From Methanococci archaeon (lineage in GTDB: Archaea; AGJL01; Methanococci; Methanococcales; Methanocaldococcaceae), in NCBI GenBank assembly GCA_013153845.1, contig JAADDS010000012.1, positions 1-64,000 on the forward strand: a DNA stretch of 64,000 nucleotides, given 5' to 3'. The position numbers were made by a program, and so were the translations under genes. The notes beneath the pieces are model-generated. The model saw only the letters and a list, made by a program, of their open reading frames with translations. It was not told the DNA's origin and did not search any database. Shown piece after piece: positions 1 to 64,000 of the stretch; the stretch's first letter is position 1; each line of letters opens with the position of its first letter.

Positions 1-9
1 TTTTATGAT

Positions 10-867
10 TTATTTGACTTTTCTGTTTATTAGAGCGTCAGGTAGTGTGAATCTGTTTAATAAAGCTACTTTATCAGGGATTTTTAATGATGCCTCTCCT
101 GCATTAGCCAGCACGTTAGCAGCGTTAGCACCTAAGTCCAATGATCTATCTGTTTTACCGAAACAACCTCTACATGGAACTCCTGCACTTGGGCATTTTG
201 CTCCACAACCTGCTCTTGTAGCAAACCCTAAGCAAGTGTATCCTTGCTCAAATAAGCATCTTTCCGGGTCTGGTTTTCCTTCATAGGTTCTTTTAAATGT
301 TTCTGGAAATACATTCTCTTTTTTTCTTGGACATTCATCACATACGATCTTTGTTGGTAATTTTGGTTCTTCTCCATTTAGCAGTGCTATAATTGCATCT
401 GCGATCATTTTTGGAGTTGGTGGACATCCGGGTATTGTGTAATCTACTTTTATAAAGTCCTTTATTGGTCTAACATACTCTTCAAGTGGTGGAATCTCTT
501 CTGAAGGAATTTCTCCTTTGTTTTCTGTTGAGTCAGTTGAATAAACGTAGTTTAATAGTTCTTCTTTTTTGTATAGGTTTCCTAAACCTGGAATTCCTCC
601 ATAGGCAGCACAGGTTCCCCATGCAATAACGATTTTTGATTTTTCTCTTATTTCATGAATTAAATGTTCATCGTGCTCGTTTCTTATTCCCCCTTCTACT
701 AAAAATACATCTATCCCTTCTGGAATCTCTTTAGGATCTGCTACAATTGGGCCATAGACGATTTCTAAGTTTGGTAGCACTTCTAATAGTTTCTCGTGTA
801 GGTCTAATAGGGATATGTGGCAACCAGAGCACCCACAGAGTTGGATCATCCCTACTTTAACTGCCAA
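10..867 (-). CDS. vhuG: F420-non-reducing hydrogenase small subunit VhuG
   Basis: Small electron-transfer subunit of the cytoplasmic [NiFe] hydrogenase that feeds electrons from H2 to heterodisulfide reductase. The N-terminus carries the small-subunit cluster motif CGCSGCH (about residues 11-17), followed by GTCAAYGG near 87, PGCPP near 145 and a Cys-rich end containing CRGCFG, the expected ligands for three Fe-S clusters. A GTG at 876 overlaps the ribosome-binding site GGGTGAT, so I prefer the TTG at 867, giving 285 aa. It follows vhuD on the same strand; the large-subunit genes would lie beyond the window edge. Complete at its 3' end. The vhu (selenium) assignment rather than vhc rests on the UGA codons in its neighbour vhuD. 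Confidence 0.93.
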   Translation of the reverse strand: MAVKVGMIQLCGCSGCHISLLDLHEKLLEVLPNLEIVYGPIVADPKEIPEGIDVFLVEGGIRNEHDEHLIHEIREKSKIVIAWGTCAAYGGIPGLGNLYKKEELLNYVYSTDSTENKGEIPSEEIPPLEEYVRPIKDFIKVDYTIPGCPPTPKMIADAIIALLNGEEPKLPTKIVCDECPRKKENVFPETFKRTYEGKPDPERCLFEQGYTCLGFATRAGCGAKCPSAGVPCRGCFGKTDRSLDLGANAANVLANAGEASLKIPDKVALLNRFTLPDALINRKVK

Positions 868-1000
868 GATAATCACCCATAATTTGAATCTATATCTGTG
901 TGTTTTGTGTATTATTTTACAATTATAGTGTTTTAGAATCTAAAAAACTAAGATTATTTTAAGTTAAAGCCGAAGAACCCCCCACGTAGGGGCGGTCGTC

Positions 1001-1029
1001 CTCTCGGTCCCTTGACGGGTTCCCGAGAG
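1001..1029 (-). promoter_or_regulatory. SECIS element in the vhuD 3' UTR
   Basis: On the minus strand this 29-nt hairpin has every part of the archaeal SECIS consensus: a 7-bp lower stem (CTCTCGG with CCGAGAG), a 5' GAA bulge opposite a single 3' A, an upper CCC/GGG stem and a 5-nt loop. It begins 24 nt after the vhuD stop. It sits in a larger fold: an outer helix (plus-strand AGCCGAAGA near 968-976 with TCTTCGGCT near 1045-1053) and a second CCCC/GGGG hairpin near 977-991. In archaea such 3'-UTR hairpins direct UGA decoding as selenocysteine. Confidence 0.93.
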
Positions 1030-1052
1030 AACTCATCCCTTTAATCTTCGGC

Positions 1053-1454
1053 TTATTCTTTGAGAGGGTTAGGTCCGAGTTTTTCTATTCTTGAGGTCAT
1101 TTCGTTAACGGCGGAGACGAATTTATCTGCCTCAGCAGCAGACATGAAAAACATATCTATTCTTTCTCCACCGATTCCTAATTCATCTAATAATTGTTGG
1201 GTGAACCTAACCCTCTCCTCAGCTTTAAAGTTTCCTGTTTCGTAAGCACATTCTCCTTTTTTTCACCCTACAACCATAACCGCGTCGGCTCCCTTCTGGA
1301 AAGCTCTTAAAGCATAGGTTATGTCGAATTTACCTGTGCATGGGAGCCTTACGATTCTTACGGTTGCAGGGTATTGCATTCTGCTTGTCCCTGCTAAATC
1401 AGCAGCCCCATATCCTCATTGATAGCAACAGAAGGCAATTATTACAGGATCCAT
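1053..1454 (-). CDS. vhuD: Selenoprotein VhuD (hydrogenase iron-sulfur subunit, two UGA codons)
   Basis: Fe-S subunit linking the F420-non-reducing hydrogenase to HdrA. Read from ATG at 1454 (ribosome-binding site GGTGATCAAT) it has 133 residues with two in-frame UGA codons, at 1416-1418 (residue 13, after FCCYQ) and 1263-1265 (residue 64, before KKGEC). Both fall where the MvhD/VhuD family has conserved cysteines (CCYQC and GCKKGEC contexts). Sequence on both sides of each UGA is family-like (GYGAADLAGTSR; RIVRLPCTGK), so these are selenocysteines, not breaks. An archaeal SECIS follows the stop at once. Standard ORF calling would miss this gene. It lies between hdrA and vhuG on the same strand. 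Confidence 0.93.
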
Positions 1455-1546
1455 ATTGATCACCGGGTAATTTTAATTTTTTTAATTTATTTAATTTTTT
1501 ATCTTATTTTTTATATTTCACATTTTTTCAAATATCTGGTTTTATC

Positions 1547-1563
1547 AGCACCTTTTCGGTGCC
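1547..1563 (-). other. Small hairpin downstream of hdrA, possible variant SECIS
   Basis: Minus-strand GGCACC-GAAAA-GGTGCT hairpin, 47 nt after the hdrA stop. Its position suits a 3'-UTR SECIS for the hdrA UGA, but it lacks the canonical GAA/A internal bulge below a short GC stem; the flanking bases are ATGA on one side and GAT on the other. It could be a divergent SECIS, a processing signal or an attenuator. The function is undecided. Confidence 0.4.
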
Positions 1564-1609
1564 TCATCTAAACATAAATCGCTATTTTAGTTGTTGTTTA
1601 GTTTTTTGA

Positions 1610-3586
1610 CTATTTTGCTTCTAATTTTTGGTGTGCTTCTAATATACCATCGACAAATGCGATCACTTGCTCGTCTCTGTAGTATCTTAGTTGCATTGCT
1701 CCACTTGGACAAGCTCCTGCACATGCACCGCATCCTTTACATGCAACGTCATTAACTTGGGCAATTAAGTGTCCGTCTTTCTCTACATAAGTTATAGCGT
1801 TGTATGGACACATTTTAGCACAAACTTGGCATCCTCCACAGACATCTTCATCAACAACAGCTCTGATCATCTCTATCTTAAACTGCCCCTGAGCCATTGG
1901 TATTGAGACAGCACTTGCAGCTCCTTTTGCCTGAGCCACTGTGTCTGGAATATCCTTAGGCCCCTGAGCAACTCCTGCAATTGCTACTCCATCAACTTTC
2001 GTGTTGACTGGGGCTAATTTTGGATGTAGTTCTTTGAAAAATCCATCTGGACTTAGTTCTAAACCGAGCATCTTAGCCAATTTTGGATTATCTGGTCTTG
2101 GAGATAATCCAGCTGATAATACAACTAAGTCCGCTTCGATCTCTACGATCTCTCCTAATAATGTATCCTCTACTCTAACAAGTAAGTTTTTCGTTTCTGG
2201 ATCTTCCATTATACAGGCAGGTCTTCCTCTAATAAACTTAACTCCAAACTGTTCTTGTGCTCTTCTGTAATATTCTTCATAACCTTTTCCAAAGGATCTG
2301 ATGTCCATGTAGCAGATATATACCTCTGTGTTTGGATCGTGCTGTTTCATTAATTGAGCGTTCTTTAAAGCGAACATACAGCAGATTCTTGAACAGTAGT
2401 GTTTTCCAACTTTCGCATCTCTTGAACCGACACACTGTATAAACACTACTCTATGAGGATGCTTTCCATCGCTTGGTCTTATTTCATGCCCTCCTGTTGG
2501 ACCTGCAGGATTGATCATTCTCTCTAATTCCAAGGTTGTTATAACGTTGTCATAAATTCCATATCCGTATTCTTCTTTTAATGTGCAATCAAATTCGTCA
2601 TAACCAACTGCACAGATAATTGTTCCTACTTTTAGTTTTATCTCTTCTGGTTTTTGATCGTATCTTATGGCTCCTGGACCACAGGCCTTTTCACATAATC
2701 CACATCTTATACAGTGGTCCATATCTATGGTATAGACGAGAGGAATTGCCTGTGCAAATGGAACGTAAATAGCTTTTCTCGTCCCTAAACCTAAATCAAA
2801 CTCGTTAGGAACTTCGATTGGACATACCGCAGCACAAGCTCCACAACCAGTGCAGATATCTTCATCCACATATCTTGGTTTTTTCTCTATGGTGACTTCA
2901 AAGTTTCCAATGAATCCTTCTACATTTTTAACTTCAGCGTAAGTGATAAGTTCAACGTTGGGGTGGTTTGCAACGCTAACCATCTTTGGGGCCAAAATTC
3001 ACAGTGCACAGTCATCGGTTGGGAATGTCTTGGCAAGTTGTGCCATTCTTCCTCCGATGGATGGTTCTTTATCTACAAGATAAACTTTATAACCTTGATC
3101 TCCTAAGTCGAGAGCTGCTTGAATTCCTGCAATACCTCCTCCAATGATTAAGCAAGATTTATCAACTTCTACAATTTTTTGAGGAACATCTTCTAATCTT
3201 TTAGCTCTCTCAACAGCTCCTGCAACTAATTCCATTGCTTTTTTAGTTGCTTTTTCTCTGTCGTTCATGTGAACAAAAGAGCAGTGTTCTCTGATGTTAA
3301 CGAATTCTAAGTAGTAAGGGGATAATCCAGCGTCTTTTATACAGTTTCTAAAAGTTGGCTCGTGTATTTTTGGTGTACACGCTGCAACAACAACTCTATC
3401 AAGGTTGTATTCTTTTATTGCCTCTTTAATTAGGTTTTGTCCTGGGTCTGCACACATGAATGGATACGTTTTTGCTACTACTACTCCATCAAGTTTTTCT
3501 GCAAAGTCCCTTACTGCTTCACAATCAACGACACCGTTGATGTTTGCTCCACAGTAGCAGACAAATACCCCAACTCTTGGGGACAT
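1610..3586 (-). CDS. hdrA: Selenoprotein HdrA, heterodisulfide reductase subunit A
   Basis: Flavin-containing core of the soluble heterodisulfide reductase, which bifurcates electrons between ferredoxin and CoM-S-S-CoB with the Vhu hydrogenase. The 658-aa frame contains one UGA at 2999-3001 (residue 196, context DDCAL-Sec-ILAPKM), the place of a conserved HdrA cysteine. Visible features: N-terminal [15 protein letters not shown] dinucleotide motif [10 protein letters not shown] near 150, and four [4Fe-4S] motifs, two near 245 and 293 and two at the C-terminus near 583 and 614. Start ATG 3586 follows an ideal GGAGGTGA site. It is the first gene of the hdrA-vhuD-vhuG run. Treating the halves as separate genes would be wrong, because the protein alignment continues straight through the UGA. 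Confidence 0.95.
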
Positions 3587-3638
3587 AGATTCACCTCCAA
3601 AGAATAGAAATCACAATCAATTAATTAGGTGGATTCCT

Positions 3639-3654
3639 ATAAAAATATATATTC
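3639..3654 (-). promoter_or_regulatory. hdrA: Putative TATA promoter of the hdrA-vhu operon
   Basis: The minus strand reads AAGAATATATATTTTTA here, a purine-rich BRE followed by an AT TATA box about 55 nt upstream of the hdrA start. It is the best TATA candidate between hdrA and the divergent ncRNA promoter. Confidence 0.45.
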
Positions 3655-3755
3655 TTAAACTGACTAATAGAAGTCATTAAACAATCTAATAATTTAAGCA
3701 GTAAAGGGCAGTTTTCTGTTAAAAATATTTTAAATTTAATTAAAGTTTTTTGTAT

Positions 3756-3772
3756 CGAAAACTTTATATAGG
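3756..3772 (+). promoter_or_regulatory. Strong stable-RNA-type archaeal promoter
   Basis: CGAAAACTTTATATAGG is nearly the same as the promoters of the two tRNA transcripts in this window (CGAAAAGTATATATAGG near 13154, and CGAAAACTTTATATATT on the minus strand near 48193). Counting about 25 nt from the TATA centre puts transcription initiation near 3791-3794, exactly where the GC-rich RNA fold begins. Confidence 0.8.
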
Positions 3773-3792
3773 TAAAGCTGAATATGATAGTT

Positions 3793-3916
3793 AGGTGCGG
3801 GTGGGATAGCGATGAGCCCCCCACCTCATCGCTGATAACCCGCACCGTAAGGGGCCGGCTCCGATGGGTTATCAGAATTTACGGGTTTAACACCCCTCCC
3901 CCACACAGATTTTTTA
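3793..3916 (+). ncRNA. GC-rich structured non-coding RNA, family not recognised
   Basis: A roughly 124-nt GC-rich island in very AT-rich surroundings, with a tRNA-like promoter just upstream and a T run at 3910-3915 as terminator. Outer helix GGTGCGGGT (3794-3802) with ACCCGCACC (3838-3846) encloses a perfect 8-bp hairpin (3809-3816 with 3825-3832) that has a C-rich loop. A competing 10-bp helix pairs CTGATAACCC (3832-3841) with GGGTTATCAG (3866-3875), overlapping the outer helix. GGGG at 3851-3854 could reach the C-rich loop. Two ACA triplets lie near the 3' end, so an H/ACA guide is possible, as is one of the GC-rich Hgc-type RNAs known from M. jannaschii; I cannot decide. No plausible reading frame. 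Confidence 0.75.
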
Positions 3917-4086
3917 TTACATTTTTATTTTTCATCCAAATATTTAAATATTTGAGTATATATTATAAAGGTTTAAGGTAAGATTTAAATACATTGAAAT
4001 TTAATTAATTAATAAGTTAAATTAAGATTTATAATGAAGAAAGATTACCACATTGTTTTTAATTTTTAAAAGTTTTGAGGGGTAGT

Positions 4087-4917
4087 ATGGTAGAAATTGG
4101 TAAATATGTTTCAGATGCTTATCATTATGCTATTTCAGACATAAAAAAAGGACTGGTTGGGGCTCTTCTTTCTTCAATAGCTGGAGCGTTTGGAGCTATT
4201 TTTGGAACTCTCCTATCGTTGTATATAATAAGCTATCTAAATCCGGAAACTCCCCCAATGTCTTTAATTTCAGTAATTTTAATTGCTTGTGTTGGGTTTT
4301 TAATAGCTCTTATTATTGGTTTTATACTTGATGGATACTATGTTAGAGTTATGAAGACGAGTGTTGAAAATTCAAACACTTTGCCAGATTGGAATAATGT
4401 AAAAGATCTGCTTGTAAGGGGGTTTTTATACTGGGTTGGAGGGCTGATAGTTGGGATTATTTTTTTAATAATTCCATTCTTGCTTATTGTATTTGGGATG
4501 TTCTTGATGTTTATTCCCCCACTTGGTTTATTGGTTGCTGGAATTGGATTTATTTGTCTGATTATTTCAATGATTGCATATATTTTTTATAGTGGGTTGG
4601 CTGAGGTAAACTATTCTGTAATTGGTTTCTCTGGATTTTTTGAGTTTAAAAAGATATTTAAGATGATGAATATTGATTATATCCTTCTGGTTATTGTAGT
4701 GATCATCTTAACAATTTTAGTGATCTTAATAGTTAATGTGCCTTTTATGATCTTTAAGTTGATATTTGCAGCGAGTTCAATGTCTAAATTAACTATTCTA
4801 CTTGATATTATTTCAACAGTGGTTTCTTCATTTGTAGGGTTTTTTACTGCGGTGTTTTGTAAGAGGGCTATTGCATTATTTTATAGGGATAGGATTAAAG
4901 AAATAGATCAATATTAA
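4087..4917 (+). CDS. DUF4013-like multi-pass membrane protein
   Basis: A 276-aa, very hydrophobic protein with about six membrane segments: pairs of long helices near residues 20-50 and 60-85, two near 115-165, one near 195-225 and one at the C-terminus. The N-terminal pattern (KYVSDAYHYAISDIKKG) and glycine/proline-rich hydrophobic repeats resemble the DUF4013 family of archaeal membrane proteins, function unknown. ATG at 4087 follows GAGGGG; an upstream TTG at 4075 is less likely. It stands alone between the ncRNA and the hydrolase gene. No catalytic motif is visible. The family assignment is moderate; membrane location is secure. Confidence 0.7.
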   Translation: MVEIGKYVSDAYHYAISDIKKGLVGALLSSIAGAFGAIFGTLLSLYIISYLNPETPPMSLISVILIACVGFLIALIIGFILDGYYVRVMKTSVENSNTLPDWNNVKDLLVRGFLYWVGGLIVGIIFLIIPFLLIVFGMFLMFIPPLGLLVAGIGFICLIISMIAYIFYSGLAEVNYSVIGFSGFFEFKKIFKMMNIDYILLVIVVIILTILVILIVNVPFMIFKLIFAASSMSKLTILLDIISTVVSSFVGFFTAVFCKRAIALFYRDRIKEIDQY

Positions 4918-5039
4918 ATATTTCTATATATTATTATGTCTTTTGCTATTTTATTTATATTACTTGTTTCGCAGTTTGATATTGTGTTATAACGTTTTTA
5001 GTATTTTCGTAAACCTACATAATATACTACACATCAAAT

Positions 5040-5170
5040 TACGCAAAAAAGTTATATTTTAGTAATTTTATAGAGTATACGTGGGGATTGGAACCATTAC
5101 AGAATAAAGAAACAGTTTCATTTGCAATCGGGGGGAGGGGTAATACTATTTCAATCTTCGCTCTTTTTTA
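5040..5170 (+). other. Candidate small RNA, G-rich island
   Basis: Between the membrane-protein gene and the 3' end of the hydrolase gene is a short G-rich patch (5120-5140, about 15 G/C in 20) in an AT background. A TATA-like AAAAAGTTATATTTT lies near 5045-5060 and a T run near 5163-5168. Short complementary pieces occur (GATTG near 5085 with CAATC near 5125; GAAAC with GTTTC near 5110-5118). No recognised RNA family, weak fold, no ORF. It may only be a leader or terminator relic. Confidence 0.3.
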
Positions 5171-5182
5171 CATTTAAAGAGG

Positions 5183-6430
5183 TTAGGTTCCTTCTTTCCA
5201 GTCCTCTAAGTATCTTTTTTGTTCTTCGGTTAATTCGTCAATTTCTATTCCCATGGCGTTTAATTTTAAAGAAGCGATCATTAAATCTTGCTCGTATGGG
5301 ATGCGATAAACTCTTGGTTCTAATTTTTCATGATTTTTTAGTATATATTCGGCAGATAGGGCTTGATTTGCAAAACTCATATCCATAACTTCACACGGGT
5401 GCCCATCTGCACAAGCCAGATTAACCAATCTTCCTTCTCCTAAAAGATAGATTTTTTTATCTCCTAAATCGTATTCTGTTATACATTTCCTAACCTCTTT
5501 TATTGATTTTGCCATTTCGCTTAATTCTTTTTTATTAATCTCATTATCAAAGTGTCCTGCGTTAGATAAAATTGCACCATCTTTCATTTTTAATATATGC
5601 TCTTTTCTGATAACGTCTTTACATCCAGTTGTTGTTATAAATATATCTCCAATCTCCGCGGCCTTTTCCATTTTCATTACTCTAAATCCATCCATTCTCG
5701 CTTCTAATGCTCTTATTGGGTTTACTTCTGTTATAACAACCTCCGCTCCTAAGCCCTTGGCTCTCATAGCAACTCCTCTACCACACCACCCATAACCAGC
5801 AACAACAACGGTTTTTCCTGCAATTAATAAATTTGTAGATCTTAAAATTCCATCTAAGGCACTCTGCCCGGTTCCGTATCGGTTGTCAAATAGGTGTTTT
5901 GTATATGCATCATTTACATCCATGACTGGAAATTTTAAAGCTCCTTCTCTTTCCATTGCCTTCAATCTAATTATTCCAGTTGTTGTTTCCTCACAACCGC
6001 CCATTATATTATCCAAGAGTTCAGTTCTCTTTGTATGTAATAAAAATATTAAATCGCAACCATCGTCTATAACAATATCTGGTTTGTGGTCTAAAACTTT
6101 ATTTAAATTTTCGTAATATTCTTCAACTGTCTCTCCTCTCCATGCATAAACATGCATTCCTTTTTTAGCACATGCAGCGGCAACATCATCCTGAGTAGAT
6201 AAAGGATTACAGCCAGTTATAGCAATTTTTGCCCCTCCCTCCATTAATGTTTCTGCTAAAACAGCCGTCTTTGCTTCCAAATGTAAAGCCATTCCTATCG
6301 TTATTCCTTTAAATGGTTTTTCTTCTTTGAATCTTTCTCTAATTAATCCTAAAACAGGCATGTGTTGTTTTGCCCATTGTATTTTTTTCTCTCCATCTTT
6401 CCATAGGTTTATGTCTTTAACTGCATACAT
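5183..6430 (-). CDS. ahcY: Adenosylhomocysteinase family (S-inosylhomocysteine hydrolase in M. jannaschii)
   Basis: NAD-dependent hydrolase of the S-adenosylhomocysteine family that recycles the product inhibitor of methyltransferases. Motifs: substrate-domain [10 protein letters not shown] and [10 protein letters not shown], the NAD Rossmann signature [12 protein letters not shown] (about residue 215), and the C-terminal [12 protein letters not shown] with LTEEQKRYL. At 415 aa from ATG 6430 (behind GGTGAGTAAA) it has the normal archaeal length. The M. jannaschii homologue is reported to prefer S-inosylhomocysteine made by a deaminase; whether this one shares that preference cannot be read from sequence. 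Monocistronic. An alternative GTG at 6439 overlaps the ribosome-binding site and is rejected. Confidence 0.95.
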
Positions 6431-6565
6431 TTTACTCACCGTTCAACCGTTTTATTAAAAAATTAAGGATGTAAAATTAAGATGTTCAATTTTTACATTT
6501 AAATAAATATCAATAAATATTTAAAAATTAATAAATTAAGTTCATGAAAATGTTAACATATACTT

Positions 6566-6865
6566 TTAATCTTCTTTACTTAGTTCGTTTAATAGTGTAT
6601 CACACAGTTTGATAACATCTTTTAAACTTTCTTTTAAGACCTCTAAAGGATCTGTCCCTTCTTCTGTAATTATAGTCATTTTTGGATTTGAGATGTATCT
6701 CCCAGTTTCAGGGTGGAGTAGAGGATGATCTATTGAGTATGAGGCCATTTTTACGCCTTTTTTTGTTAGTAAAATATTTTTTAAAAGATTTGGAAGGGAG
6801 TGATCTTCGTTTATAAGCTCAACTTCTATTAAATTGTCTTTTCTCTCTAATATTCTGACTTCCAT
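6566..6865 (-). CDS. rpoL: DNA-directed RNA polymerase subunit L (Rpo11)
   Basis: 99-aa archaeal Rpo11, which pairs with Rpo3 in the alpha-like assembly platform of RNA polymerase. The family core is clear: EDHSLPNLLKNIL near residue 21, ASYSIDHPLL near 41 and the helical C-terminus with EVLKESLKDVIKLCDTLL. It lies 2 nt after the stop of the upstream DUF2067-like gene, and its GGAGGGAT ribosome-binding site overlaps that stop, so the pair is translationally coupled. Confidence 0.96.
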   Translation of the reverse strand: MEVRILERKDNLIEVELINEDHSLPNLLKNILLTKKGVKMASYSIDHPLLHPETGRYISNPKMTIITEEGTDPLEVLKESLKDVIKLCDTLLNELSKED

Positions 6866-6867
6866 TT

Positions 6868-7458
6868 TTATCCCTCCAAGAGTTCTTTTTTGGCTAAGTT
6901 TATATCTTTATTTAGTACGATTTTCCCTTCTTCTTCTCTAAATATTCCTTTCTCTAAGGCCTCTTCAATGATCATATCAACAGGTTTTTTTGTAATGTAT
7001 GATGATAGGATCACTAAATTTTTAACGGGTTTAGATCCTAATCTTGAAAATCGTAGCTCCTGCGAAAGTTCTTGAAGTTCTTTTAATATTTCGTTAAACT
7101 TGTTAATATCAATATCTGTTCTTATAGCGTTTTCCTCTTCTTCATATAAAACCTTATATCCTAATGTTTTTAAGGTTTCCATTACCAACTGTTTGTTTAC
7201 TGGATATTTTAATTCAAATAGTCGATATTTGTATAACCCTTCTTCATCTTTTTGATATTTTCTTTTAATTTTTTCCATAACTTCTCTAACAGTTCTGTAA
7301 TTATCTTTTAAAACTTCTTTATCATACCCAAATACGTGAACTCTCACTCGATCTCCTTTTGATTCAACTGTGCAGTCAAGATCCATCTTTGATATTGTTT
7401 CGCATAGTTCTAATAGTTCTTCATCGCAACTAACTTTTGATGAGATGGTTTTTTTCAT
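6868..7458 (-). CDS. DUF2067-like archaeal protein upstream of rpoL
   Basis: 196-aa soluble protein, mostly charged helices, recognised as resembling the archaeal DUF2067 family, function unknown. The middle (residues about 60-130) looks like repeated alpha/beta units; the C-terminus contains KKPVDMIIEEALEKGIFREEEGKIVLN. Start ATG 7458 is preceded by AGGTGAAGACC. The coupling to rpoL is conserved synteny in Methanocaldococcus as I recall it (DUF2067, rpoL and a divergent tyrS), suggesting an information-processing role; that is inference only. Confidence 0.7.
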   Translation of the reverse strand: MKKTISSKVSCDEELLELCETISKMDLDCTVESKGDRVRVHVFGYDKEVLKDNYRTVREVMEKIKRKYQKDEEGLYKYRLFELKYPVNKQLVMETLKTLGYKVLYEEEENAIRTDIDINKFNEILKELQELSQELRFSRLGSKPVKNLVILSSYITKKPVDMIIEEALEKGIFREEEGKIVLNKDINLAKKELLEG

Positions 7459-7564
7459 TGGTCTTCACCTAAATGATCTTTCGTTATTATATTAAATTAA
7501 TCAATAAATTAATTAATGTTTTTCATTTTATTTCTAATTTTAAATCTACCTATGGAGGTTGTCG

Positions 7565-7651
7565 ATGTTTTATTTAATTGTTATGGTTCTGTTTATAACT
7601 TTGTTAGTATATATAATGATGAGACATACGATATTGATGTGTTTATTGTGA
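7565..7651 (+). CDS. Possible 28-residue single-helix membrane peptide
   Basis: In the 345-bp divergent gap between the DUF2067-like gene and tyrS, an ATG at 7565 sits 5 nt after a perfect GGAGGT. The frame encodes 28 residues that are almost one continuous hydrophobic helix (MFYLIVMVLFITLLVYIMM, then RHTILMCLL). An overlapping frame from ATG 7553 reads 55 residues without an equally good site. Either could be real; the rest of the gap is AT-rich with no other signal. No homologue is recognised. Confidence 0.3.
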   Translation: MFYLIVMVLFITLLVYIMMRHTILMCLL

Positions 7652-7803
7652 AGTGTTATAACGATATGCCTATTATTTTTTTAATGTTTGGACAAAAAAG
7701 TTTAAAAGAGAAAGAATGATTATGAATAACAAATAAGTGATAAAATAAAGATAATAATGAAAAATAATGAAAAGATCAAAAAAGTGTTAAACTGGTGATG
7801 GAT

Positions 7804-8736
7804 GTGAGTGAATTGGAAAGATCGCTTGAAATTATAAAGAGAAACACATCTGAGATAGTTAGTGAGGAAGAGTTAAAAGAAGTTTTAAAGAAAGATAGTA
7901 AATCGGCATATATTGGATTTGAGCCGAGTGGTAAAATACATTTAGGACATTATCTTCAAATAAAAAAGATGATTGATTTGCAGAATGCAGGATTTGATAT
8001 TATAATACTTCTCGCTGATTTACACGCTTATCTAAATCAGAAAGGAGATCTTGAAGAGATAAAAAAAATAGGGGATTATAACAAAAGGGTCTTTGAGGCA
8101 ATGGGATTAAGGGCTAAATATGTTTATGGAAGTGAATTCCAGCTTGATAGTGATTATACTCTAAACGTCTATAAATTGGCTTTAAAAACTACCTTAAAAA
8201 GAGCAAGGAGAAGTATGGAACTTATAGCAAGAGAGGATGAAAACCCAAAGGTTGCTGAGGTTATCTATCCAATTATGCAGGTTAATGATATTCATTATTT
8301 GGGGGTTGATGTTGCGGTTGGAGGGATGGAACAGAGAAAGATACACATGTTAGCAAGAGAACTTCTTCCAAAAAAAGTGGTTTGTATTCACAATCCCGTC
8401 TTAACTGGTTTAGATGGAGAAGGAAAGATGAGTTCTTCAAAAGGGAATTTTATAGCTGTTGATGACTCTCCAGAAGAGATTAGGGCTAAGATAAAGAAGG
8501 CATACTGCCCTGCTGGAGTTGTTGAAGGAAATCCAATTATGGAGATAGCTAAGTACTTCCTTGATTATCCTTTAACTATAAAGAGGCCTGAAAAATTTGG
8601 TGGAGATTTGATTGTTAATGATTATGAAGAACTCGAAAGTTTGTTTGTTGGTAAAAAATTGCATCCTGTTGATTTGAAAAATGCTGTGGCAGAAGAGATT
8701 ATAAAGATCTTAGAACCAATTAGGGAGAAATTGTAA
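7804..8736 (+). CDS. tyrS: Tyrosyl-tRNA synthetase
   Basis: Charges tRNA-Tyr. A class I synthetase with HIGH-type HLGHY (about residue 40) and the KMSSSKGN signature (about 203), and almost the whole chain matches the well-known M. jannaschii TyrRS ([30 protein letters not shown]). About 310 aa, as usual for the compact archaeal enzyme. The start is ambiguous: GTG 7795 and ATG 7798 overlap GGTGAT, so that site more likely serves GTG 7804, a spacing pattern seen for other genes in this window. Divergent from the rpoL pair. Confidence 0.96.
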
Positions 8737-8769
8737 ATCTTTGTATGATTTTATTTTTTGTATAATTCA

Positions 8770-9213
8770 TTAGACGATTATTATATCACTATATTTTTTC
8801 TTTTTTTCTTTCTCCTTTATTTCTTTTAGGGAGTTGGGATCTGATTCTGCAACTATTATATCTCCGAACTCTTTATATTCATTTTTTTTATTTTTATTGA
8901 TGTGTTCGTTTATTCGACGTTTTTCTTCAACTTTGAGATTATTTTTGTTAATAATATCTTTATTAATAACTTGGTCTTTTATTGTTGTTTGTGTTTGATT
9001 TTTCTGTTTTTGCTCTTGATTTGGAAGGGTTTTATATCTAATTTTAACAATAAGTTCTCCTTCCCCTTCATCTTTATCAAATGGCAGGTTTATCTTTGCA
9101 TTGTCGTTAGATAAAACTTCTAATGAAACATTTTTGTCTCCTAAATAAATATCAACATAAGAGATTAAAACATCTTTTGGATTTTGGATTGAGAGGACTA
9201 TCTTTTCTTCCAT
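8770..9213 (-). CDS. Hypothetical protein with beta N-domain and charged tail
   Basis: 147 residues. The first 65 look like a small beta-rich domain (alternating hydrophobic residues, EKIVLSIQNPKDVLISYVDIYLG); residues 65-130 are a Lys/Asn/Glu-rich low-complexity linker; the end KKYSDIIIV may be a short binding motif. No known family is recognised. It starts 6 nt after the cbiT stop, with its ribosome-binding site (TTAGGTAG) inside the end of cbiT, so the two are cotranscribed. Nothing ties it functionally to cobalamin synthesis. Confidence 0.6.
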   Translation of the reverse strand: MEEKIVLSIQNPKDVLISYVDIYLGDKNVSLEVLSNDNAKINLPFDKDEGEGELIVKIRYKTLPNQEQKQKNQTQTTIKDQVINKDIINKNNLKVEEKRRINEHINKNKKNEYKEFGDIIVAESDPNSLKEIKEKEKKKKYSDIIIV

Positions 9214-9219
9214 AGTTAT

Positions 9220-9762
9220 CTACCTAACTGCTTTTATTATGATTATTGGATTTTTTGCAAGAAACATATGCCCAGAAGGGATTTTTTTAGCATAAGAAAT
9301 AGAAACATTAACGGCATCAACATTATAGCCCTTATTTTCTAATTCCTTTATTATTTTAACCGCATTCTCTAAGACAATTGTGTTAGCAACAATGTGATTT
9401 ATTTTCTTTTTATCTAAAATTTCAATTATCTTTTCAATATTTTTTGTCCCTCCTATAAAAGCTTTATTAAACTCTAATTTATCTAAAACATCTTCTGCTC
9501 TCCCTTTTATAACATGGCAATTTTTAATATTAAATTTGGCTAAATTTTGTTGAGTTAGTTCAATTGCCTCATCTAAATAATCAATTGCATAAACGAATTT
9601 GCATCTTTTTGCTATCTCAACTGTCATTCCTCCACTTCCACAACCAATATCAACAACAACATCATCTTTATTTAAGTTTAATTTTCCAATACTCACAGCT
9701 CTAATCTCCTCTTTTGTTATTGGAACTCCTTCTCTTCTTATAAAGTTTTCATCTGGAATCAT
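9220..9762 (-). CDS. cbiT: Cobalt-precorrin-6B (C15) methyltransferase CbiT
   Basis: SAM-dependent methyltransferase of the anaerobic cobalamin pathway, methylating C15 with decarboxylation of the C12 acetate. The SAM motif I VVVDIGCGSGGMTVEIA is near residue 35, the acidic YAIDYLDEAIE loop near 57, and the CbiT-specific GGTKNIEKIIEIL near 104. The ATG at 9762 follows GGTG with 6-nt spacing, giving 180 aa; the upstream GTG overlaps that site. First gene of a two-gene unit. Confidence 0.94.
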   Translation of the reverse strand: MIPDENFIRREGVPITKEEIRAVSIGKLNLNKDDVVVDIGCGSGGMTVEIAKRCKFVYAIDYLDEAIELTQQNLAKFNIKNCHVIKGRAEDVLDKLEFNKAFIGGTKNIEKIIEILDKKKINHIVANTIVLENAVKIIKELENKGYNVDAVNVSISYAKKIPSGHMFLAKNPIIIIKAVR

Positions 9763-10001
9763 AACTAACACCCAACGTATTTCATTTTATTTTCATTTTA
9801 TTATTTTTATTTTATTGATAAACATAATTGATAGTGTAAATATATTGATAATATGCTAATATTGAGTTTTAGATTAAGTTTTATGAAGGGAACGTATAAA
9901 TACAAAATGTCAATTAAAATAAATAAAAATAAAAAAATAAAAGAAGAAGTAATAACAAAGAAAGATAAAAAAGAAAAGATAAGCAGGAGAGGAGGCAAGA
10001 T

Positions 10002-11018
10002 ATGTATTCAATAAGATTATTTAAAATTATGGGAATTCCGATCGAATTGCATATAACGTTTATTTTATTTTTGATCATTATAGTTGCATTTTCAATCATT
10101 TATGACAGTATCTTTTGGGCTATACTTTTTATCTTATTATTTGTGTCTGTTGTTTTACACGAGTTGGGGCATAGTTATGTAGCCAAGAAGTATGGGGTGA
10201 AGATAGAGAAGATCTTGCTACTACCTATTGGTGGAGTTGCAATGATGGATAAAATTCCAAAAGAAGGGGAGTTAAAGATAGGAATAGCTGGCCCATTGGT
10301 AAGTTTTGCTATTGGAATCAGTTTGCTGGTTATTTCAAGATTTTTTGATGTGAATGTTGATGGGTATCCTCTCCTATACACGTTAAGTTTATTAAACCTT
10401 ATACTTGGGGGTTTTAATTTAATTCCTGCTTTTCCTATGGATGGGGGAAGGATATTAAGGGCTATATTATCAAAAAAATACGGATATTTAAAGTCAACGA
10501 AAATTGCAGTAAATATTGGAAAGATTTTGGCATTGATAATGCTTTTACTTGGACTTTTATCTATGAACGTGATGTTGATCTTGGTTAGTTTGTTTGTGTA
10601 TTTTGGAGCTGAGCAGGAGGGTAAGGTTGTGGAGGTTGATGAAGTGTTTAAGAATATCAAGGCGAAGGATATTATGACTCCAAATCCAATATGTGTAAGT
10701 CCAGATATGAGCATAGAAGAGTTTTTGGATTTCATGCTTAAACATAAATATTTTGGTTATCCTGTGGTTGAGGATGGAAAGTTAGTTGGATGCATTGGAA
10801 TAAATAACATTCATAAGAAAGATGGAATTGTTAGGGATTATATGGAAGATCCGGTTTTGGTTGATGAAGATGAGGATATAAAGGAGGTATTAAAAAAGAT
10901 GAACCAAGTTGATAGAGTATTTGTTGTAAAAAATGGAAAACTGGAGGGAATAATTTCTAAAACAGATATTTTGAGGGCAATGAATATTTTGGAGTTAAAA
11001 GAAGAGTTGGAAAATTGA
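10002..11018 (+). CDS. Site-2 zinc metalloprotease (M50) with CBS pair
   Basis: Intramembrane protease. The catalytic HELGH is near residue 54 in a membrane helix and the third zinc ligand lies in NLIPAFPMDGGRILRA (about 136-151). About six membrane segments precede two cytoplasmic CBS domains (residues about 225-330, starting IKAKDIMTPNPICVSPD), which usually sense adenine nucleotides. It corresponds to the M. jannaschii protein whose S2P core structure is known. ATG 10002 follows GGAGG. It stands alone; substrates are unknown. Confidence 0.95.
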   Translation: MYSIRLFKIMGIPIELHITFILFLIIIVAFSIIYDSIFWAILFILLFVSVVLHELGHSYVAKKYGVKIEKILLLPIGGVAMMDKIPKEGELKIGIAGPLVSFAIGISLLVISRFFDVNVDGYPLLYTLSLLNLILGGFNLIPAFPMDGGRILRAILSKKYGYLKSTKIAVNIGKILALIMLLLGLLSMNVMLILVSLFVYFGAEQEGKVVEVDEVFKNIKAKDIMTPNPICVSPDMSIEEFLDFMLKHKYFGYPVVEDGKLVGCIGINNIHKKDGIVRDYMEDPVLVDEDEDIKEVLKKMNQVDRVFVVKNGKLEGIISKTDILRAMNILELKEELEN

Positions 11019-11139
11019 TCAACAAATAATAAAGATAAATTAAATGATAAAGTTAAATAAAGAATAGAATAAAAATAAAAGATTTCATATTTTTAGTTTT
11101 AATTTTTTATCTTATATTTTGATTTTATATTTTGATTAG

Positions 11140-11325
11140 TTATTCTTCTTTTTTCTGTGGTTGTTTCCATTCCATATATCCGCATTTTCCACAAGAAAAT
11201 CTGTTTAAGTGCTCAGCCATAAAAACACCTGGGCCACATTTTGGACACATCTTTTTTAATCTAATGACTTTATCTCCTTCTATTTTGTAATATTTGTATT
11301 TTGCAGTTTTTTTACCTTTCGTCAT
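11140..11325 (-). CDS. rps27ae: 30S ribosomal protein S27ae
   Basis: 61-aa zinc-ribbon ribosomal protein with CPKCGPGVFMAEH and FSCGKCGY supplying two CxxC pairs, and a basic N-terminus. The start overlaps the S24e stop by one base (TAATG), the classic coupled S24e-S27ae arrangement of archaea. Confidence 0.96.
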   Translation of the reverse strand: MTKGKKTAKYKYYKIEGDKVIRLKKMCPKCGPGVFMAEHLNRFSCGKCGYMEWKQPQKKEE

Positions 11326-11630
11326 TATTCTCCCTCCTCAGCTACTGTTTCTTCCTCTATTTTATTTTTTCTTAGAATGTGTTCTCTTTCAACTAATTTT
11401 AACATCTCTTCGTTGTCATATAACTTAGCGTAGCCCCTTGCTCTTTGCATTCCTGCTTCTTCAACGATCTTCTCAACTATTAATAGATCTTTATTTGCAT
11501 TCAATATAGCAGCCAACTTTAATTTAACTTCTTTGAATGTTGGTGTCGGGCCATCGTGGTCTACTATAAACCTATACTCTGTTCTTTTTAACAACGGATT
11601 GTATCTGTCTGACAATATTTTTATCTCCAT
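11325..11630 (-). CDS. rps24e: 30S ribosomal protein S24e
   Basis: The 101-aa frame from ATG 11630 matches archaeal S24e: RYNPLLKRTEYRF, DHDGPTPTFKEVKLKLAA and the Arg/Gly segment EEAGMQRARGYAKLYD. A good ribosome-binding site (GAGGGAT, 5 nt spacing) precedes this ATG, so S24e can be made independently. The upstream kinase frame enters without a stop (see the overlapping entry). Confidence 0.93.
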   Translation of the reverse strand: MEIKILSDRYNPLLKRTEYRFIVDHDGPTPTFKEVKLKLAAILNANKDLLIVEKIVEEAGMQRARGYAKLYDNEEMLKLVEREHILRKNKIEEETVAEEGE

Positions 11631-12119
11631 TTTTATCCCTCTCTTCCATTTTTTGAATTTTTTTAATATGTTGTCAATTTCTTGTTTTAATGTTTTGTCT
11701 ATTTTTAAAACAACTATTCCTTCGTTAGGTTGTCCGTATAGAACGTAATCTCCTTCTGGATAGTATTTTATTACGATCAGTGCGAGTAAATCCTCTTCAC
11801 CATCAACTAATATCGCATTGTTCTTATCATTTATTGTGGATAGATATTTAATACTTTCTATTGCTTCATTGGATATACATCCAGCAGGGTTTTTTATTTT
11901 AATAACCTTCTTAAATTTATGGTTTATTTTAACGGGAATGTTTCTTTGAGTTTTTAAATCAAAAATTGAGAGCTTTGGAATTATTCCGTTTTCAATTACT
12001 GTTTTTGTAACGATGTCTCCAACGGTAATGATGTCTCCATCTATGTGAGGAAGTGTTTTATATACTTTTCCAAAGGGTTTTTTTAGTAGATCTCTTAACT
12101 CTTCTGGGAGGATTAGCAT
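11325..12119 (-). CDS. GTP-dependent dephospho-CoA kinase (DUF359), in frame with S24e
   Basis: Residues 1-163 form a full-length archaeal DUF359 protein, the family shown to phosphorylate dephospho-CoA with GTP in the last step of CoA synthesis: start LPEELRDLLKKPFGKVY, then GDIVTKTVIENGIIPKLSIFDLKTQR, NPAGCISNEAIE, VDGEEDLLALIVIKYYPEGDYVLYGQPNEG. No stop follows; the frame runs through KKWKRGIK directly into the S24e methionine, a 264-aa open frame. The kinase domain alone ends near 11631. Either the stop has been lost or an A-run indel hides it; a shift of one frame would end at a TAA inside the S24e ribosome-binding site. Start ATG 12119 follows AGAGGA, 11 nt after spt4. Confidence 0.85.
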   Translation of the reverse strand: MLILPEELRDLLKKPFGKVYKTLPHIDGDIITVGDIVTKTVIENGIIPKLSIFDLKTQRNIPVKINHKFKKVIKIKNPAGCISNEAIESIKYLSTINDKNNAILVDGEEDLLALIVIKYYPEGDYVLYGQPNEGIVVLKIDKTLKQEIDNILKKFKKWKRGIKMEIKILSDRYNPLLKRTEYRFIVDHDGPTPTFKEVKLKLAAILNANKDLLIVEKIVEEAGMQRARGYAKLYDNEEMLKLVEREHILRKNKIEEETVAEEGE

Positions 12120-12130
12120 GATGATTCCTC

Positions 12131-12310
12131 TTATTCTTTAACGCTTAGTGCATATTTCCCCTTGATTTCTATTCCTGCTTTTTTTGCAATTTCGGATTTT
12201 TGAGGGTTTAATACAATTAAAAGCCCGATCCAATTTTCACTTGTTGGAGAGTGGCATATGGGACATATTTCATCATTTGTTAAATATTTACACTTTAAAC
12301 AAGCTCTCAT
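12131..12310 (-). CDS. spt4: Transcription elongation factor Spt4
   Basis: 59-aa zinc-finger protein (RpoE''), partner of Spt5/NusG in processive elongation. It begins MRACLKCKYLT and has the second pair CPICHSP, then the typical NWIGLLIVLNPQKSEIAKKAGI. It lies between rpo7 and the kinase on the same strand, the conserved archaeal order. Confidence 0.96.
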   Translation of the reverse strand: MRACLKCKYLTNDEICPICHSPTSENWIGLLIVLNPQKSEIAKKAGIEIKGKYALSVKE

Positions 12311-12319
12311 AGGATCACC

Positions 12320-12889
12320 TTAATCGCTTTCCTTTTTTTCTTTCCGAGTTTTTTCCTCTTCTATCCATTCTAATTTTCCTAAGTATGGCTGTCTCATAGT
12401 TAAAGCGATCTTGCTACCTCTCTTTCTTTCTGCTTTTAAACTGATCGCAACGATTCTTGCTCTAACATAATCCCCAATTTCTAAAACTTTTCCGGTCTCT
12501 TTTCCAATTATTGCTTCTCTTCTTGGGTCATAAGATACATAGTCATCCATTATTTGTGAAACGTGGACTAAACCATCCAATGGCCCTAATCTTACGAAAC
12601 TTCCGAATTCTACAACATCTACAACTTCCCCTTCGACGAGTTCATACATCTCAGGTAAATAAACAAGTGTTTCAAATATTACGGGATGGTATGCCGATCC
12701 ATCTCCATGAACTACCTTTCCGTCCCCAATATCTTTAATATCAACAATAGATAAGACAAATCCAATATCTTTATCTAACCTTCCTTCGTATTTTTCCATT
12801 AGTATTTTTTTAATCGTGTCTTTTAGGTCTTTTCCGAACTCTTCTGGAGGAACCTTAACTACATCAGCAATCTCTAATATTTTATACAT
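12320..12889 (-). CDS. rpoE1: DNA-directed RNA polymerase subunit E' (Rpo7)
   Basis: 189-aa stalk subunit that pairs with Rpo4 and binds emerging RNA. The N-terminal tip domain ([18 protein letters not shown]) is followed by an S1 domain from about residue 80 ([27 protein letters not shown]). The C-terminus ends in a charged tail. ATG 12889 sits behind GGTGATTTATA. First gene of a run rpo7-spt4-kinase-S24e-S27ae, each separated by few or no bases. Confidence 0.97.
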
Positions 12890-13209
12890 TATAAATCACC
12901 ACCCTGTTGATCCTGATAAAATTGTATCGTATGTTATTATTATATTAAAAAAGAGGACGTCGTTTAATTATAGAATTATTAATAAAAATCATAATAAAAC
13001 AAGATATTGTAAGAAATATTATAAGATTATAAAAAGGATACGTTAATAATTGTCGTAGAAGGGGTATTTATATTTAACTATTTTTTGTTATAGGGTGTGA
13101 AGATTTTTTATTTATTTGGTTGAGTATATCTTAAATTGTTATAAAAATAAAAACGAAAAGTATATATAGGAGAAAAAATTATTGTAGAGAGTGCTTGCAA
13201 GATTTGAGA
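12890..13209 (+). promoter_or_regulatory. Intergenic region with tRNA promoter at 13154-13170
   Basis: Between the divergent rpo7 gene and tRNA-Arg. The last 60 bases hold CGAAAAGTATATATAGG, a strong BRE/TATA promoter about 40 nt upstream of the mature tRNA, implying a 5' leader of about 20 nt. The rest is AT-rich without reading frames or folds I can support. Confidence 0.7.
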
Positions 13210-13287
13210 GGGCCCGTAGCCTAGCCTGGATAGGGCACCGGCCTTCTAAGCCGGGGGTCGGGGGTTCAAATCCCCTCGGGTCCGCCA
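13210..13287 (+). tRNA. tRNA-Arg (TCT)
   Basis: Complete cloverleaf: acceptor GGGCCCG with CGGGTCC, anticodon stem CCGGC/GCCGG around loop CTTCTAA (anticodon TCT), T loop TTCAAAT, and an encoded CCA at 13285-13287. No intron. Shares the promoter with the tRNA-Glu 35 nt downstream. Confidence 0.97.
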
Positions 13288-13322
13288 TTTTTAAATTTTA
13301 GTTTTTCTATTTTTTATTACTT

Positions 13323-13397
13323 GCTCCGGTGGTGTAGTCCGGCCAATCATGCGGGCCTTTCGAGCCCGCGACCCGGGTTCAAATCCCGGCCGGAGCA
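13323..13397 (+). tRNA. tRNA-Glu (TTC)
   Basis: Acceptor GCTCCGG with CCGGAGC, anticodon stem CGGGC/GCCCG around CTTTCGA (anticodon TTC), T arm CGGG-TTCAAAT-CCCG, discriminator A. CCA is not encoded (TCA follows), unlike the neighbouring tRNA-Arg. No intron. Confidence 0.96.
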
Positions 13398-13538
13398 TCA
13401 TATTTTAAAATAATTTATCAATATATCAATATATTGAAGTATTATATTTCTGTTTTTGATTAGATCCTATTATGTGTTTTATTTTATTATTTTTTGCTAT
13501 TTATATATATTTTTATATATATTTTACTTTTTTTTATT

Positions 13539-14153
13539 TTATTCCTCGCAAGTAATTAGATCATCTAACGTGTTTATATTTTTAAATATTTTTTTATTCT
13601 TATCTAGTGTTTTGGAGTCAATATATTTCGGATTTAAATGAGAGATGAAATACCTAATTGATAGATTTTTCTGTTCCATGATTATTTTATTTAAAATTGG
13701 CATAGAATCTCGACTATATAATGCAAATAACGGCTCAATGTATCCGTTTTCATGTCTTGGGATTATACATAAATTGTTATTTCTCTCAGCAAATTTTATA
13801 TTGGATATTAGAGTTTTAACTGCCTTTTTAGTTATATAGGGACAATCACAAGGCAGAACTAAAAACCATTTAGCATTTAAAACTCTCATTCCACATAAGA
13901 TCCCCATTAACGGCCCCATATTCTCGACTAAATCAAATGAAATTGAGCATCCGTATGTTAACATATGCTTTTTTTCTAATTCAATATCCACAGAGTTTTT
14001 AGCAAATACAGTTGTGAATGGAATTTTCAAACTCTTTAAAATATCTGATGGATAGTTAATAAGATACTTTCCTTTAAATATTCTAAATGGTTTCTTTCCA
14101 CCTATTCTTTCTCCTTTACCTCCTGATAGTATTATTCCCGAAATGATAAACAT
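13539..14153 (-). CDS. mobA: Molybdenum cofactor guanylyltransferase-like (MobA family)
   Basis: Nucleotidyltransferase that would add GMP to molybdopterin to make the bis-MGD cofactor of formylmethanofuran or formate dehydrogenases. The nucleotide signature IILSGGKGERIGGKK is at the N-terminus, the metal site LVLPCDCPY near residue 95, then IEPLFALYSRD. About 204 aa, a normal length. GTG 14156 and ATG 14153 both overlap the GGTGAT site, so the exact start is uncertain. Monocistronic, downstream of and convergent with the tRNAs. Confidence 0.88.
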   Translation of the reverse strand: MFIISGIILSGGKGERIGGKKPFRIFKGKYLINYPSDILKSLKIPFTTVFAKNSVDIELEKKHMLTYGCSISFDLVENMGPLMGILCGMRVLNAKWFLVLPCDCPYITKKAVKTLISNIKFAERNNNLCIIPRHENGYIEPLFALYSRDSMPILNKIIMEQKNLSIRYFISHLNPKYIDSKTLDKNKKIFKNINTLDDLITCEE

Positions 14154-14368
14154 CACCTAATTTATGATTTATTAAAATTTACAATAAATTACTCTAAAAA
14201 GTTCCTTTTTAAGTAGCTGAGTGCAATATTATTAAAATATATTATCAAAATTAAGCAACATTAAATTAGATTAAAATTAAATTAGGTGATATATAAAATA
14301 TAATGGATTTAATCGATCCTCTGACAAAAACACTATATCCTGATATAAATTTAAAGACGGTGATAGAG

Positions 14369-16024
14369 ATGATTACAGTTAAAGTTAAAAATCTAACAAA
14401 AAAATACGATAACTTTAAAGCATTAGATAATGTTTCATTTGAAGCTAAAAAAGGAGAAATCTTAGGAATTGTTGGAAAAAGTGGAGCAGGAAAATCAACA
14501 CTAATAAGGATTTTAAGGGGTAGTTTGGACTATGATGAAGGAGAAGTTGAGATATTAGGTAGAAAAAATAATTTTAAAGAAATTACAGCCATACACTTGC
14601 AGAGAAACTTTGCACTGTGGGCAGAGCCAGTTATAAACAACATAATTAGAAAACTCTATGCAGTGAGGAATAATGCCGATGAACAACTGCCACTTGAAGA
14701 GGAGTGGAAGGATTATGAAGAGAGGGCAATGGAGATTTTAAAATTAGTTGGTTTGGAGCATAAAAAAGATGCATTTGCTAATATATTAAGCGGAGGGGAG
14801 AAGCAGAGATTGATCTTAGGAAGGCAGATAGCTAAGATCTATGAGAAAGGAGAGGGTGTTTTATTATTGGATGAACCAGCAACAATGGCCTGTCCTTCAT
14901 CAAAGCAGAAGTTATTAGATGTTATTAAAAATATTAGAGATAAGTTGGGAATAACAGTTATAATAACCTCCCATTTACCAGAAATCCACAGATATTTATG
15001 TGATAGGTTGATCTTGTTAGAGGATGGAAGGGTTAAGATGGATGGGGATGTTGAAAGTGTCTTAAATGAATTTTTAAAAGAGATGAAACCTCCATATAAA
15101 AGAACTCCAAACATAAAAGATAATCCAATAATAAAATTAAAAAACGTATCTAAGAGGTATTATGTTGTTAAAGGAGGGGAAACATTAAATTTAAAAGATA
15201 TATCATTTGAAGTTAAAGAGGGAGAGATCTTATCAATTATTGGGCCGAGTGGGGTTGGAAAAACAGTTATTATGCGACTAATGGCGGGTTTGGAGTTGCC
15301 GGATAAAGGAAAAATAGAGGTTGATGGTGTCGATATAACTAACTATGGGTGGGAGAGAATAAATCTCAGAAAAAAGATAGGGATTATGCATCAGGAGTTT
15401 TCTCTTCCATATTACCAAACAGTTGAAAATTTATTAAAGTATAGATTAGGACTTAAAGGAGAAAAAGCCATTGCTCATGCTAAAACAAAGGCAGAAGAGC
15501 TTGGTTTATCTCCAAAAGTTGTGGATGCAATATATCAACTGATAGATGTTCCAGAGTCAGAAAGGATCTCTAAGTTGCAGAAGATGGGCTTGACTGAGGA
15601 TGTTATATATAAACTCTTTCCTCCTATCGTTGAGAACTTTAATCCAGTGGAAATATTGGAGGCATTAGATTTAGGTAAAGATGTTTTGAATAAAAAAGTT
15701 GGAGAATTGAGTGGAGGACAGAAGGTTAGGGTAGCTATGGCTTTACAGTTAATAACAAAACCAAAAATCCTATTCTTGGATGAACCGTTTGGAGATCTGG
15801 ATCCAATTACTTTAAGGGATGTTGCTAACTATTTAAAGAGAATAAATGAGAAATTTGGAACTACGATAGTTTTAGTATCACATTGTGTAGATTTTATTAA
15901 GGAGATTAGTGATAGGGCTATTTTATTGGATAAAAATAAGGTTGTCATGGAAGGAGATCCAAATGAGGTATGTGAGGAGTTTGTAAGAAGGAGTGAAGCA
16001 AAGTTTATGAAAGAGAACTTTTAA
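14369..16024 (+). CDS. atwA: Methyl-coenzyme M reductase system component A2
   Basis: 551-aa soluble protein with two ABC ATPase domains, needed with ATP for reductive activation of methyl-coenzyme M reductase. Domain 1: Walker A GKSGAGKST (about 38), signature LSGGEKQR, Walker B LLLDEPAT. Domain 2: Walker A GPSGVGKT (about 305), LSGGQKVR, Walker B ILFLDEPFGD. An insert between Walker A and the signature in domain 2 is typical of AtwA. There is no membrane domain. ATG 14369 follows GGTGATAGAG; the frame is open 66 bases further upstream but has no ribosome-binding site there. Confidence 0.94.
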   Translation: MITVKVKNLTKKYDNFKALDNVSFEAKKGEILGIVGKSGAGKSTLIRILRGSLDYDEGEVEILGRKNNFKEITAIHLQRNFALWAEPVINNIIRKLYAVRNNADEQLPLEEEWKDYEERAMEILKLVGLEHKKDAFANILSGGEKQRLILGRQIAKIYEKGEGVLLLDEPATMACPSSKQKLLDVIKNIRDKLGITVIITSHLPEIHRYLCDRLILLEDGRVKMDGDVESVLNEFLKEMKPPYKRTPNIKDNPIIKLKNVSKRYYVVKGGETLNLKDISFEVKEGEILSIIGPSGVGKTVIMRLMAGLELPDKGKIEVDGVDITNYGWERINLRKKIGIMHQEFSLPYYQTVENLLKYRLGLKGEKAIAHAKTKAEELGLSPKVVDAIYQLIDVPESERISKLQKMGLTEDVIYKLFPPIVENFNPVEILEALDLGKDVLNKKVGELSGGQKVRVAMALQLITKPKILFLDEPFGDLDPITLRDVANYLKRINEKFGTTIVLVSHCVDFIKEISDRAILLDKNKVVMEGDPNEVCEEFVRRSEAKFMKENF

Positions 16025-16172
16025 AATTTTTATATTTTTTATGGAGTTTATTTATTTTTATTATTTTATTTATGATTTGAATTTTAGCATAAAATTTATA
16101 AGATTTGAGATAAATTAGGTTATTAAATTGATTTGATAAAATTGTCAACTGTCTTTTAAATGGTGGTAGAGG

Positions 16173-17390
16173 ATGGATGATTTTAATGATATAATTGAAA
16201 AAATGATAAAAGGGGAAATAAAACCTTATCAACTGGATAAACTATTTGGTGCTAAGATTGCAACTGAACTTAGAAGGAAGTTTATAGAAAAAAAAGTTGG
16301 TGTAGAGTTTGAGCATATTGCCAATTATACCATAGATGAAGAGATGGCCATGAAAAAGAACATAGAAAATATGATTGGAGCTATTCAAATTCCTTTAGGT
16401 TTTGCAGGTCCTTTAAAAATAAATGGGGAGCACGCAAAAGGGGACTTTTATATTCCTCTCGCAACTACTGAGGGAGCTTTGGTAGCTTCTGTGAATAGGG
16501 GTTGTTCAATAATAACAAAATGTGGGGGAGCTAATGTTAGAGTTATTGATGATAAGATGACAAGAGCCCCTTGCCTGAAAACAAAAAGTGTTGTAGACGC
16601 AATAAAAGTTAAAGATTGGATCTTGGAGAATTTTGAAAGGATAAAAGAGGTTGCTGAATCAACCACAAGGCATGGAAAGTTGATAAGGATAGATCCTATT
16701 TTGATCGTTGGAAGAAATATCTATCCAAGATTTGTATTTAAAACAGGAGATGCTATGGGTATGAATATGGTTACTATTGCCACAGAGAAGGCATGTGAGT
16801 TTATTGAAAGCGAGTTAAAAAGAGATGGGGTGTTTGTTAAAACGGTTGCTGTTAGTGGAAATGCATGTGTTGATAAGAAACCAAGTGGAATGAATTTGAT
16901 AAACGGAAGGGGAAAAACGGTTGTCGCAGAAATTTATTTAAATGAAAAAGAAGTTAATAAATATTTAAAAACAACTCCTGAGGCAATAGCTGAGGTTAAT
17001 CGTTTGAAAAATTATATTGGATCTGCTGTAAGTAATAGCATGGGCTTTAACGCTCATTATGCCAATATTGTTGGGGCCATTTTTTTAGCCACTGGGCAAG
17101 ATGAAGCACACATAGTTGAAGGAAGTTTGGGTATAACTATGGCAGAGGTTGAGAATGAAGGGCTGTATTTTTCAATAACTCTTCCAGATCTACCTTTGGG
17201 AACGGTTGGTGGAGGAACTCGTGTGGAGACGCAGAGAGAGTGTTTAGAGATGCTTGGATGTTATGGGGATGGTAAGGCGTTGAAGTTTGCGGAGATTGTT
17301 GGAGGAGCAGTATTGGCTGGAGAGTTATCCCTGCTTGGAGCTCTCGCTTCTGGACATTTAGGAAAAGCACATCAAGAACTTGGTAGATAG
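16173..17390 (+). CDS. hmgA: Hydroxymethylglutaryl-CoA reductase (NADPH)
   Basis: Makes mevalonate for archaeal lipid synthesis. A class I enzyme: ENMIGAIQIPLGFAGPL near residue 65, catalytic Glu in TTEGALVASVNRG, DAMGMNM near 193, GTVGGGT near 350 and the C-terminal catalytic His in ASGHLGKAHQELGR. 405 aa, the standard archaeal length without membrane anchor. ATG 16173 follows GGTAGAGG. The SpoIIM-like gene follows with only 21 bases between. Confidence 0.97.
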   Translation: MDDFNDIIEKMIKGEIKPYQLDKLFGAKIATELRRKFIEKKVGVEFEHIANYTIDEEMAMKKNIENMIGAIQIPLGFAGPLKINGEHAKGDFYIPLATTEGALVASVNRGCSIITKCGGANVRVIDDKMTRAPCLKTKSVVDAIKVKDWILENFERIKEVAESTTRHGKLIRIDPILIVGRNIYPRFVFKTGDAMGMNMVTIATEKACEFIESELKRDGVFVKTVAVSGNACVDKKPSGMNLINGRGKTVVAEIYLNEKEVNKYLKTTPEAIAEVNRLKNYIGSAVSNSMGFNAHYANIVGAIFLATGQDEAHIVEGSLGITMAEVENEGLYFSITLPDLPLGTVGGGTRVETQRECLEMLGCYGDGKALKFAEIVGGAVLAGELSLLGALASGHLGKAHQELGR

Positions 17391-17411
17391 GGGATGAAGG
17401 GAGCTTATTCG

Positions 17412-18038
17412 ATGATGGTAGCAATTGATTCATTAAAAGAGGTATTTGATATAAAAGAGATTTTAATGAGTCCTATAAGAAATAAAAAGGTAGTTTTATT
17501 TGTTAGTGCAGTTTTTATTTTCTCTTTGGCTATTTCATATGTGTTGATTGCAAATGTGAATTATTTCTCTTATTTGGGAAATATGGTGTTTGAGGCATTC
17601 CAAGAGAGGGTAGAGGACTTAAAAATCTCCATAAATGAGTCCTCCCTCTATATAATTTTAGCAATCTGGAAGAACAACTTAACCGTGTGCTTTTTGAATT
17701 ATATAATTGGTTTTTTATCTCTCTTTGTTATTGTAGTAAATTCTTATATTTTATCTTATGTTCTCTATAAATTTGGCTTAAAAACTTTCATATTTTTGGT
17801 TTTACCCCACGGGGTTATTGAGATCCCTGCTTTGATTCTTTCCGCCTCTGGAGGGATATTATTAAATATTGGAATTATCAATTTCTTGATAAATATAAAG
17901 TTTGGAGAGAGTAGGGAGGTTTTATACTACATAAAAGAGTCGTTAAAACTTCTTCTGCTGTCTATAATTCTATTTCTGATTGCTGGAATTGTTGAAGGAA
18001 CTATAACATTTAAGATAGCAAAGTTGATGTTTTCATGA
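17412..18038 (+). CDS. SpoIIM/DUF95-family membrane protein
   Basis: About 208 aa with roughly five membrane helices. The family hallmarks are a soluble loop after helix 1 and the conserved intramembrane VLPHGVIEIPALILSASGG (about residue 130). SpoIIM homologues are widespread in archaea with unknown function. It directly follows hmgA (MJ0705/MJ0706 order in M. jannaschii), probably one transcript. ATG 17412 has AGGGAG 8 nt upstream; ATG 17394 is an alternative. Confidence 0.85.
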   Translation: MMVAIDSLKEVFDIKEILMSPIRNKKVVLFVSAVFIFSLAISYVLIANVNYFSYLGNMVFEAFQERVEDLKISINESSLYIILAIWKNNLTVCFLNYIIGFLSLFVIVVNSYILSYVLYKFGLKTFIFLVLPHGVIEIPALILSASGGILLNIGIINFLINIKFGESREVLYYIKESLKLLLLSIILFLIAGIVEGTITFKIAKLMFS

Positions 18039-18108
18039 ATAAAACAATAGAAAATAAAGAAAAATAAAAAATTAAACAAAAAAAGAAAAATAGGAAAATA
18101 TATTTCGT

Positions 18109-18252
18109 TTATCCTCTTGGTTCTTTTGCTTTTGGTCTTAAACCTCTATAACCGCATTTTCTACATTTTGTAGCTCTCCAAGGGTTTCTCGCATTACATC
18201 TCATACATATCTTCTTCATAAACATTCTCTTCATGGCTTCTTCGAATGGCAT
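18109..18252 (-). CDS. rpl40e: 50S ribosomal protein L40e
   Basis: 47-aa zinc-ribbon protein found by reading the minus strand: [20 protein letters not shown], then [19 protein letters not shown] and a basic end. The two CxxC pairs and the Asn-Pro-Trp-Arg block are diagnostic. Start ATG 18252 follows GAAGGTGAGAAA. It overlaps the end of tsr3 by 22 bases in another frame. Confidence 0.95.
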
Positions 18253-18788
18253 TTTCTCACCTTCAATCTGTTTGAGTTAGAATGTTCAATAAAATCGTTT
18301 TGTATTTCGATAATTTCTGCCGAGTTTTTGGCATTAGAGTATCTTTCTAATAATTCATAATTAACCTTTATAAATGTTTCTGTCCATTTAAAGCATGATG
18401 TTAAATTTAGTGCATCTTCTTTAAAATTGGTGATATAGAGAGAACCGATAAATGCCTCGATTGTAGATAACATGCAGGGTTTTCCATAGTTTACTGGATT
18501 ACATGCAATTAAAAACGGAAGAGATCTCTGATTTTTGAATTTGAACTTTTTAAACATGTTTTCTGCTTCTTTCCATGAGCAATCTAAGGCCGTTATACCA
18601 AATTTTTCCACTAAGGATCTATCCTCTGGAGATAATGCTTTTTCTGCATAAGGGTTTAATATTATTGAGTTTTTTGGTATTTTGTATGGTGTTTTTAACA
18701 ATATTGCTTTGTTCATTCTTGCCATTTTTAAAGATGTGCATTTCTTTGGATTACATTGATTTGCATGATATATAAAAAGTTTTGGCAT
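18231..18788 (-). CDS. tsr3: 16S rRNA aminocarboxypropyltransferase Tsr3
   Basis: Transfers the aminocarboxypropyl group of SAM to a small-subunit rRNA hypermodified uridine. Family motifs: N-terminal [29 protein letters not shown], the [13 protein letters not shown] block and [23 protein letters not shown]. 185 aa from ATG 18788 (site GAGGGTTAAA). Overlap with L40e suggests coupling of ribosome assembly genes. Confidence 0.92.
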
Positions 18789-19079
18789 TTTAACCCTCAT
18801 AAACTTTATGTTCTTGCATTTACCTATTTTTTGTTCTTATCATTTTTTGTCTTGTCTATTTTTAATTTATTTTTAATTTTTATTTTTATAGAACCATATA
18901 CTTCGTAAATAAAGTGATTTTAAATAGTATGCAAAAAATTTTTATAATAATAATATATAATAGATTTGGTAATTTTGAGTTGATCAGTTTTATTTTTATT
19001 TAAATTTAAGTGTTTAATCTATACATTTTATTCAAATATTTGGAATATTTTGAATATCTTATATTGGTGGAGTGAGATA

Positions 19080-19928
19080 ATGAATAAAAATAGGAAAATT
19101 AAATATGCAATAATCTTAGTATCGTTTCTCATTTCAATAACGTGTTATGCCTATTTTTTTCCAGAGATTCAATTTTCAAAAAATAGCAAAGATACGTTAA
19201 CCGTTTATGCATGTGGTGGCTCTACTGAAATGTTAAACAAGGTCGATCAACTCTTTGAAAAGAAATACCACTGCAAGATCAACCTAATTTCCAGTAATAC
19301 AGTTGAGTATCTAAATCTTTTAACACACGTAAAGAAGGGGGATGTTGTAATATCACGATCCACTGAAACGCCAGAATATTTAAGAGATTTAGGGGCGGTT
19401 GACAATTACAGCATAGCTTACTTCACTACTTGGGACATTGTTGTCAGAAGAGGAAATCCAAAGCATATAAAAACGATCAACGACCTGCTGAAACCTGATA
19501 TAAAGGTTTTAACAGCATCTGGAGCGTCTATAAACGAATACGGAATATTTAATCAAAAAAGTTGGAGTTTTGTTTCTGAGTTATATGATAAATCATATAA
19601 GGACTTTAATTGCAGAAGAGCTATGTTAAAATACTTTTTAGATGGATATGGGGATGCCTGCATTGTTGAAGATAGATTAATACACGATCTCCACGTGGAA
19701 GATGATGTTTCAACGATAAAAATTCCTTGGAAGTTTTATTATCTTCAATCAAGTGTTTTCACAATATCGGTATTGAAGTATTCTAAGCATAAGGAGTTGG
19801 ATGAGAAGTATATTGATTTTATCCTCAACAATGATACTGTAAAGGAGATAATGAAGAGTTATGGATACATTCCTGCTAATACAGAAGAAGGAAAATATAT
19901 TTTAAGGAGATATTATGAATCCCAATAG
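19080..19928 (+). CDS. Membrane-anchored extracellular solute-binding protein (ModA-like fold)
   Basis: 282 aa. A single hydrophobic N-terminal segment (about 7-24) without a lipobox, then a type 2 periplasmic-binding fold: strand LTVYACGGSTEML as in molybdate/tungstate-binding proteins, VVISRSTETPEYLRDLGAVD, a middle WDIVVRRGNP and the C-terminal tail in KSYGYIPANTEEG. Four scattered Cys lie in the exported domain. No ABC permease or ATPase gene is adjacent; instead the next gene, overlapping by 14 bases, is a polyferredoxin membrane protein. The ligand is unknown. Start ATG 19080 follows GGTGGAGTGAG. Confidence 0.78.
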   Translation: MNKNRKIKYAIILVSFLISITCYAYFFPEIQFSKNSKDTLTVYACGGSTEMLNKVDQLFEKKYHCKINLISSNTVEYLNLLTHVKKGDVVISRSTETPEYLRDLGAVDNYSIAYFTTWDIVVRRGNPKHIKTINDLLKPDIKVLTASGASINEYGIFNQKSWSFVSELYDKSYKDFNCRRAMLKYFLDGYGDACIVEDRLIHDLHVEDDVSTIKIPWKFYYLQSSVFTISVLKYSKHKELDEKYIDFILNNDTVKEIMKSYGYIPANTEEGKYILRRYYESQ

Positions 19929-20574
19929 TAATAACGCTAAAACTGCGGAAAAAAGTATGAAAGTTGGTATAAAGTCAGTGGTTAGGAGTTATTTATTTTT
20001 ATTGATAAAGTGGACGTTTTTCTTTTTAGTAGTTCCCGGAATTTTTGTGTCTATATTATTCTGCCCCTATGTTATTCCATTTATTTATTGTGATGTCTGT
20101 CCAGTTTATTTTTGTCCAATGAAAATTTTTAGAATTCCTTTTTTGATAGTTGCCTTTTTTTATGTATTATTATCTAAAAAGAGATTCTATACTATCTGTC
20201 CAGCAGGAACTCTTCAGGATGTTATAATTAGCATCAATAAAAAAACATTGAATAGAATTAAATTGCTAAATGTTGTTCAGAGAAATATGTTGAAGGTTGT
20301 TAGGTATATGTTTCTTGCCTTGGCTCTTATTCTTGTATTGATTTTCAACGATCCGAGGTATATAGATCCTTATCATACATTTTCGATAGAGGGATTGATG
20401 TATGAGAATATATTTTATTACATTAGAGTAGCGATAATATTATCAATATTTATCTTTGCATTTTTTATTCCACGATTTTGGTGTAAAATATGTCCTTTTG
20501 GAGCATTAATTTCTCTAATTTATTTAATATATGATAAAATTCATGGATTTATTCGACGTTTAAGATCTACATAG
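19915..20574 (+). CDS. NapH/CcoG-like 4Fe-4S membrane protein
   Basis: 219 aa with about four membrane helices and cysteine motifs typical of NosR/NapH-type electron-transfer proteins: CDVCPVYFCPM after helix 1, TICPAGTLQD near 95 and WCKICPFGALISL near 195. It probably moves electrons across or at the membrane. It overlaps the solute-binding gene by 14 bases, so the two are translationally coupled. No quinone or nitrate system is expected in this methanogen, so the partner is open. Confidence 0.82.
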   Translation: MNPNSNNAKTAEKSMKVGIKSVVRSYLFLLIKWTFFFLVVPGIFVSILFCPYVIPFIYCDVCPVYFCPMKIFRIPFLIVAFFYVLLSKKRFYTICPAGTLQDVIISINKKTLNRIKLLNVVQRNMLKVVRYMFLALALILVLIFNDPRYIDPYHTFSIEGLMYENIFYYIRVAIILSIFIFAFFIPRFWCKICPFGALISLIYLIYDKIHGFIRRLRST

Positions 20575-20890
20575 TTTTAATAATATAGTTTTAATAATTT
20601 AATTATTTAATTGGGTAATTAGTTAATAGGTTGATATGATTTTTTTATATTTTTCTATTTTCATTTTTTATTTTGGCTAAATTGGTCTTTAAATTAGTTT
20701 TTAATTTTTTGAATATAATATATGGTAGATATATATAGGATTATGTAAAAGAAAGAGTTCTTATTGATTTATGATTGATTTATAATTGGGTTATATATTT
20801 ATTATCAATTTATATTTATTATATTATTATCATACTCTTTGCTATTTATCCAACTACTATTTATTGATAAAAACTTAATTGTGGTGGATC
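20575..20890. other. AT-rich intergenic region, no gene seen
   Basis: 316 bases of about 80-85% A+T between the polyferredoxin gene and taw1. It contains short iterations of TTTATATTTATT-type sequence and several TATA-like strings. I see no convincing reading frame, hairpin or GC island. The end (GTGGTGGATC) is the taw1 ribosome-binding site. Confidence 0.6.
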
Positions 20891-21838
20891 ATGATCTCAG
20901 AGGAAATTTTTAGAATTTTAAGAAAGCAGAGGTATCAGATAGATAATCATACTGCTGTGAAGTTGTGCGGATGGGTTAGAAAAAAAATGTTGGAGGATAA
21001 AAATTGTTATAAATCAAAATTTTACGGAATAGAGACGCATAGGTGTATTCAATGCACTCCTTCAGTTATCTGGTGTCAGCAAAATTGTATATTCTGTTGG
21101 AGGGTGTTGCCACAAGACCTTAATCTTGGCCTAAAAGATGCTAATTTAAAAGAGCCAAACTGGGAAGAGCCGAAGGTTGTGTTTGAAAAGATAATTAATA
21201 TGCATAAAAGGATAATTATGGGATATAAAGGGGTTTTGGATAGGGTGGGAGAACAAAAGTTTGAAGAAGCGTTAAATCCGAAACATGTTGCGATTTCTCT
21301 ATCTGGAGAGCCAACATTGTATCCTTATCTTGATGAGTTAATAAAAATATTCCATAAAAGGGGATTTACAACATTTGTTGTTTCAAACGGTATTTTAACT
21401 GAGGTTGTTGAAAAGATAGATCCTACACAACTTTATATATCCTTAGATGCCTATGATTTAGAAAGTTATAGGAGAATATGTGGAGGAAAGAGGGAGTATT
21501 GGGAGTCGATACTAAATACCTTAGATATTTTAAATGAGAAAAAAAGGACATGCATAAGAACTACTTTGATTAGAGGATTTAATGACGACATTTTAAAGTT
21601 TGTTGAGTTGTATGAGAGGGCTAATGCCCATTTTATTGAGTTAAAGTCATATATGCACGTTGGATATTCTCAAAAGAGATTAAAAAAGGATAACATGTTA
21701 GAACATAGTGAAATAATAAAGTTGGCAAAGGAATTAGACAAAAATAGTGATTATGTATTTATAGATGATAGTGAAGAGAGTAGAGTTGCACTTTTACAAA
21801 ACAAAAATAGAAGGATCGATCCAAAAATAAAGGTTTGA
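20891..21838 (+). CDS. taw1: tRNA 4-demethylwyosine synthase
   Basis: Radical SAM enzyme that converts N1-methylguanosine-37 of tRNA-Phe to 4-demethylwyosine using pyruvate. The radical SAM CxxxCxxC appears as CQQNCIFCW (about 62-70), preceded by ETHRCIQCTPS, whose cysteines bind the second cluster; SLSGEPTLYPY and VVSNGILTEVV follow. 315 aa, matching the structurally known M. jannaschii enzyme. ATG 20891 follows GGTGGATC. Confidence 0.95.
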   Translation: MISEEIFRILRKQRYQIDNHTAVKLCGWVRKKMLEDKNCYKSKFYGIETHRCIQCTPSVIWCQQNCIFCWRVLPQDLNLGLKDANLKEPNWEEPKVVFEKIINMHKRIIMGYKGVLDRVGEQKFEEALNPKHVAISLSGEPTLYPYLDELIKIFHKRGFTTFVVSNGILTEVVEKIDPTQLYISLDAYDLESYRRICGGKREYWESILNTLDILNEKKRTCIRTTLIRGFNDDILKFVELYERANAHFIELKSYMHVGYSQKRLKKDNMLEHSEIIKLAKELDKNSDYVFIDDSEESRVALLQNKNRRIDPKIKV

Positions 21839-21989
21839 TTTTGAACCGTTATTCTTATTAAATATTTATTAAATTTATTAAATAGAGATTAAAAGATATT
21901 GGGTGTAATAATATTTAGTTTGTTTAGTTTTAATTTGATTTTATATTTAATTGGTTTAATTTTATAACGAAATTTGGAGGGAGATAGAG

Positions 21990-22205
21990 ATGGCTAAGGT
22001 TAAAAAGATAGAGATAAATGAAACATTTTGTAAGGGATGTGATATATGCATTTTAGTTTGCCCGAGAGGGGTATTTGAAAAATCTAAAAAACTGAATAAG
22101 AAGGGAGTTTACCCGCCAATTCCTGTAAAGCCGGAAAATTGCACATTTTGTAATCTTTGCATTTTACAGTGTCCAGATCAGGCAATATCGATAGATGTGG
22201 AGTAA
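21990..22205 (+). CDS. Two-[4Fe-4S] ferredoxin, KorD-like
   Basis: 71 aa with CKGCDICILVCPRGVFE and CTFCNLCILQCPDQAI, the spacing of the delta subunit of 2-oxoacid:ferredoxin oxidoreductases. It is likely the 2-oxoglutarate oxidoreductase delta chain or a free ferredoxin; the catalytic subunit genes are not next to it. ATG 21990 follows GGAGGGAGA. Confidence 0.8.
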   Translation: MAKVKKIEINETFCKGCDICILVCPRGVFEKSKKLNKKGVYPPIPVKPENCTFCNLCILQCPDQAISIDVE

Positions 22206-22391
22206 GAATCCAATTAAATTTAATTAATTTTTCTAATATGGCATACCTAAACTTTTTAATAAGTAATAATAAAAATAATAAATAATCATAATCAAAAACG
22301 TAATCAAAAAACGCAAAAAATAGTTTATGAACAAATAGCTGAAAATATTAATGAGGGGTATTGATAACAAAAACTGTTAAGAGATGGGACG

Positions 22392-23198
22392 ATGATTCAA
22401 ATAACGGTAATTCAGATAGATAATTACGGACCTTGGACAGTTACACCAAATCCAAGAAGAGAGAGTGATTTACAGGCATTACAGAGTAGATTATATGCTG
22501 ATTTAAATCTGATGTTTGGATCACACAAGGGACTTGTTTTTTACACAAGATTTGACAATTTAATTGCTATAACTAACGGGATAGATCTTCTAACCCATAA
22601 GAGAATACAAGAGAGTATAAGAAATCGTTATCCTTTTACTGTTAGTATGGTTATTGCCTCTGCTGAAACACCTTACGAAGCCCAAAAATTAGCTACCAAA
22701 ACACTTCAGGAATATGGAAGTGCTCAGGATGAAAATAGGAGAGAAGTTTTAGATGTGGCTAATGAATTGGTTATGGATGGGTATGTTCAAATAGCTCACA
22801 TAGATATAAATAACATCACTGGGACTTTGACAGATATTGTAAGTGCATATGACACTTATGTGAACGTTAATAGGGTTAAGTTGGCATTAATGGAAGAGTT
22901 ATTAAATTACAATGCCTTAATGTTTTTTATTGGAGGAGATAACTTTATGTCTCCTTCTAATGGCATGAGTGAAGAGGATTTTATAGATATATTTAATAAA
23001 ATAAATGAAAAATACGGAATCGAGTTGAAGGCAGGAATAGGAATTGGAAAAACTGCCGAGGATGCTTCAAATTTGGCAGATCTTGGATTAGAAAAAATAA
23101 GAGGAAAGGTTGTTAATAAAAACGTATGCACTTTAAGGCAGGATGATTTTTTAGAGTCAAAAATGGGTGTTGGAAAGATATATCATCCACAGGTTTAA
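22392..23198 (+). CDS. gch3: GTP cyclohydrolase III
   Basis: Archaeal enzyme converting GTP to 2-amino-5-formylamino-6-ribosylaminopyrimidinone phosphate, the entry to F420 and riboflavin synthesis. 268 aa. The chain shows the duplicated GGDEF-related palm: N-terminal [11 protein letters not shown] with [14 protein letters not shown], then C-terminal [11 protein letters not shown] with [13 protein letters not shown]. Ends in a GVGKIYHP motif as in M. jannaschii MJ0145. It is followed 10 bases later by the Dus-like gene. Confidence 0.95.
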
Positions 23199-23208
23199 GG
23201 GGTTAAAG

Positions 23209-23988
23209 ATGGCTGATAAAATTAATAAAATTTTAGAAATGAACAAGTCAAAAAAAGTTGTTTTAGCCCCTATGGCAGGAATCACAGATGGAGAGTTTTG
23301 TAAACAGTTTAAAAACATGTTTGCCATTGCAACGTTGGGAGGGTATAATATAGATCTTACAACATATGAGGCGGGGTTAAAAATAGAGCAAAGAGGAAGA
23401 AAAGAATTTTTAATAGATTTAAATAATTTTAATGAATATATTGTAGATCAAATAAAAAAAGCGAGAGAGAGTAATTCATTAGTATCTGTTAATGTTAGAT
23501 TTTTTGATATTGAGGAGGCATATGAAAGGTTGGAGGTCATTGCAAAGCATGCAGATGTTATAGAGGTTAATTGTCATTGTAGGCAGAGGGAGATAACTTC
23601 TTTGGGGCTGGGTCAGGAGTTGATGCGAGATGTTAAAAGATTGGAGAGGTTTTTAAATGAGATGAATTTGTTAGATGTTCCAATATTTTTAAAGATTCGT
23701 CTAAATTATATTCCAATAGATAAACTAATTAAGAATTTAGATGTAGTTAAAGATTATTTTACTGGTTTACATGTTGATTGTTTCTATCCTGGAAGACCTT
23801 ATGCTGATCTCTCTTCATTAGAAATACTCTCAGATCACTTCAAAGATAAAGTAATAATTGGAAATAATTCGGTTGATTCATTAGAAAAGGCCTTAGAGAT
23901 GTTAAAATATGCTGATTTTGTATCTGTTGCAAGGGCTGTTTTAAATGGGAAAATTGACTGGATAAAAGAGTTTAACAAGATGTTTTAA
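23209..23988 (+). CDS. Dihydrouridine-synthase-like TIM-barrel protein (MJ0144 type)
   Basis: 259 aa with a flavoprotein Dus-like start (VVLAPMAGITDGEFC), ADVIEVNCHCRQREITSLGLGQ in place of the usual Dus VNMGCP motif, FLKIRLNY, and a terminal SVARAVLNGK. It differs from true tRNA-dihydrouridine synthases in the catalytic-cysteine region and lacks the C-terminal RNA-binding domain, so substrate is unknown. Start ATG 23209 follows AAGGGGTTAAAG, 10 bases after gch3; the pair is probably cotranscribed. Confidence 0.75.
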   Translation: MADKINKILEMNKSKKVVLAPMAGITDGEFCKQFKNMFAIATLGGYNIDLTTYEAGLKIEQRGRKEFLIDLNNFNEYIVDQIKKARESNSLVSVNVRFFDIEEAYERLEVIAKHADVIEVNCHCRQREITSLGLGQELMRDVKRLERFLNEMNLLDVPIFLKIRLNYIPIDKLIKNLDVVKDYFTGLHVDCFYPGRPYADLSSLEILSDHFKDKVIIGNNSVDSLEKALEMLKYADFVSVARAVLNGKIDWIKEFNKMF

Positions 23989-23991
23989 GTT

Positions 23992-25185
23992 TTAGGTTTT
24001 ATTTTTTGATTTTTGCTGTTTAAGTTTTTTGAATTCAGAAGCTAACGTGTTGAACATTTCTTTGTTATCTAAGTTTTCAAAGATGGTTATTATATCATAG
24101 ATTATCTTTTTACAGAGGGACTTTGAAAAGTTATCTAAGACATCTTCAATTGGCTTATTTTTATTCTTCAATATATTTTTTGCCTTTTCAAGTTCTTTTT
24201 TTCTTATATTTTCAATATACTGCCCAAGTTCTCGCACTGCATTTTCAAATTCCATTCTATCGAGAAGTTCTTTTAGTTGATCTATCTCTTCACTTATGAT
24301 CATCTCCACTTTTGGAATCTCTTTCAATCTCTTTTTTAAGTTTTCCTCTGCAACTAACTTTAAATCGTCTATTGTAAATAAAAACACATCGGGGAGTTCT
24401 CTAATATCGTCAGTTGTGTCTCTCGGATTTGCAATATCAATAATAACTGTTTTTCCTGCATTTTTTAATCGTTCTTTGTTTAGTATTGGATGTGGGGCCC
24501 CTGTGGCTGATATAACTATATCTGCATATCTTAATGCTTCTTCCAACTTATCAAATTTTATAGCCATTCCTCCGAGTTCTTTTGCTAATTTTTCGGCTTT
24601 TTCATATGTTCTGTTTGCAACTATTATTGCCTTTATATTTTTTTCCTTTAATGCCTTTATCACTAAATTTGCCATTTCTCCAGCCCCAATTAGCAAAACA
24701 TTTTTTCCGTCGAGACCAAAAACTCTTTCAGCCAATTCTACAGACGCTGATCCAATAGATACTCCTCCCTCGTTTATTTTTGTTTCTAATCTGGCACGCT
24801 GTCCTGTATGTATTGCCTTTAAGATGATCTTTTCTAATCTTTTTGATAATTTTCCTTTTTCTTTCGCTTTTAGATATGCATTTTTTAGCTGTCCAAGGAT
24901 CTGGTCTTCTCCTACGATCATTGATTCTAATCCCGAAGCGACCCTAAAAAGATGTTCTATCGCTTTTTCTCCAGATATTATTTCGAACTTTTCTAAGTTT
25001 ATTCTCATCTCTTCAATTTTTTTTTCGTCTAATTTTTCAGTATCAAATATCATCTCAACTCTATTGCAGGTTTGTAATAAAATGGCATCATCGAAATTTT
25101 CATAAAATTTTTCTTCATCTATCCTGAGCTTTTCTAACTCAGAGACGTTATATTTTTTATAATCTGCTTTTAATATTGTTATCAT
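23992..25185 (-). CDS. hemA: Glutamyl-tRNA reductase
   Basis: First committed step of tetrapyrrole synthesis (for cobalamin, F430 and siroheme): reduces Glu-tRNA-Glu to glutamate-1-semialdehyde. Active-site Cys40 is in QTCNRVE; GEDQILGQLKNAY follows near 95; NADPH-binding GAGEMANLVIKAL near 170; and IDIANPRD near 260. 397 aa from ATG 25185 (site GGGAGATA). Convergent with the Dus-like gene, 3 bases apart. It also links to the cobA and cbiT genes in this window. Confidence 0.96.
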   Translation of the reverse strand: MITILKADYKKYNVSELEKLRIDEEKFYENFDDAILLQTCNRVEMIFDTEKLDEKKIEEMRINLEKFEIISGEKAIEHLFRVASGLESMIVGEDQILGQLKNAYLKAKEKGKLSKRLEKIILKAIHTGQRARLETKINEGGVSIGSASVELAERVFGLDGKNVLLIGAGEMANLVIKALKEKNIKAIIVANRTYEKAEKLAKELGGMAIKFDKLEEALRYADIVISATGAPHPILNKERLKNAGKTVIIDIANPRDTTDDIRELPDVFLFTIDDLKLVAEENLKKRLKEIPKVEMIISEEIDQLKELLDRMEFENAVRELGQYIENIRKKELEKAKNILKNKNKPIEDVLDNFSKSLCKKIIYDIITIFENLDNKEMFNTLASEFKKLKQQKSKNKT

Positions 25186-25260
25186 TATCTCCCTTCTAAT
25201 AAATATTTTTAATTTTAATATGTCCAACATTTAGGGGAAAATAATCGTAATAATTTGTTT

Positions 25261-26817
25261 TTAATGACATCTCTTAGAGATTAAATAATTTCCTAACAAC
25301 AAAGCATCAAAATCTGCTTTTAAAAAGCTATTTATTGCATCCTTTTCAGTGCAAACTATTGGCTCTCCATGCAAATTAAATGAAGTATTTAAAACTACTG
25401 GAATATTGATTGAGTCATAAATATATCTTATCATTTCGTAGTATGTTTTGTTTGATTCTTTTTTTAAGGTTTGGGGTCTTGTTGTTTTATCCACATGTAT
25501 AACTCCTTCGATTTCTTTTATCTTATCCTCTTTAACTCTAAATATTTGAGTCATAAATGGGGAGTATCTTGGATTTATTAAATAATCGTCTAAAAATTCA
25601 TAGAGTATTGTTGGAGCAAATGGCATAAACCAACTTCTTTTTAGTTTTTTATTAATTTTTTCTTTATTTTCTTTTGTTGGTAGAGATATGATGCTTCTAT
25701 TTCCCAGAGCTCTTGGACCAAATTCCATTTTTCCTCTTGATAGGCAAACGATTTTATTATCTAAGATCAAGCTTCCAATTACTTCAGGAATGTCCTTTTC
25801 TTCAACGAAATCTATCTTATAATTTTTATAATTTTTAAGTTTATTTTTTAATGCCTCTAAATTTTTTTCTACTTTTTCATTCTCTATCTCATATCCAAAG
25901 TATGTATTTTTAATATTTATTTTATCTATCCTTTTATCTGCCAAACTTGCCCCTAAGCAAAGGCCTTCATCTCCCATAAAAGGTGGAACAAATAAATTAT
26001 ATCTCTCAGCTATCTTTGAGTTTAATTTAACGTTTTGAGCTACTCCTCCAACAAATACAACATTTTCTAAGTTATATTCTTTGGATAGGTTATCAATTGC
26101 CTTTAAAACAACATCCTCCAAAGTTCTCTGAGCAAATTTTGATATTCTAACCTTATCTTCAAAAGAAATATCTTTTTTATTCCCAAGTATATATCTTTTT
26201 AATGTTTTGGTAGCTTCTCTTCCTACAACACCCAAATAGTTCTTAAATGATTTCAACTCTTTTATATAATCGATTACTGTTAAATTTATATCATCCTCTC
26301 CTTCGTAAGAAGATAACGACATAACTTTGCCTTCATCTTCCATTGGTTTAAAACCCAAGAGTTCAGTTATTGATGCATAAAAATCCCCAACAGAGTCGAT
26401 TAAATCACTTTGGGCTATAATTTCCAAGTTATTTTTATTTGCTACGGATGCCAAAAAAGATAATCCATCCCCTCCTCCATCTATTGAGATAACCAACGCC
26501 TCTTTAAAATTAGAGAGTTTAAATAAATATGAATGGGAGATATGATGATAAACATAGAGAAATTTTTTATTTATTCTGTTTTGGAGGTTTTTTAAGTTTT
26601 TTATTCTTTTTCCTTTTCTAAAAACACCTCCAATAGAAACATAATTAATATTCTCGTTGATGTTAATATTATTTAAAATATAATCTACTGATTTTTCTGG
26701 AAAACCCCTCTGATTTTTCTTTCTTGTAAATCTCTCTTCACTCATTGCAAATAAGATTTTATCTTTATCTATAAGGGAAGAACTTGCATTGTGCCCATCA
26801 CAAATTCCCAAGATCAT
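25261..26817 (-). CDS. NodU/CmcH-family carbamoyltransferase
   Basis: 518 aa with the two-domain fold of carbamoyl-phosphate-dependent O-carbamoyltransferases. N-terminal Kae1-like domain: GICDGHNASSSLI, YHHISHSYL (metal-binding His), ISIDGGGDGLS, FVGGVAQNVKLN. C-terminal: RGKMEFGPRALGNRSI, the carbamoyl-phosphate block, and NTSFNLHGEPIV. It modifies a hydroxyl on a sugar or other metabolite not identifiable here. Start ATG 26817 follows TTGGTGTTTTAC, 15 bases after the PIN-like gene. Confidence 0.88.
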   Translation of the reverse strand: MILGICDGHNASSSLIDKDKILFAMSEERFTRKKNQRGFPEKSVDYILNNININENINYVSIGGVFRKGKRIKNLKNLQNRINKKFLYVYHHISHSYLFKLSNFKEALVISIDGGGDGLSFLASVANKNNLEIIAQSDLIDSVGDFYASITELLGFKPMEDEGKVMSLSSYEGEDDINLTVIDYIKELKSFKNYLGVVGREATKTLKRYILGNKKDISFEDKVRISKFAQRTLEDVVLKAIDNLSKEYNLENVVFVGGVAQNVKLNSKIAERYNLFVPPFMGDEGLCLGASLADKRIDKINIKNTYFGYEIENEKVEKNLEALKNKLKNYKNYKIDFVEEKDIPEVIGSLILDNKIVCLSRGKMEFGPRALGNRSIISLPTKENKEKINKKLKRSWFMPFAPTILYEFLDDYLINPRYSPFMTQIFRVKEDKIKEIEGVIHVDKTTRPQTLKKESNKTYYEMIRYIYDSINIPVVLNTSFNLHGEPIVCTEKDAINSFLKADFDALLLGNYLISKRCH

Positions 26818-26832
26818 GTAAAACACCAAAAA

Positions 26833-27552
26833 TTAATCAATTAATGATTTTCCATACTCTTTATATAGCTCTTTTATCAATAAAATTTCTGGATGATTGT
26901 TATCTATATCTATTAAATCCTCAAAATAATTTATTAAAGTTTCCAAAGATTCAAATAAATTTTCATTATTATTACACGCAATACAAAGATAATCACATAA
27001 GCCAATAATTCCCACTCTCCAAGGAAAAACAGCCCCTCTCGATTTTTTGCTAATACCTCTTCTTACTTTAAATTTTTCTAAAATAGTATTGCAACATTTA
27101 TAATCAAAAGTTGTAAAATAATCTGCATTAATTAATATTGCTAATAGATATGACCTAAACTCCCCAACGTTATTATCTCTACCTGAAAATTTAAATAATT
27201 CTTTATTTTTTTCATAGATATTTTTTAACTCGTTATAAATTAGATTATTTTTAGATATTAAATCTAAAATCTCCATTTCTTTATTGAGAGATGCTATTTC
27301 AAAAAATTTATTTTCAATTAGTTCATTAAGAAATTCTAAAAAACTGCTTATGCCAAATCTGAACATTAAAGAGTCATTGATGATTTCATCTTTATTATTT
27401 AAATGTTTCTTCATTTCTTTTTCGAAAGTTTCTTCTTCGATAAAATATTTAACACTAATTAAATTTCCCTTGTCCCTATCACAAGCAATTAATATTAATA
27501 TCGGACATAATACACCCGTATCTAAGACAAATTTTAATTCTTTCTTATCCAA
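26833..27552 (-). CDS. PIN-like domain protein of unknown role
   Basis: 239 aa. The opening FVLDTGVLCPILILIACD fits strand 1 of a PIN nuclease with its first Asp, and NADYFTTFDYKCCN (about 133-145) fits the late acidic strand; an E-rich segment lies at 38-45. The C-terminal third, with several Cys (CDYLCIACNNNEN), is not typical PIN. If a nuclease, it may act on RNA as VapC proteins do, but the length is about 100 aa beyond VapC. Third gene of a tight four-gene run. Confidence 0.55.
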   Translation of the reverse strand: MDKKELKFVLDTGVLCPILILIACDRDKGNLISVKYFIEEETFEKEMKKHLNNKDEIINDSLMFRFGISSFLEFLNELIENKFFEIASLNKEMEILDLISKNNLIYNELKNIYEKNKELFKFSGRDNNVGEFRSYLLAILINADYFTTFDYKCCNTILEKFKVRRGISKKSRGAVFPWRVGIIGLCDYLCIACNNNENLFESLETLINYFEDLIDIDNNHPEILLIKELYKEYGKSLID

Positions 27553-27561
27553 AAAATCACC

Positions 27562-27987
27562 TTATTTTATAAATATTTTTTCTGCTTCTTTTTCGTCTAT
27601 CTCTCCTTCTGCCAATTTTATTGCTGTTTCAATTTTTTTATTTTTCATTTCTAATTTAATTAACCCATTAACAAAAATCTCATGTATAATATCTTTTAAT
27701 TTTACTTTATTTTTTCTATGTTCTGGATTCCTAAGCTTTAAATTCGTTAAAATTATGTCAATTGCTTTATCTTTAACTTTTTCTCTTAAATCTTCGGGAT
27801 ATTTATCGAATATATATCCTATCTTGTAGTTATTAAGATACTCTTCAACGTTCTTTTTAGTATAGGCCAATTGTGGATTTTTATATTCTAATTCTTCAAA
27901 TATGGTTATTGTATCGTTATATTCAGACGTTGTTTTAATATTTATTTCAATTTTATTATATGTTTTATTTTCACATAATAACTTCAT
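27562..27987 (-). CDS. Hypothetical protein, middle gene of the cassette
   Basis: 141 aa, acidic and mostly helical after an N-terminal beta stretch (CENKTYNKIEINIKTTSEY). No family is recognised. It ends 9 bases before the PIN-like gene and begins 10 bases after its upstream neighbour. The C-terminal helix (IETAIKLAEGEIDEKEAEK) resembles a small helical dimerisation unit. The position before a PIN-like gene would suit an antitoxin or partner; that is inference. Confidence 0.5.
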   Translation of the reverse strand: MKLLCENKTYNKIEINIKTTSEYNDTITIFEELEYKNPQLAYTKKNVEEYLNNYKIGYIFDKYPEDLREKVKDKAIDIILTNLKLRNPEHRKNKVKLKDIIHEIFVNGLIKLEMKNKKIETAIKLAEGEIDEKEAEKIFIK

Positions 27988-27997
27988 ACTGCCACCT

Positions 27998-28483
27998 TTA
28001 TTTAATTTCTAATTTTTCTTTAATCTTTTCAATATCTTCTTTGATACCTTCAAATTTTAAAATATGGGGTTCTCCTTTCTCATTTATTGTTATTATTTTA
28101 ATTGTGTATGATTTCAAACTGATTCCGTCCTTCTCTTTTATTGTCTCAATAACCTCAATGTCGTCAAATATCGGATTTATCTGAGTTAATATTAATAAAT
28201 GTCTTTTTCTTAGTTCTTCAGAATATAACTTTTTAATAACATATTTCTCCATGTCATTTTCAGGGTCTTTATTATCTATAATTTTTTTACTAAGGATTTC
28301 TAATATTTCCTTACCTATTTTTTCCATGTCTTCTTTTGGTATCTGGAATTTTGTTATTTCCTCTTCAATATCTTTGTGGGTAATCATTCCAATTCCGTTT
28401 TTACCAACCTTTATTTTAAATTTATCAGTATCTTTGTATTTTGCCAAAGTGTCAACAATTTTTTTAAACTTTTGTTCATCCAT
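27998..28483 (-). CDS. Hypothetical protein, first gene of the cassette
   Basis: 161 aa, Lys/Glu-rich, with an N-terminal helical part (LAKYKDTDKFKIKVGKNGIGMITH) and a C-terminal beta-rich part ending in HILKFEGIKEDIEKIKEKLE. No family is recognised. It leads the co-directional run to the carbamoyltransferase. Codon use and AT content look like the rest of the window, so there is no sign of recent transfer. Confidence 0.5.
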   Translation of the reverse strand: MDEQKFKKIVDTLAKYKDTDKFKIKVGKNGIGMITHKDIEEEITKFQIPKEDMEKIGKEILEILSKKIIDNKDPENDMEKYVIKKLYSEELRKRHLLILTQINPIFDDIEVIETIKEKDGISLKSYTIKIITINEKGEPHILKFEGIKEDIEKIKEKLEIK

Positions 28484-28667
28484 AGTATCACCGATAAGTG
28501 TCTGAATTCATAGTTGCATGGTTTAGATCATATACTTAGCATATGTGTGGTGTTATTATAAGTGTTATTTGAGTTTTTAGAGATTAAATTTTTATTTTTT
28601 AATTATTTTTTATAAGGGATAGGATATATTTATTATGATACTTACAATCTTGTTTCTGGTGATGAGG

Positions 28668-29300
28668 ATGGATCTTTTTAATTTTTATCTTTATGGTTTT
28701 GTATCTCTTTTTATCACAATAGATCCGATTGGTTTAATTCCGATAGTTCATTCCCTAATTTATCCATATCCAGAAGAACAGAGATTTAAGATCATTAAAA
28801 AGGCCATAATCTCCTCTACGATAGTGTTGTTGTTATTTGCGATATTTGGAAATTATATATTTGGTTATTTTGGAATAACGATAGATGCGTTTAGGGTTGC
28901 AGGGGGGCTGTTGCTTTTTAAAATATCTTGGGACATGCTTCATGCAGAAATTCCAAAAACAAAACATAAACCTGACGAGAAATTGGATGTTGGAGATATA
29001 GACAGTGTTGTTTACGTTCCATTGGCAGTTCCATTGATCTCTGGACCTGGAGCAATAACTACAACCATGATCTTGGTTAGCAAAGCCCATACTCTCTTAG
29101 AAAAGATGATTGTTGTATTTTCTATATTATCTGCAATGTTTGTTTCTGCAATAATCCTTTCCCTCTCTGATTTTATAATTAGGAGGGTGAATATTTATGG
29201 AATTAATGCTTTTGTTAGAATAATGGGGCTTTTATTGGCAGCTATTTCTGTTCAAATAATATTCACGGGAATCTTTGGATTTTTTAAATTATTTAAGTGA
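28668..29300 (+). CDS. MarC-family (UPF0056) membrane protein
   Basis: 210 aa with six membrane helices in the MarC pattern: ITIDPIGLIPI in helix 1, VAGGLLLFKISWDML in helix 3, and VPLAVPLISGPGAITTTMIL. Function is uncertain despite the historical antibiotic-resistance name. ATG 28668 follows GGTGATGAGG; earlier ATGs at 28635 and 28662 fit less well. Its end overlaps the convergent PAPS-reductase-like gene by 12 bases. Confidence 0.88.
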   Translation: MDLFNFYLYGFVSLFITIDPIGLIPIVHSLIYPYPEEQRFKIIKKAIISSTIVLLLFAIFGNYIFGYFGITIDAFRVAGGLLLFKISWDMLHAEIPKTKHKPDEKLDVGDIDSVVYVPLAVPLISGPGAITTTMILVSKAHTLLEKMIVVFSILSAMFVSAIILSLSDFIIRRVNIYGINAFVRIMGLLLAAISVQIIFTGIFGFFKLFK

Positions 29301-30518
29301 TTTTAACTTTCTTTTTAGTTCTTTCATTTTTGGAGGCAGGTTTTTCCATCTCCAGAATCCTCTTAAAATTTCATCTTCATCATATCCATATCTCTTTAAA
29401 GTTTCAACCCATCGATTAAATAATTCAGGATAAAGTTCTTTAACTCTTAAAAACTCAGAATTTAAGGCAGATGGGCACATATAGCATCCAATCCTTTCAA
29501 AACCTTTTTCATATAGTGGGTTGTATTCGATCTCATTGAGATATATCCAACTCCACACATCAGTGCCTTTCCAGTCGAGTATTGGGAATATGTTTGTTTG
29601 ATTTGGAATAAATCTGCTTTTTCTTTCATAAGATAATTTTTCTCTTGCAAAGCTTTCGAATTTTCGAGATCCGTCTATTGTATAAACTTCTCTATATTTT
29701 TCTAAATAGTTTTTTAGAGGATTCAATTTGCAAACACTATTGCACCACCTATTCTCCTTAGTTGGGATTCCGTTTTCTTCTAATGCCTTCCAAAAATCCT
29801 TACTTTTTAAAATTGTTAAATTTAATCCGTATTTTTTAGCAAATTTTTTTACAAATTTAGTTGTTTCTTTAAATTCCAAGCCAGTATCTACAAATATAAC
29901 TTCCAAATCATCTATAATTTCATTTGCAAGTAATGTGGAAACTGAGGAATCTTTTCCACCGCTAAATGATGCGTTTATTGTAATGTTTTTCTCTTTGCAT
30001 TTTTCGTTGTATTTTTTTATTATGGAAGTTGATGTTTTTTCCAATTTTTTAATTCTTTCTTTATTCTTTCTTAGGTATTCATCAATTTTCTCAAATTTAA
30101 TATCGTCTTTTAATGTTAGGTCTTTTATCTTTATTGAGTTTCCTTTTTTAATTGCAACACCTACGTAGTTTCCTATTTCAACCCCCACATATTCGTTTTC
30201 TTTAAGATCTTTTATCTCTTCTACATTTTCAATTAAATTTAAAGGGACTTTTTTTCCTTTTAATCTCTTTTTTGTTGGCTTTATTTGAATTTTAGGAGGT
30301 TCAATTAAATAGTAAGATGCATAAGGATGGAATTTCCAATCCAAGTTTAATAAATCAAATTCAAGTATCCCCAAACATTTTCCATCTAAGAAGACCTTTT
30401 TTCTGTAATCAAGCCCACCGATCTTTTTTAAGATTATAGCCAAATCATATGGAAGGTTTTTATTAAGTAGTTTGTTTAACACTTCTATTTCAAATTTTGA
30501 TGCAAATTTGTCATCCAT
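29289..30518 (-). CDS. PAPS reductase-like ATP-pyrophosphatase with N-terminal PUA-like region
   Basis: 409 aa. The PP-loop nucleotide site SFSGGKDSSVS (about 185) and FVDTGLEFKETTKFV follow an N-terminal region of about 160 aa that includes a PUA-like beta domain. Cysteines in RWCNSVCKLNP (about 257-268) and IGCYMCPSAL (about 344-353) probably bind an Fe-S cluster or zinc, as in adenylylsulfate-type reductases and related thiolases. The PUA part suggests RNA as a substrate rather than free PAPS. The assignment to a specific reaction is open. Confidence 0.8.
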   Translation of the reverse strand: MDDKFASKFEIEVLNKLLNKNLPYDLAIILKKIGGLDYRKKVFLDGKCLGILEFDLLNLDWKFHPYASYYLIEPPKIQIKPTKKRLKGKKVPLNLIENVEEIKDLKENEYVGVEIGNYVGVAIKKGNSIKIKDLTLKDDIKFEKIDEYLRKNKERIKKLEKTSTSIIKKYNEKCKEKNITINASFSGGKDSSVSTLLANEIIDDLEVIFVDTGLEFKETTKFVKKFAKKYGLNLTILKSKDFWKALEENGIPTKENRWCNSVCKLNPLKNYLEKYREVYTIDGSRKFESFAREKLSYERKSRFIPNQTNIFPILDWKGTDVWSWIYLNEIEYNPLYEKGFERIGCYMCPSALNSEFLRVKELYPELFNRWVETLKRYGYDEDEILRGFWRWKNLPPKMKELKRKLKSLK

Positions 30519-30545
30519 TGTATCCCATCCTTTTTATTAAGTTAT

Positions 30546-31601
30546 TTATGGTTTTTTATAAACGTGAATATGCCGTATCAATTTTTTATGAATATAAACT
30601 TTATATATGCCTTTTAATTCCATATCTAAATCCACTTTTTTAGGATAGGCAAAAACGAAATAACCGCCTTTTTTAATAAAATTAGGTAATATTTTTAGAA
30701 TTTCTTCAATCTCTCCCTTCTTTGCAGTTGAGATTCCATACGGAGGGTCTGTTATTATCGCATCAACGTTCTCTATTCCAACGTTTTTTAAAAGTTTATC
30801 AACGTGTTTGGCATCTAATCTTTCAATTTTAATTATTTTATCTAACAGGTTGTATTCTTCTAAGTTTATCTTTGTTCCAGATGCCATTCTCCAGTCAATA
30901 TCACATCCGATTAATTTAGCTCCAATTAACCCTGCTTCAATTAAAAATCCTCCTGTTCCACAGAAGGGATCCAAAATGACGTCATTTTCTTTAACTCTTG
31001 CCAAATTTACCATTGCCCTTGCTAATTTTGGGAGCATACAACCGGGATGAAAATATTTTCTTAGATGTGGCCTATTTTTTTGGAAGTATTCTCTATCTCT
31101 TTTTGCCAGTATAGTTGAAACAAAAAATCTATCTTTTAAAATAACAACTCTAATTAAAACATCTGGATTCTCTAAATTTACCTTTGCGTTGGTTTTTGTT
31201 TTTATAATTCCTCCAATTTCTCTTTCAATTTTTAAGGAATTAAGTTTTTTTGTAAATTCATCCTTGTGGAGTTTTAAGACCCTAACTGCAAATGATTTTG
31301 AACTATTAAGATCTTCAGAAGGTATTTCTACATTTTCCTCAAAGATTGATATAAACTTATCAATCAATTTATTTTCATCTTCATATTCTTTTTCACTGAA
31401 TTTGAATTCAAAGACAATTTTATGCCCTTCATCTATATAGCCCCCCCTACTCACGATTTTTTTAGAGGGAGTGTTTTCAGTTATTGCATATCTTCCAACC
31501 TTCTCAATTTTTCCTTTATAGTTATAGATCTCTAAGAGTGCTTTGAGTTCTTCGATTGGAATTTCTTCGTGTTCTCCACTTAACACATAACCTCTTCTCA
31601 T
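30546..31601 (-). CDS. trmG10: tRNA (guanine-10-N2)-dimethyltransferase
   Basis: 351 aa with an N-terminal THUMP region (to about 165) and a C-terminal SAM methyltransferase: MLPKLARAMVNLARV, motif I ILDPFCGTGGFLIEAGLIG (about 207), catalytic TDPPYGIST (about 282). It forms m2,2-G10 in tRNA. Start ATG 31601 follows GGAGGTAGAGTAGG. It follows the MATE gene on the same strand and precedes the PAPS-like gene by 27 bases. Confidence 0.92.
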   Translation of the reverse strand: MRRGYVLSGEHEEIPIEELKALLEIYNYKGKIEKVGRYAITENTPSKKIVSRGGYIDEGHKIVFEFKFSEKEYEDENKLIDKFISIFEENVEIPSEDLNSSKSFAVRVLKLHKDEFTKKLNSLKIEREIGGIIKTKTNAKVNLENPDVLIRVVILKDRFFVSTILAKRDREYFQKNRPHLRKYFHPGCMLPKLARAMVNLARVKENDVILDPFCGTGGFLIEAGLIGAKLIGCDIDWRMASGTKINLEEYNLLDKIIKIERLDAKHVDKLLKNVGIENVDAIITDPPYGISTAKKGEIEEILKILPNFIKKGGYFVFAYPKKVDLDMELKGIYKVYIHKKLIRHIHVYKKP

Positions 31602-31698
31602 CCTACTCTACCTCCAAATTCCTGCTTATATTTCATTTATTCCTTTCTTTTATTATCTCTTTTATTATCTTTTTTCTTTTTTTCTGATGTTTTATTTT

Positions 31699-33066
31699 TT
31701 ATTTTAACTTAGATAGGTATTTAGAAATTGCCTTTAATGTTAAAATTCCAATTAAAAATGAAAAAATACCTGCTGTAAAGTCCCCGATAACCAATCCTAA
31801 GTATACTCCAAATATACCAAGTGAGTAAATAACTGCAAAAATGTAAGAGTATGAGGGATGGCAAATTATACATCTTATTAGAGCGATTATTAGAGATCTT
31901 TCTCCTTTTCCAATCCCTTGAAATAAAGATGAGGTTGTTAATATTAGTGGAGTGAAGAGAAGATAAAATGGAACGATTCTTAACGCTTTAACGAGATCTT
32001 CATACATACTTATTGAAGTTTTAGAATATGTGAATAAATAAGCCAATATAGGAGCAAATGCTATTATACTTGCAACTATAATTACCTCTATCAAAAAACC
32101 AATTTTTAGTGCGTAGAAATACGCTGTTTTTAGTTTTTCATAGTTTCTTGCCCCATAACTTGCTCCAATTACAGATATTGCCCCACTTGCCAATCCCAGC
32201 ATTGGAACAAACCCGATCTCTGTAATTCTTAAAGATGCAGTATATACTGCCAAATTTTCGCTATTTCCTACGATCATTATTATATAATTCATTATAAAAA
32301 ATGAGATTGCCACAGTGATTTCCATAAGTGCAGTGGGAAGAGATACTCTAAGTAAGTCAAACACCACTTCAAAGTTAAATTTAAACTTAGAAAAGTCGAT
32401 TCTAACATAACTCTCTTTTTTTATAAAAAGATAATAGATCAATATTAAAGTAGATAAAAATATGGATGTTAGTGTGGCATAACTTGCACCGGCAATGTTG
32501 AGATGCAAGATATAGATAAAGAGAGGATCTAATACAATATTTGTTAAAGTTCCGATGGCACTTGCTATCATCACGATCTTTGTATTTCCCTCTCCTCTAA
32601 GAACTCCACATAACACCTCGTAGGTTGTAAATAACCAAACACCTAAAACTAACACCCTTAAATATTCGATAGCTAAGATTTTACATATTCCATAAACACC
32701 CATCAAGTCCAATATTCTAAATATATTCGGATAAATGGATATTAAGTATAATCCTCCAAAGATCAGGGCTAAGATTATGGCATGGTTTGCCACATTAATC
32801 GCTCCTTCTTTATCCTTTGCACCAATTTTACGGGCAATTCCAGAACTTGCCCCAACACCCAAACCCCAGCTAACTGCATATATGCTTATTATGATGGGAA
32901 AACTTGCTCCGATAGCGGCTAATGCATTCGCTCCAAGCCCTGAGACCCATATGCTATCTACAAAACTATAAATCGATTCCAAAAACATTGCAAAAATAAT
33001 CGGCTTTGATACTTTAATAATTGCCTTCTTTGGATTTTCTAAGAGCAGTGTTTCAACGTTTTTCAT
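31699..33066 (-). CDS. MATE-family efflux transporter
   Basis: 455 aa with twelve hydrophobic segments in two related halves; the N-terminal half has [32 protein letters not shown] and the second half repeats [12 protein letters not shown] and [19 protein letters not shown]. It would export organic cations or drugs driven by Na+ or H+. Start ATG 33066 follows GGTGGTATTGA. Confidence 0.93.
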
Positions 33067-33404
33067 TCAATACCACCACAAAAATAAAAAATAAAGAAGA
33101 TATTGTAATAATGCAGCTACCACAATACAAAAAATTAGATTTTAAAAGAGATCCATGAAAGAAGAGTTCTATGAAAGTTTAGAAATTATATAAATTTTAT
33201 AAAATCATAACTTCTGAAAAGTTCTGTATTTCATAATTGCATTTTTTTTAGCCAAAATTTTCTATTTATCTTTTTATAATCCCCTACCTTTCCAACTACC
33301 CTCATCTTGCTTCTTTTTCATATTATCTTAGAGATAAAACATTTTAGGCATAAAATTACAAAAAGAGGTTAAAAAGAGAATGGGGGTTTTATTTTAATAA
33401 GAGA
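33067..33404. other. Intergenic region between MATE and aminotransferase genes
   Basis: 338 bases. The only signal I can support is a minus-strand TATA-like AAAATTTATATAATTT near 33184-33200 that could drive the MATE gene. Around 33160-33230 there are loose inverted pieces (TATGAAA and TTTCATA). No reading frame above 30 codons with a ribosome-binding site. Confidence 0.4.
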
Positions 33405-34562
33405 TTATTCTTCTAACAAAACATCTTTTGCTACTTCAACTCCACTCTCTTTAACTTCAAAGCCAAGTTCTTTTAATGCCAATTCTACACAGGCAAGTGT
33501 TGCTAAAACCTCTTTCTCTCCACAGATACCCATATGTCCAATTCTAAATATCTTTCCAGCTAAGTGTTTCTGTCCACCTGCAACAACTATATTATATTTG
33601 TTGCTTAATATGCCTCTAAATTTGCTGTCTTCGATTCCTTCCGGATATTTTGCTGATGTTACTGTTACTGACCTTGCTCTCTCCTTAGCAAACAACTCTA
33701 TGCCCATCGCTTCTAACGCCGCTCTTGTTGCTTTTGCTAATCTTTCATGCCTTTTGACTCTATTTTCAATTCCCTCTTCTAAAACCAAGTCCAATGCAAC
33801 ATTCATTGCATAGGTTAGATTAACTGATGGTGTGTATGGAGTTTGCCTCTTCTCTTCATAGTATTTTTTGTATGCTAACAGATCCAGATAGAAACCAACT
33901 TTGTCGTCATTCTTTTTAATAACTTCCCATGCCTTTTCACTAACTGTTATAGCCGATAATCCTGGTGGAGCTGCTAAACATTTCTGAGAGCCGGTAACAC
34001 AAATATCGATATTGAATTTATCAACATTTACATAATCCCCTCCAAGTGATGAGACAGTATCGACTATGTATAGAGCGTTATAATCTTTAACAACTTCTCC
34101 AATCTCTTTTATTGGATTCCTTGCTCCTGTTGATGTTTCATTATGAACAACTGTAACTGCTTTAATATCATCATGTTTGTCTAATATTTCCTTAACTGCC
34201 TCTGGATCTGCCATATCTCCCCATTCAATATTTAATTTAACTGCTTCTCCTTTGTATGCATTAACAATATTTGCAAATCTCTCTCCAAAGTTTCCTGTAA
34301 TAATGTTTAGGACTTTATCTCCTCTTTTTATGATATTTGAGATTGCCATATCCATTGCTGCCGTTCCTGATCCTGTGATCAAGAATGTGTCATTCTCTGT
34401 CATAAAGACCTTTTTTAGCTTTTCAACTGTATCTTCCAACAAACTGCTGTAATCTTTTGTTCTATGACCGATAACTGGCATTGCCATTGCATTCAAAACC
34501 TCTGGTGGAACCATTGTTGGCCCAGGAATCATTAACAATCTTTTAACCGCATCTAACTTCAT
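33405..34562 (-). CDS. Class V aminotransferase (MJ0959 type; Asp/phosphoserine)
   Basis: 385-aa PLP enzyme of the alanine-glyoxylate/serine-pyruvate branch. Start LLMIPGPTMVPPEVLNAM, GSGTAAMDMAI near 63, the PLP Asp in YIVDTVSSLGGD near 165 and the Schiff-base lysine in CVTGSQKCLAAPPG near 190. The M. jannaschii homologue is reported to act as a broad aspartate and phosphoserine aminotransferase, which would supply serine. Start ATG 34562 follows GGAGGGAAATT. It lies downstream of the transaldolase on the same strand. Confidence 0.88.
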   Translation of the reverse strand: MKLDAVKRLLMIPGPTMVPPEVLNAMAMPVIGHRTKDYSSLLEDTVEKLKKVFMTENDTFLITGSGTAAMDMAISNIIKRGDKVLNIITGNFGERFANIVNAYKGEAVKLNIEWGDMADPEAVKEILDKHDDIKAVTVVHNETSTGARNPIKEIGEVVKDYNALYIVDTVSSLGGDYVNVDKFNIDICVTGSQKCLAAPPGLSAITVSEKAWEVIKKNDDKVGFYLDLLAYKKYYEEKRQTPYTPSVNLTYAMNVALDLVLEEGIENRVKRHERLAKATRAALEAMGIELFAKERARSVTVTSAKYPEGIEDSKFRGILSNKYNIVVAGGQKHLAGKIFRIGHMGICGEKEVLATLACVELALKELGFEVKESGVEVAKDVLLEE

Positions 34563-34639
34563 AATTTCCCTCCATTTTTGATAAGATTTAGGTTATTGAT
34601 TATTAAAATGATTATTAAAGTTATTTATTTTCTACTTAT

Positions 34640-34792
34640 TTACTTCCTACTTTTTAAATACTCTTCCCAGTTCTTCAAAAACCATAGGAGGAAACCTCCT
34701 ATTGGGATACCGCGGATGCACTACCTCGCTGACGCTCGGCAGTGCCTCTTATTTCCTACTTTTTAAATACTCTTCCCAGTCCTTTAAGAACC
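34640..34792. repeat. 109-bp-offset direct repeat of the transaldolase 3' end
   Basis: Bases 34640-34683 repeat as 34749-34792 with only four substitutions. The right copy is the true 3' end of the transaldolase gene ([15 protein letters not shown]-stop, minus strand). The left copy, past the stop, still reads [13 protein letters not shown]-stop; most differences are silent. The 65 bp between (34684-34748) form a palindromic element. The gene end is therefore present twice around an insertion. Confidence 0.9.
34684..34748 (-). mobile_element. Palindromic mini-element related to the IS605-type right end
   Basis: A GC-rich 65-bp block made of two hairpins: ATAGGAGG-AAA-CCTCCTAT (34684-34702) and GCACT...AGTGC (34718-34745) enclosing, on the minus strand, GAGCGTCAGCGAG. 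The same motif plus a nearby hairpin occurs at the right end of the tnpB remnant (47441-47483) and at 54537-54578. No coding capacity. Probably a non-autonomous transposon end. Confidence 0.65.
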
Positions 34793-35402
34793 TCTCTAAG
34801 CCGATGTCTGTTAATGGATGATTGAAGAGTTTATCCATAACTGCTGGTGGTAGTGTAGCAATATCTGCTCCTATTTTAGCTGCTTCTAAAACGTGCCATG
34901 GGTGTCTTACTGAGGCAACGATAACCTCTGTTTTAATATTATAATTTTTATATATCTTTACCACATCTTCAACCAATTTCATTCCAACATGCCCAATGTC
35001 ATCCAATCTTCCTACAAAAGGAGAGACATAGGTAGCTCCTGCCTTAGCAGCTAATAGGGCTTGTAATGGGGAGAAAACTAACGTTACGTTTGTTTTTATT
35101 CCTTCTGATGATAGTATTTTAACTGCTTTCATTCCGTCTTTTGTCATTGGTATCTTTATAACTATGTTGTCCGCTATTTTAGATAAGTCCCTTGCTTCTT
35201 TAACCATTCCTTCCGCATCTGTTGATATAACCTCAGCACTCACTGGGCCTTCAACAATCTGGCAGATCTCTTTCACAACTTCATAGAAATCCCTTCCTTC
35301 TTTTGCTACTAATGTAGGATTTGTTGTAACTCCATCTACTAATCCAAGTTCAGCGTATTTTTTAATATCTTCAACATTTGCAGTATCTAAGAAGAATTTC
35401 AT
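34749..35402 (-). CDS. tal: Transaldolase-like (fructose-6-phosphate aldolase family)
   Basis: 217-aa small class I aldolase: [33 protein letters not shown], Schiff-base lysine in NIVIKIPMT (about 83), [29 protein letters not shown]. It works in the non-oxidative pentose-phosphate reactions. Start ATG 35402 follows GGAGGGATAAG. Its last 14 codons are duplicated just downstream around a mini-element, yet the gene itself is intact. Confidence 0.94.
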
Positions 35403-35621
35403 CTTATCCCTCCAAGTAGTTTTTCATGTTTTTGATGATGTTATATTATTTAATGGGGTTAAAAAGTTATCTCTCACTATAAATTCATATATTTAATTTC
35501 ATGTTAAATGAGTGGTAAATTTTATTAGTTTTAAAGATCAACATCAAGAACACATTAATTATCATCTCATTTATATTATTAAAATAACTCCAACTTTAAA
35601 TTTGCAGTTATGGTGATGAAT

Positions 35622-37739
35622 GTGATAACTTTTAATGAGCAAGATTTTAGATGTAAATATGAATTTAAAATAAAGAACTTTATTAAGGAAGAACTCTCCA
35701 ACAACTTGATAAAAAACGAAATTTTCGAATTTGATATTGGAAAGTTTTTAATGCAATTTCCAGATGCGTGTGAAGTTAATGATATAATAGTGGAGAGACC
35801 GAAGGATGTAGAGGAAGTTATATTGGATATATTTAAAAAAGCATATATCGAATTGTTTGGAGAAGATAAAGAATTAGAAAAAATACAAATTGCATTTAAA
35901 AATCCAAAAGGTTGCGATAAATTAATTGATGAAATTTCAGCAGAGGATATAAATAGATTGGTAAAATTTGAAGGAGTTATAGTTAAAGCGGGAAAGGTTT
36001 GTGCTTTATTAAAGAGAGCATGTTTTGTGTGTCCAAGATGTGGGAATATTAGATACAAAACAATACACAACTATTTTGAAATTCCGAAGGTAGTGTGTAA
36101 TAATGGAGATTGTAGGGAAGAGATGGTTATTGACTTAGAGGAGTCATCATACATAAATATACAAGAGTTAGAGATACAACAACCAATCGACTTAATGAAG
36201 AATCCAGACGATCCTCCAAGAAATATAAAAGTTTTTTTAGAAAATAGTTCTGGAATATACTCTGGAAGAGTTGATGTAGTTGGAACAGTTTTAAAAAAGA
36301 GAACAAAACCAAAATTACCTGTTTTTGAAATTTTTGTTAAGAGCAACTATGTTAAAATTTCTGAAAGTTATCAAAAAATAGAAGTTAGGGATATATTAGG
36401 CAATGAGGAGATCATTGAAACTTTAAACGAACTTGGAAAGAAAAAAAATGTAATAGATTTGCTTTCTGATTATCTAATCTCACAAATAAAGGGATATGAA
36501 TTAGTAAAAAAGGCCATATTTTTGCAACAAATAAAAGGGGCTTATAAATTTCTTCCAGATGGAACCCCTTTAAGAAGAGATAGCCATATCTTGTTAATAA
36601 CAGATCCGGGAATTGGTAAATCAACCATGCTTAGAAGAATAGCGAGATTATTCCCTCAAAATGCCTATGCATCAGTAACTACTGCAACAGGAGGAGGATT
36701 AACTGCTAACGTTATTAGGGAAGCTACCGAAATCGGAGATGGATGGGTAGTTAAGCCGGGTGTCTTTGTTAGAGCTAATGAAGGAACTGCATGTATTGAT
36801 GAGTTAACGGTAGATAAAAATGTTATGAAATACATATTAGAGGCGATGGAGAGCCAAACCATACACGTAAATAAAGGAGGAATAAATGTAAAGTTGCCAG
36901 CGAGATGTGCTGTATTGGCAGCTTGCAACCCTAAAAGAGGAAGATTCGATAGAAATTTAACTGTTATTGAGCAAATAGATATTCCTGCTCCACTTTTAAG
37001 TAGATTTGATTTAATATTTCCACTTATGGATAGACCAAATAGAAAGAGCGATGAAGAGATAGCAGAGCATATACTAAACACCCACATCGAAACAGCAACA
37101 AAAGATTATAATATGTTAGGATCTATAAATATAGACGGAATAGAGGTAGATGAAACCCTTTTAAAATATTATATAATTTATGCAAGAAGTTGTGCCTATA
37201 TTGAAGAAAATCAGGATATTTACTTAGGAGAGTTTGATGAGAAGAGGTTAATAATGCCACATCTGACTGAAAAGGCAAAGAACATTATAAAAAAATATTA
37301 CTTAGAAATGAGAAAATTAGGAGAAGGAGATAATCCAATCCCTATAACTGCAAGACAGTTAGAAGCAGTTATAAGAATCGCTGAAATGCACGCAAAAGCC
37401 CGACTTTCTGATAAAGTTGAGGAAATCGATGCTGAAACAGCAATTGGTATAATCGATGAGTGTTTGAAACAAATTGCCTACGATCCAGAGACGGGAACAT
37501 TGGACTTAGATAAAATAGCTGGAACTCCAAAATCAAGAAGAGATAAAATGGACGCTGTTTTAAATATAATAAAAGAAATAACTGCTTTAAGGGAGGATAA
37601 TTTAGCTCCAGAAGAGGAGATAAAAGAAAGGGCAGAATCATATGGCCTATCAGAAAAAGATGTTAATGATGCACTGAACTATTTAAAAAAAGCAGGGGAT
37701 ATATTCAACCCAAGGCATGGATTTTGGGGGTTGTTATAA
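35622..37739 (+). CDS. mcm: Replicative DNA helicase MCM
   Basis: About 705-aa AAA+ helicase. The N-terminal part has the zinc site CPRCGN...CNNGDC (about 135-165); the core has Walker A DPGIGKST (about 330), Walker B ACIDEL (about 390), sensor 1 AACNPKRGRFD and arginine finger SRFDLIF (about 465); a winged helix ends the chain. Walker A begins TDPG where many MCMs have GDPG. The start is ambiguous: ATG 35610 and ATG 35616 overlap GGTGATG, so GTG 35622 is preferred. It heads a run with rnp4, cobA, pyrB and the TatD gene. Confidence 0.95.
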   Translation: MITFNEQDFRCKYEFKIKNFIKEELSNNLIKNEIFEFDIGKFLMQFPDACEVNDIIVERPKDVEEVILDIFKKAYIELFGEDKELEKIQIAFKNPKGCDKLIDEISAEDINRLVKFEGVIVKAGKVCALLKRACFVCPRCGNIRYKTIHNYFEIPKVVCNNGDCREEMVIDLEESSYINIQELEIQQPIDLMKNPDDPPRNIKVFLENSSGIYSGRVDVVGTVLKKRTKPKLPVFEIFVKSNYVKISESYQKIEVRDILGNEEIIETLNELGKKKNVIDLLSDYLISQIKGYELVKKAIFLQQIKGAYKFLPDGTPLRRDSHILLITDPGIGKSTMLRRIARLFPQNAYASVTTATGGGLTANVIREATEIGDGWVVKPGVFVRANEGTACIDELTVDKNVMKYILEAMESQTIHVNKGGINVKLPARCAVLAACNPKRGRFDRNLTVIEQIDIPAPLLSRFDLIFPLMDRPNRKSDEEIAEHILNTHIETATKDYNMLGSINIDGIEVDETLLKYYIIYARSCAYIEENQDIYLGEFDEKRLIMPHLTEKAKNIIKKYYLEMRKLGEGDNPIPITARQLEAVIRIAEMHAKARLSDKVEEIDAETAIGIIDECLKQIAYDPETGTLDLDKIAGTPKSRRDKMDAVLNIIKEITALREDNLAPEEEIKERAESYGLSEKDVNDALNYLKKAGDIFNPRHGFWGLL

Positions 37740-37756
37740 ATGTTTAAGGGATAACT

Positions 37757-38131
37757 ATGAAAAAAAAGATTTTAGAGAAAAAATTAAAAAAGATCGCTTA
37801 CGAAAGGATAGATATATTAATGAATTTGGCCGAAGAAGAAGCAAAAAAAGGAAACTGGGAGAGGGCAAAAAGATATGTGTTTTTAGCAAGGAAAATTGCT
37901 ATGAAAATGAGAATAAAATTTCCCAAGAAATGGAAGAGGAGGATATGTAAAAAATGCGGAACCCTTTTAATATATGGGAAGAACGCAAGAGTTAGAGTTA
38001 GAAGCAAAACATACCCTCATGTTGTTATAACATGCTTAAACTGTGGAGCAATTTATAGAATTCCAATGATCAGGGAGAAAAAAGAAATAAATAAAAATAA
38101 GGTGGAAAAATGTGTGGAAAAGTTATCTTAG
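37757..38131 (+). CDS. rnp4: Ribonuclease P protein component 4
   Basis: 124-aa Rpr2/RPP21 homologue that binds the specificity domain of RNase P RNA together with Rnp1. N-terminal helices (ERIDILMNLAEEEAKKGNWERAKRYV) and a zinc ribbon with CKKCGTLLIYGKNARVRVRS and CLNCGAIYRIP. Start ATG 37757 follows AAGGGATAACT, 17 bases after mcm. It overlaps cobA by 22 bases. Confidence 0.93.
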   Translation: MKKKILEKKLKKIAYERIDILMNLAEEEAKKGNWERAKRYVFLARKIAMKMRIKFPKKWKRRICKKCGTLLIYGKNARVRVRSKTYPHVVITCLNCGAIYRIPMIREKKEINKNKVEKCVEKLS

Positions 38132-38832
38132 TAGGAGCAGGTCCAGGAGATCCTGAATTAATAACAGTAAAAGGATTAAACGCCATTAAAAAGGCGGATG
38201 TTATAGTTTATGATAATTTAATATCGAAAGATCTCTTAGATTATGCAAAAGATAATGTGGAGTTAATATACGTTGGAAAGAGGAAAGGAATGCACTCTTT
38301 TAAGCAGGAAGAGATAAATAAAATATTAGTTGAGAAGGCAAAAGAGAGAAAATTAGTTGTTAGGTTAAAAGGAGGAGATCCCTTTGTTTTTGGAAGAGGA
38401 GGAGAGGAGATCTTAGAATTAAAAAAACATAATATACCCTACGAGATAATTCCGGGTATAACTTCTGCAATAGCAGTTCCGGAAGTTGCAGAGATTCCAA
38501 TAACTCATAGGAAAGTTGCTACCTCGTTTACTGTTGTTACTGGACACGAGGCAGAAGATAAAGAAAAAAAACAAGTTAATTTAAGTGAACTAAATGCAGA
38601 CACCATAGTTATTTTAATGGGAATCACAAACTTGGAAAAATTAGTCAATGATCTATTAAAAAATCCAAAAAGAAATGAAAATACACCAGTGGCTATAATA
38701 CTTGAAGGCACAACCGAAAACCAGAAAGTTATAAAAGGAACTCTTGGAAATATTGTGGATAAAGCTAAGAAGGAAGGAATTAAACCACCGGGAGTTATTG
38801 TAGTGGGAGATGTTGTGAATGTGTTAAATTAA
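38110..38832 (+). CDS. cobA: Uroporphyrinogen-III C-methyltransferase
   Basis: 240 aa. Makes precorrin-2 for cobalamin, F430 and siroheme. Family blocks: VGAGPGDPELITVKGL, VYDNLIS, RLKGGDPFVFGRGGEE, PGITSAIAVPEVAEIPITHR, VTGHE and a GTL near the end. Start ATG 38110 follows AAGGTGG inside the end of rnp4. It supplies the pathway that cbiT (9.2 kb) continues. Confidence 0.96.
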   Translation: MCGKVILVGAGPGDPELITVKGLNAIKKADVIVYDNLISKDLLDYAKDNVELIYVGKRKGMHSFKQEEINKILVEKAKERKLVVRLKGGDPFVFGRGGEEILELKKHNIPYEIIPGITSAIAVPEVAEIPITHRKVATSFTVVTGHEAEDKEKKQVNLSELNADTIVILMGITNLEKLVNDLLKNPKRNENTPVAIILEGTTENQKVIKGTLGNIVDKAKKEGIKPPGVIVVGDVVNVLN

Positions 38833-38871
38833 AAATTAAAAATTAAAAAAGCGAATATTAAAGGGATCTGT

Positions 38872-39801
38872 ATGAGGCATTTAATATCCATGAGGGATAT
38901 GGGAAAAGAAGAGATTTTGGAGATTCTTGAAGAGGCAAGAAAGATGGAAGATCTTTTAAATACAAAAAAACCTTTAAAACTATTAGAAGGAAAAATACTG
39001 GCAACTATTTTTTACGAACCATCTACAAGAACCCGGTTAAGTTTTGAAACTGCAATGAAGAGGTTGGGTGGAGAAGTAATCACAATGACTGATCTGAAGA
39101 GCTCTTCCGTAGTAAAAGGAGAGAGTTTAATAGATACAATTAGGGTAATTAGTGGATATGCAGACATTATCGTTTTGAGACATCCAAATGAAGGAGCTTC
39201 AAGATTAGCAAGCGAATATTCCCAAGTTCCAATCATAAACGCAGGAGATGGGAGCAACCAACACCCTACTCAAACACTTTTAGACCTTTACACAATATTA
39301 AGAGAGATCGGGAAAATAGATGGCATAAAAATTGCCTTTGTTGGGGACTTAAAGTATGGAAGGACAGTTCATTCTTTGGTCTATGCTCTCTCGCTCTTTG
39401 ATAATGTGGAGATGTATTTCGTTTCTCCAAAGGAATTAAAAATGCCAAAAGATATAATTGATGATTTAAAGTCAAAAAATATAACCTTCTATGAGATAGA
39501 AGATTTAAAAGATATTGGAGATGATGTAGATGTATTATACATCACAAGAATACAAAAGGAGAGATTTCCAGACCCTAACGAGTATGAGAAAGTTAAAGGA
39601 TGCTATAAAATAAAAAAGGACTATGTAATTGGAAAAAAATTTATAATAATGCATCCACTACCGAGAGTTGATGAAATTGACTATGATGTTGATAACCTAC
39701 CACAAGCAAAGTATTTTAAACAAAGTTTTTATGGAATTCCTGTAAGAATGGCAATTTTAAAAAAGTTAATAGACGAAAATCAGCATGATAATGGAGGATA
39801 A
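38872..39801 (+). CDS. pyrB: Aspartate carbamoyltransferase catalytic subunit
   Basis: 309 aa, second step of pyrimidine synthesis. Carbamoyl-phosphate site STRTRLSFE (about 48), HPNEGASRLA, GDGSNQHPTQTLLDLY (about 130), and HPLPRVDEID (about 262). The regulatory subunit pyrI is not adjacent. The start of the TatD gene follows closely (5 bases after the stop). Confidence 0.96.
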   Translation: MRHLISMRDMGKEEILEILEEARKMEDLLNTKKPLKLLEGKILATIFYEPSTRTRLSFETAMKRLGGEVITMTDLKSSSVVKGESLIDTIRVISGYADIIVLRHPNEGASRLASEYSQVPIINAGDGSNQHPTQTLLDLYTILREIGKIDGIKIAFVGDLKYGRTVHSLVYALSLFDNVEMYFVSPKELKMPKDIIDDLKSKNITFYEIEDLKDIGDDVDVLYITRIQKERFPDPNEYEKVKGCYKIKKDYVIGKKFIIMHPLPRVDEIDYDVDNLPQAKYFKQSFYGIPVRMAILKKLIDENQHDNGG

Positions 39802-39805
39802 AATC

Positions 39806-40552
39806 ATGAACTCAAAATATGTGGATGCACACTGCCACGTGGAAGATAAGGCCTTTAACAAAAACAGAGATGAAATTATAGAGCGATCTAAAAAACAAAA
39901 TGTGGAGATAATAACAAGCGGGGCAAGTTTAGGAGGATGTTTAAGAGCATTAGATTTGAAAGACAAGTACAATATTTACATAACACTCGGGTATCATCCT
40001 TCAAAAGTTAGGGCTGATGATAAAGTAGTTAATAAAGTATACAACATAATAAAAGCTAACAAAAACAAGATACTGGGTGTAGGAGAAATAGGGATGGACA
40101 TAAAAGATGAAAACTACGAAAGACAGGAAAAAATTTTTAAAAAATTTTTATCCTTAGCGGAGGAGATAAATAAACCAATAGTGGTTCACGCCAGAGGATT
40201 TGAAAAAAAGATCTTTGAGATAACGAAAAATAGAGTTGATGTGATGTTTCACTGCTATGGAGGAGATGTTGATCTGGCTAAGGAAATAGGGAAAGAAGGG
40301 CATCTCATCTCGATATCAACTCTCGTATGCTTTTCCGAACATCATAAAGAGATTGTAAAAAGATTGGACTTAGAGTTTTTAACAACTGAAACAGATAGTC
40401 CATATTTATCTCCGATTAAAGGGGCTAAAAACGAACCTGCAAATGTTAAACTTGTAGTAAAAGAGATCGCTAAAATAAAGGAGGAAGAAGAGGAAGAAGT
40501 TAAAAAAACCATCTATAAAAACACATGTAAATTTTTTGGAACAAGAATTTAA
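39806..40552 (+). CDS. TatD-family metal-dependent hydrolase
   Basis: 248 aa. Metal ligands in DAHCHVED at the N-terminus, GEIGMD near 88, VVHARGFE near 120, FHCYGG and the terminal TETDSPYLSP. The family includes 3'-5' DNA exonucleases. The chosen ATG 39806 has GGAGGAT 7 nt upstream; that site is inside the last codons of pyrB. Probably cotranscribed from mcm onwards. Confidence 0.88.
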   Translation: MNSKYVDAHCHVEDKAFNKNRDEIIERSKKQNVEIITSGASLGGCLRALDLKDKYNIYITLGYHPSKVRADDKVVNKVYNIIKANKNKILGVGEIGMDIKDENYERQEKIFKKFLSLAEEINKPIVVHARGFEKKIFEITKNRVDVMFHCYGGDVDLAKEIGKEGHLISISTLVCFSEHHKEIVKRLDLEFLTTETDSPYLSPIKGAKNEPANVKLVVKEIAKIKEEEEEEVKKTIYKNTCKFFGTRI

Positions 40553-40605
40553 AAGGGAGATAAATAATAGATAAATAAAAAAAGATAGGAAAATTTTGGA
40601 GAGGA

Positions 40606-41520
40606 TTATTCCTCCTCCCCAAACGTTTTATAGAAGTCCCCATACTCAACTTGGTGATCCTTACTCATAAGCTTGTCAACAGATTTCTTCATTATCATTG
40701 CATAAATATCTATTAAATCCTTATACTTGACCTCAGGAAGTCCAGTATATACAAACAACGCTCTTTTAACCTCACTACTTTTCATTGCGTTTTCCACTAA
40801 GTAGATTGATAACGCTTCTGTTAACGGTTCAATTGGAGGATACCCCATTCCAAGAGGAACTCTCTTTTTGTAAAACCTCTTACCATACTTCAATCCAATA
40901 ACCTGTGAAAATCTAAAATGCATAATCTCATCAGAAATTTTATCCATTCGTTTGAATATGTTTAGCCACCATTTTACATCTGCTTTTTCACTTGCCTCAT
41001 CCAAATTATCGTTTTCATAAACTCCTAATTCATTTAAAAATATGTTCTCCAATTGCAGGGAAGGGATTATTTTTATTCCCTCTTCTTTTCCTGCTTTTAC
41101 AAGTTCTTCAAGTTCATCAAGAGTTCCGAACTCTCCGATGTTGGTTGATGGCTCAGGAGAGTAGATCATATCTCCATTTACCTCAGCAAACTTTTTTAAG
41201 ATCTCCAAGTGTCGATTTAGATCATCTCCCACCCTCTTTCCAAGGTGGTAGTTGTATATCTCAGCCCCACAAAGAGTGGCCTTTTCAATTGCTGAAAGGT
41301 GTGCTTTAACTCCTCTCTCAGAGGATAAGCTATAATATGGTCCATGAGCTAAAATACACGTAAAATACTCTTTACCCAAGTTTCTATAACTTTCATAGTA
41401 GCCAGCAGATAATCTTCTCGAAAGCACAGCAGGAGGGATCTCCGTTATTCTTGTTCCAAGAAGTGCTGCCTGCTTTAATGTAGATAATGCATTGTAAGTT
41501 CCCCACTCAAAAAGTATCAT
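40606..41520 (-). CDS. Xylose-isomerase/endonuclease IV-like TIM-barrel protein
   Basis: 304 aa with the AP-endonuclease-2 fold pattern: start FEWGTYNALSTLKQAALLGTRI, CILAHGPYYSLSS, NYHLGKRVGDD, a Glu in YSPEPST, and PSLQLENIF. These give some of the His/Glu positions that bind metal in endonuclease IV, but several differ, so the activity is uncertain. Start ATG 41520 follows GGTGATACTG. Alone on the minus strand, convergent with the TatD gene. Confidence 0.72.
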   Translation of the reverse strand: MILFEWGTYNALSTLKQAALLGTRITEIPPAVLSRRLSAGYYESYRNLGKEYFTCILAHGPYYSLSSERGVKAHLSAIEKATLCGAEIYNYHLGKRVGDDLNRHLEILKKFAEVNGDMIYSPEPSTNIGEFGTLDELEELVKAGKEEGIKIIPSLQLENIFLNELGVYENDNLDEASEKADVKWWLNIFKRMDKISDEIMHFRFSQVIGLKYGKRFYKKRVPLGMGYPPIEPLTEALSIYLVENAMKSSEVKRALFVYTGLPEVKYKDLIDIYAMIMKKSVDKLMSKDHQVEYGDFYKTFGEEE

Positions 41521-41811
41521 CAGTATCACCCAAAATGATTTTTATAATTTTAATTTACTTTTATAATTTAATTTTTAGTTTTAAATTAATGATTAGTGGC
41601 TGATAATTTAAGATCATTAATATCTCTCAACCCTCAAAAATTAACACAACTTTAATATCAATCAAATTAAATAACCTCAATAAATAATTTGTAAGCAGGA
41701 GTTATATAAAGTTTATTAAATAATTTAAAAAATGCATTTCTATCAGGTAATCTTATATAATCTTATATTGTAATCTTGTGTGCTATTTATGAGATAAAGT
41801 AGGTGAAAGGA

Positions 41812-43095
41812 ATGCTAATCAAAAAAATAAGAGAACTAACAGAAGAAGAAGAAAAAAAGATCATATGCAGAAATAAATCAGATCTTGAAGATATAATGCA
41901 GATTGTCTCAAAAATATTAAACGACGTTAAAAAAAATGGAGATAGGGCAGTAAAACACTATACTAAGAAGTTTGATGGCGTTGAATTGGAAGAGCTGAGG
42001 GTGAGTAGGGAGGAGATTGAAGAGGCATATGACCTTGTTGACTATAAGGTTATTGAGGCAATAGAAAAAGCAAAAGAGAATATAATTTATTTTCACAAAA
42101 AACAAATGGAGCAAATAAATGATTTGGAAGTTAAAAAAGATGGAATTATACTGGGACAAACAGTTAGAGCAATAGAAAATGTAGGATGCTACGTTCCAGG
42201 TGGAAGAGCATTCTACCCCTCAACTGTATTGATGACCACAATACCTGCAAAAGTAGCAGGATGTAAACACATTGTTATAACCTCTCCACCCACAAAAGAG
42301 GGCAAAGGGAACCCAGCCACATTAATAGCAGGAGATATTGTAGGAGTTGATGAAATATTCAAAGTTGGAGGAGTTCAAGCAATTGGAGCATTGGCCTATG
42401 GGACAGAAACAATTCCAAAAGTAGATATAATCGTAGGGCCCGGAAACATCTATGTTACAGTAGCTAAAAAGTTAGTTTATGGAGAAGTAGCAATTGACTT
42501 TTTAGCTGGACCTTCAGAGGTTTTAATCATTGCTGATGAGACAGCCAATGCAGAGTTCGTTGCACTGGACTTTATCGCACAGGCAGAACACGATCCTAAC
42601 GCTTCCTGTATAATAACAACAACATCGGAAGATAAAGCATTAGAAATAAAAGAAAAAATCTTGGAAGAGTTAAATAGGGCCGAAAGAAAGGAAATAATTA
42701 ACAATGCATTAAAAAACTCTGCAATCCTTATCGGAAGTTTGGAAGAGTGTATAAACTTCTCTAACAAATACGCTCCAGAACACCTCGAGATATTGACTAA
42801 AAACCCAGAAGATATTTTAAAGAAGATAGATCATGCAGGAAGCGTATTTTTAGGAGAATATAGTCCCGTTCCAGTTGGGGACTATGCCTCTGGAACAAAC
42901 CACGTTTTGCCAACTTCCCAATTTGCAAGAATGAGTTCTGGATTGAATGTAGAGACGTTTTTAAAGAAAATAACTTATCAAAAATTGGATAAAGAAAGTT
43001 TAAAACAGATTTCTGATATTGTTATTACATTGGCAGAGGCAGAAGGATTATTTGGACATGCAGAAGCAGTTAGAAGAAGAATACTTAAAAAATAG
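41812..43095 (+). CDS. hisD: Histidinol dehydrogenase
   Basis: 427 aa, last two oxidation steps of histidine synthesis, Zn- and NAD-dependent. Motifs: NVGCYVPGGRAFYPST (about 120), AGPSEVLIIADE (about 230), AEHDPNAS (about 257), NKYAPEHLEI (about 320) and DYASGTNHVLPT (about 360). Start ATG 41812 follows AGGTGAAAGG. The stop TAG is followed at once by TGA and by the same-frame restriction-gene fragment. Confidence 0.96.
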   Translation: MLIKKIRELTEEEEKKIICRNKSDLEDIMQIVSKILNDVKKNGDRAVKHYTKKFDGVELEELRVSREEIEEAYDLVDYKVIEAIEKAKENIIYFHKKQMEQINDLEVKKDGIILGQTVRAIENVGCYVPGGRAFYPSTVLMTTIPAKVAGCKHIVITSPPTKEGKGNPATLIAGDIVGVDEIFKVGGVQAIGALAYGTETIPKVDIIVGPGNIYVTVAKKLVYGEVAIDFLAGPSEVLIIADETANAEFVALDFIAQAEHDPNASCIITTTSEDKALEIKEKILEELNRAERKEIINNALKNSAILIGSLEECINFSNKYAPEHLEILTKNPEDILKKIDHAGSVFLGEYSPVPVGDYASGTNHVLPTSQFARMSSGLNVETFLKKITYQKLDKESLKQISDIVITLAEAEGLFGHAEAVRRRILKK

Positions 43096-43098
43096 TGA

Positions 43099-43746
43099 AT
43101 ATTACAAAGGATATGTATTGCAGATGTTAATTATACTAAAAAATTTATTTTAAATGTTGGAAGAGAGGATTTATCTAAAAAAGAAGATAAAGAACTTATT
43201 GAGGATTTAATTAATGTGTGTTATGAAGTTATTGAAGAGATTAAAAATACCGATGGTGTAAAAACTAAGGAAGGAGAGACACCAAAAAGAGTTAATGAAG
43301 TTGGGAATTATATTGAGCATTATGTTAAAGATGTTTTGGGCAAATATGGATATGCGATTACTCCAAAAACTAAAAAAGGTAAGCAAAAATCTACTGGCTA
43401 TCCTGATATAGAGTTTTGGTATAAAGGAAAGAAAGAAGGAGAAGGAAGAGTTGTTTATATTGAGATTAAAACCTTTAATGAGAAAAATATCAACTCATCC
43501 CATAGAACCTTTTATGCATCTCCTTCAAAAGATGAAGAAGGGATAAAAATAAGGTTTGATGCTCCTCATTTATGCTTATCATTTAAGATTGAAAAATTGG
43601 ATAATGAGTATTATGCCACCGGCTTTAAAATAGTTGATTTGTCTAAATTAAAAGGAGGGATTAAAAGAGAGTTTAACGCCTCTAATAGAGAGTTGTATAA
43701 AAAGGATTTAGTTATTTATGAGGAGAATTTGGATTTTATTAAATAA
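43099..43746 (+). pseudogene. Type II restriction endonuclease, apparently lacking its 5' end
   Basis: The open frame 43099-43746 reads as restriction-enzyme sequence from its first codons (RICIADVNYTKKFILNVGRED...), so the protein extends well upstream of the only usable start, GTG 43216 (176 aa). No ATG/GTG/TTG lies in frame between the TGA at 43096 and 43216. Catalytic-type residues follow: STGYPDIEFWYKG and VVYIEIKTFNEK form a PD-(D/E)xK core. Its end overlaps the convergent methylase by 8 bases. Either a truncated gene fused behind hisD or a shortened, still functional one. It appears related to M. jannaschii Mja-type enzymes. Confidence 0.72.
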
Positions 43747-44620
43747 ACGCATCAAGAGTTATTATATTTTTATTTTCTTTTACATTATCAAATTTTCTAT
43801 CTGTTTTTAAAAGTTCTTTTTTTATTCTCTCCTCTGCAACTCTGCAATAGTATTCATCAATCTCAAAGCCAATATAATTAACTCCCAATCTAATGCATGC
43901 AACTGCCGTGCTTCCAATTCCAATAAATGGGTCTAAAACAAGATTTGTCTTTTTAATGCCATGTAATTTAATGCACATCTCTGGAAGTTTTGGAGGGAAT
44001 GTTGCCGGATGTGGTCTCTCTTTCTCTTTTGATTGAATTGTTTCATAAGGGATAAACCAAGTGTTCCCTCTATCTCTTAAATCTCCTTTTCTATTAAATC
44101 TCTTTATATTGCTTTTATCTTGATAAGGGACACCAATTGCTAATTTATCCAACTTAACATTTCCATTTTTTGTGAAATGGAAAATATATTCATGCATTAT
44201 ACTTAAAAATCTATCACTGTTTATTGGTTTGTAATGTCCCACAGCAATATCTCCGATAATATTTGGATAATCTCCCACATCTTCTTTTTGTATTGCGATT
44301 GATTTTATCCAATGAATCGTGTTTTGTAATTTAAAATGTTTTCTTATAACATTGGCAACATCAAAGGCGATCCATGGGTCTTTTGCAGTATAACCAACAT
44401 TTATAAAAAATGAGCCATCATCTTTTAACACTCTCTTTATCTCCCCAACAACTTCTTCAATCCAATTTAAATAATCCTCTCTGCTTAAATTATCAGAATA
44501 TTTATTGTATCTTATACCAATGTTATAGGGTGGAGAGGTAATAACAACATCAATTGATTTATCTTTTAATTGTTTCATCCCTTCTAAGCAATCCATACAG
44601 TAAATTTTGTTTATCTCCAT
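43739..44620 (-). CDS. DNA N4-cytosine methyltransferase of a type II R-M system
   Basis: 293 aa. Catalytic TSPPYN (about 29-34) comes before the SAM motif [14 protein letters not shown] (about 234), the order of beta-class enzymes; TSPPY points to N4-methylcytosine. Start ATG 44620 follows AAGGGATAAAG. Complete, while the partner nuclease is 5'-truncated. The recognition site cannot be read; the Mja enzymes of M. jannaschii that cut CTAG or GTAC are candidates for comparison. Confidence 0.9.
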
Positions 44621-44761
44621 CTTTATCCCTTAAACCATTTTTTTATTTAAATCAACGCTATTTTATATTAACCTTAAAAGAGTATTATAATAAACCACTT
44701 ATATAGTAATTTCCTTTTAAAGATATAAAAATGATGATAAAATCATAGAGAGGTTTTTAGT

Positions 44762-45919
44762 ATGGATATAAAATACAAATTGGCAAGTTATAGAATTTGC
44801 TCCCCAGAAGAGACGTTTGAAAAGATTCAAGGGGCATTGAAAAAGATAGAAACAATAGAGATTAAAAATATTCAGCATTTGGATAAAATAAATATTCCTG
44901 TCTATTATCTAACAAGAAAAGTTATTGTTGATGGGAAAGAAGGAGTAGCCATACACTATGGAAAGGGAGCCAATGAAATTCAATCAAAGGTCTCTGCATG
45001 CATGGAAGCGATAGAGAGATTTTCAGCAAGTTATGATAAAAATAAGGTTAAAGAAAAGCCAGATAATCCAATAAATGTTAACGATTTAATACTGCCTCAA
45101 TATGCTGATAAAAATGTTAAGGACTGGGTTGAAGGAATCGATATTATAAATGATGAAATTGTAGATGTGCCAGCAGATGCTGTTTTCTATCCAAACTCTG
45201 GAAAATTGTTTAGAGGAAACACCAACGGCTTAGCAAGCGGTAATAGTTTAGATGAAGCCATATTACACGCAACTTTGGAAGTTATAGAGAGGGATGCTTG
45301 GAGCTTAGCAGATCTATCAAGAAAAATACCAAGAAAGATAAATCCTGAAGATGCAAAAAATCCATTGATTCATGAATTATTGGAAAAATATGAAAAGGCA
45401 GGAGTTAAGATAACTTTAAAGGACTTAACGTCAGAGTTTGATATTCCAGTTGTTGCTGCAATAAGTGATGATCTAAGTAGAGATCCTTTAATGTTGTGTG
45501 TTGGTGTTGGATGCCACTTACATCCAGAGATAGCTATTTTGAGAGCTTTAACTGAGGTGGCTCAAAGCAGAGCTTCTCAATTACATGGATTTAGGAGAGA
45601 TGCCAAGTTAAGAGAGGAATTTACATCAAAAATCCCCTATGAAAGGTTGAAGAGGATTCATAGAAAGTGGTTTGAGTTTGAGGAGGAGATAAATATTGCA
45701 GATATGCCAAACAACGCAAGTTATGATTTAAAGAATGACTTAAAGTTTATAAAAGATAAAATTTCAGAGTTTGGATTTGATAAGTTGATATATGTTGATT
45801 TAAATAAAGTTGGAGTTGATGCTGTAAGAGTAATAATCCCAAAAATGGAGATCTATACAATAGATAGAGATAGGTTGTCAAGAAGGGCTGTTGAAAGAGT
45901 TAAAAATCTTTATTATTAA
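44762..45919 (+). CDS. ycaO: YcaO-type protein, methanogenesis marker 1
   Basis: 385 aa. ATP-dependent cyclodehydratase fold that, with TfuA, installs the thioglycine in McrA. ATP-site pattern: [15 protein letters not shown] (about 78), [13 protein letters not shown] (about 170) and [16 protein letters not shown] (about 265). No TfuA gene is adjacent. Start ATG 44762 follows GAGGTTTTTAGT. Confidence 0.9.
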
Positions 45920-45956
45920 TTTAATTTATTTAAATATTTTATGTTAAAATTCAAAT

Positions 45957-46859
45957 TTAATGAGAGAAGTGCTTTAATTCAAAAACATTGAGTTTTTTGT
46001 TTTTTTCTTTAAAGAACTCTTCTAATATCTTCCTCTCTTTTATTAGACCAACTGCATCAGCTCTGCACTGCCCACAAGCTCTAAACTGTGGGATATATTT
46101 TTCACACTCTTCCCTAACCTTTTTTATCTCCTCGCATGTTGGAGGTCTTAAATGGCTCATCTTATATAAGGGAATTAGAGGGATGATATTTTGTATATAA
46201 ACAAAATCTTTCAACTCTTTGGCTATCTCCACAACATGATTCATATTTATCTCTGGAATTAAGACAGTGTTGATCTTTATTATTAAATCTTCGTCATATG
46301 CCTTTTTTATCCCATCTATTTGATTCTCTATCAATATTTTAGCCCCCTCAATGCCATAATGGACTTTTTTATCGTAATAGACCCAATCAACTATCTCCTT
46401 CAAAATCTCTGGATCTATGGCATTAACTGTAACGGTAACTGTTTTTACGTTTAAATCAGCCAATTTTTTGTAGTATTTGTTTAAAAGCAAACCGTTTGTA
46501 GAGAGACATTTTATAAGGTTTGGAAATTTCTCATCAATAATTTTTAAGGTCTCAAATGTCTCTTTATTAAATAAACTGTCCCCAGGTCCAGCAATACCAA
46601 CAACTTTCAAGTTAGGCATTTCCTTCAAAACTCTATTTAGGTAATCCTCAACCTCTTCCGGCTTTAAGATGGTTAATGCTACTCCCGGTCTGTTTTCACA
46701 TGCCTCTTTACCCAAACTCCTTCTACAGAACTTACATGCAATATTACATCTTGGAGCTACTGGAAGATGGACTCTTCCAACTTTATCGTGGATTTTTTCG
46801 TTAAAGCAGGGATGAACTTTTGTTATATGAGCAAATTTTGACATTTTATCTTTATCCAT
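45957..46859 (-). CDS. nifB: NifB-like radical SAM protein
   Basis: 300 aa. The radical SAM motif CNIACKFCRRS (about 38-48) and NifB-specific HPCFNEKIHDKVGRVHLPVAP, GIAGPGDSLFN, LSTNGLLL, and C-terminal CGQCRADAVGL. In nitrogen fixers NifB builds the NifB-co cluster. No other nif genes are nearby, as in M. jannaschii, so its role here may be different. It lacks the NafY-like C-terminal domain of bacterial NifB. Confidence 0.93.
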   Translation of the reverse strand: MDKDKMSKFAHITKVHPCFNEKIHDKVGRVHLPVAPRCNIACKFCRRSLGKEACENRPGVALTILKPEEVEDYLNRVLKEMPNLKVVGIAGPGDSLFNKETFETLKIIDEKFPNLIKCLSTNGLLLNKYYKKLADLNVKTVTVTVNAIDPEILKEIVDWVYYDKKVHYGIEGAKILIENQIDGIKKAYDEDLIIKINTVLIPEINMNHVVEIAKELKDFVYIQNIIPLIPLYKMSHLRPPTCEEIKKVREECEKYIPQFRACGQCRADAVGLIKERKILEEFFKEKNKKLNVFELKHFSH

Positions 46860-46980
46860 AATATCACAACCTCTTCTTTAAAATTAAAAATTTTTATTTT
46901 CTATTTTTTATCTCTTTTTGTTTATTTTTTATTTATCCAATATTTTATAATTTATTTTTATTTTTTGTTTTTTTGTTATT

Positions 46981-47379
46981 CTATTTATTATCATTACTTA
47001 AAATTTTCACAATTCCTTTATCTCCATCAATCAATATTTTGTCTCCGGTCTTTATTTTTTCAATGTCTATCTTATCCACAAGTGGAATTCCTCCAAGGAT
47101 CGCTCCCGTGGCAACTATCGTCTCGCACTCCTTGTTTATAATTCCTTTTAAAATCCCTCTTTTTGCCAATCCATAGATCACATACGACCCAACAGTGCTT
47201 CCCTTACCATATGGAAATACAAATATTTTGTCTTTTATTGATTGACCATATAGATCGCTATTTTTATCTATAACATTTCCCTCTTTGTCAACACCGCCTA
47301 AAAATGAAAATGGTTTTTTTGAAACTATTGCAATTCCCTCTATTTTTCCTTTTGAGATGCCCCTTCCTTTTAATTCCAC
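46981..47379 (-). CDS. Phosphomevalonate dehydratase small subunit (DUF126)
   Basis: 132-aa swivel domain of the aconitase-X type: GRGISKGKIEGIAIVSKKPFSF, FPYGKGSTVGSYVIYGL (about 75) and GIPLVD. With the large subunit it dehydrates mevalonate 5-phosphate in the modified archaeal mevalonate pathway, downstream of the HMG-CoA reductase encoded at 16 kb. The large subunit is not adjacent. GTG 47379 suits the GGTGAT site that overlaps ATG 47391. Confidence 0.9.
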   Translation of the reverse strand: MELKGRGISKGKIEGIAIVSKKPFSFLGGVDKEGNVIDKNSDLYGQSIKDKIFVFPYGKGSTVGSYVIYGLAKRGILKGIINKECETIVATGAILGGIPLVDKIDIEKIKTGDKILIDGDKGIVKILSNDNK

Positions 47380-47398
47380 AATGATCACCATTTAGTCG

Positions 47399-47485
47399 TT
47401 GCTAAGGAAGCTCCGAGCTTCAGCTCGGAGAGGAATTCAGATGAAAACCTAACGGTTTTCATTACTCTCCTCGCTACGCTCGAAG
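47399..47485 (-). mobile_element. Right end of an IS200/IS605-type element
   Basis: Three symmetric pieces in 87 bases downstream of the tnpB remnant: perfect palindrome CTCCGAGCTTCAGCTCGGAG (47411-47430), hairpin ATGAAAACC-TAAC-GGTTTTCAT (47441-47462) and the GAGCGTAGCGAG motif (minus strand, about 47469-47482). In this family such 3' structures mark the transposon end and the scaffold of the TnpB guide RNA. Confidence 0.75.
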
Positions 47486-47885
47486 ATAGGAGATGTAGTT
47501 AGAGCTACCTTTCGAGCGAGGTTTATAGAGGCGTCCAAATCCCTATCAATCTTTAAACCACATTTTGGACAAACAAATATTCTATCATTCTTCAACCTCC
47601 GATTAACATACCCACACCGACTACACGTTTTAGAAGTATTTCTTGGAGAGACGTCAACAACTGGAACTCCTTCTAACTTTGCTTTGTATTTTATCTTTTC
47701 AATTAAATCAGTATAACTCCATATATGTAATGTTTTTCTAATATTTTTTTGGTGTTGATTTATTCAACTTACTCTTTTTTAACCCCTTTAACTTCTCTAA
47801 CACAATCTCAGCATTATATTGCTTTGCCTTTTTAACAATCTCCTTAGAAATTACATGATTAATGTATCTTGAATATTTGCATTTT
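47449..47885 (-). pseudogene. Degraded tnpB (IS605 OrfB) fragment
   Basis: Only the C-terminal third of a TnpB remains. In one frame (47747-47885): KYSRYINHVISKEIVKKAKQ and EIVLEKLKG, the second RuvC acidic motif. A frameshift in a run of seven T (47744-47750, plus strand) changes frame to KTLHIWSYTDLIEKIKYKAK, EGVPVVDVSPRNTSKTCSRC, VCPKCGLKIDRDLDASINLARK, giving the zinc finger and third RuvC motif. The N-terminal RNA/DNA-binding domains are missing. No TnpA nearby. The gene is dead, but the right-end structures are well preserved. Confidence 0.93.
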
Positions 47886-48050
47886 TATATCTTTTTAGCA
47901 GTATAAATCTTTTGTTCCTAAAAATTAGAAACCACTAACAAGTATATATGCATATTCAAATCATAAGAAATAAAAAAATAAAATAAAAAATTAACCTGAT
48001 AATAAAATAAATATAATTTAAAATATAATTAAAAAATAAAAACTAAAAAA

Positions 48051-48129
48051 TGGTAGCGGGGGGAGGATTTGAACCTCCGATCTCCGGGTTATGAGCCCGG
48101 CGGGATAGACCTGGCTACCCTACCCCGCT
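48051..48129 (-). tRNA. Initiator tRNA-Met (CAT)
   Basis: Minus-strand cloverleaf: acceptor AGCGGGG with CCCCGCT (an A1-U72 end as in archaeal initiators), anticodon stem CCGGG/CCCGG with three G-C pairs, loop CTCATAA (anticodon CAT), T loop TTCAAAT, and encoded CCA at 48051-48053. No intron. Confidence 0.95.
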
Positions 48130-48173
48130 TCTTAACTTTGCCTTAAAAGAAGCAGAACTACTATAACTGCAAA

Positions 48174-48193
48174 CTAATATATAAAGTTTTCGC
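48174..48193 (-). promoter_or_regulatory. Promoter of the initiator tRNA
   Basis: The minus strand reads GCGAAAACTTTATATATTAG, a BRE plus TATA box 45-64 nt upstream of the tRNA, the same layout as the tRNA-Arg promoter. Confidence 0.8.
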
Positions 48194-48270
48194 TTATGTG
48201 TTAAGTAGTGCCACAATAAAGAAAATGAATAAAAAATAAAATATAACTAATCACATGAACAAGTATTTGA

Positions 48271-49602
48271 TTATTGAGTATTTAACTCCTCAATAAGTTT
48301 TTTAATCTCATTGACTTTTTCTTTCATTATATGTTCATCTTCCGCTTCTAAATTCAACCTTAATAATGGTTCAGTATTTGAAGGTCTTAAATTAAACCAA
48401 AATCTTTCGCAGTATATTGATATTCCATCCAATTCTTCAATTTTGCAATTTTTAAAGTATTCTTTTATTTTTTCCATTACATACTTCTGATCCTTTACTT
48501 TAAAGTTTATTTCCCCACTATGGGCATATTTGTTAAACTCTTTATTTAATTCTGATAATGACTTGTTCTCATCATCCATTGCCTTTAAAATATAGTGCAG
48601 GGCTAAAAGTGGACTCTCAAAATAACCGATCTCTTTAAAGTAGAAGTGATTGCTCAACTCTCCTGCGAACTCTGCATCAATTTCATGCATTAACTTTTTT
48701 ATAAAGTAGTGTCCAACCCTACTCTTAACTGCTATTCCTCCAAATTTCTCAATAACCTCAGGCACTATTTTGGAGCATCTTAAATCATAAACTATTTTTA
48801 CATTTGGTTTTTCTTTTAAAATTTCCCTTGCGATTATTGCTGTTAATATATCCCCTCTTAAAACATCTCCCTTTTCATCAACTATTCCTAACCTATCTCC
48901 ATCTCCATCAAATATTAACCCCAATTCACAACCATTTTCTTTAACTGTTTTTATAATATCTTTTAAACACTCTTCCTTTAATGTATCGGGTTGATGAGCA
49001 GGGAAGTTTCCATCAGGATAATCATTTATAAAAATTCTATTTTCCAGCAATTCACTTAAAATCTCTTTTTCAGCAATGGTTGTAGAACCGTTAGCAAAAT
49101 CAACAGCTATCTTTCTATCTGATTTTTTTATCCTATTTAAGAAAAACTGCTTATAATCTTTTATAACATCAACTTTTAATGTATTGAGATCTAATGCTTT
49201 AACATCTCTTTCCACATCACTCGTTAATTCAAATCTTTTGAAGATTGGTTTTATCTCTTCTATTGGAGAGAGAGGGATAGCATTTTTATCACACATTTTA
49301 AAGCCAGTATATTCAGGAGGATTATGAGAGGCAGTTAACACCACGCCCAGATCATACCTATCTTTTGTTCCAAAATACATTAAAGGTGTAGAGATCGTTC
49401 CAGCATAGTAAATATTACACTCCTCCAACAATCCGATTATAAAATATGGAAGGAGTTTTTTAGATCCGATTCTTACATCATTTCCGACTAAAATTTTCTT
49501 TCCTTTAAATTTTTGGCCAATACATCTTCCAAGAGAGTATGCAAATACTTCATCTAACTCTTTTCCATATATTCCCCTTATATCATAAGCTTTAAATACC
49601 AA
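48271..49602 (-). CDS. Phosphomannomutase/phosphoglucomutase
   Basis: 443-aa alpha-D-phosphohexomutase. Start FKAYDIRGIYGKEL, active-site serine in TASHNPPEYTGFK (about 92-104), metal site FDGDGDRLG (about 233), sugar-binding ELSNHFYF (about 314) and phosphate-binding RPSNTEPLLR near the C-terminus. It makes sugar 1-phosphates for glycan precursors. A TTG start at 49602 fits GGTGAT; the usable codons are only TTG or GTG. Divergent from ADH synthase. Confidence 0.92.
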   Translation of the reverse strand: MVFKAYDIRGIYGKELDEVFAYSLGRCIGQKFKGKKILVGNDVRIGSKKLLPYFIIGLLEECNIYYAGTISTPLMYFGTKDRYDLGVVLTASHNPPEYTGFKMCDKNAIPLSPIEEIKPIFKRFELTSDVERDVKALDLNTLKVDVIKDYKQFFLNRIKKSDRKIAVDFANGSTTIAEKEILSELLENRIFINDYPDGNFPAHQPDTLKEECLKDIIKTVKENGCELGLIFDGDGDRLGIVDEKGDVLRGDILTAIIAREILKEKPNVKIVYDLRCSKIVPEVIEKFGGIAVKSRVGHYFIKKLMHEIDAEFAGELSNHFYFKEIGYFESPLLALHYILKAMDDENKSLSELNKEFNKYAHSGEINFKVKDQKYVMEKIKEYFKNCKIEELDGISIYCERFWFNLRPSNTEPLLRLNLEAEDEHIMKEKVNEIKKLIEELNTQ

Positions 49603-49849
49603 GACGATCACCAAACATAAGTTTTAAATAGACATAACATACCCTAATTAATCAGGTATATATGTAATTTATACTTAATAATAAATTTTATAATAATAAG
49701 GTTTGATCTTCCTCATAATTAAATATTTTTGCAAATAATCGCATATAAAAGAAAAATTTAAATAACTTAAAATAATAAGTAAGAGTATCAATGGAACGTG
49801 TAATTGATTTAATCGAAAAGTTAAAGTAATTATTTTTTGGTGTGATACT

Positions 49850-50668
49850 ATGGAATTGTTCAAAGATATAAAAAATCTTGGAAAGTTGGTAAGATTAGAG
49901 AGGATATTCAACAGAGAGAGTGAGAAAACAGTAATAGTTCCAATGGATCACGGTGTTTCAAACGGTCCAATTAAAGGATTGATTGATATAAGAAAAACAG
50001 TAAATAATGTTGCAGAAGGAGGAGCTAACGCTGTCCTTTTACATAAAGGAATAGTTAGACATGGACATAGGGGCTATGGCAAGGATGTTGGCTTGATCAT
50101 CCATCTATCTGGTGGGACAGCAATATCTCCAAATCCATTGAAGAAGGTTATAGTTACAACAGTTGAAGAAGCAGTGAGAATGGGTGCGGATGCTGTCTCT
50201 GTTCATGTGAACGTTGGTTCAGAGGAAGATTGGGAAGCGTACAGAGATTTGGGAATGATTGCTGAAACATGCGAATACTGGGGAATGCCATTGATTGCTA
50301 TGATGTATCCAAGAGGAAAACACATTAAAAATGAGAGGGATCCTGAATTAGTAGCTCATGCAGCAAGATTAGGAGCTGAGTTGGGAGCAGATATTGTAAA
50401 AACAAGTTATACAGGAGATATTGATTCATTTAGAGATGTTGTTAAGGGCTGTCCTGCTCCTGTTGTAGTTGCAGGAGGTCCAAAAACAAACACTGATGAG
50501 GAGTTCCTGCAAATGATAAAAGATGCCATCGAAGCAGGAGCCGCTGGTGTTGCAGTAGGTAGAAATATCTTCCAGCATGATGATGTTGTTGGTATAACGA
50601 GGGCTGTTTGTAAAATAGTTCATGAAAATGTCGATGTTGAGGAGGCATTAAAAGAGATCAGAAAATAA
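49850..50668 (+). CDS. 2-amino-3,7-dideoxy-D-threo-hept-6-ulosonate synthase
   Basis: 272-aa class I aldolase that condenses 6-deoxy-5-ketofructose 1-phosphate with aspartate semialdehyde at the start of the archaeal shikimate route. Motifs: [15 protein letters not shown] (about 31), [25 protein letters not shown], Schiff-base lysine in [10 protein letters not shown] (about 184) and [13 protein letters not shown]. It matches M. jannaschii MJ0400. Start ATG 49850 follows GGTGTGATACT. Confidence 0.94.
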
Positions 50669-50895
50669 AATAATAAAAATAAAGTAATTACAACCCCATA
50701 ACGTTTTATATTCTTTTACTCATCTCTTTTTGTCTCTATTTTTTTAGTTATTTTTTTATTATTCTTTATTTTTTGTTTTTTTTGGATGAGAGAATTTATT
50801 ATATTTGTTATATCAAAATTGAAACTGAAAACAGATAATTCTATATAATATATATTTAAATATATAAATCTAAATGGGAAAAATAAAATGAGAGA

Positions 50896-51090
50896 TTATT
50901 CATCCCTTCCCATCATTCTAAGGCCACATCTTGCTCCTCTTCCTCTACCAAGGCCTCTCCCTCCGCCGTCTATCCTATGGATAAATGTTGCAGGGGCCCC
51001 ACAGTAAGGACACGTTTCTGGCTTTGGAACTCCATATGGAACTTCTATAACCTTCTGACATTTTGAGCATAAAAACTTCTTCATCTCCAT
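50896..51090 (-). CDS. Small zinc-ribbon protein with Gly-Arg tail
   Basis: 64 aa. N-terminal FLCSKCQKVIEVPYGVPKPETCPYCG gives two CxxC pairs of a rubredoxin-like zinc ribbon; the tail is GGGRGLGRGRGARCGLRMMGRDE, possibly nucleic-acid-binding. Start ATG 51090 follows GGGGGATACT. Similar small zinc-ribbon proteins occur in methanogens, function unknown. About 160 bases downstream of the next small gene on the same strand. Confidence 0.65.
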   Translation of the reverse strand: MEMKKFLCSKCQKVIEVPYGVPKPETCPYCGAPATFIHRIDGGGRGLGRGRGARCGLRMMGRDE

Positions 51091-51248
51091 AGTATCCCCC
51101 GATATATGTTAATAGACAATATATTTATAATTGAGAATATTTGAGCATATAATTAAAAGTTAAAAATTAAAAAATAATTGAAGTTAACGTATTAATGTTA
51201 TCTTTATTGATTGTTGTATTTATACTTTATTTTTTATTTTTCTTGTTT

Positions 51249-51548
51249 TTACTTGTTTCTTTTTAATTCATCTAATCTTCTTTTAATTCTTTCTAATTCC
51301 TCTTCTAATAATTTTTTTTCTTCTTCCAAACTCTTTACAGTTTCTTCTAAGTATCTTCTTTCATCAACATCAGTGTAAGGAGTTCTGTAGAGATCCCAAG
51401 CGTGAACTAAACTTCCGGTTTTTTCATCGACATAAAAAGCGTGAGGCCCTAAACCACATCTACATGGCCCCACGTATCTGTATCTGTCTCCAACTCTACC
51501 GAGCATGTAGTATCTCCAGAATCCTCTTCCTCTTCCCCATCCAAACAT
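51249..51548 (-). CDS. Small Gly/Arg-start protein with C-terminal coiled coil
   Basis: 99 aa from ATG 51548, preceded by GAGGTGATGCTA. The opening MFGWGRGRGFWRYYMLG is followed by GPCRCGLGPHAFYVDEKTG, with two Cys and a His, and a long heptad-like C-terminus (EETVKSLEEEKKLLEEELER), a coiled coil. It recalls the DUF5320 type of small proteins, but the match is loose. The frame stays open upstream (to 51698) without a ribosome-binding site. Confidence 0.6.
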   Translation of the reverse strand: MFGWGRGRGFWRYYMLGRVGDRYRYVGPCRCGLGPHAFYVDEKTGSLVHAWDLYRTPYTDVDERRYLEETVKSLEEEKKLLEEELERIKRRLDELKRNK

Positions 51549-51771
51549 TAGCATCACCTCATTTTTTGTTATTGTTTCTTCACAATAATACACATATGTG
51601 TAAAAATATATATACTTTTTGGTTTTGTGTATATTTATGCCACATTTATACATAAGTAGGTATATAAAGAACAAAAAACAAACTATAAACAAACACAATA
51701 AAAATTTTGAATTCCCATTAATGTAAAATTAAAAAATTAAAATTTTAATCAACTAACATCGGGGATATGCT

Positions 51772-52635
51772 ATGACAAACGTAAGATACCCAGCAGTTGC
51801 AGGTCTATTCTACCCCTCCCACCCAGATGAGCTCATAGAGATGATAGAACAATGCTATCTTCATAAATATGGTCCAAAATCAATGCCTGTTAGGGGAACG
51901 TATGAAAAACCCATTGGGTTGCTATGCCCTCATGCCGGCTATGTTTACTCAGGACCTATTCAAGCCCACTCCTACTATGAGTTGTCTAAGAGGGTAGATC
52001 CCCTTGAAGAGACCACCGCTGTGATTTTAGGCCCAAATCACACAGGTTTAGGTTCTGGGGTTAGTGTATGTAATGGAATCTGGAGAACTCCTCTTGGGGA
52101 TGTAAAGTGTGATGAGGAGTTTGTTGAAGAACTCTGGAGAAAATGTGAGATTATTGACTTAGATGAAACCGCTCACATGAATGAACACTCTATAGAGGTT
52201 CAATTGCCGTTTTTAAAGCATTTAGAATTATTAAATATTGCAAAATTTAAAATAGTGCCCATATGTATGATGTTTCAGGATTATGAAACATCTGTTGAGG
52301 TTGGATACTTTGTTGCAAAGGTTGCTAAGGAGTTGGGAAGGAGAGTTGTGATTATCGCTTCTTCTGATCTAACTCACTATGAACCTCAAGAGGTTGCTTC
52401 AAAAAAAGATGCGATAGTTATAAAGGATATTTTAGAGATGGATGAAAAGGCATTATATGAGGATGTTATTAACTATAATATATCCATGTGTGGGTATGGG
52501 CCAGTTATAGCGATGCTAAGGGCTATGAAGATTCTTGGGGCTAAAAATTCTAAACTACTGGCTTATGCAACGTCAGGAGATATAACGGGAGATTATTCCT
52601 CAGTTGTTGGTTATGCATCTGCTCTTGTTGAGTAA
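51772..52635 (+). CDS. Memo-family protein (AmmeMemoRadiSam system protein B)
   Basis: 287 aa: [68 protein letters not shown] and [12 protein letters not shown]. The conserved His/Asp/Cys positions of Memo (an extradiol-dioxygenase-like fold) are all visible. The partner AMMECR1 and radical SAM genes of the three-part system are not adjacent. Biochemical role unknown. ATG 51772 follows GGGGATATGCT. Confidence 0.92.
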
Positions 52636-52659
52636 AAAATTTTAAACAATTTTCCAATC

Positions 52660-53532
52660 TTAACGATTTGGAATATATTCCTCTTTTATTTTTACAACAA
52701 CTATCGGAGTATGTTCTAATTTTTCCAGTATCTCTTCGGTTATAACATAACTGTTGTATTTTTCTAACACTTCGTTGATGTTTTTTACTGTTTTATGGAC
52801 TCTATCGCAAATAAATGCTATCCTAACAAGCTGGCCAATTGAGTAATTTTTATATACTTTATTTCCAACTATTGCCAAAGGTGTGCATCCTGCAAAACCT
52901 CCAACCTTAAAGATCTCAGCCAATCTTCCTAATAAGAATCCAAGAACTCCGATTCCGCTGATTATTCCGTTAATTGCATAGGGAAGAGCGGTAATATACC
53001 ATTTAAAAATTCGGTATGTGGCATCAGTATCTGCTACCATAACAACAACATCAACTCCAAACTCTTTTTTTATTTCATTATAAAGACGTTCTGCCCATTT
53101 TTTTGGGTCTTTTGGTAGGGGAGAGACGTAAGTTCCCGGAACATTAGTGAGATCTAAACCCCCTTCTGCATATGGTTTTAAAGCATATCTTAAACCAACA
53201 GTTTTTATAACTGTTTCTTTATGTTTTAATGTTTCTTTTTTTGGAAGTTTCCTTAGATTTTTTATTTTTTCTTCTTTAATATTTAATAATTTTCCTAAGA
53301 CATATCCCCAAAGATATTTAGACCAGTAATAACAAAAGTAGGCCAAAATTCCAGGTTCAAATTTACTTTCATCAACAAAGTTTCCTTCGGCAGTAGAAAC
53401 CATCTTCTCACTTAAAACTATAAAATCCCCATCTTCTAACTTTATCCCGCTATTTCTTATTGCGTCGATTATTATCGGAATAAAATCTTCTCCTCTTTTT
53501 ATATATCTTGTAGTTATTGGATACGCTTTCAT
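52660..53532 (-). CDS. CofE-like (F420 gamma-glutamyl ligase family) protein
   Basis: 290 aa. Start PITTRYIKRGEDFIPIIIDAI and GDFIVLSEKMVSTAEGNFVD resemble the GTP/metal part of coenzyme F420-0:L-glutamate ligase; GLDLTNVPGTYVSPLPKDP and VVVMVADTDATYRI correspond to the CofE core. A hydrophobic helix-rich stretch (PYAINGIISGIGVLGFLLG, about 200-220) and a long C-terminus differ from CofE, so it is a paralogue of unknown substrate. ATG 53532 is chosen over the adjacent ATG 53535 for spacing to GGAGAG. Convergent with the Memo gene. Confidence 0.8.
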   Translation of the reverse strand: MKAYPITTRYIKRGEDFIPIIIDAIRNSGIKLEDGDFIVLSEKMVSTAEGNFVDESKFEPGILAYFCYYWSKYLWGYVLGKLLNIKEEKIKNLRKLPKKETLKHKETVIKTVGLRYALKPYAEGGLDLTNVPGTYVSPLPKDPKKWAERLYNEIKKEFGVDVVVMVADTDATYRIFKWYITALPYAINGIISGIGVLGFLLGRLAEIFKVGGFAGCTPLAIVGNKVYKNYSIGQLVRIAFICDRVHKTVKNINEVLEKYNSYVITEEILEKLEHTPIVVVKIKEEYIPNR

Positions 53533-53855
53533 CATCTCTCCTTGATTTTAATTTTATGTGGTTAAGATGATTTATATGATTTGGTTGAGTTATATTAGTT
53601 TTATGTGGGATGTTCTGTTTTTGATTTTTTGAATGAGGGAGGTTGTTAATAGAAAAATTATTAGAAAATTATAAAACTATGGAAAATAAAATGTGAAAAA
53701 ATATAAAAATATAGAATATGAAATTTATATACAGTTAGGAAATATTTATAAAAAAATATAAAATAAATATAAAATTTAAATATAAAATTCTCAGTCTGAG
53801 AACGAAGAAGACCTAAAAATAAAAAATTATAAAAATAACTGTGTGGGGAGAGAAC
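53533..53855. other. AT-rich region with a short palindrome
   Basis: 323 bases between the CofE-like gene and the chemoreceptor remnant. The only structure is a 15-bp odd palindrome TTCTCAG-T-CTGAGAA at 53788-53802, 54 nt upstream of the remnant's ATG; it could be an old operator. Otherwise no frame or signal seen. Confidence 0.45.
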
Positions 53856-54884
53856 ATGAAATTGGAATATAAAGTTTTCTTGATCTCATTAGTTATGTGA
53901 AATAATGGAAAGAAATTGCCCAAACATTTAAAGAGGCATTAAACGCTTTGGCGCATCTTGCTAACGGGGACTTTTCTGTTAGATTAAATGAAAACAGAAA
54001 AAGAAATAAATTCCAAAAAATGTTTATAAGGCAAAAACAACGTTTCAACAATAACTTGAAAATATAAGGAAGGAAGTGTTGGACTTAAACCTACAAATTG
54101 AAGTTTTGAAAAAAGAGACAAAAAAGGCACGTGAAGCAATAGAACAGATGAGTGATGCAGATCAGCAAGTTGCAACTGCTGCCTCAGATCAATCTGCAAA
54201 ACTACAAGATATAACACAAGAAGTCGAAAAAGCAGATGAACTTGCCAAAAGAACAGAGAATCTATCAGAAGAAGGAGAAAAAGTTTCTATAGAGGCAAGC
54301 GAAAAAGCAGATGAGAGTATAAAAAAGATCGAAAATGCCGTTTAAAACTGTTTAATTTTTTATGGGCAAATATGAACTTATATAAGTTTTCAATACCAAA
54401 ATTTTTATAAAATTTTTATATAAGTTTATATATAATAAACAAGTATTTAGATGCCTCTGATGAAGGTGAGACAGAAGACCTAAGGAGGCATTGATATTGT
54501 GATATTTAAACTAATAGGAGGAGCTGGAGTTCTCTTGGAGCGAAGCGACGAGAACTTAAAAACCGTAAGGTTTTTAAGTCCGTTGTTGCAATAGATGAAG
54601 TTAACAATGCATTCCTAAAAATAAAAGAGGCAGTAGATAAAGCAATGGAGAAAATAGAGGAGATAAAAGAAGACGCTCAAAAAGCAGTAGATAATATACA
54701 GGCAGCGTTAAGAGATGTGCAAGATGTCGCTTCAATCTCTGAAGAGTTTGCTGCAACTGCTGAAGAGTTAACCGCATCAACAGAAGAACTAAACGGAGTT
54801 ATAGAAGAAATAGGTAAAGCTGCTGAAAAAGTGGCTAAAATAGCAGATAACTTGGCAAAATCAGCAAGTAAGTTTAAAGTATAA
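53856..54884 (+). pseudogene. Wrecked methyl-accepting chemotaxis protein-like gene
   Basis: Pieces of one coiled-coil chemoreceptor-like gene in different frames. ATG 53856 behind GGGGAG starts a short piece that stops at 53899; the next frame gives KEIAQTFKEALNALAHLANGDFSVRL (HAMP-like); then 54076-54345 gives QVATAASDQSAKLQDITQEVEKADELA; then 54582-54884 gives DVASISEEFAATAEELTASTEELN and ends in a long coiled coil. About 240 bp between the last two pieces, containing a mini-element, do not fit. The conserved signalling tip (E-IxxIxxxIxxIAxQTNLL) is absent. No other che genes are seen. Confidence 0.82.
54529..54578 (+). mobile_element. Solitary IS605-type right-end-like element
   Basis: Two hairpins back to back inside the chemoreceptor remnant: GTTCTC...GAGAAC (54529-54555) enclosing GGAGCGAAGCGACGAG, and CTTAAAAACC-GTAA-GGTTTTTAAG (54555-54578). 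The same order (GAGCG-motif, then an AAAACC/GGTTTT hairpin) occurs at the end of the tnpB remnant. No transposase. Confidence 0.7.
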
Positions 54885-55112
54885 AAAGTAAAGTATAAAA
54901 AGTATAAAAACTTTGAATAAAATTAAACTTTCTTTTTTTTAGCAATTGCAAGCAATATTTCCCATCTTTTTCTTTTTATCAGTTATATATGTTTTTTAAT
55001 GTTTTAATTTCTGTTTTTACTGAAAATACTCTTCCTAATTTTCATCATACAGAAAAAGCTTAAAAACATACAGGAGTATATGTCTGATTAACAAAGAAAA
55101 TAGGTGAGTGTA

Positions 55113-55676
55113 ATGATAGTAATTTTAGATAACGGAGGGCAATACGTCCACAGAATACATAGATCTTTAAAATATCTTGGAGTTCCATCTAAAATAATTC
55201 CAAATACAACCCCTTTGACTGAAATAGAGAGTAATGGAGATATAAAAGGAATCATATTGAGCGGAGGGCCCAACATTGAAAAGGCAGGGCAATGTGTAGA
55301 TATTGCATTAAATACCAAACTTCCAATTCTTGGAATATGCTTAGGTCATCAAATTATTGCATTGGCATATGGAGGAGAGATAGGACGAGCAGAGGCGGAG
55401 GAGTATGCGTTAACAGAAATATATGTCGATGAAGAAGACGATCTTTTTAAAAATGTTCCAAAAAAATTTAAAGCATGGGCATCACACAAGGATGAGGTTA
55501 AAAAAATTCCTAAAAATTTTAAAATCTTGGCTCATTCGGACATATGCAAAGTCGAAGCAATGAAACATATGTCTAAACCAATATATGGTGTTCAATTTCA
55601 TCCCGAAGTAGCTCACACCGAATACGGAAGCGAAATATTAAAAAACTTCTGTAAAGTTTGCGGATACGAGTTTTAA
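55113..55676 (+). CDS. guaAA: GMP synthase glutamine amidotransferase subunit A
   Basis: 187-aa class I amidotransferase that passes ammonia to the separate ATP-pyrophosphatase subunit, the archaeal split form of GMP synthase. Motifs: [25 protein letters not shown], catalytic Cys in [11 protein letters not shown] (about 76), and [17 protein letters not shown] supplying His and Glu (about 164-170). Start ATG 55113 follows AGGTGAGTGTA. Upstream of and co-directional with selD but separated by about 200 bases. Confidence 0.95.
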
Positions 55677-55880
55677 ATCTTCCTTAACTCTTTTCATCAA
55701 TTAAAATTTTAAATATCAAAAACCTGATTAAAAAAATTAATTGGTAGTATTTTATACTCCCATCAATTTTATGGATAATATGTAAGATAGACACCATGGA
55801 ACTCATATATTCACATACTTTATTATGCTTTATTTTATAGATCCAAATTGTAATTTATATATATTTTGATGGGTGAAATC

Positions 55881-56930
55881 ATGGTTGAAAAAGAAAAAGA
55901 TATAAAATTAACAAGTTTAGTTAAACTTCACGGATGAGCTTGTAAACTTCCCAGCACCGAATTAGAATATTTAGTAAAAGGGATAGTTTTGGATGAAGAT
56001 CTTGCTGAAAAAAATATAATTGTTGGACTTGGAGATGATGCATCAGTTATAAAAAGGAATGGATTGGTTATTGCTAAAACAGTGGATGTTTTTACACCGA
56101 TCGTTGACGATCCTTACATACAGGGAAAAATAGCTGCATGCAACTCAACAAGTGATATTTACGCAATGGGTTTGTTAGATATAATTGGTGTTTTGGTAAT
56201 ACTCGGCATTCCAGAAAAACTTCCGATAGATATTGTTAAAAAAATGCTAAATGGATTTCAGGACTTTTGCAGAGAAAACAACACCACGATCGTAGGAGGA
56301 CATACAATAATGAATCCATGGCCACTGATTGGAGGGGCAGTAACAGGAGTTGGAAAAGAAGAAGAAGTTTTGACAAAGTCAGGAGCAGAAGAAGGAGATG
56401 TTTTAATCCTAACAAAGCCATTAGGAACTCAGACAGCAATGGCACTTTCAAGAATTCCTGACGATTACAAAGAACTGATCGGCATAGATGAAGAGGAAAT
56501 GAACTACATAATAAATAAGGCAATAGAGTTGATGACAACCTCCAACAGATATGCGTTAAAATCTTTAAGGAATGCAGAAAAAAAAGTAGGGGATAAAATA
56601 GCAAACGCCCTTACCGATATAACAGGATTTGGACTCCTTGGTCACTCAAATGAAATGGCAAAGAATAGCAATGTGCTAATTGAAATAGATCTCCTTCCAT
56701 GTATAAAAAGAACTCCAGAACTCAGTAAAATGTTTGGACATGCGTTATTAGATGGATACGGAGCAGAAACAGCTGGTGGTTTATTAATCTCTGCAAAGAG
56801 CGACTATAAAGATGATTTAATAGAAGAACTTAGAAAAAATAAAGTTTATGCCTTTGAAGTTGGAAAAGTTGTAAAAAAAGGAGAAGGTAGGGCAATTTTA
56901 AGCAAAGATGTTAAAATTGTTGAGGTTTAA
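55881..56930 (+). CDS. selD: Selenide, water dikinase SelD (selenoprotein)
   Basis: 349 aa. Makes selenophosphate from selenide and ATP for selenocysteine synthesis. Start ATG 55881 follows GGTGAAATC. An in-frame UGA at 55935-55937 (residue 19, context KLHG-Sec-ACKLPS) takes the place of the catalytic cysteine in the usual GCGCK motif. Then VGLGDDASVI, TVDVFTPIVDDPYIQGKIAA, NSTSDIYAMG, GGHTI and DITGFGLLGHS follow as expected. A SECIS lies 51 nt after the stop. The first 35 residues are needed; a frame from 55989 would miss the active site. Confidence 0.96.
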
Positions 56931-56954
56931 AATACAATTCGGTGCTGGGAAGTT
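55945..56954. repeat. Perfect 19-nt inverted repeat spanning selD
   Basis: AACTTCCCAGCACCGAATT at 55945-55963 (in the coding sequence, starting 8 nt after the selD UGA) is the exact reverse complement of 56936-56954, which begins 6 nt after the selD stop and ends 27 nt before the SECIS. 19 of 19 bases match and the match ends on both sides, so it is a discrete repeat pair. In RNA it would bring the 3' UTR with the SECIS next to the UGA; in DNA it would flank an invertible 972-bp segment. Confidence 0.93.
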
Positions 56955-56981
56955 GAAACAAAGATAAAAATCAAAAGTATC

Positions 56982-57014
56982 GGATGTGCCGAACCCATTT
57001 TGGGAGGCACATCC
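56982..57014 (+). promoter_or_regulatory. SECIS element of selD
   Basis: Textbook archaeal SECIS: lower stem GGATGTGCC (56982-56990) with GGCACATCC (57006-57014), 5' GAA bulge at 56991-56993 opposite a single A at 57005, upper stem CCC/GGG and a 5-nt loop. It sits in the 3' UTR, between selD and the convergent gene starting at 57022. Confidence 0.97.
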
Positions 57015-57021
57015 AAAAAGA

Positions 57022-57834
57022 TTAAAAAATATCTTCCCAAACTCTGGAACTGTATCCCAATGGATAATACTTTTTATTTACCACAGCATAGATACTTCCA
57101 TCAAAATCGACACCTAAATCATTGAAGACCTCTGGATCTATAAAGTTTCTTTTTAGATAATATCTAACAGGAACTACCTTATTTCCTGCTTTTACTAACT
57201 TTTTTATATACAATCTATAACCAAATCCTTCAAATCTTTTATCTATATATGCTTTTGTCAAAAAGAACCTATCTGGAGAGAGGATGGATGGAATATAATA
57301 TCCTCCTTCACTTTTTAATATATAGAGGACATCTTCACAAAATTTTTCTTTTAGATTGTTCCATGTATCTAATATCTCATCCCTACTGACAGAAATAACT
57401 TCTATTCTCCCATCCGGATTTAACCACATGCCCTCTTCATTGTTTAAAAATAATACAAGCGTTTTACCACTATCAGTTATATCTAACCTTTTACTTGGAA
57501 TTACAATCCCTGCATCAACAATTATCGGCATTAACAGGGGAATTTTAGCGTTCAGTATACTTATTGCTTCTCGATCTTTCTTACCTCTTAGATATTGTAG
57601 AAATTCCTCATTATCCGGAATGATCTTTCGATCTGGCACCAGTATTGTTATAACTCCATTTTCCTGACTCATGAAATTGCCAGAAAATAATTTACACTTC
57701 TCCATTTTTCCATGCTCTCTGCATTCTTTTTTATCCTTAGAAGCAAATCCACATTCCTTACAATAATACCCCTCCTCAACACTCGCAAAACCTAAGAAAA
57801 ATCCCTTTACGGATATTTTTTGATCCTCTTCCAT
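57022..57834 (-). CDS. Hypothetical protein with N-terminal zinc finger
   Basis: 270 aa. An N-terminal zinc-binding piece, CKECGFASKDKKECREHG with a following Cys (about 20-45), precedes a mixed alpha/beta body (PLLMPIIVDAGIVIPSKRLDI; LYILKSEGGYYIPSILSPDRF) without recognised catalytic motifs. No family is recognised. Its 3' end is 8 bases from the selD SECIS. Not obviously part of selenium metabolism. Confidence 0.6.
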   Translation of the reverse strand: MEEDQKISVKGFFLGFASVEEGYYCKECGFASKDKKECREHGKMEKCKLFSGNFMSQENGVITILVPDRKIIPDNEEFLQYLRGKKDREAISILNAKIPLLMPIIVDAGIVIPSKRLDITDSGKTLVLFLNNEEGMWLNPDGRIEVISVSRDEILDTWNNLKEKFCEDVLYILKSEGGYYIPSILSPDRFFLTKAYIDKRFEGFGYRLYIKKLVKAGNKVVPVRYYLKRNFIDPEVFNDLGVDFDGSIYAVVNKKYYPLGYSSRVWEDIF

Positions 57835-57948
57835 CCTTTCACCAAATATATTAAAAATTTTCTTGCATATTTAAAATTATCCTGACATAATATTTTTATA
57901 CCTTTTATTTGAAAGTAATATATGCAAAGATTCAAGGAGGTGAGATCA

Positions 57949-58128
57949 ATGGCAAAATGTTATGCAAAAATAACTACATTCGACTATGAAAAAGAGAGAA
58001 AATATTCTGTAAAGATAGTTTCATTAAGAGAAGATGTTGTCGTTAAAAAGATAAGGAGAGTTAGATTTGGGGTTATGTGTAGCTCAATAACACATAAAGT
58101 AAGCATATCGAAGATTTTATCAGTATAA
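57949..58128 (+). CDS. Small basic protein of unknown function
   Basis: 59 aa from ATG 57949, which has an excellent GGAGGTGAGATCA site. Sequence is basic and beta-like (AKITTFDYEKERKYSVKIVS; VVKKIRRVRFGVMCSS). No family is recognised. Frame open 27 bases upstream, but without a site. Confidence 0.55.
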   Translation: MAKCYAKITTFDYEKERKYSVKIVSLREDVVVKKIRRVRFGVMCSSITHKVSISKILSV

Positions 58129-58268
58129 CATATTATTAAATTATTTGAATTATTATAAAAATATGATATTATTTCAATATATAACCTTAAATATAATTTT
58201 GATTAAAAATATATTTAAATATAGTAAAGCATAAATAAAACAAATAAAAATACGTGGAGGATATTTTT

Positions 58269-59186
58269 TTATTCTTCTCCATAATATATTTTCAAAGCTT
58301 CTTCTAAACTTTTTCCTTCAATTGTTATTGCATATATTGCATTACACATTCTAATTGCCTGATCTAATGGTTTTTGATGGATATTTCTTCCTGTTGCGTT
58401 TCCTCGTGCTCCACTTATATGAATTTGCTCCCAGATCTGTCTTAAAAACTTTTCTGGATCTATGCTCTTTCCTCCTGCACATAAAACTCCTGTTCTTCCC
58501 GCGGCTAATATTGCCTCTTTAAATTTTTCTGCTGGATTATCACACTTTGGATAGTTAACTTTAACAAAATCCGCTCCTAAGCATGCAGCAACACCAGCAG
58601 CTCCTGCTATTAAATGCGGATCTCTCTCATTTTCTACATTTTTTCCCCTTGGATAACACCATATTATTGCAATTAATCCATGTTTATGTGCCTCTAATAT
58701 AACTCTTGATGCCTCTTCAAACATTATATGCTCATATTCGCTTCCCGGGTAGATTGTATAACCTACACCGAGTATATTCAGTCCAGAGTTCTCTTTAAAG
58801 TTTACAACGTCTTTTACAGAGACCAATGCCTTGCTTATTGGATCTCTGGTTTTAACTAAGTGGGTTTTTGAGTTGATCTTTACAATATAAGGAATTTTTC
58901 CATAATCCATTCCATACCTTGCTATTAATCCAAGTTGTGTGGCAAATGCACAGATCTTTCCTTTACTTGCTATATTGAAGAGATGATCAGGAGATGCGTC
59001 ATCTTTGGCAATTCCCTCCCCAAAGAAGTCATCATTTAAATGTTCTATTTTTTGATCTCCTGCAAATATCATAACGTTTCCGGTTTTTTTAGTTAGATCT
59101 AAGTAATTATTTATGTATTCTTTTTTAACGCTTTCTGGAACTGTTAAAGGAACTTTTATATCTCTTTTTTTAAGTTTTTTTATCAT
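58269..59186 (-). CDS. Class I fructose-bisphosphate aldolase-like (DhnA family, MJ1585 type)
   Basis: 305 aa. Motifs: MIFAGDQKIEHLNDDFFG, IWCYPRGKNVENERDP, Schiff-base lysine in DFVKVNYPKCDN (about 212), and SGARGNATGRNIHQ. The M. jannaschii homologue is described as making 6-deoxy-5-ketofructose 1-phosphate from a hexose phosphate and methylglyoxal, the substrate for ADH synthase at 49.8 kb. Start ATG 59186 follows GGGGATC. It lies directly after pstA on the same strand, where pstB might have been expected. Confidence 0.9.
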   Translation of the reverse strand: MIKKLKKRDIKVPLTVPESVKKEYINNYLDLTKKTGNVMIFAGDQKIEHLNDDFFGEGIAKDDASPDHLFNIASKGKICAFATQLGLIARYGMDYGKIPYIVKINSKTHLVKTRDPISKALVSVKDVVNFKENSGLNILGVGYTIYPGSEYEHIMFEEASRVILEAHKHGLIAIIWCYPRGKNVENERDPHLIAGAAGVAACLGADFVKVNYPKCDNPAEKFKEAILAAGRTGVLCAGGKSIDPEKFLRQIWEQIHISGARGNATGRNIHQKPLDQAIRMCNAIYAITIEGKSLEEALKIYYGEE

Positions 59187-59278
59187 CACGATCCCCGCTT
59201 CTAATTTGGTATTGGTAATATTAAAAATACTAATTTCATTAATAATGTTTGCTTAAACCCCTATTAAAAGATTTTGCA

Positions 59279-60127
59279 TTATTTCAAAGTTGAATATTTA
59301 TTTCTAATGATATGTGCTATTCCAAACAAAAAGAACATTAACATTATTAACACTAATGCCACACCATAAGCCATTTGCAATTCTTTTTGAGATGTATATT
59401 CTGTTGCTAATAAATATAGGGTAAAGGGTAGTGCTTCAATCCTATCAAATAATCCTATTCCAAAAGTAAAGGCAGTGGCAGCAGTGAACATTATCGCTGC
59501 GGTTTCTTCTGCACATCTTCCCATGGATAAAATGATTCCAGTAATTATTTGAGGAAGTGCCATTGGTAAAACAACCTTATAGGTGGTTTGCCATTTTGTA
59601 GCCCCTAAGGCAAAACTTCCCTCCCTTATCTCATTAGGAACTGTTTTTAATCCTTCTTCAGTGGCTTTTATTATAATTGGAAGAACTATAAATGATAATG
59701 TTAAAGCCCCAATTAATAAACACGGCCCAATAGTTTCAACTGCTATTGCATAACCAAAGAGACCGAAAACAATAGATGGTAAACCTGCCAGACAGTCAGC
59801 TGAAAATCTTATAATTCTTGAGATTTTGCTACTTGTTGCATATTCGTGTAAATATACTGCCCCTAATATTCCGAAGGGTATTGAAAATGCTATTGCCAAT
59901 ATCACAAGAGCTACGGTTCCAAGAATGGCGTTCCAAATTCCATTAAATACTCTTTCTTTTCCTAATATCACATATAGGGGGTTTGCATCTCCAAAGAAAA
60001 ATTTTAAATTAATTGCTCCAATTCCTTTAATGAATATATGCCCCACGATCGTAAATAAGATTAAAACAACAACTGCTCCAAACATTTTAAAAATAAAAAA
60101 TACTATTTTTTCTTCAATGTGTCTCAT
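59279..60127 (-). CDS. pstA: Phosphate ABC transporter permease PstA
   Basis: 282 aa, six membrane helices. The BPD-permease motif EIREGSFALGATKWQTTYKVVLPMALP (about 167) contacts the ATPase; GILGAVYLHEYA lies near 85. Start ATG 60127 follows GGTGCGATT. It is 18 bases after pstC. The next co-directional gene is an aldolase, not the ATPase pstB. Confidence 0.94.
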   Translation of the reverse strand: MRHIEEKIVFFIFKMFGAVVVLILFTIVGHIFIKGIGAINLKFFFGDANPLYVILGKERVFNGIWNAILGTVALVILAIAFSIPFGILGAVYLHEYATSSKISRIIRFSADCLAGLPSIVFGLFGYAIAVETIGPCLLIGALTLSFIVLPIIIKATEEGLKTVPNEIREGSFALGATKWQTTYKVVLPMALPQIITGIILSMGRCAEETAAIMFTAATAFTFGIGLFDRIEALPFTLYLLATEYTSQKELQMAYGVALVLIMLMFFLFGIAHIIRNKYSTLK

Positions 60128-60145
60128 AATCGCACCAAAATATTT

Positions 60146-61027
60146 TTAACCTTTAAATTTGCATTTTTTCCAGTATATATATTGGTAGACGACATTTAGT
60201 CCCATAACTATTAAAAATAAAACTAAACCTGTGGCAAACATTGCGTAGTAAATGGGGCTGTTTGCGGATGCTTCCTTTATATTTAAAACGATATGTGAAG
60301 TTAAAGGCCTTACAGGACTAAATATGGATGTTGGAATAACTGGCCAGTTTCCTGCTATCATTAACACCGCCATGGTCTCTCCAATCGCTCGTCCCATACC
60401 TAATATAATACTTGCTAAAATCCCATCCATTGCTAAGGGGATTACTACATGTTTTATTGTCTGCCATTTTGTAGCTCCCAAGGCAAAACTTCCCTCTTTT
60501 ATCTCCTCGGGAACGGATCTTATTGCTTCTTCTGAAAGTGTGGTTATGGTTGGAAGGATCATGATTGATAGTATTAAGGAAGATGCAAACCATCCGAATC
60601 CGGGATTTATATTGAAAACATTTCTTAGTGTTGGAACAAGCAAGATCATTCCGATAAATCCATAAACTACTGATGGAATGGCGGTTAATATCTCAATAGA
60701 TGGTCGTAAAAATTTTTTTACATACTTTGGAGCTATTTCAGATAGGTAGATGGCACAACCTACTCCGAAAGGAACTGAAAAGATCAGAGCAAGTAGTGTT
60801 ATGCAGAAACTTCCAATTATCATGGGAAATATGCCGTATTTTCCAACGTCTGGATTCCAATCCATGCCGAAAATAAAATTAATAGGGTTTACTACATCAA
60901 AAACTGGTAAGCTGTTTATTATTAAGAAGATAATTATTGCAAAGATGATTATACTTGAAAATAATGCACATATCTTTAAAACGATTCCAATGGTCTTTTC
61001 CATAATATATTTTTCTATTTTCAACAT
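60146..61027 (-). CDS. pstC: Phosphate ABC transporter permease PstC
   Basis: 293 aa, six membrane helices. PFGVGCAIYLSEIAPKYVKK (about 83), PSVVYGFIGM, EEIKEGSFALGATKWQTIKHVVIPLAM (about 175) and GRAIGETMAVLMIAGN. Start ATG 61027 follows GGTGAGGTA. Follows pstS by about 144 bases. Confidence 0.94.
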   Translation of the reverse strand: MLKIEKYIMEKTIGIVLKICALFSSIIIFAIIIFLIINSLPVFDVVNPINFIFGMDWNPDVGKYGIFPMIIGSFCITLLALIFSVPFGVGCAIYLSEIAPKYVKKFLRPSIEILTAIPSVVYGFIGMILLVPTLRNVFNINPGFGWFASSLILSIMILPTITTLSEEAIRSVPEEIKEGSFALGATKWQTIKHVVIPLAMDGILASIILGMGRAIGETMAVLMIAGNWPVIPTSIFSPVRPLTSHIVLNIKEASANSPIYYAMFATGLVLFLIVMGLNVVYQYIYWKKCKFKG

Positions 61028-61171
61028 TACCTCACCAAAAATTTGGTAAAGATATAAATAGGAATAAGCAAATGGTAGATCGGAATTAAAATTAAATTTG
61101 GAATTAAATTTGATAAATTTTGCAAAAATGGTAATAATTAATAAGTCAACGAATGAATTAACTCCAATTAT

Positions 61172-61993
61172 TTATTTTACAGAGATAAATCCTTTTTCTT
61201 TTACAATTTCTTGCCCTTTATCACTTAAAACAAAGTCAATGAACTCCTTTGCTACACCCTTGGGTTCTCCATTTGTAATTAGATTTAGAGGCCTGTATAT
61301 CTTGTAGATTCCTTTTTTTACGTTCTCTTGGGTTGGAGCAACGCCATCGAGTTTAACTGGTTTAACTGATTTATCTATATATCCAACTGATAGGTATCCA
61401 ATTCCGTTTTCATCCATTGCAATTTTTGTCTTCATCTCTCCATTTGAGGCCACAACAATCGCTTTTTTAGTTATATTTCCTTTGTCTAATGCAAGTTTCC
61501 AGAATGTTTCTCTTGTTCCACTTTCTTCATCTCTCGTATAAACGTTTATTGGAGCATCTCTTCCTCCAACTTCTTTCCAATTAGTTATTTTTCCAGCGAA
61601 AATTTCTTTTACCTGTTCTTTTGTTAAGTCATTTATTGGATTTTTTGGATTAACAACAACTGCAACTCCATCAACACCTATTTTAAAAACTTTCAGATTT
61701 GGATATTTTTCTTTTTCATCTGGATTTAAATTTCTCCCTGCCATTCCAATATCTATATGACCTTCTCCAACTTCTTTTATTCCAAAACCAGATCCCCCTC
61801 CTGAAACCTCGACTTTAACGTTTGGATGCATTTTCATGAATTCTTTACCTGCTTCCTCCATAATTGGAATTAGAGCAGTTCCTCCTGCTAATGTTAGTGT
61901 TTCCTCTTTACTAACTGAATTTTGCTCAGTTGTGCATCCACACAACCCTATGACAAGCAGTATTGCAAAAAGACCATACAAAAATTTTTTCAT
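61172..61993 (-). CDS. pstS: Phosphate-binding lipoprotein PstS
   Basis: 273 aa. Signal sequence and lipobox LCGC (Cys about 20) anchor it outside the cell; the phosphate-binding domain reads GGTALIPIMEEAGKEFM, SGGGSGFGIKEVGEG, DIGMAGR, EIFAGKITNWKEVGG and TRDEESGTRETFW. Captures phosphate for PstCA. Probable first gene of pstS-pstC-pstA. Confidence 0.95.
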   Translation of the reverse strand: MKKFLYGLFAILLVIGLCGCTTEQNSVSKEETLTLAGGTALIPIMEEAGKEFMKMHPNVKVEVSGGGSGFGIKEVGEGHIDIGMAGRNLNPDEKEKYPNLKVFKIGVDGVAVVVNPKNPINDLTKEQVKEIFAGKITNWKEVGGRDAPINVYTRDEESGTRETFWKLALDKGNITKKAIVVASNGEMKTKIAMDENGIGYLSVGYIDKSVKPVKLDGVAPTQENVKKGIYKIYRPLNLITNGEPKGVAKEFIDFVLSDKGQEIVKEKGFISVK

Positions 61994-62277
61994 CTAATCA
62001 CCTGTTATTAAGATTTTTAATATCACAATATAAGAAAATCATGTTTAGGTAAATAGAAAAATAATATATAAATTTTATTGAGAGAGAATCTAATATTTAA
62101 GACCAAATTAGAAAATCCATTATCAAAAGAATATTTATGAATCAAAATTTATTAAATTTGTTAATTTTAAGGATTGTATATTAATTATATAAACTATTAA
62201 AATTAAAATAAAAAGCAAAAAATAAAATTAAAATATATTAAAAGACAAAAAGAATAAAAATAAAAGATAAAAACCGT

Positions 62278-62748
62278 TTACACGTTTTCAGCATCGTCAG
62301 TAATGCTTGATACGTATTTTTCTAACATTACATCATCTCTGTATGCTAAAAGCACGTTTTCTGAGACAAATCCTAACTTGTAGTTTAATACGTTCATATA
62401 GTCCCTAAATTCGTTTATTTCTTTTATTATTGATTCAAATGGAACTTCTTCAACATTTACAATTACTACATCAAATTCTGGAATTTTATCTTTTATATTT
62501 TCAAAATCTAAGGGATGTTTAATCCTAACTACATAGAGTTTTGGCAATATCTTCTCTACTTTAACGATCTGTTCTACTGATTCGCTCTTCTGCTGATCTT
62601 CAATAGCAATATCTGCTTCTGGCTCTTCCTCTAATATATAAGCAGGTTTTTCTTCTCCAATAACAATATACTCTTCATCAGGAACGTCTACGGGCTTAGG
62701 AAGATCTTTGTTTCCTCTGATTTTCTTTATTATCTTTTTTATGACCAT
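62278..62748 (-). CDS. sepF: Cell division protein SepF (archaeal)
   Basis: 156 aa. A basic amphipathic N-terminus (VIKKIIKKIRG) for membrane attachment, an acidic linker (residues about 20-60), then the SepF core of beta-strands and helices: LYVVRIKHPLDFENIKDKI, VVIVNVEEVP, INEFRDYMNVLNYKLGFVSENVLLAYR. Archaeal SepF anchors FtsZ. Monocistronic. ATG 62748 follows GAGGGAGAGG. Confidence 0.88.
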   Translation of the reverse strand: MVIKKIIKKIRGNKDLPKPVDVPDEEYIVIGEEKPAYILEEEPEADIAIEDQQKSESVEQIVKVEKILPKLYVVRIKHPLDFENIKDKIPEFDVVIVNVEEVPFESIIKEINEFRDYMNVLNYKLGFVSENVLLAYRDDVMLEKYVSSITDDAENV

Positions 62749-62853
62749 AATTCCTCTCCCTCTTTGAAATCTTAAAATGTTATTATTTATACAGTTTTTT
62801 ATTATATAAATTTAATTATATTATTGGTTCATTAATATTTCATTAATATTAAA

Positions 62854-64000
62854 TTACTCAACTGTAACACTCTTAGCCAGACCTCTTGGTTTGTCTACAT
62901 CCCTTCCCAACTCAACGGCTTTATAGTATGCAAGTAATTGAAATGCAGGGGCATAGACAATTGGAGAAATTTCCTCAATTACCTCAGGAACAGTGATATT
63001 TTTAACTCCGTCTATGTTAGTGGGAGTTATTGCAATAACTTTTCCATTTCTTGCTTTAACTTCTTCAATATTTGCGATTAGGGAGTTAAATACACGGGAG
63101 GATTTTGGAGGAACTATTGCAATAGTATCCATATTCTCATCTATAAGAGAGATTGTTCCATGTTTTAACATTCCTCCACTCATTCCTTCCGCGTGAAGAT
63201 ATGTGATCTCTTTAAATTTTAATGCCCCCTCCAATGCACTCGCAATGTTTATTCCACGAGATATAAAAATATAGTTTTTTACAGTTAGATCTTGAGCGAT
63301 CTTTTTAATCTCTTCTTTGATATTTAAGACCTCTTTTATATATTCAGGGATCATCTCTAACTCTTTCTCATATTTGCTCATATCTCTTCCCAATAATTTA
63401 CCATATTCAATAAACAACCTATAAAGAATTACAAGTTGTGATGTGTAAGTTTTGGTGGCACAGACAGCTATTTCAATCCCTGCTCCCATCATAACGGTAA
63501 TGTCTGCCTCTCTCGTAGCCGTGCTTCCCAATACATTTACTATAACTCCCGTTTTTGCTCCTTTTTTCTTAGCAAATCTTAACGCTTTTAAGGTATCGTA
63601 TGTTTCTCCACTTTGGGTTATTCCAATTACAAGAGTATTGTTATCTACAACCGCTTTATCTAAAAATTCTGAAGCATCGCAGGCAATAATCAACTTTCCA
63701 AGTTTTGCAAATAGATACTCTGCAACCATGGCAGAGTGTAGGGAAGTCCCCATTGCAACGATGTATACTTTGTCATATTTTTTAATGTTTTTTGCAAGTT
63801 CTTTTATCTCTTCTGCTGATATTTTTGCTGAGGTCTTTAAAACTTCTGGCTGTTCCATTATCTCTTTTAGCATAAAATGAGGATACCCCATTTTTTCAGC
63901 AGATCTCATATCCCATTCAATTTTTATCATCTTCCTATGCACTTCCTTTCCACTGTTTTCAATCGTTAGATCGAATTCATTTTCTTTATTCTTTTTGATA
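62854..64000 (-). CDS. glmS: Glutamine-fructose-6-phosphate aminotransferase GlmS, 3' part
   Basis: Makes glucosamine 6-phosphate. The visible 382 codons hold both SIS domains: linker FDLTIENSGKEVHRKMIKIEWD, HFMLKEIMEQPEVL, MGTSLHSAMVAEYLFAKLG, GITQSGETYDTLKALRFAKKKG, SRGINIASALEGALKFKEITYLHAEGM and the C-terminal KPRGLAKSVTVE. The frame is open to base 64000 in the same protein, so the N-terminal glutaminase domain lies outside. An internal GTG (63942) is not the start. The M. jannaschii gene contains an intein in the N-terminal part, which could not be seen here. Confidence 0.95.
   Translation of the reverse strand, partial: IKKNKENEFDLTIENSGKEVHRKMIKIEWDMRSAEKMGYPHFMLKEIMEQPEVLKTSAKISAEEIKELAKNIKKYDKVYIVAMGTSLHSAMVAEYLFAKLGKLIIACDASEFLDKAVVDNNTLVIGITQSGETYDTLKALRFAKKKGAKTGVIVNVLGSTATREADITVMMGAGIEIAVCATKTYTSQLVILYRLFIEYGKLLGRDMSKYEKELEMIPEYIKEVLNIKEEIKKIAQDLTVKNYIFISRGINIASALEGALKFKEITYLHAEGMSGGMLKHGTISLIDENMDTIAIVPPKSSRVFNSLIANIEEVKARNGKVIAITPTNIDGVKNITVPEVIEEISPIVYAPAFQLLAYYKAVELGRDVDKPRGLAKSVTVE

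Follow-up and report, generated by a model that had tools for sequence, protein, structure and literature searches.

Both the bacterial SECIS and the eukaryotic SRE are local hairpins located just downstream of the UGA codon that is decoded as selenocysteine (Sec). In archaea, the closest described arrangement is that of the fdhA1 gene of Methanococcus maripaludis, in which the SECIS lies in the 5' UTR between stretches of 7 and 10 nt that are complementary to the ORF, a pairing that would place the SECIS 43 nt after the UGA; these flanks are conserved, and are longer in thermophilic Methanococcales (PMC11881835, 2025). When assayed with a reporter, the flanks brought no gain in total activity and one of about twofold per mRNA, with the mRNA level being threefold lower (PMC11881835). 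The same paper reports such flanks for fdhA1 only, and no text on helices in selD, hdrA, vhuD or fwuB was found in it. A SECIS of M. maripaludis functions at a distance of 520-679 nt from the UGA without a helix (PMC9622424), which counts against the need for a tether. Outside archaea, stop-codon readthrough in tombusviruses employs a long-range RNA-RNA interaction (PMC3234231). An earlier note on the DNA analyzed here, made from the sequence of the selD locus, proposed a long-range helix between the UGA and the SECIS and knew of no described archaeal example; given the fdhA1 flanks, that statement calls for correction.

The window, that is, the whole analyzed stretch of 64,000 nt from a Methanococci archaeon of the family Methanocaldococcaceae (contig JAADDS010000012.1), encompasses a selD gene that shares 75-98% identity with the selD genes of the genus, each of which contains one internal TGA. 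The relevant features are as follows.

55881-56930, plus strand: selD (selenophosphate synthetase) with an in-frame Sec UGA, 349 aa when the UGA is read as Sec
55935-55937, plus strand: Sec UGA codon of selD (HG-U-ACK), at a position common to all relatives
55945-55963, plus strand: 5' arm of the putative tethering helix, within the CDS (codons K L P S T E L)
56936-56954, plus strand: 3' arm of the putative tethering helix, between the stop codon and the SECIS
56982-57014, plus strand: selD SECIS (GAA/A kink-turn-like motif between G-C clamps), detected by a structure scan and also present 3' of selD in relatives

The two arms (AACTTCCCAGCACCGAATT at 55945-55963 and AATTCGGTGCTGGGAAGTT at 56936-56954) are complementary at 19 of 19 positions, with 972 nt in between. 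A search of the whole genome with up to 3 mismatches identified these two sites only, and the reversed control pattern of the arm had no match in the genome. The inverted repeat described in the earlier note is thus confirmed, as are its spacings: the 5' arm begins 8 nt after the UGA, and the 3' arm begins 6 nt after the stop codon (56928-56930) and ends 27 nt ahead of the SECIS. Among the inverted repeats within 3.5 kb in the window, this one has the top score, 47 versus 43 for the runner-up. For 714 windows of ordinary genes, each compared with its own 3' region, the scores had a 99th percentile of 30.5 and a maximum of 35; a chance repeat was rejected on the grounds of the covariation and the recurrence described below. 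The runner-up is a 20-nt repeat (42272-42291 and 44528-44547, 2.2 kb apart, with a similar stretch at 39065-39087) that resembles a coding motif common to related genes on opposite strands.

Folding of the full selD mRNA, which the earlier note had recommended, placed the helix in the minimum free energy structure at 37 C, with 19/19 pairs and a mean probability of 0.98; at 80 C, 16/19 pairs were retained with a probability of 0.81. Rfam yielded no relevant family match around the locus. The 5' arm is not subject to extra synonymous conservation (0.65 versus the gene mean of 0.61), so this argument was dropped for selD, and its codons CCC and AGC, which account for 9% of their families in the window, are only mildly unusual.

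All 15 selD genes found in Methanocaldococcus and Methanotorris, namely 13 of the family found with the UGA and two from genomes that we take to belong to Methanotorris (two genera and two families altogether), contain a helix of 17-22 bp that joins the same two places. The helix starts at 9-13 nt counted from the U of the UGA, and its 3' arm is confined to the segment between the stop codon and approximately 20-25 nt past it, upstream of the SECIS. The arms vary among species mainly at synonymous codon positions (CTT/CTG/CTC, AGC/AGT, ACC/ACT/GCT, GAATTA/GAGTTA/GAGCTT), and each time the 3' arm changes to match. In the 14 distinct rows of an alignment in which the register of the 3' arm was set by the helix itself, which favors the helix, but which is nonetheless gapless, 96.6% of the cells are paired, and 7 of the 19 pairs show double compensatory changes (23 cells). 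This covariation score was reached by none of 500 shuffles, and when the register was slid by 1-3, only 21-44% of the cells paired. The alignment of selD and its 3' UTR that had been suggested as a check revealed a 3' arm that does vary, but with compensation. No such helix was found in selD of Methanothermococcus and Methanococcus, where the UGA and the SECIS are about 1 kb apart.

The core of the selD helix shows neither one-sided changes to another standard pair nor G-U pairs in the 14 distinct rows. This total lack is unusual for RNA covariation and implies either very strict selection at high temperature or template switching at the DNA level that restores the match. The missing G-U intermediates would also fit an incidental or relic repeat in which gene conversion or template switching in DNA keeps the two arms matched. 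However, the helix is conserved across the 15 genes, the layout recurs at the UGA and the SECIS in several genes with unrelated sequences, and compensatory changes are observed also between arms that belong to different loci or contigs (see below). We therefore consider this explanation very unlikely, and the relic of an element envisaged in the earlier note does not fit the covariation and the recurrence. The same note considered that the repeats might flank an invertible 972-bp DNA segment switching selD off or on. The arms are exactly identical, and a perfect inverted repeat could indeed be a recombination site, but all assemblies of the relatives' selD carry the same intact ORF orientation, the arm sequence shifts with synonymous sites between species, unlike a fixed site, and neither the unrelated arms in other genes nor the arms split over distant loci can be inversion sites, so that the probability of this scenario appears negligible.

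Helices that connect the vicinity of the UGA with the SECIS are also present in hdrA, vhuD, fwuB and a fwuB paralogue (the gene names are assigned from Pfam family and motif), with sequences unrelated to the selD arms, and the flanks of the fdhA SECIS are complementary as well, at two fdhA loci. The helices comprise 16-35 bp in hdrA, often with a second nested helix, 15-16 bp in vhuD, 14-26 bp in fwuB, with a second one of 13 bp, and 17-19 bp in the fwuB paralogue. The 5' arm starts at 9-13 nt after the UGA in selD, 19-29 in fwuB, 28-38 in hdrA, 30-32 in the fwuB paralogue and 48 in vhuD, and the 3' arm ends shortly upstream of the SECIS in every helix-bearing gene. The nested second helices, likewise formed with the 3' UTR, lie deeper in the ORF, at +152 or +236 in hdrA (L144-L149, L174) and at +109 in fwuB (L140-L152). 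Along the closed helix, the path from the UGA to the GAA core is 32-114 nt (medians 44-91), compared to 237-1579 nt in the linear mRNA. No helix was detected in vhuU, with its UGA-SECIS distance of 76-90 nt, or in the HesB-like gene, with approximately 190 nt; this absence from genes with a naturally short distance was counted in favor of tethering.

The SECIS elements were identified by a pattern search rather than with a covariance model of all SECIS, because the alignment threw the 3' strands out of register. SECIS-like matches were also obtained at fruA-like genes and at the HesB-like gene (FG-U-GGPKFG; L261-L269), in which the stop codon lies inside the SECIS stem, 186 nt past the UGA. 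Most complete genomes of the family contain exactly two occurrences of the SECIS-like pattern CGAACCCTCCTAACGGAGG or its variants, which presumably represent ribosomal RNA.

The earlier note found no complement comparable to that of selD for vhuD or hdrA. For vhuD, this turned out to be incorrect, given that the window gene has a complement of 15 bp, 29 nt ahead of the SECIS:

1053-1463, minus strand: vhuD-like gene (FlpD family; PF02662 match), with two in-frame UGAs (1416-1418 and 1263-1265) in the reading frame
1203-1217, minus strand: 5' arm of the putative vhuD tethering helix, 48 nt past the second UGA
1062-1076, minus strand: 3' arm of the putative vhuD tethering helix, at the end of the CDS
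998-1032, minus strand: vhuD SECIS, just 3' of the gene

The scores of the vhuD helix (35-39.5) barely exceed the control maximum of 35, so the case for this gene rests on its conservation.

What is established is a conserved, covarying complementarity with a fixed geometry in several genes, along with its joint loss with the SECIS (see below). Considering the conserved place, the double compensation and the recurrence in other genes, the sequence comparison strongly supports the RNA helix that the earlier note put forward as its first inference, and we estimate a probability of roughly 0.85 that the selD helix brings the SECIS beside the UGA and represents one instance of an arrangement that is general in thermophilic Methanococcales. 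Under this model, the arms of the selD mRNA would pair into a long-range helix in the cell, looping out approximately 970 nt of the CDS and clipping the 3'-UTR SECIS beside the Sec UGA. Because the helix end that faces the UGA also carries the SECIS, the path from the UGA to the GAA core would shrink from more than 1,000 to about 40 nt, which is similar to the 76-90 nt of the helix-free vhuU. Sec insertion at the UGA would be raised through the proximity of the SECIS or of SelB; we know of no SECIS-binding protein in archaea. If so, tethering would explain the tolerance of widely varying linear UGA-SECIS distances and provide a direct, testable answer, for thermophiles, to the question of how a far-off SECIS in the UTR acts at the UGA.

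The helix does not seem to be strictly required, since the selD genes of Methanothermococcus and Methanococcus, with about 1 kb, and the HesB-like gene, with 190 nt, lack it. Given that it would be unwound at each ribosome passage and is missing from selD in the cooler relatives, a booster appears more plausible than an absolute requirement. The selD helix is confined to the hottest genera, and the helices of hdrA and fwuB lengthen from 9-11 bp in Methanococcus through 14-26 bp in Methanothermococcus to 19-35 bp, where kept, in Methanocaldococcus and Methanotorris. At growth temperature, long and short helices have much the same predicted duplex energy: the thermophile helices come to about -8 to -17 kcal/mol at 85 C and the 11-bp mesophile helices to -14 to -17 kcal/mol at 37 C, as though the longer helices in hotter species had to survive heat. 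The hdrA gene of Methanothermococcus has a different arm, at +28, and that of Methanococcus an arm of 10-11 bp at +60; thus, the site and the sequence of the helix turn over while the geometry stays.

A ribosome pause might add to the effect of tethering, as the distance of the selD helix from the UGA is that of recoding stimulators. The arms could even serve solely to stimulate recoding from downstream, as a stem that pauses the ribosome in the manner of the SRE or of a readthrough pseudoknot, with the nearness of the SECIS being incidental. The start of the selD helix 7-10 nt after the UGA, which is the usual spacing of such stimulators, and that of an hdrA guide arm at +9 (see below) agree with this reading, but the other helices begin at a distance of 19-48 nt, the 3' arm always adjoins the SECIS, which is needless for a pure pausing stem, and in three species the arms and the SECIS have moved jointly to a new locus; on balance, we regard pausing alone as unlikely. 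A role of the conserved helix in mRNA stability, 3'-end protection or regulation, as opposed to Sec insertion, is suggested by the fact that long perfect helices change mRNA abundance, and the flanks in the fdhA1 reporter did alter the mRNA level. Those flanks, however, lowered the mRNA rather than raising it; furthermore, the position of the helices is dictated by the UGA and the SECIS and not by the gene ends, both vhuD arms being inside the CDS, and there is no helix in vhuU and the HesB-like gene, in which the SECIS is already near, or in the 714 control windows. Such a role is, in our assessment, decidedly improbable.

Tethering in cis does not account for all the genes. With regard to the window hdrA, the earlier note was right locally: neither a SECIS nor a helix was found in the 3' UTR of this gene, and none was found for the hdrA of this genome. 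The gene contains the following features.

2999-3001, minus strand: Sec UGA of the hdrA-like gene (CDS 1610-3616, minus strand), in the context CAL*ILA
2969-2992, minus strand: predicted guide-SECIS target in hdrA, nt 9-32 from the U of the UGA, complementary over 22-24 bp to a unit in the relatives' fwuB 3' UTR or to a stand-alone unit

The UGA is retained in hdrA whereas the SECIS and the helix are lost in the window genome, its near relative G013, and G003, G008 and G012; both seem weaker in G004 and G007, so that the two losses largely coincide. The SECIS-less hdrA 3' UTR keeps a hairpin (1543-1569, minus strand, in the window; also L142, L147, L151 and L152) that is flanked by box C/D-like AGATGA and CTGATG sequences, as is the intact hdrA SECIS in relatives, and could be a K-turn for L7Ae.

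In a cross-gene control, in which UGA regions were compared with the 3' regions of other genes, the top scores were those of hdrA with the fwuB 3' UTR. Between its two own arms, the fwuB 3' UTR carries TGCAACGCTAACCATCTTTGGG(G), the complement of nt 9-32 from the UGA in hdrA, and this arm is present in all nine species whose fwuB 3' UTR was read. All-against-all pairing in 15 species revealed no other convincing cross-pair among the matches listed. In G003, G008 and G012, there is no SECIS behind fwuB, as there is none behind hdrA. A search for the arms alone identified one further copy of the hdrA arm in each of these three genomes, and each of these copies is a full unit that consists of fwuB arm 2, the hdrA arm, fwuB arm 1, a short spacer, the SECIS and a T-run. 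These stand-alone units are located away from hdrA and fwuB:

L226, approximately 2733-2840, plus strand: stand-alone guide-SECIS unit
L227, approximately 5685-5800, plus strand: stand-alone guide-SECIS unit
L228, approximately 3400-3540, minus strand: stand-alone guide-SECIS unit

The G012 unit is 440 kb away from the vhu cluster and occupies a gap of about 180 nt flanked by two opposite-strand genes (FdhD family and GGR-like), the G003 unit follows a ribosomal RNA adenine dimethylase gene and is separated from fwuB by an opposite-strand HD-domain gene, and the G008 unit precedes a Thi4 gene on another contig. The arms and their targets change in concert even at these distances. In G008, GGATTCAGG with CCTGAATCC replaces GGATGTAGG with CCTACATCC in fwuB, and G003 shows the compensations GAAG/CTTC, GACG/CGTC and GTCGC/GCGAC. 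Altogether, 6 pairs between fwuB and the unit and 3 pairs between hdrA and the unit are changed on both sides, with 0 of 500 shuffles reaching the observed value in either case. In Methanocaldococcus, no other window of hdrA downstream of the UGA reaches the synonymous conservation of the guide target (0.92 versus the mean of 0.68); this does not hold in other lineages.

These observations make it fairly probable that the unit specifies a trans-acting guide-SECIS RNA of approximately 100 nt, with 5' arms that would pair downstream of Sec UGAs and a 3' part that is the SECIS. The predicted pairing involves 22-24 bp just downstream of the hdrA UGA and two sites in fwuB (17-20 and 10-14 bp). In most Methanocaldococcus, the unit resides in the fwuB 3' UTR and may also reach hdrA, about 7 kb upstream. 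In G003, G008 and G012, no SECIS besides the stand-alone unit was found that might serve both mRNAs through pairing. The unit would thus act in trans as a stand-alone element, and in cis, possibly also in trans, behind fwuB. In 11 of 13 species, a perfect (8/8) TATA-like box precedes the unit by 30-34 nt, compared to 3.5% per unit in shuffled sequence, although many of the 13 units are homologous and hence not independent. This location suggests a promoter belonging to the unit itself, also where it lies in the fwuB 3' UTR; in the species behind G012, G003 and G008, the RNA would start at the GGGGTGGGCG box. In the draft G010 (L186; contig C207), the region preceding the unit does not resemble the fwuB 3' UTR of the relatives and lacks the TATA-like box, possibly due to an insertion or an assembly fault. 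The SECIS pattern search detected no further stand-alone guides among the matches inspected, Rfam has no match at the stand-alone units, and no unit was found in the incomplete (87% complete) assembly to which the window belongs.

Alternatively to the guide unit, hdrA and fwuB of the SECIS-less species might use the vhuD or vhuU SECIS of the same operon; SECIS sharing between hdrA and frhD is discussed (PMC11227280). The stand-alone unit might also exert an antisense effect on hdrA and fwuB. If the guide-SECIS reading is true, this SECIS would be programmable through its guide arms, which would be categorically new: Sec insertion would be steered in trans by a guide RNA, a property useful for inserting selenocysteine at UGA codons of choice. 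We found no published description of a trans guide RNA for Sec insertion.

Among the known systems, the flanks of the fdhA1 SECIS resemble the helices described here most closely, in that a sequence flanking the SECIS pairs with the CDS 3' of the UGA, in selD and in the other genes, and in that the helices are longer in thermophiles (hdrA and fwuB; in selD, only the hottest genera have one). They differ in that the fdhA1 SECIS resides in the 5' UTR and is flanked on both sides, whereas selD has a single arm, only 5' of the 3'-UTR SECIS. The present analysis goes beyond fdhA1 with the 3'-UTR SECIS of selD, hdrA, vhuD and fwuB, the tested covariation and the units shared between genes; an fdhA1-type tether would thus extend from one published gene to at least five more, a generality that is new as far as we found in the literature. 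The hairpins are of the same type as the described archaeal SECIS (eaSECIS, with the GAA/A kink-turn-like motif): the selD SECIS, the vhuD SECIS and the stand-alone units all have GAA opposite A between two G-C clamps. The selD and vhuD elements lie in the UTR of their own mRNA, as in the described class, the stand-alone units of G003, G008 and G012 lie outside the UTRs of the hdrA and fwuB mRNAs, and the element as described does not include tethering arms. An RNA structure downstream of the UGA is common to these genes and to the bacterial SECIS and eukaryotic SRE, but the bacterial SECIS is a local hairpin with its apical loop 16-37 nt after the UGA, whereas here the partner strand is about 1 kb away (972 nt in selD) or belongs to another RNA. 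Readthrough in tombusviruses likewise relies on long-distance pairing of a site near the recoded stop codon with a distal element, and here the predicted pairing is backed by covariation; it differs in being viral, plain readthrough that involves no SECIS or selenocysteine, with no common descent. Box C/D and H/ACA guide RNAs combine guide arms with a functional hairpin that recruits the machinery. The putative stand-alone unit has the same architecture, with no modification enzyme, and its predicted task is the recoding of a stop codon.
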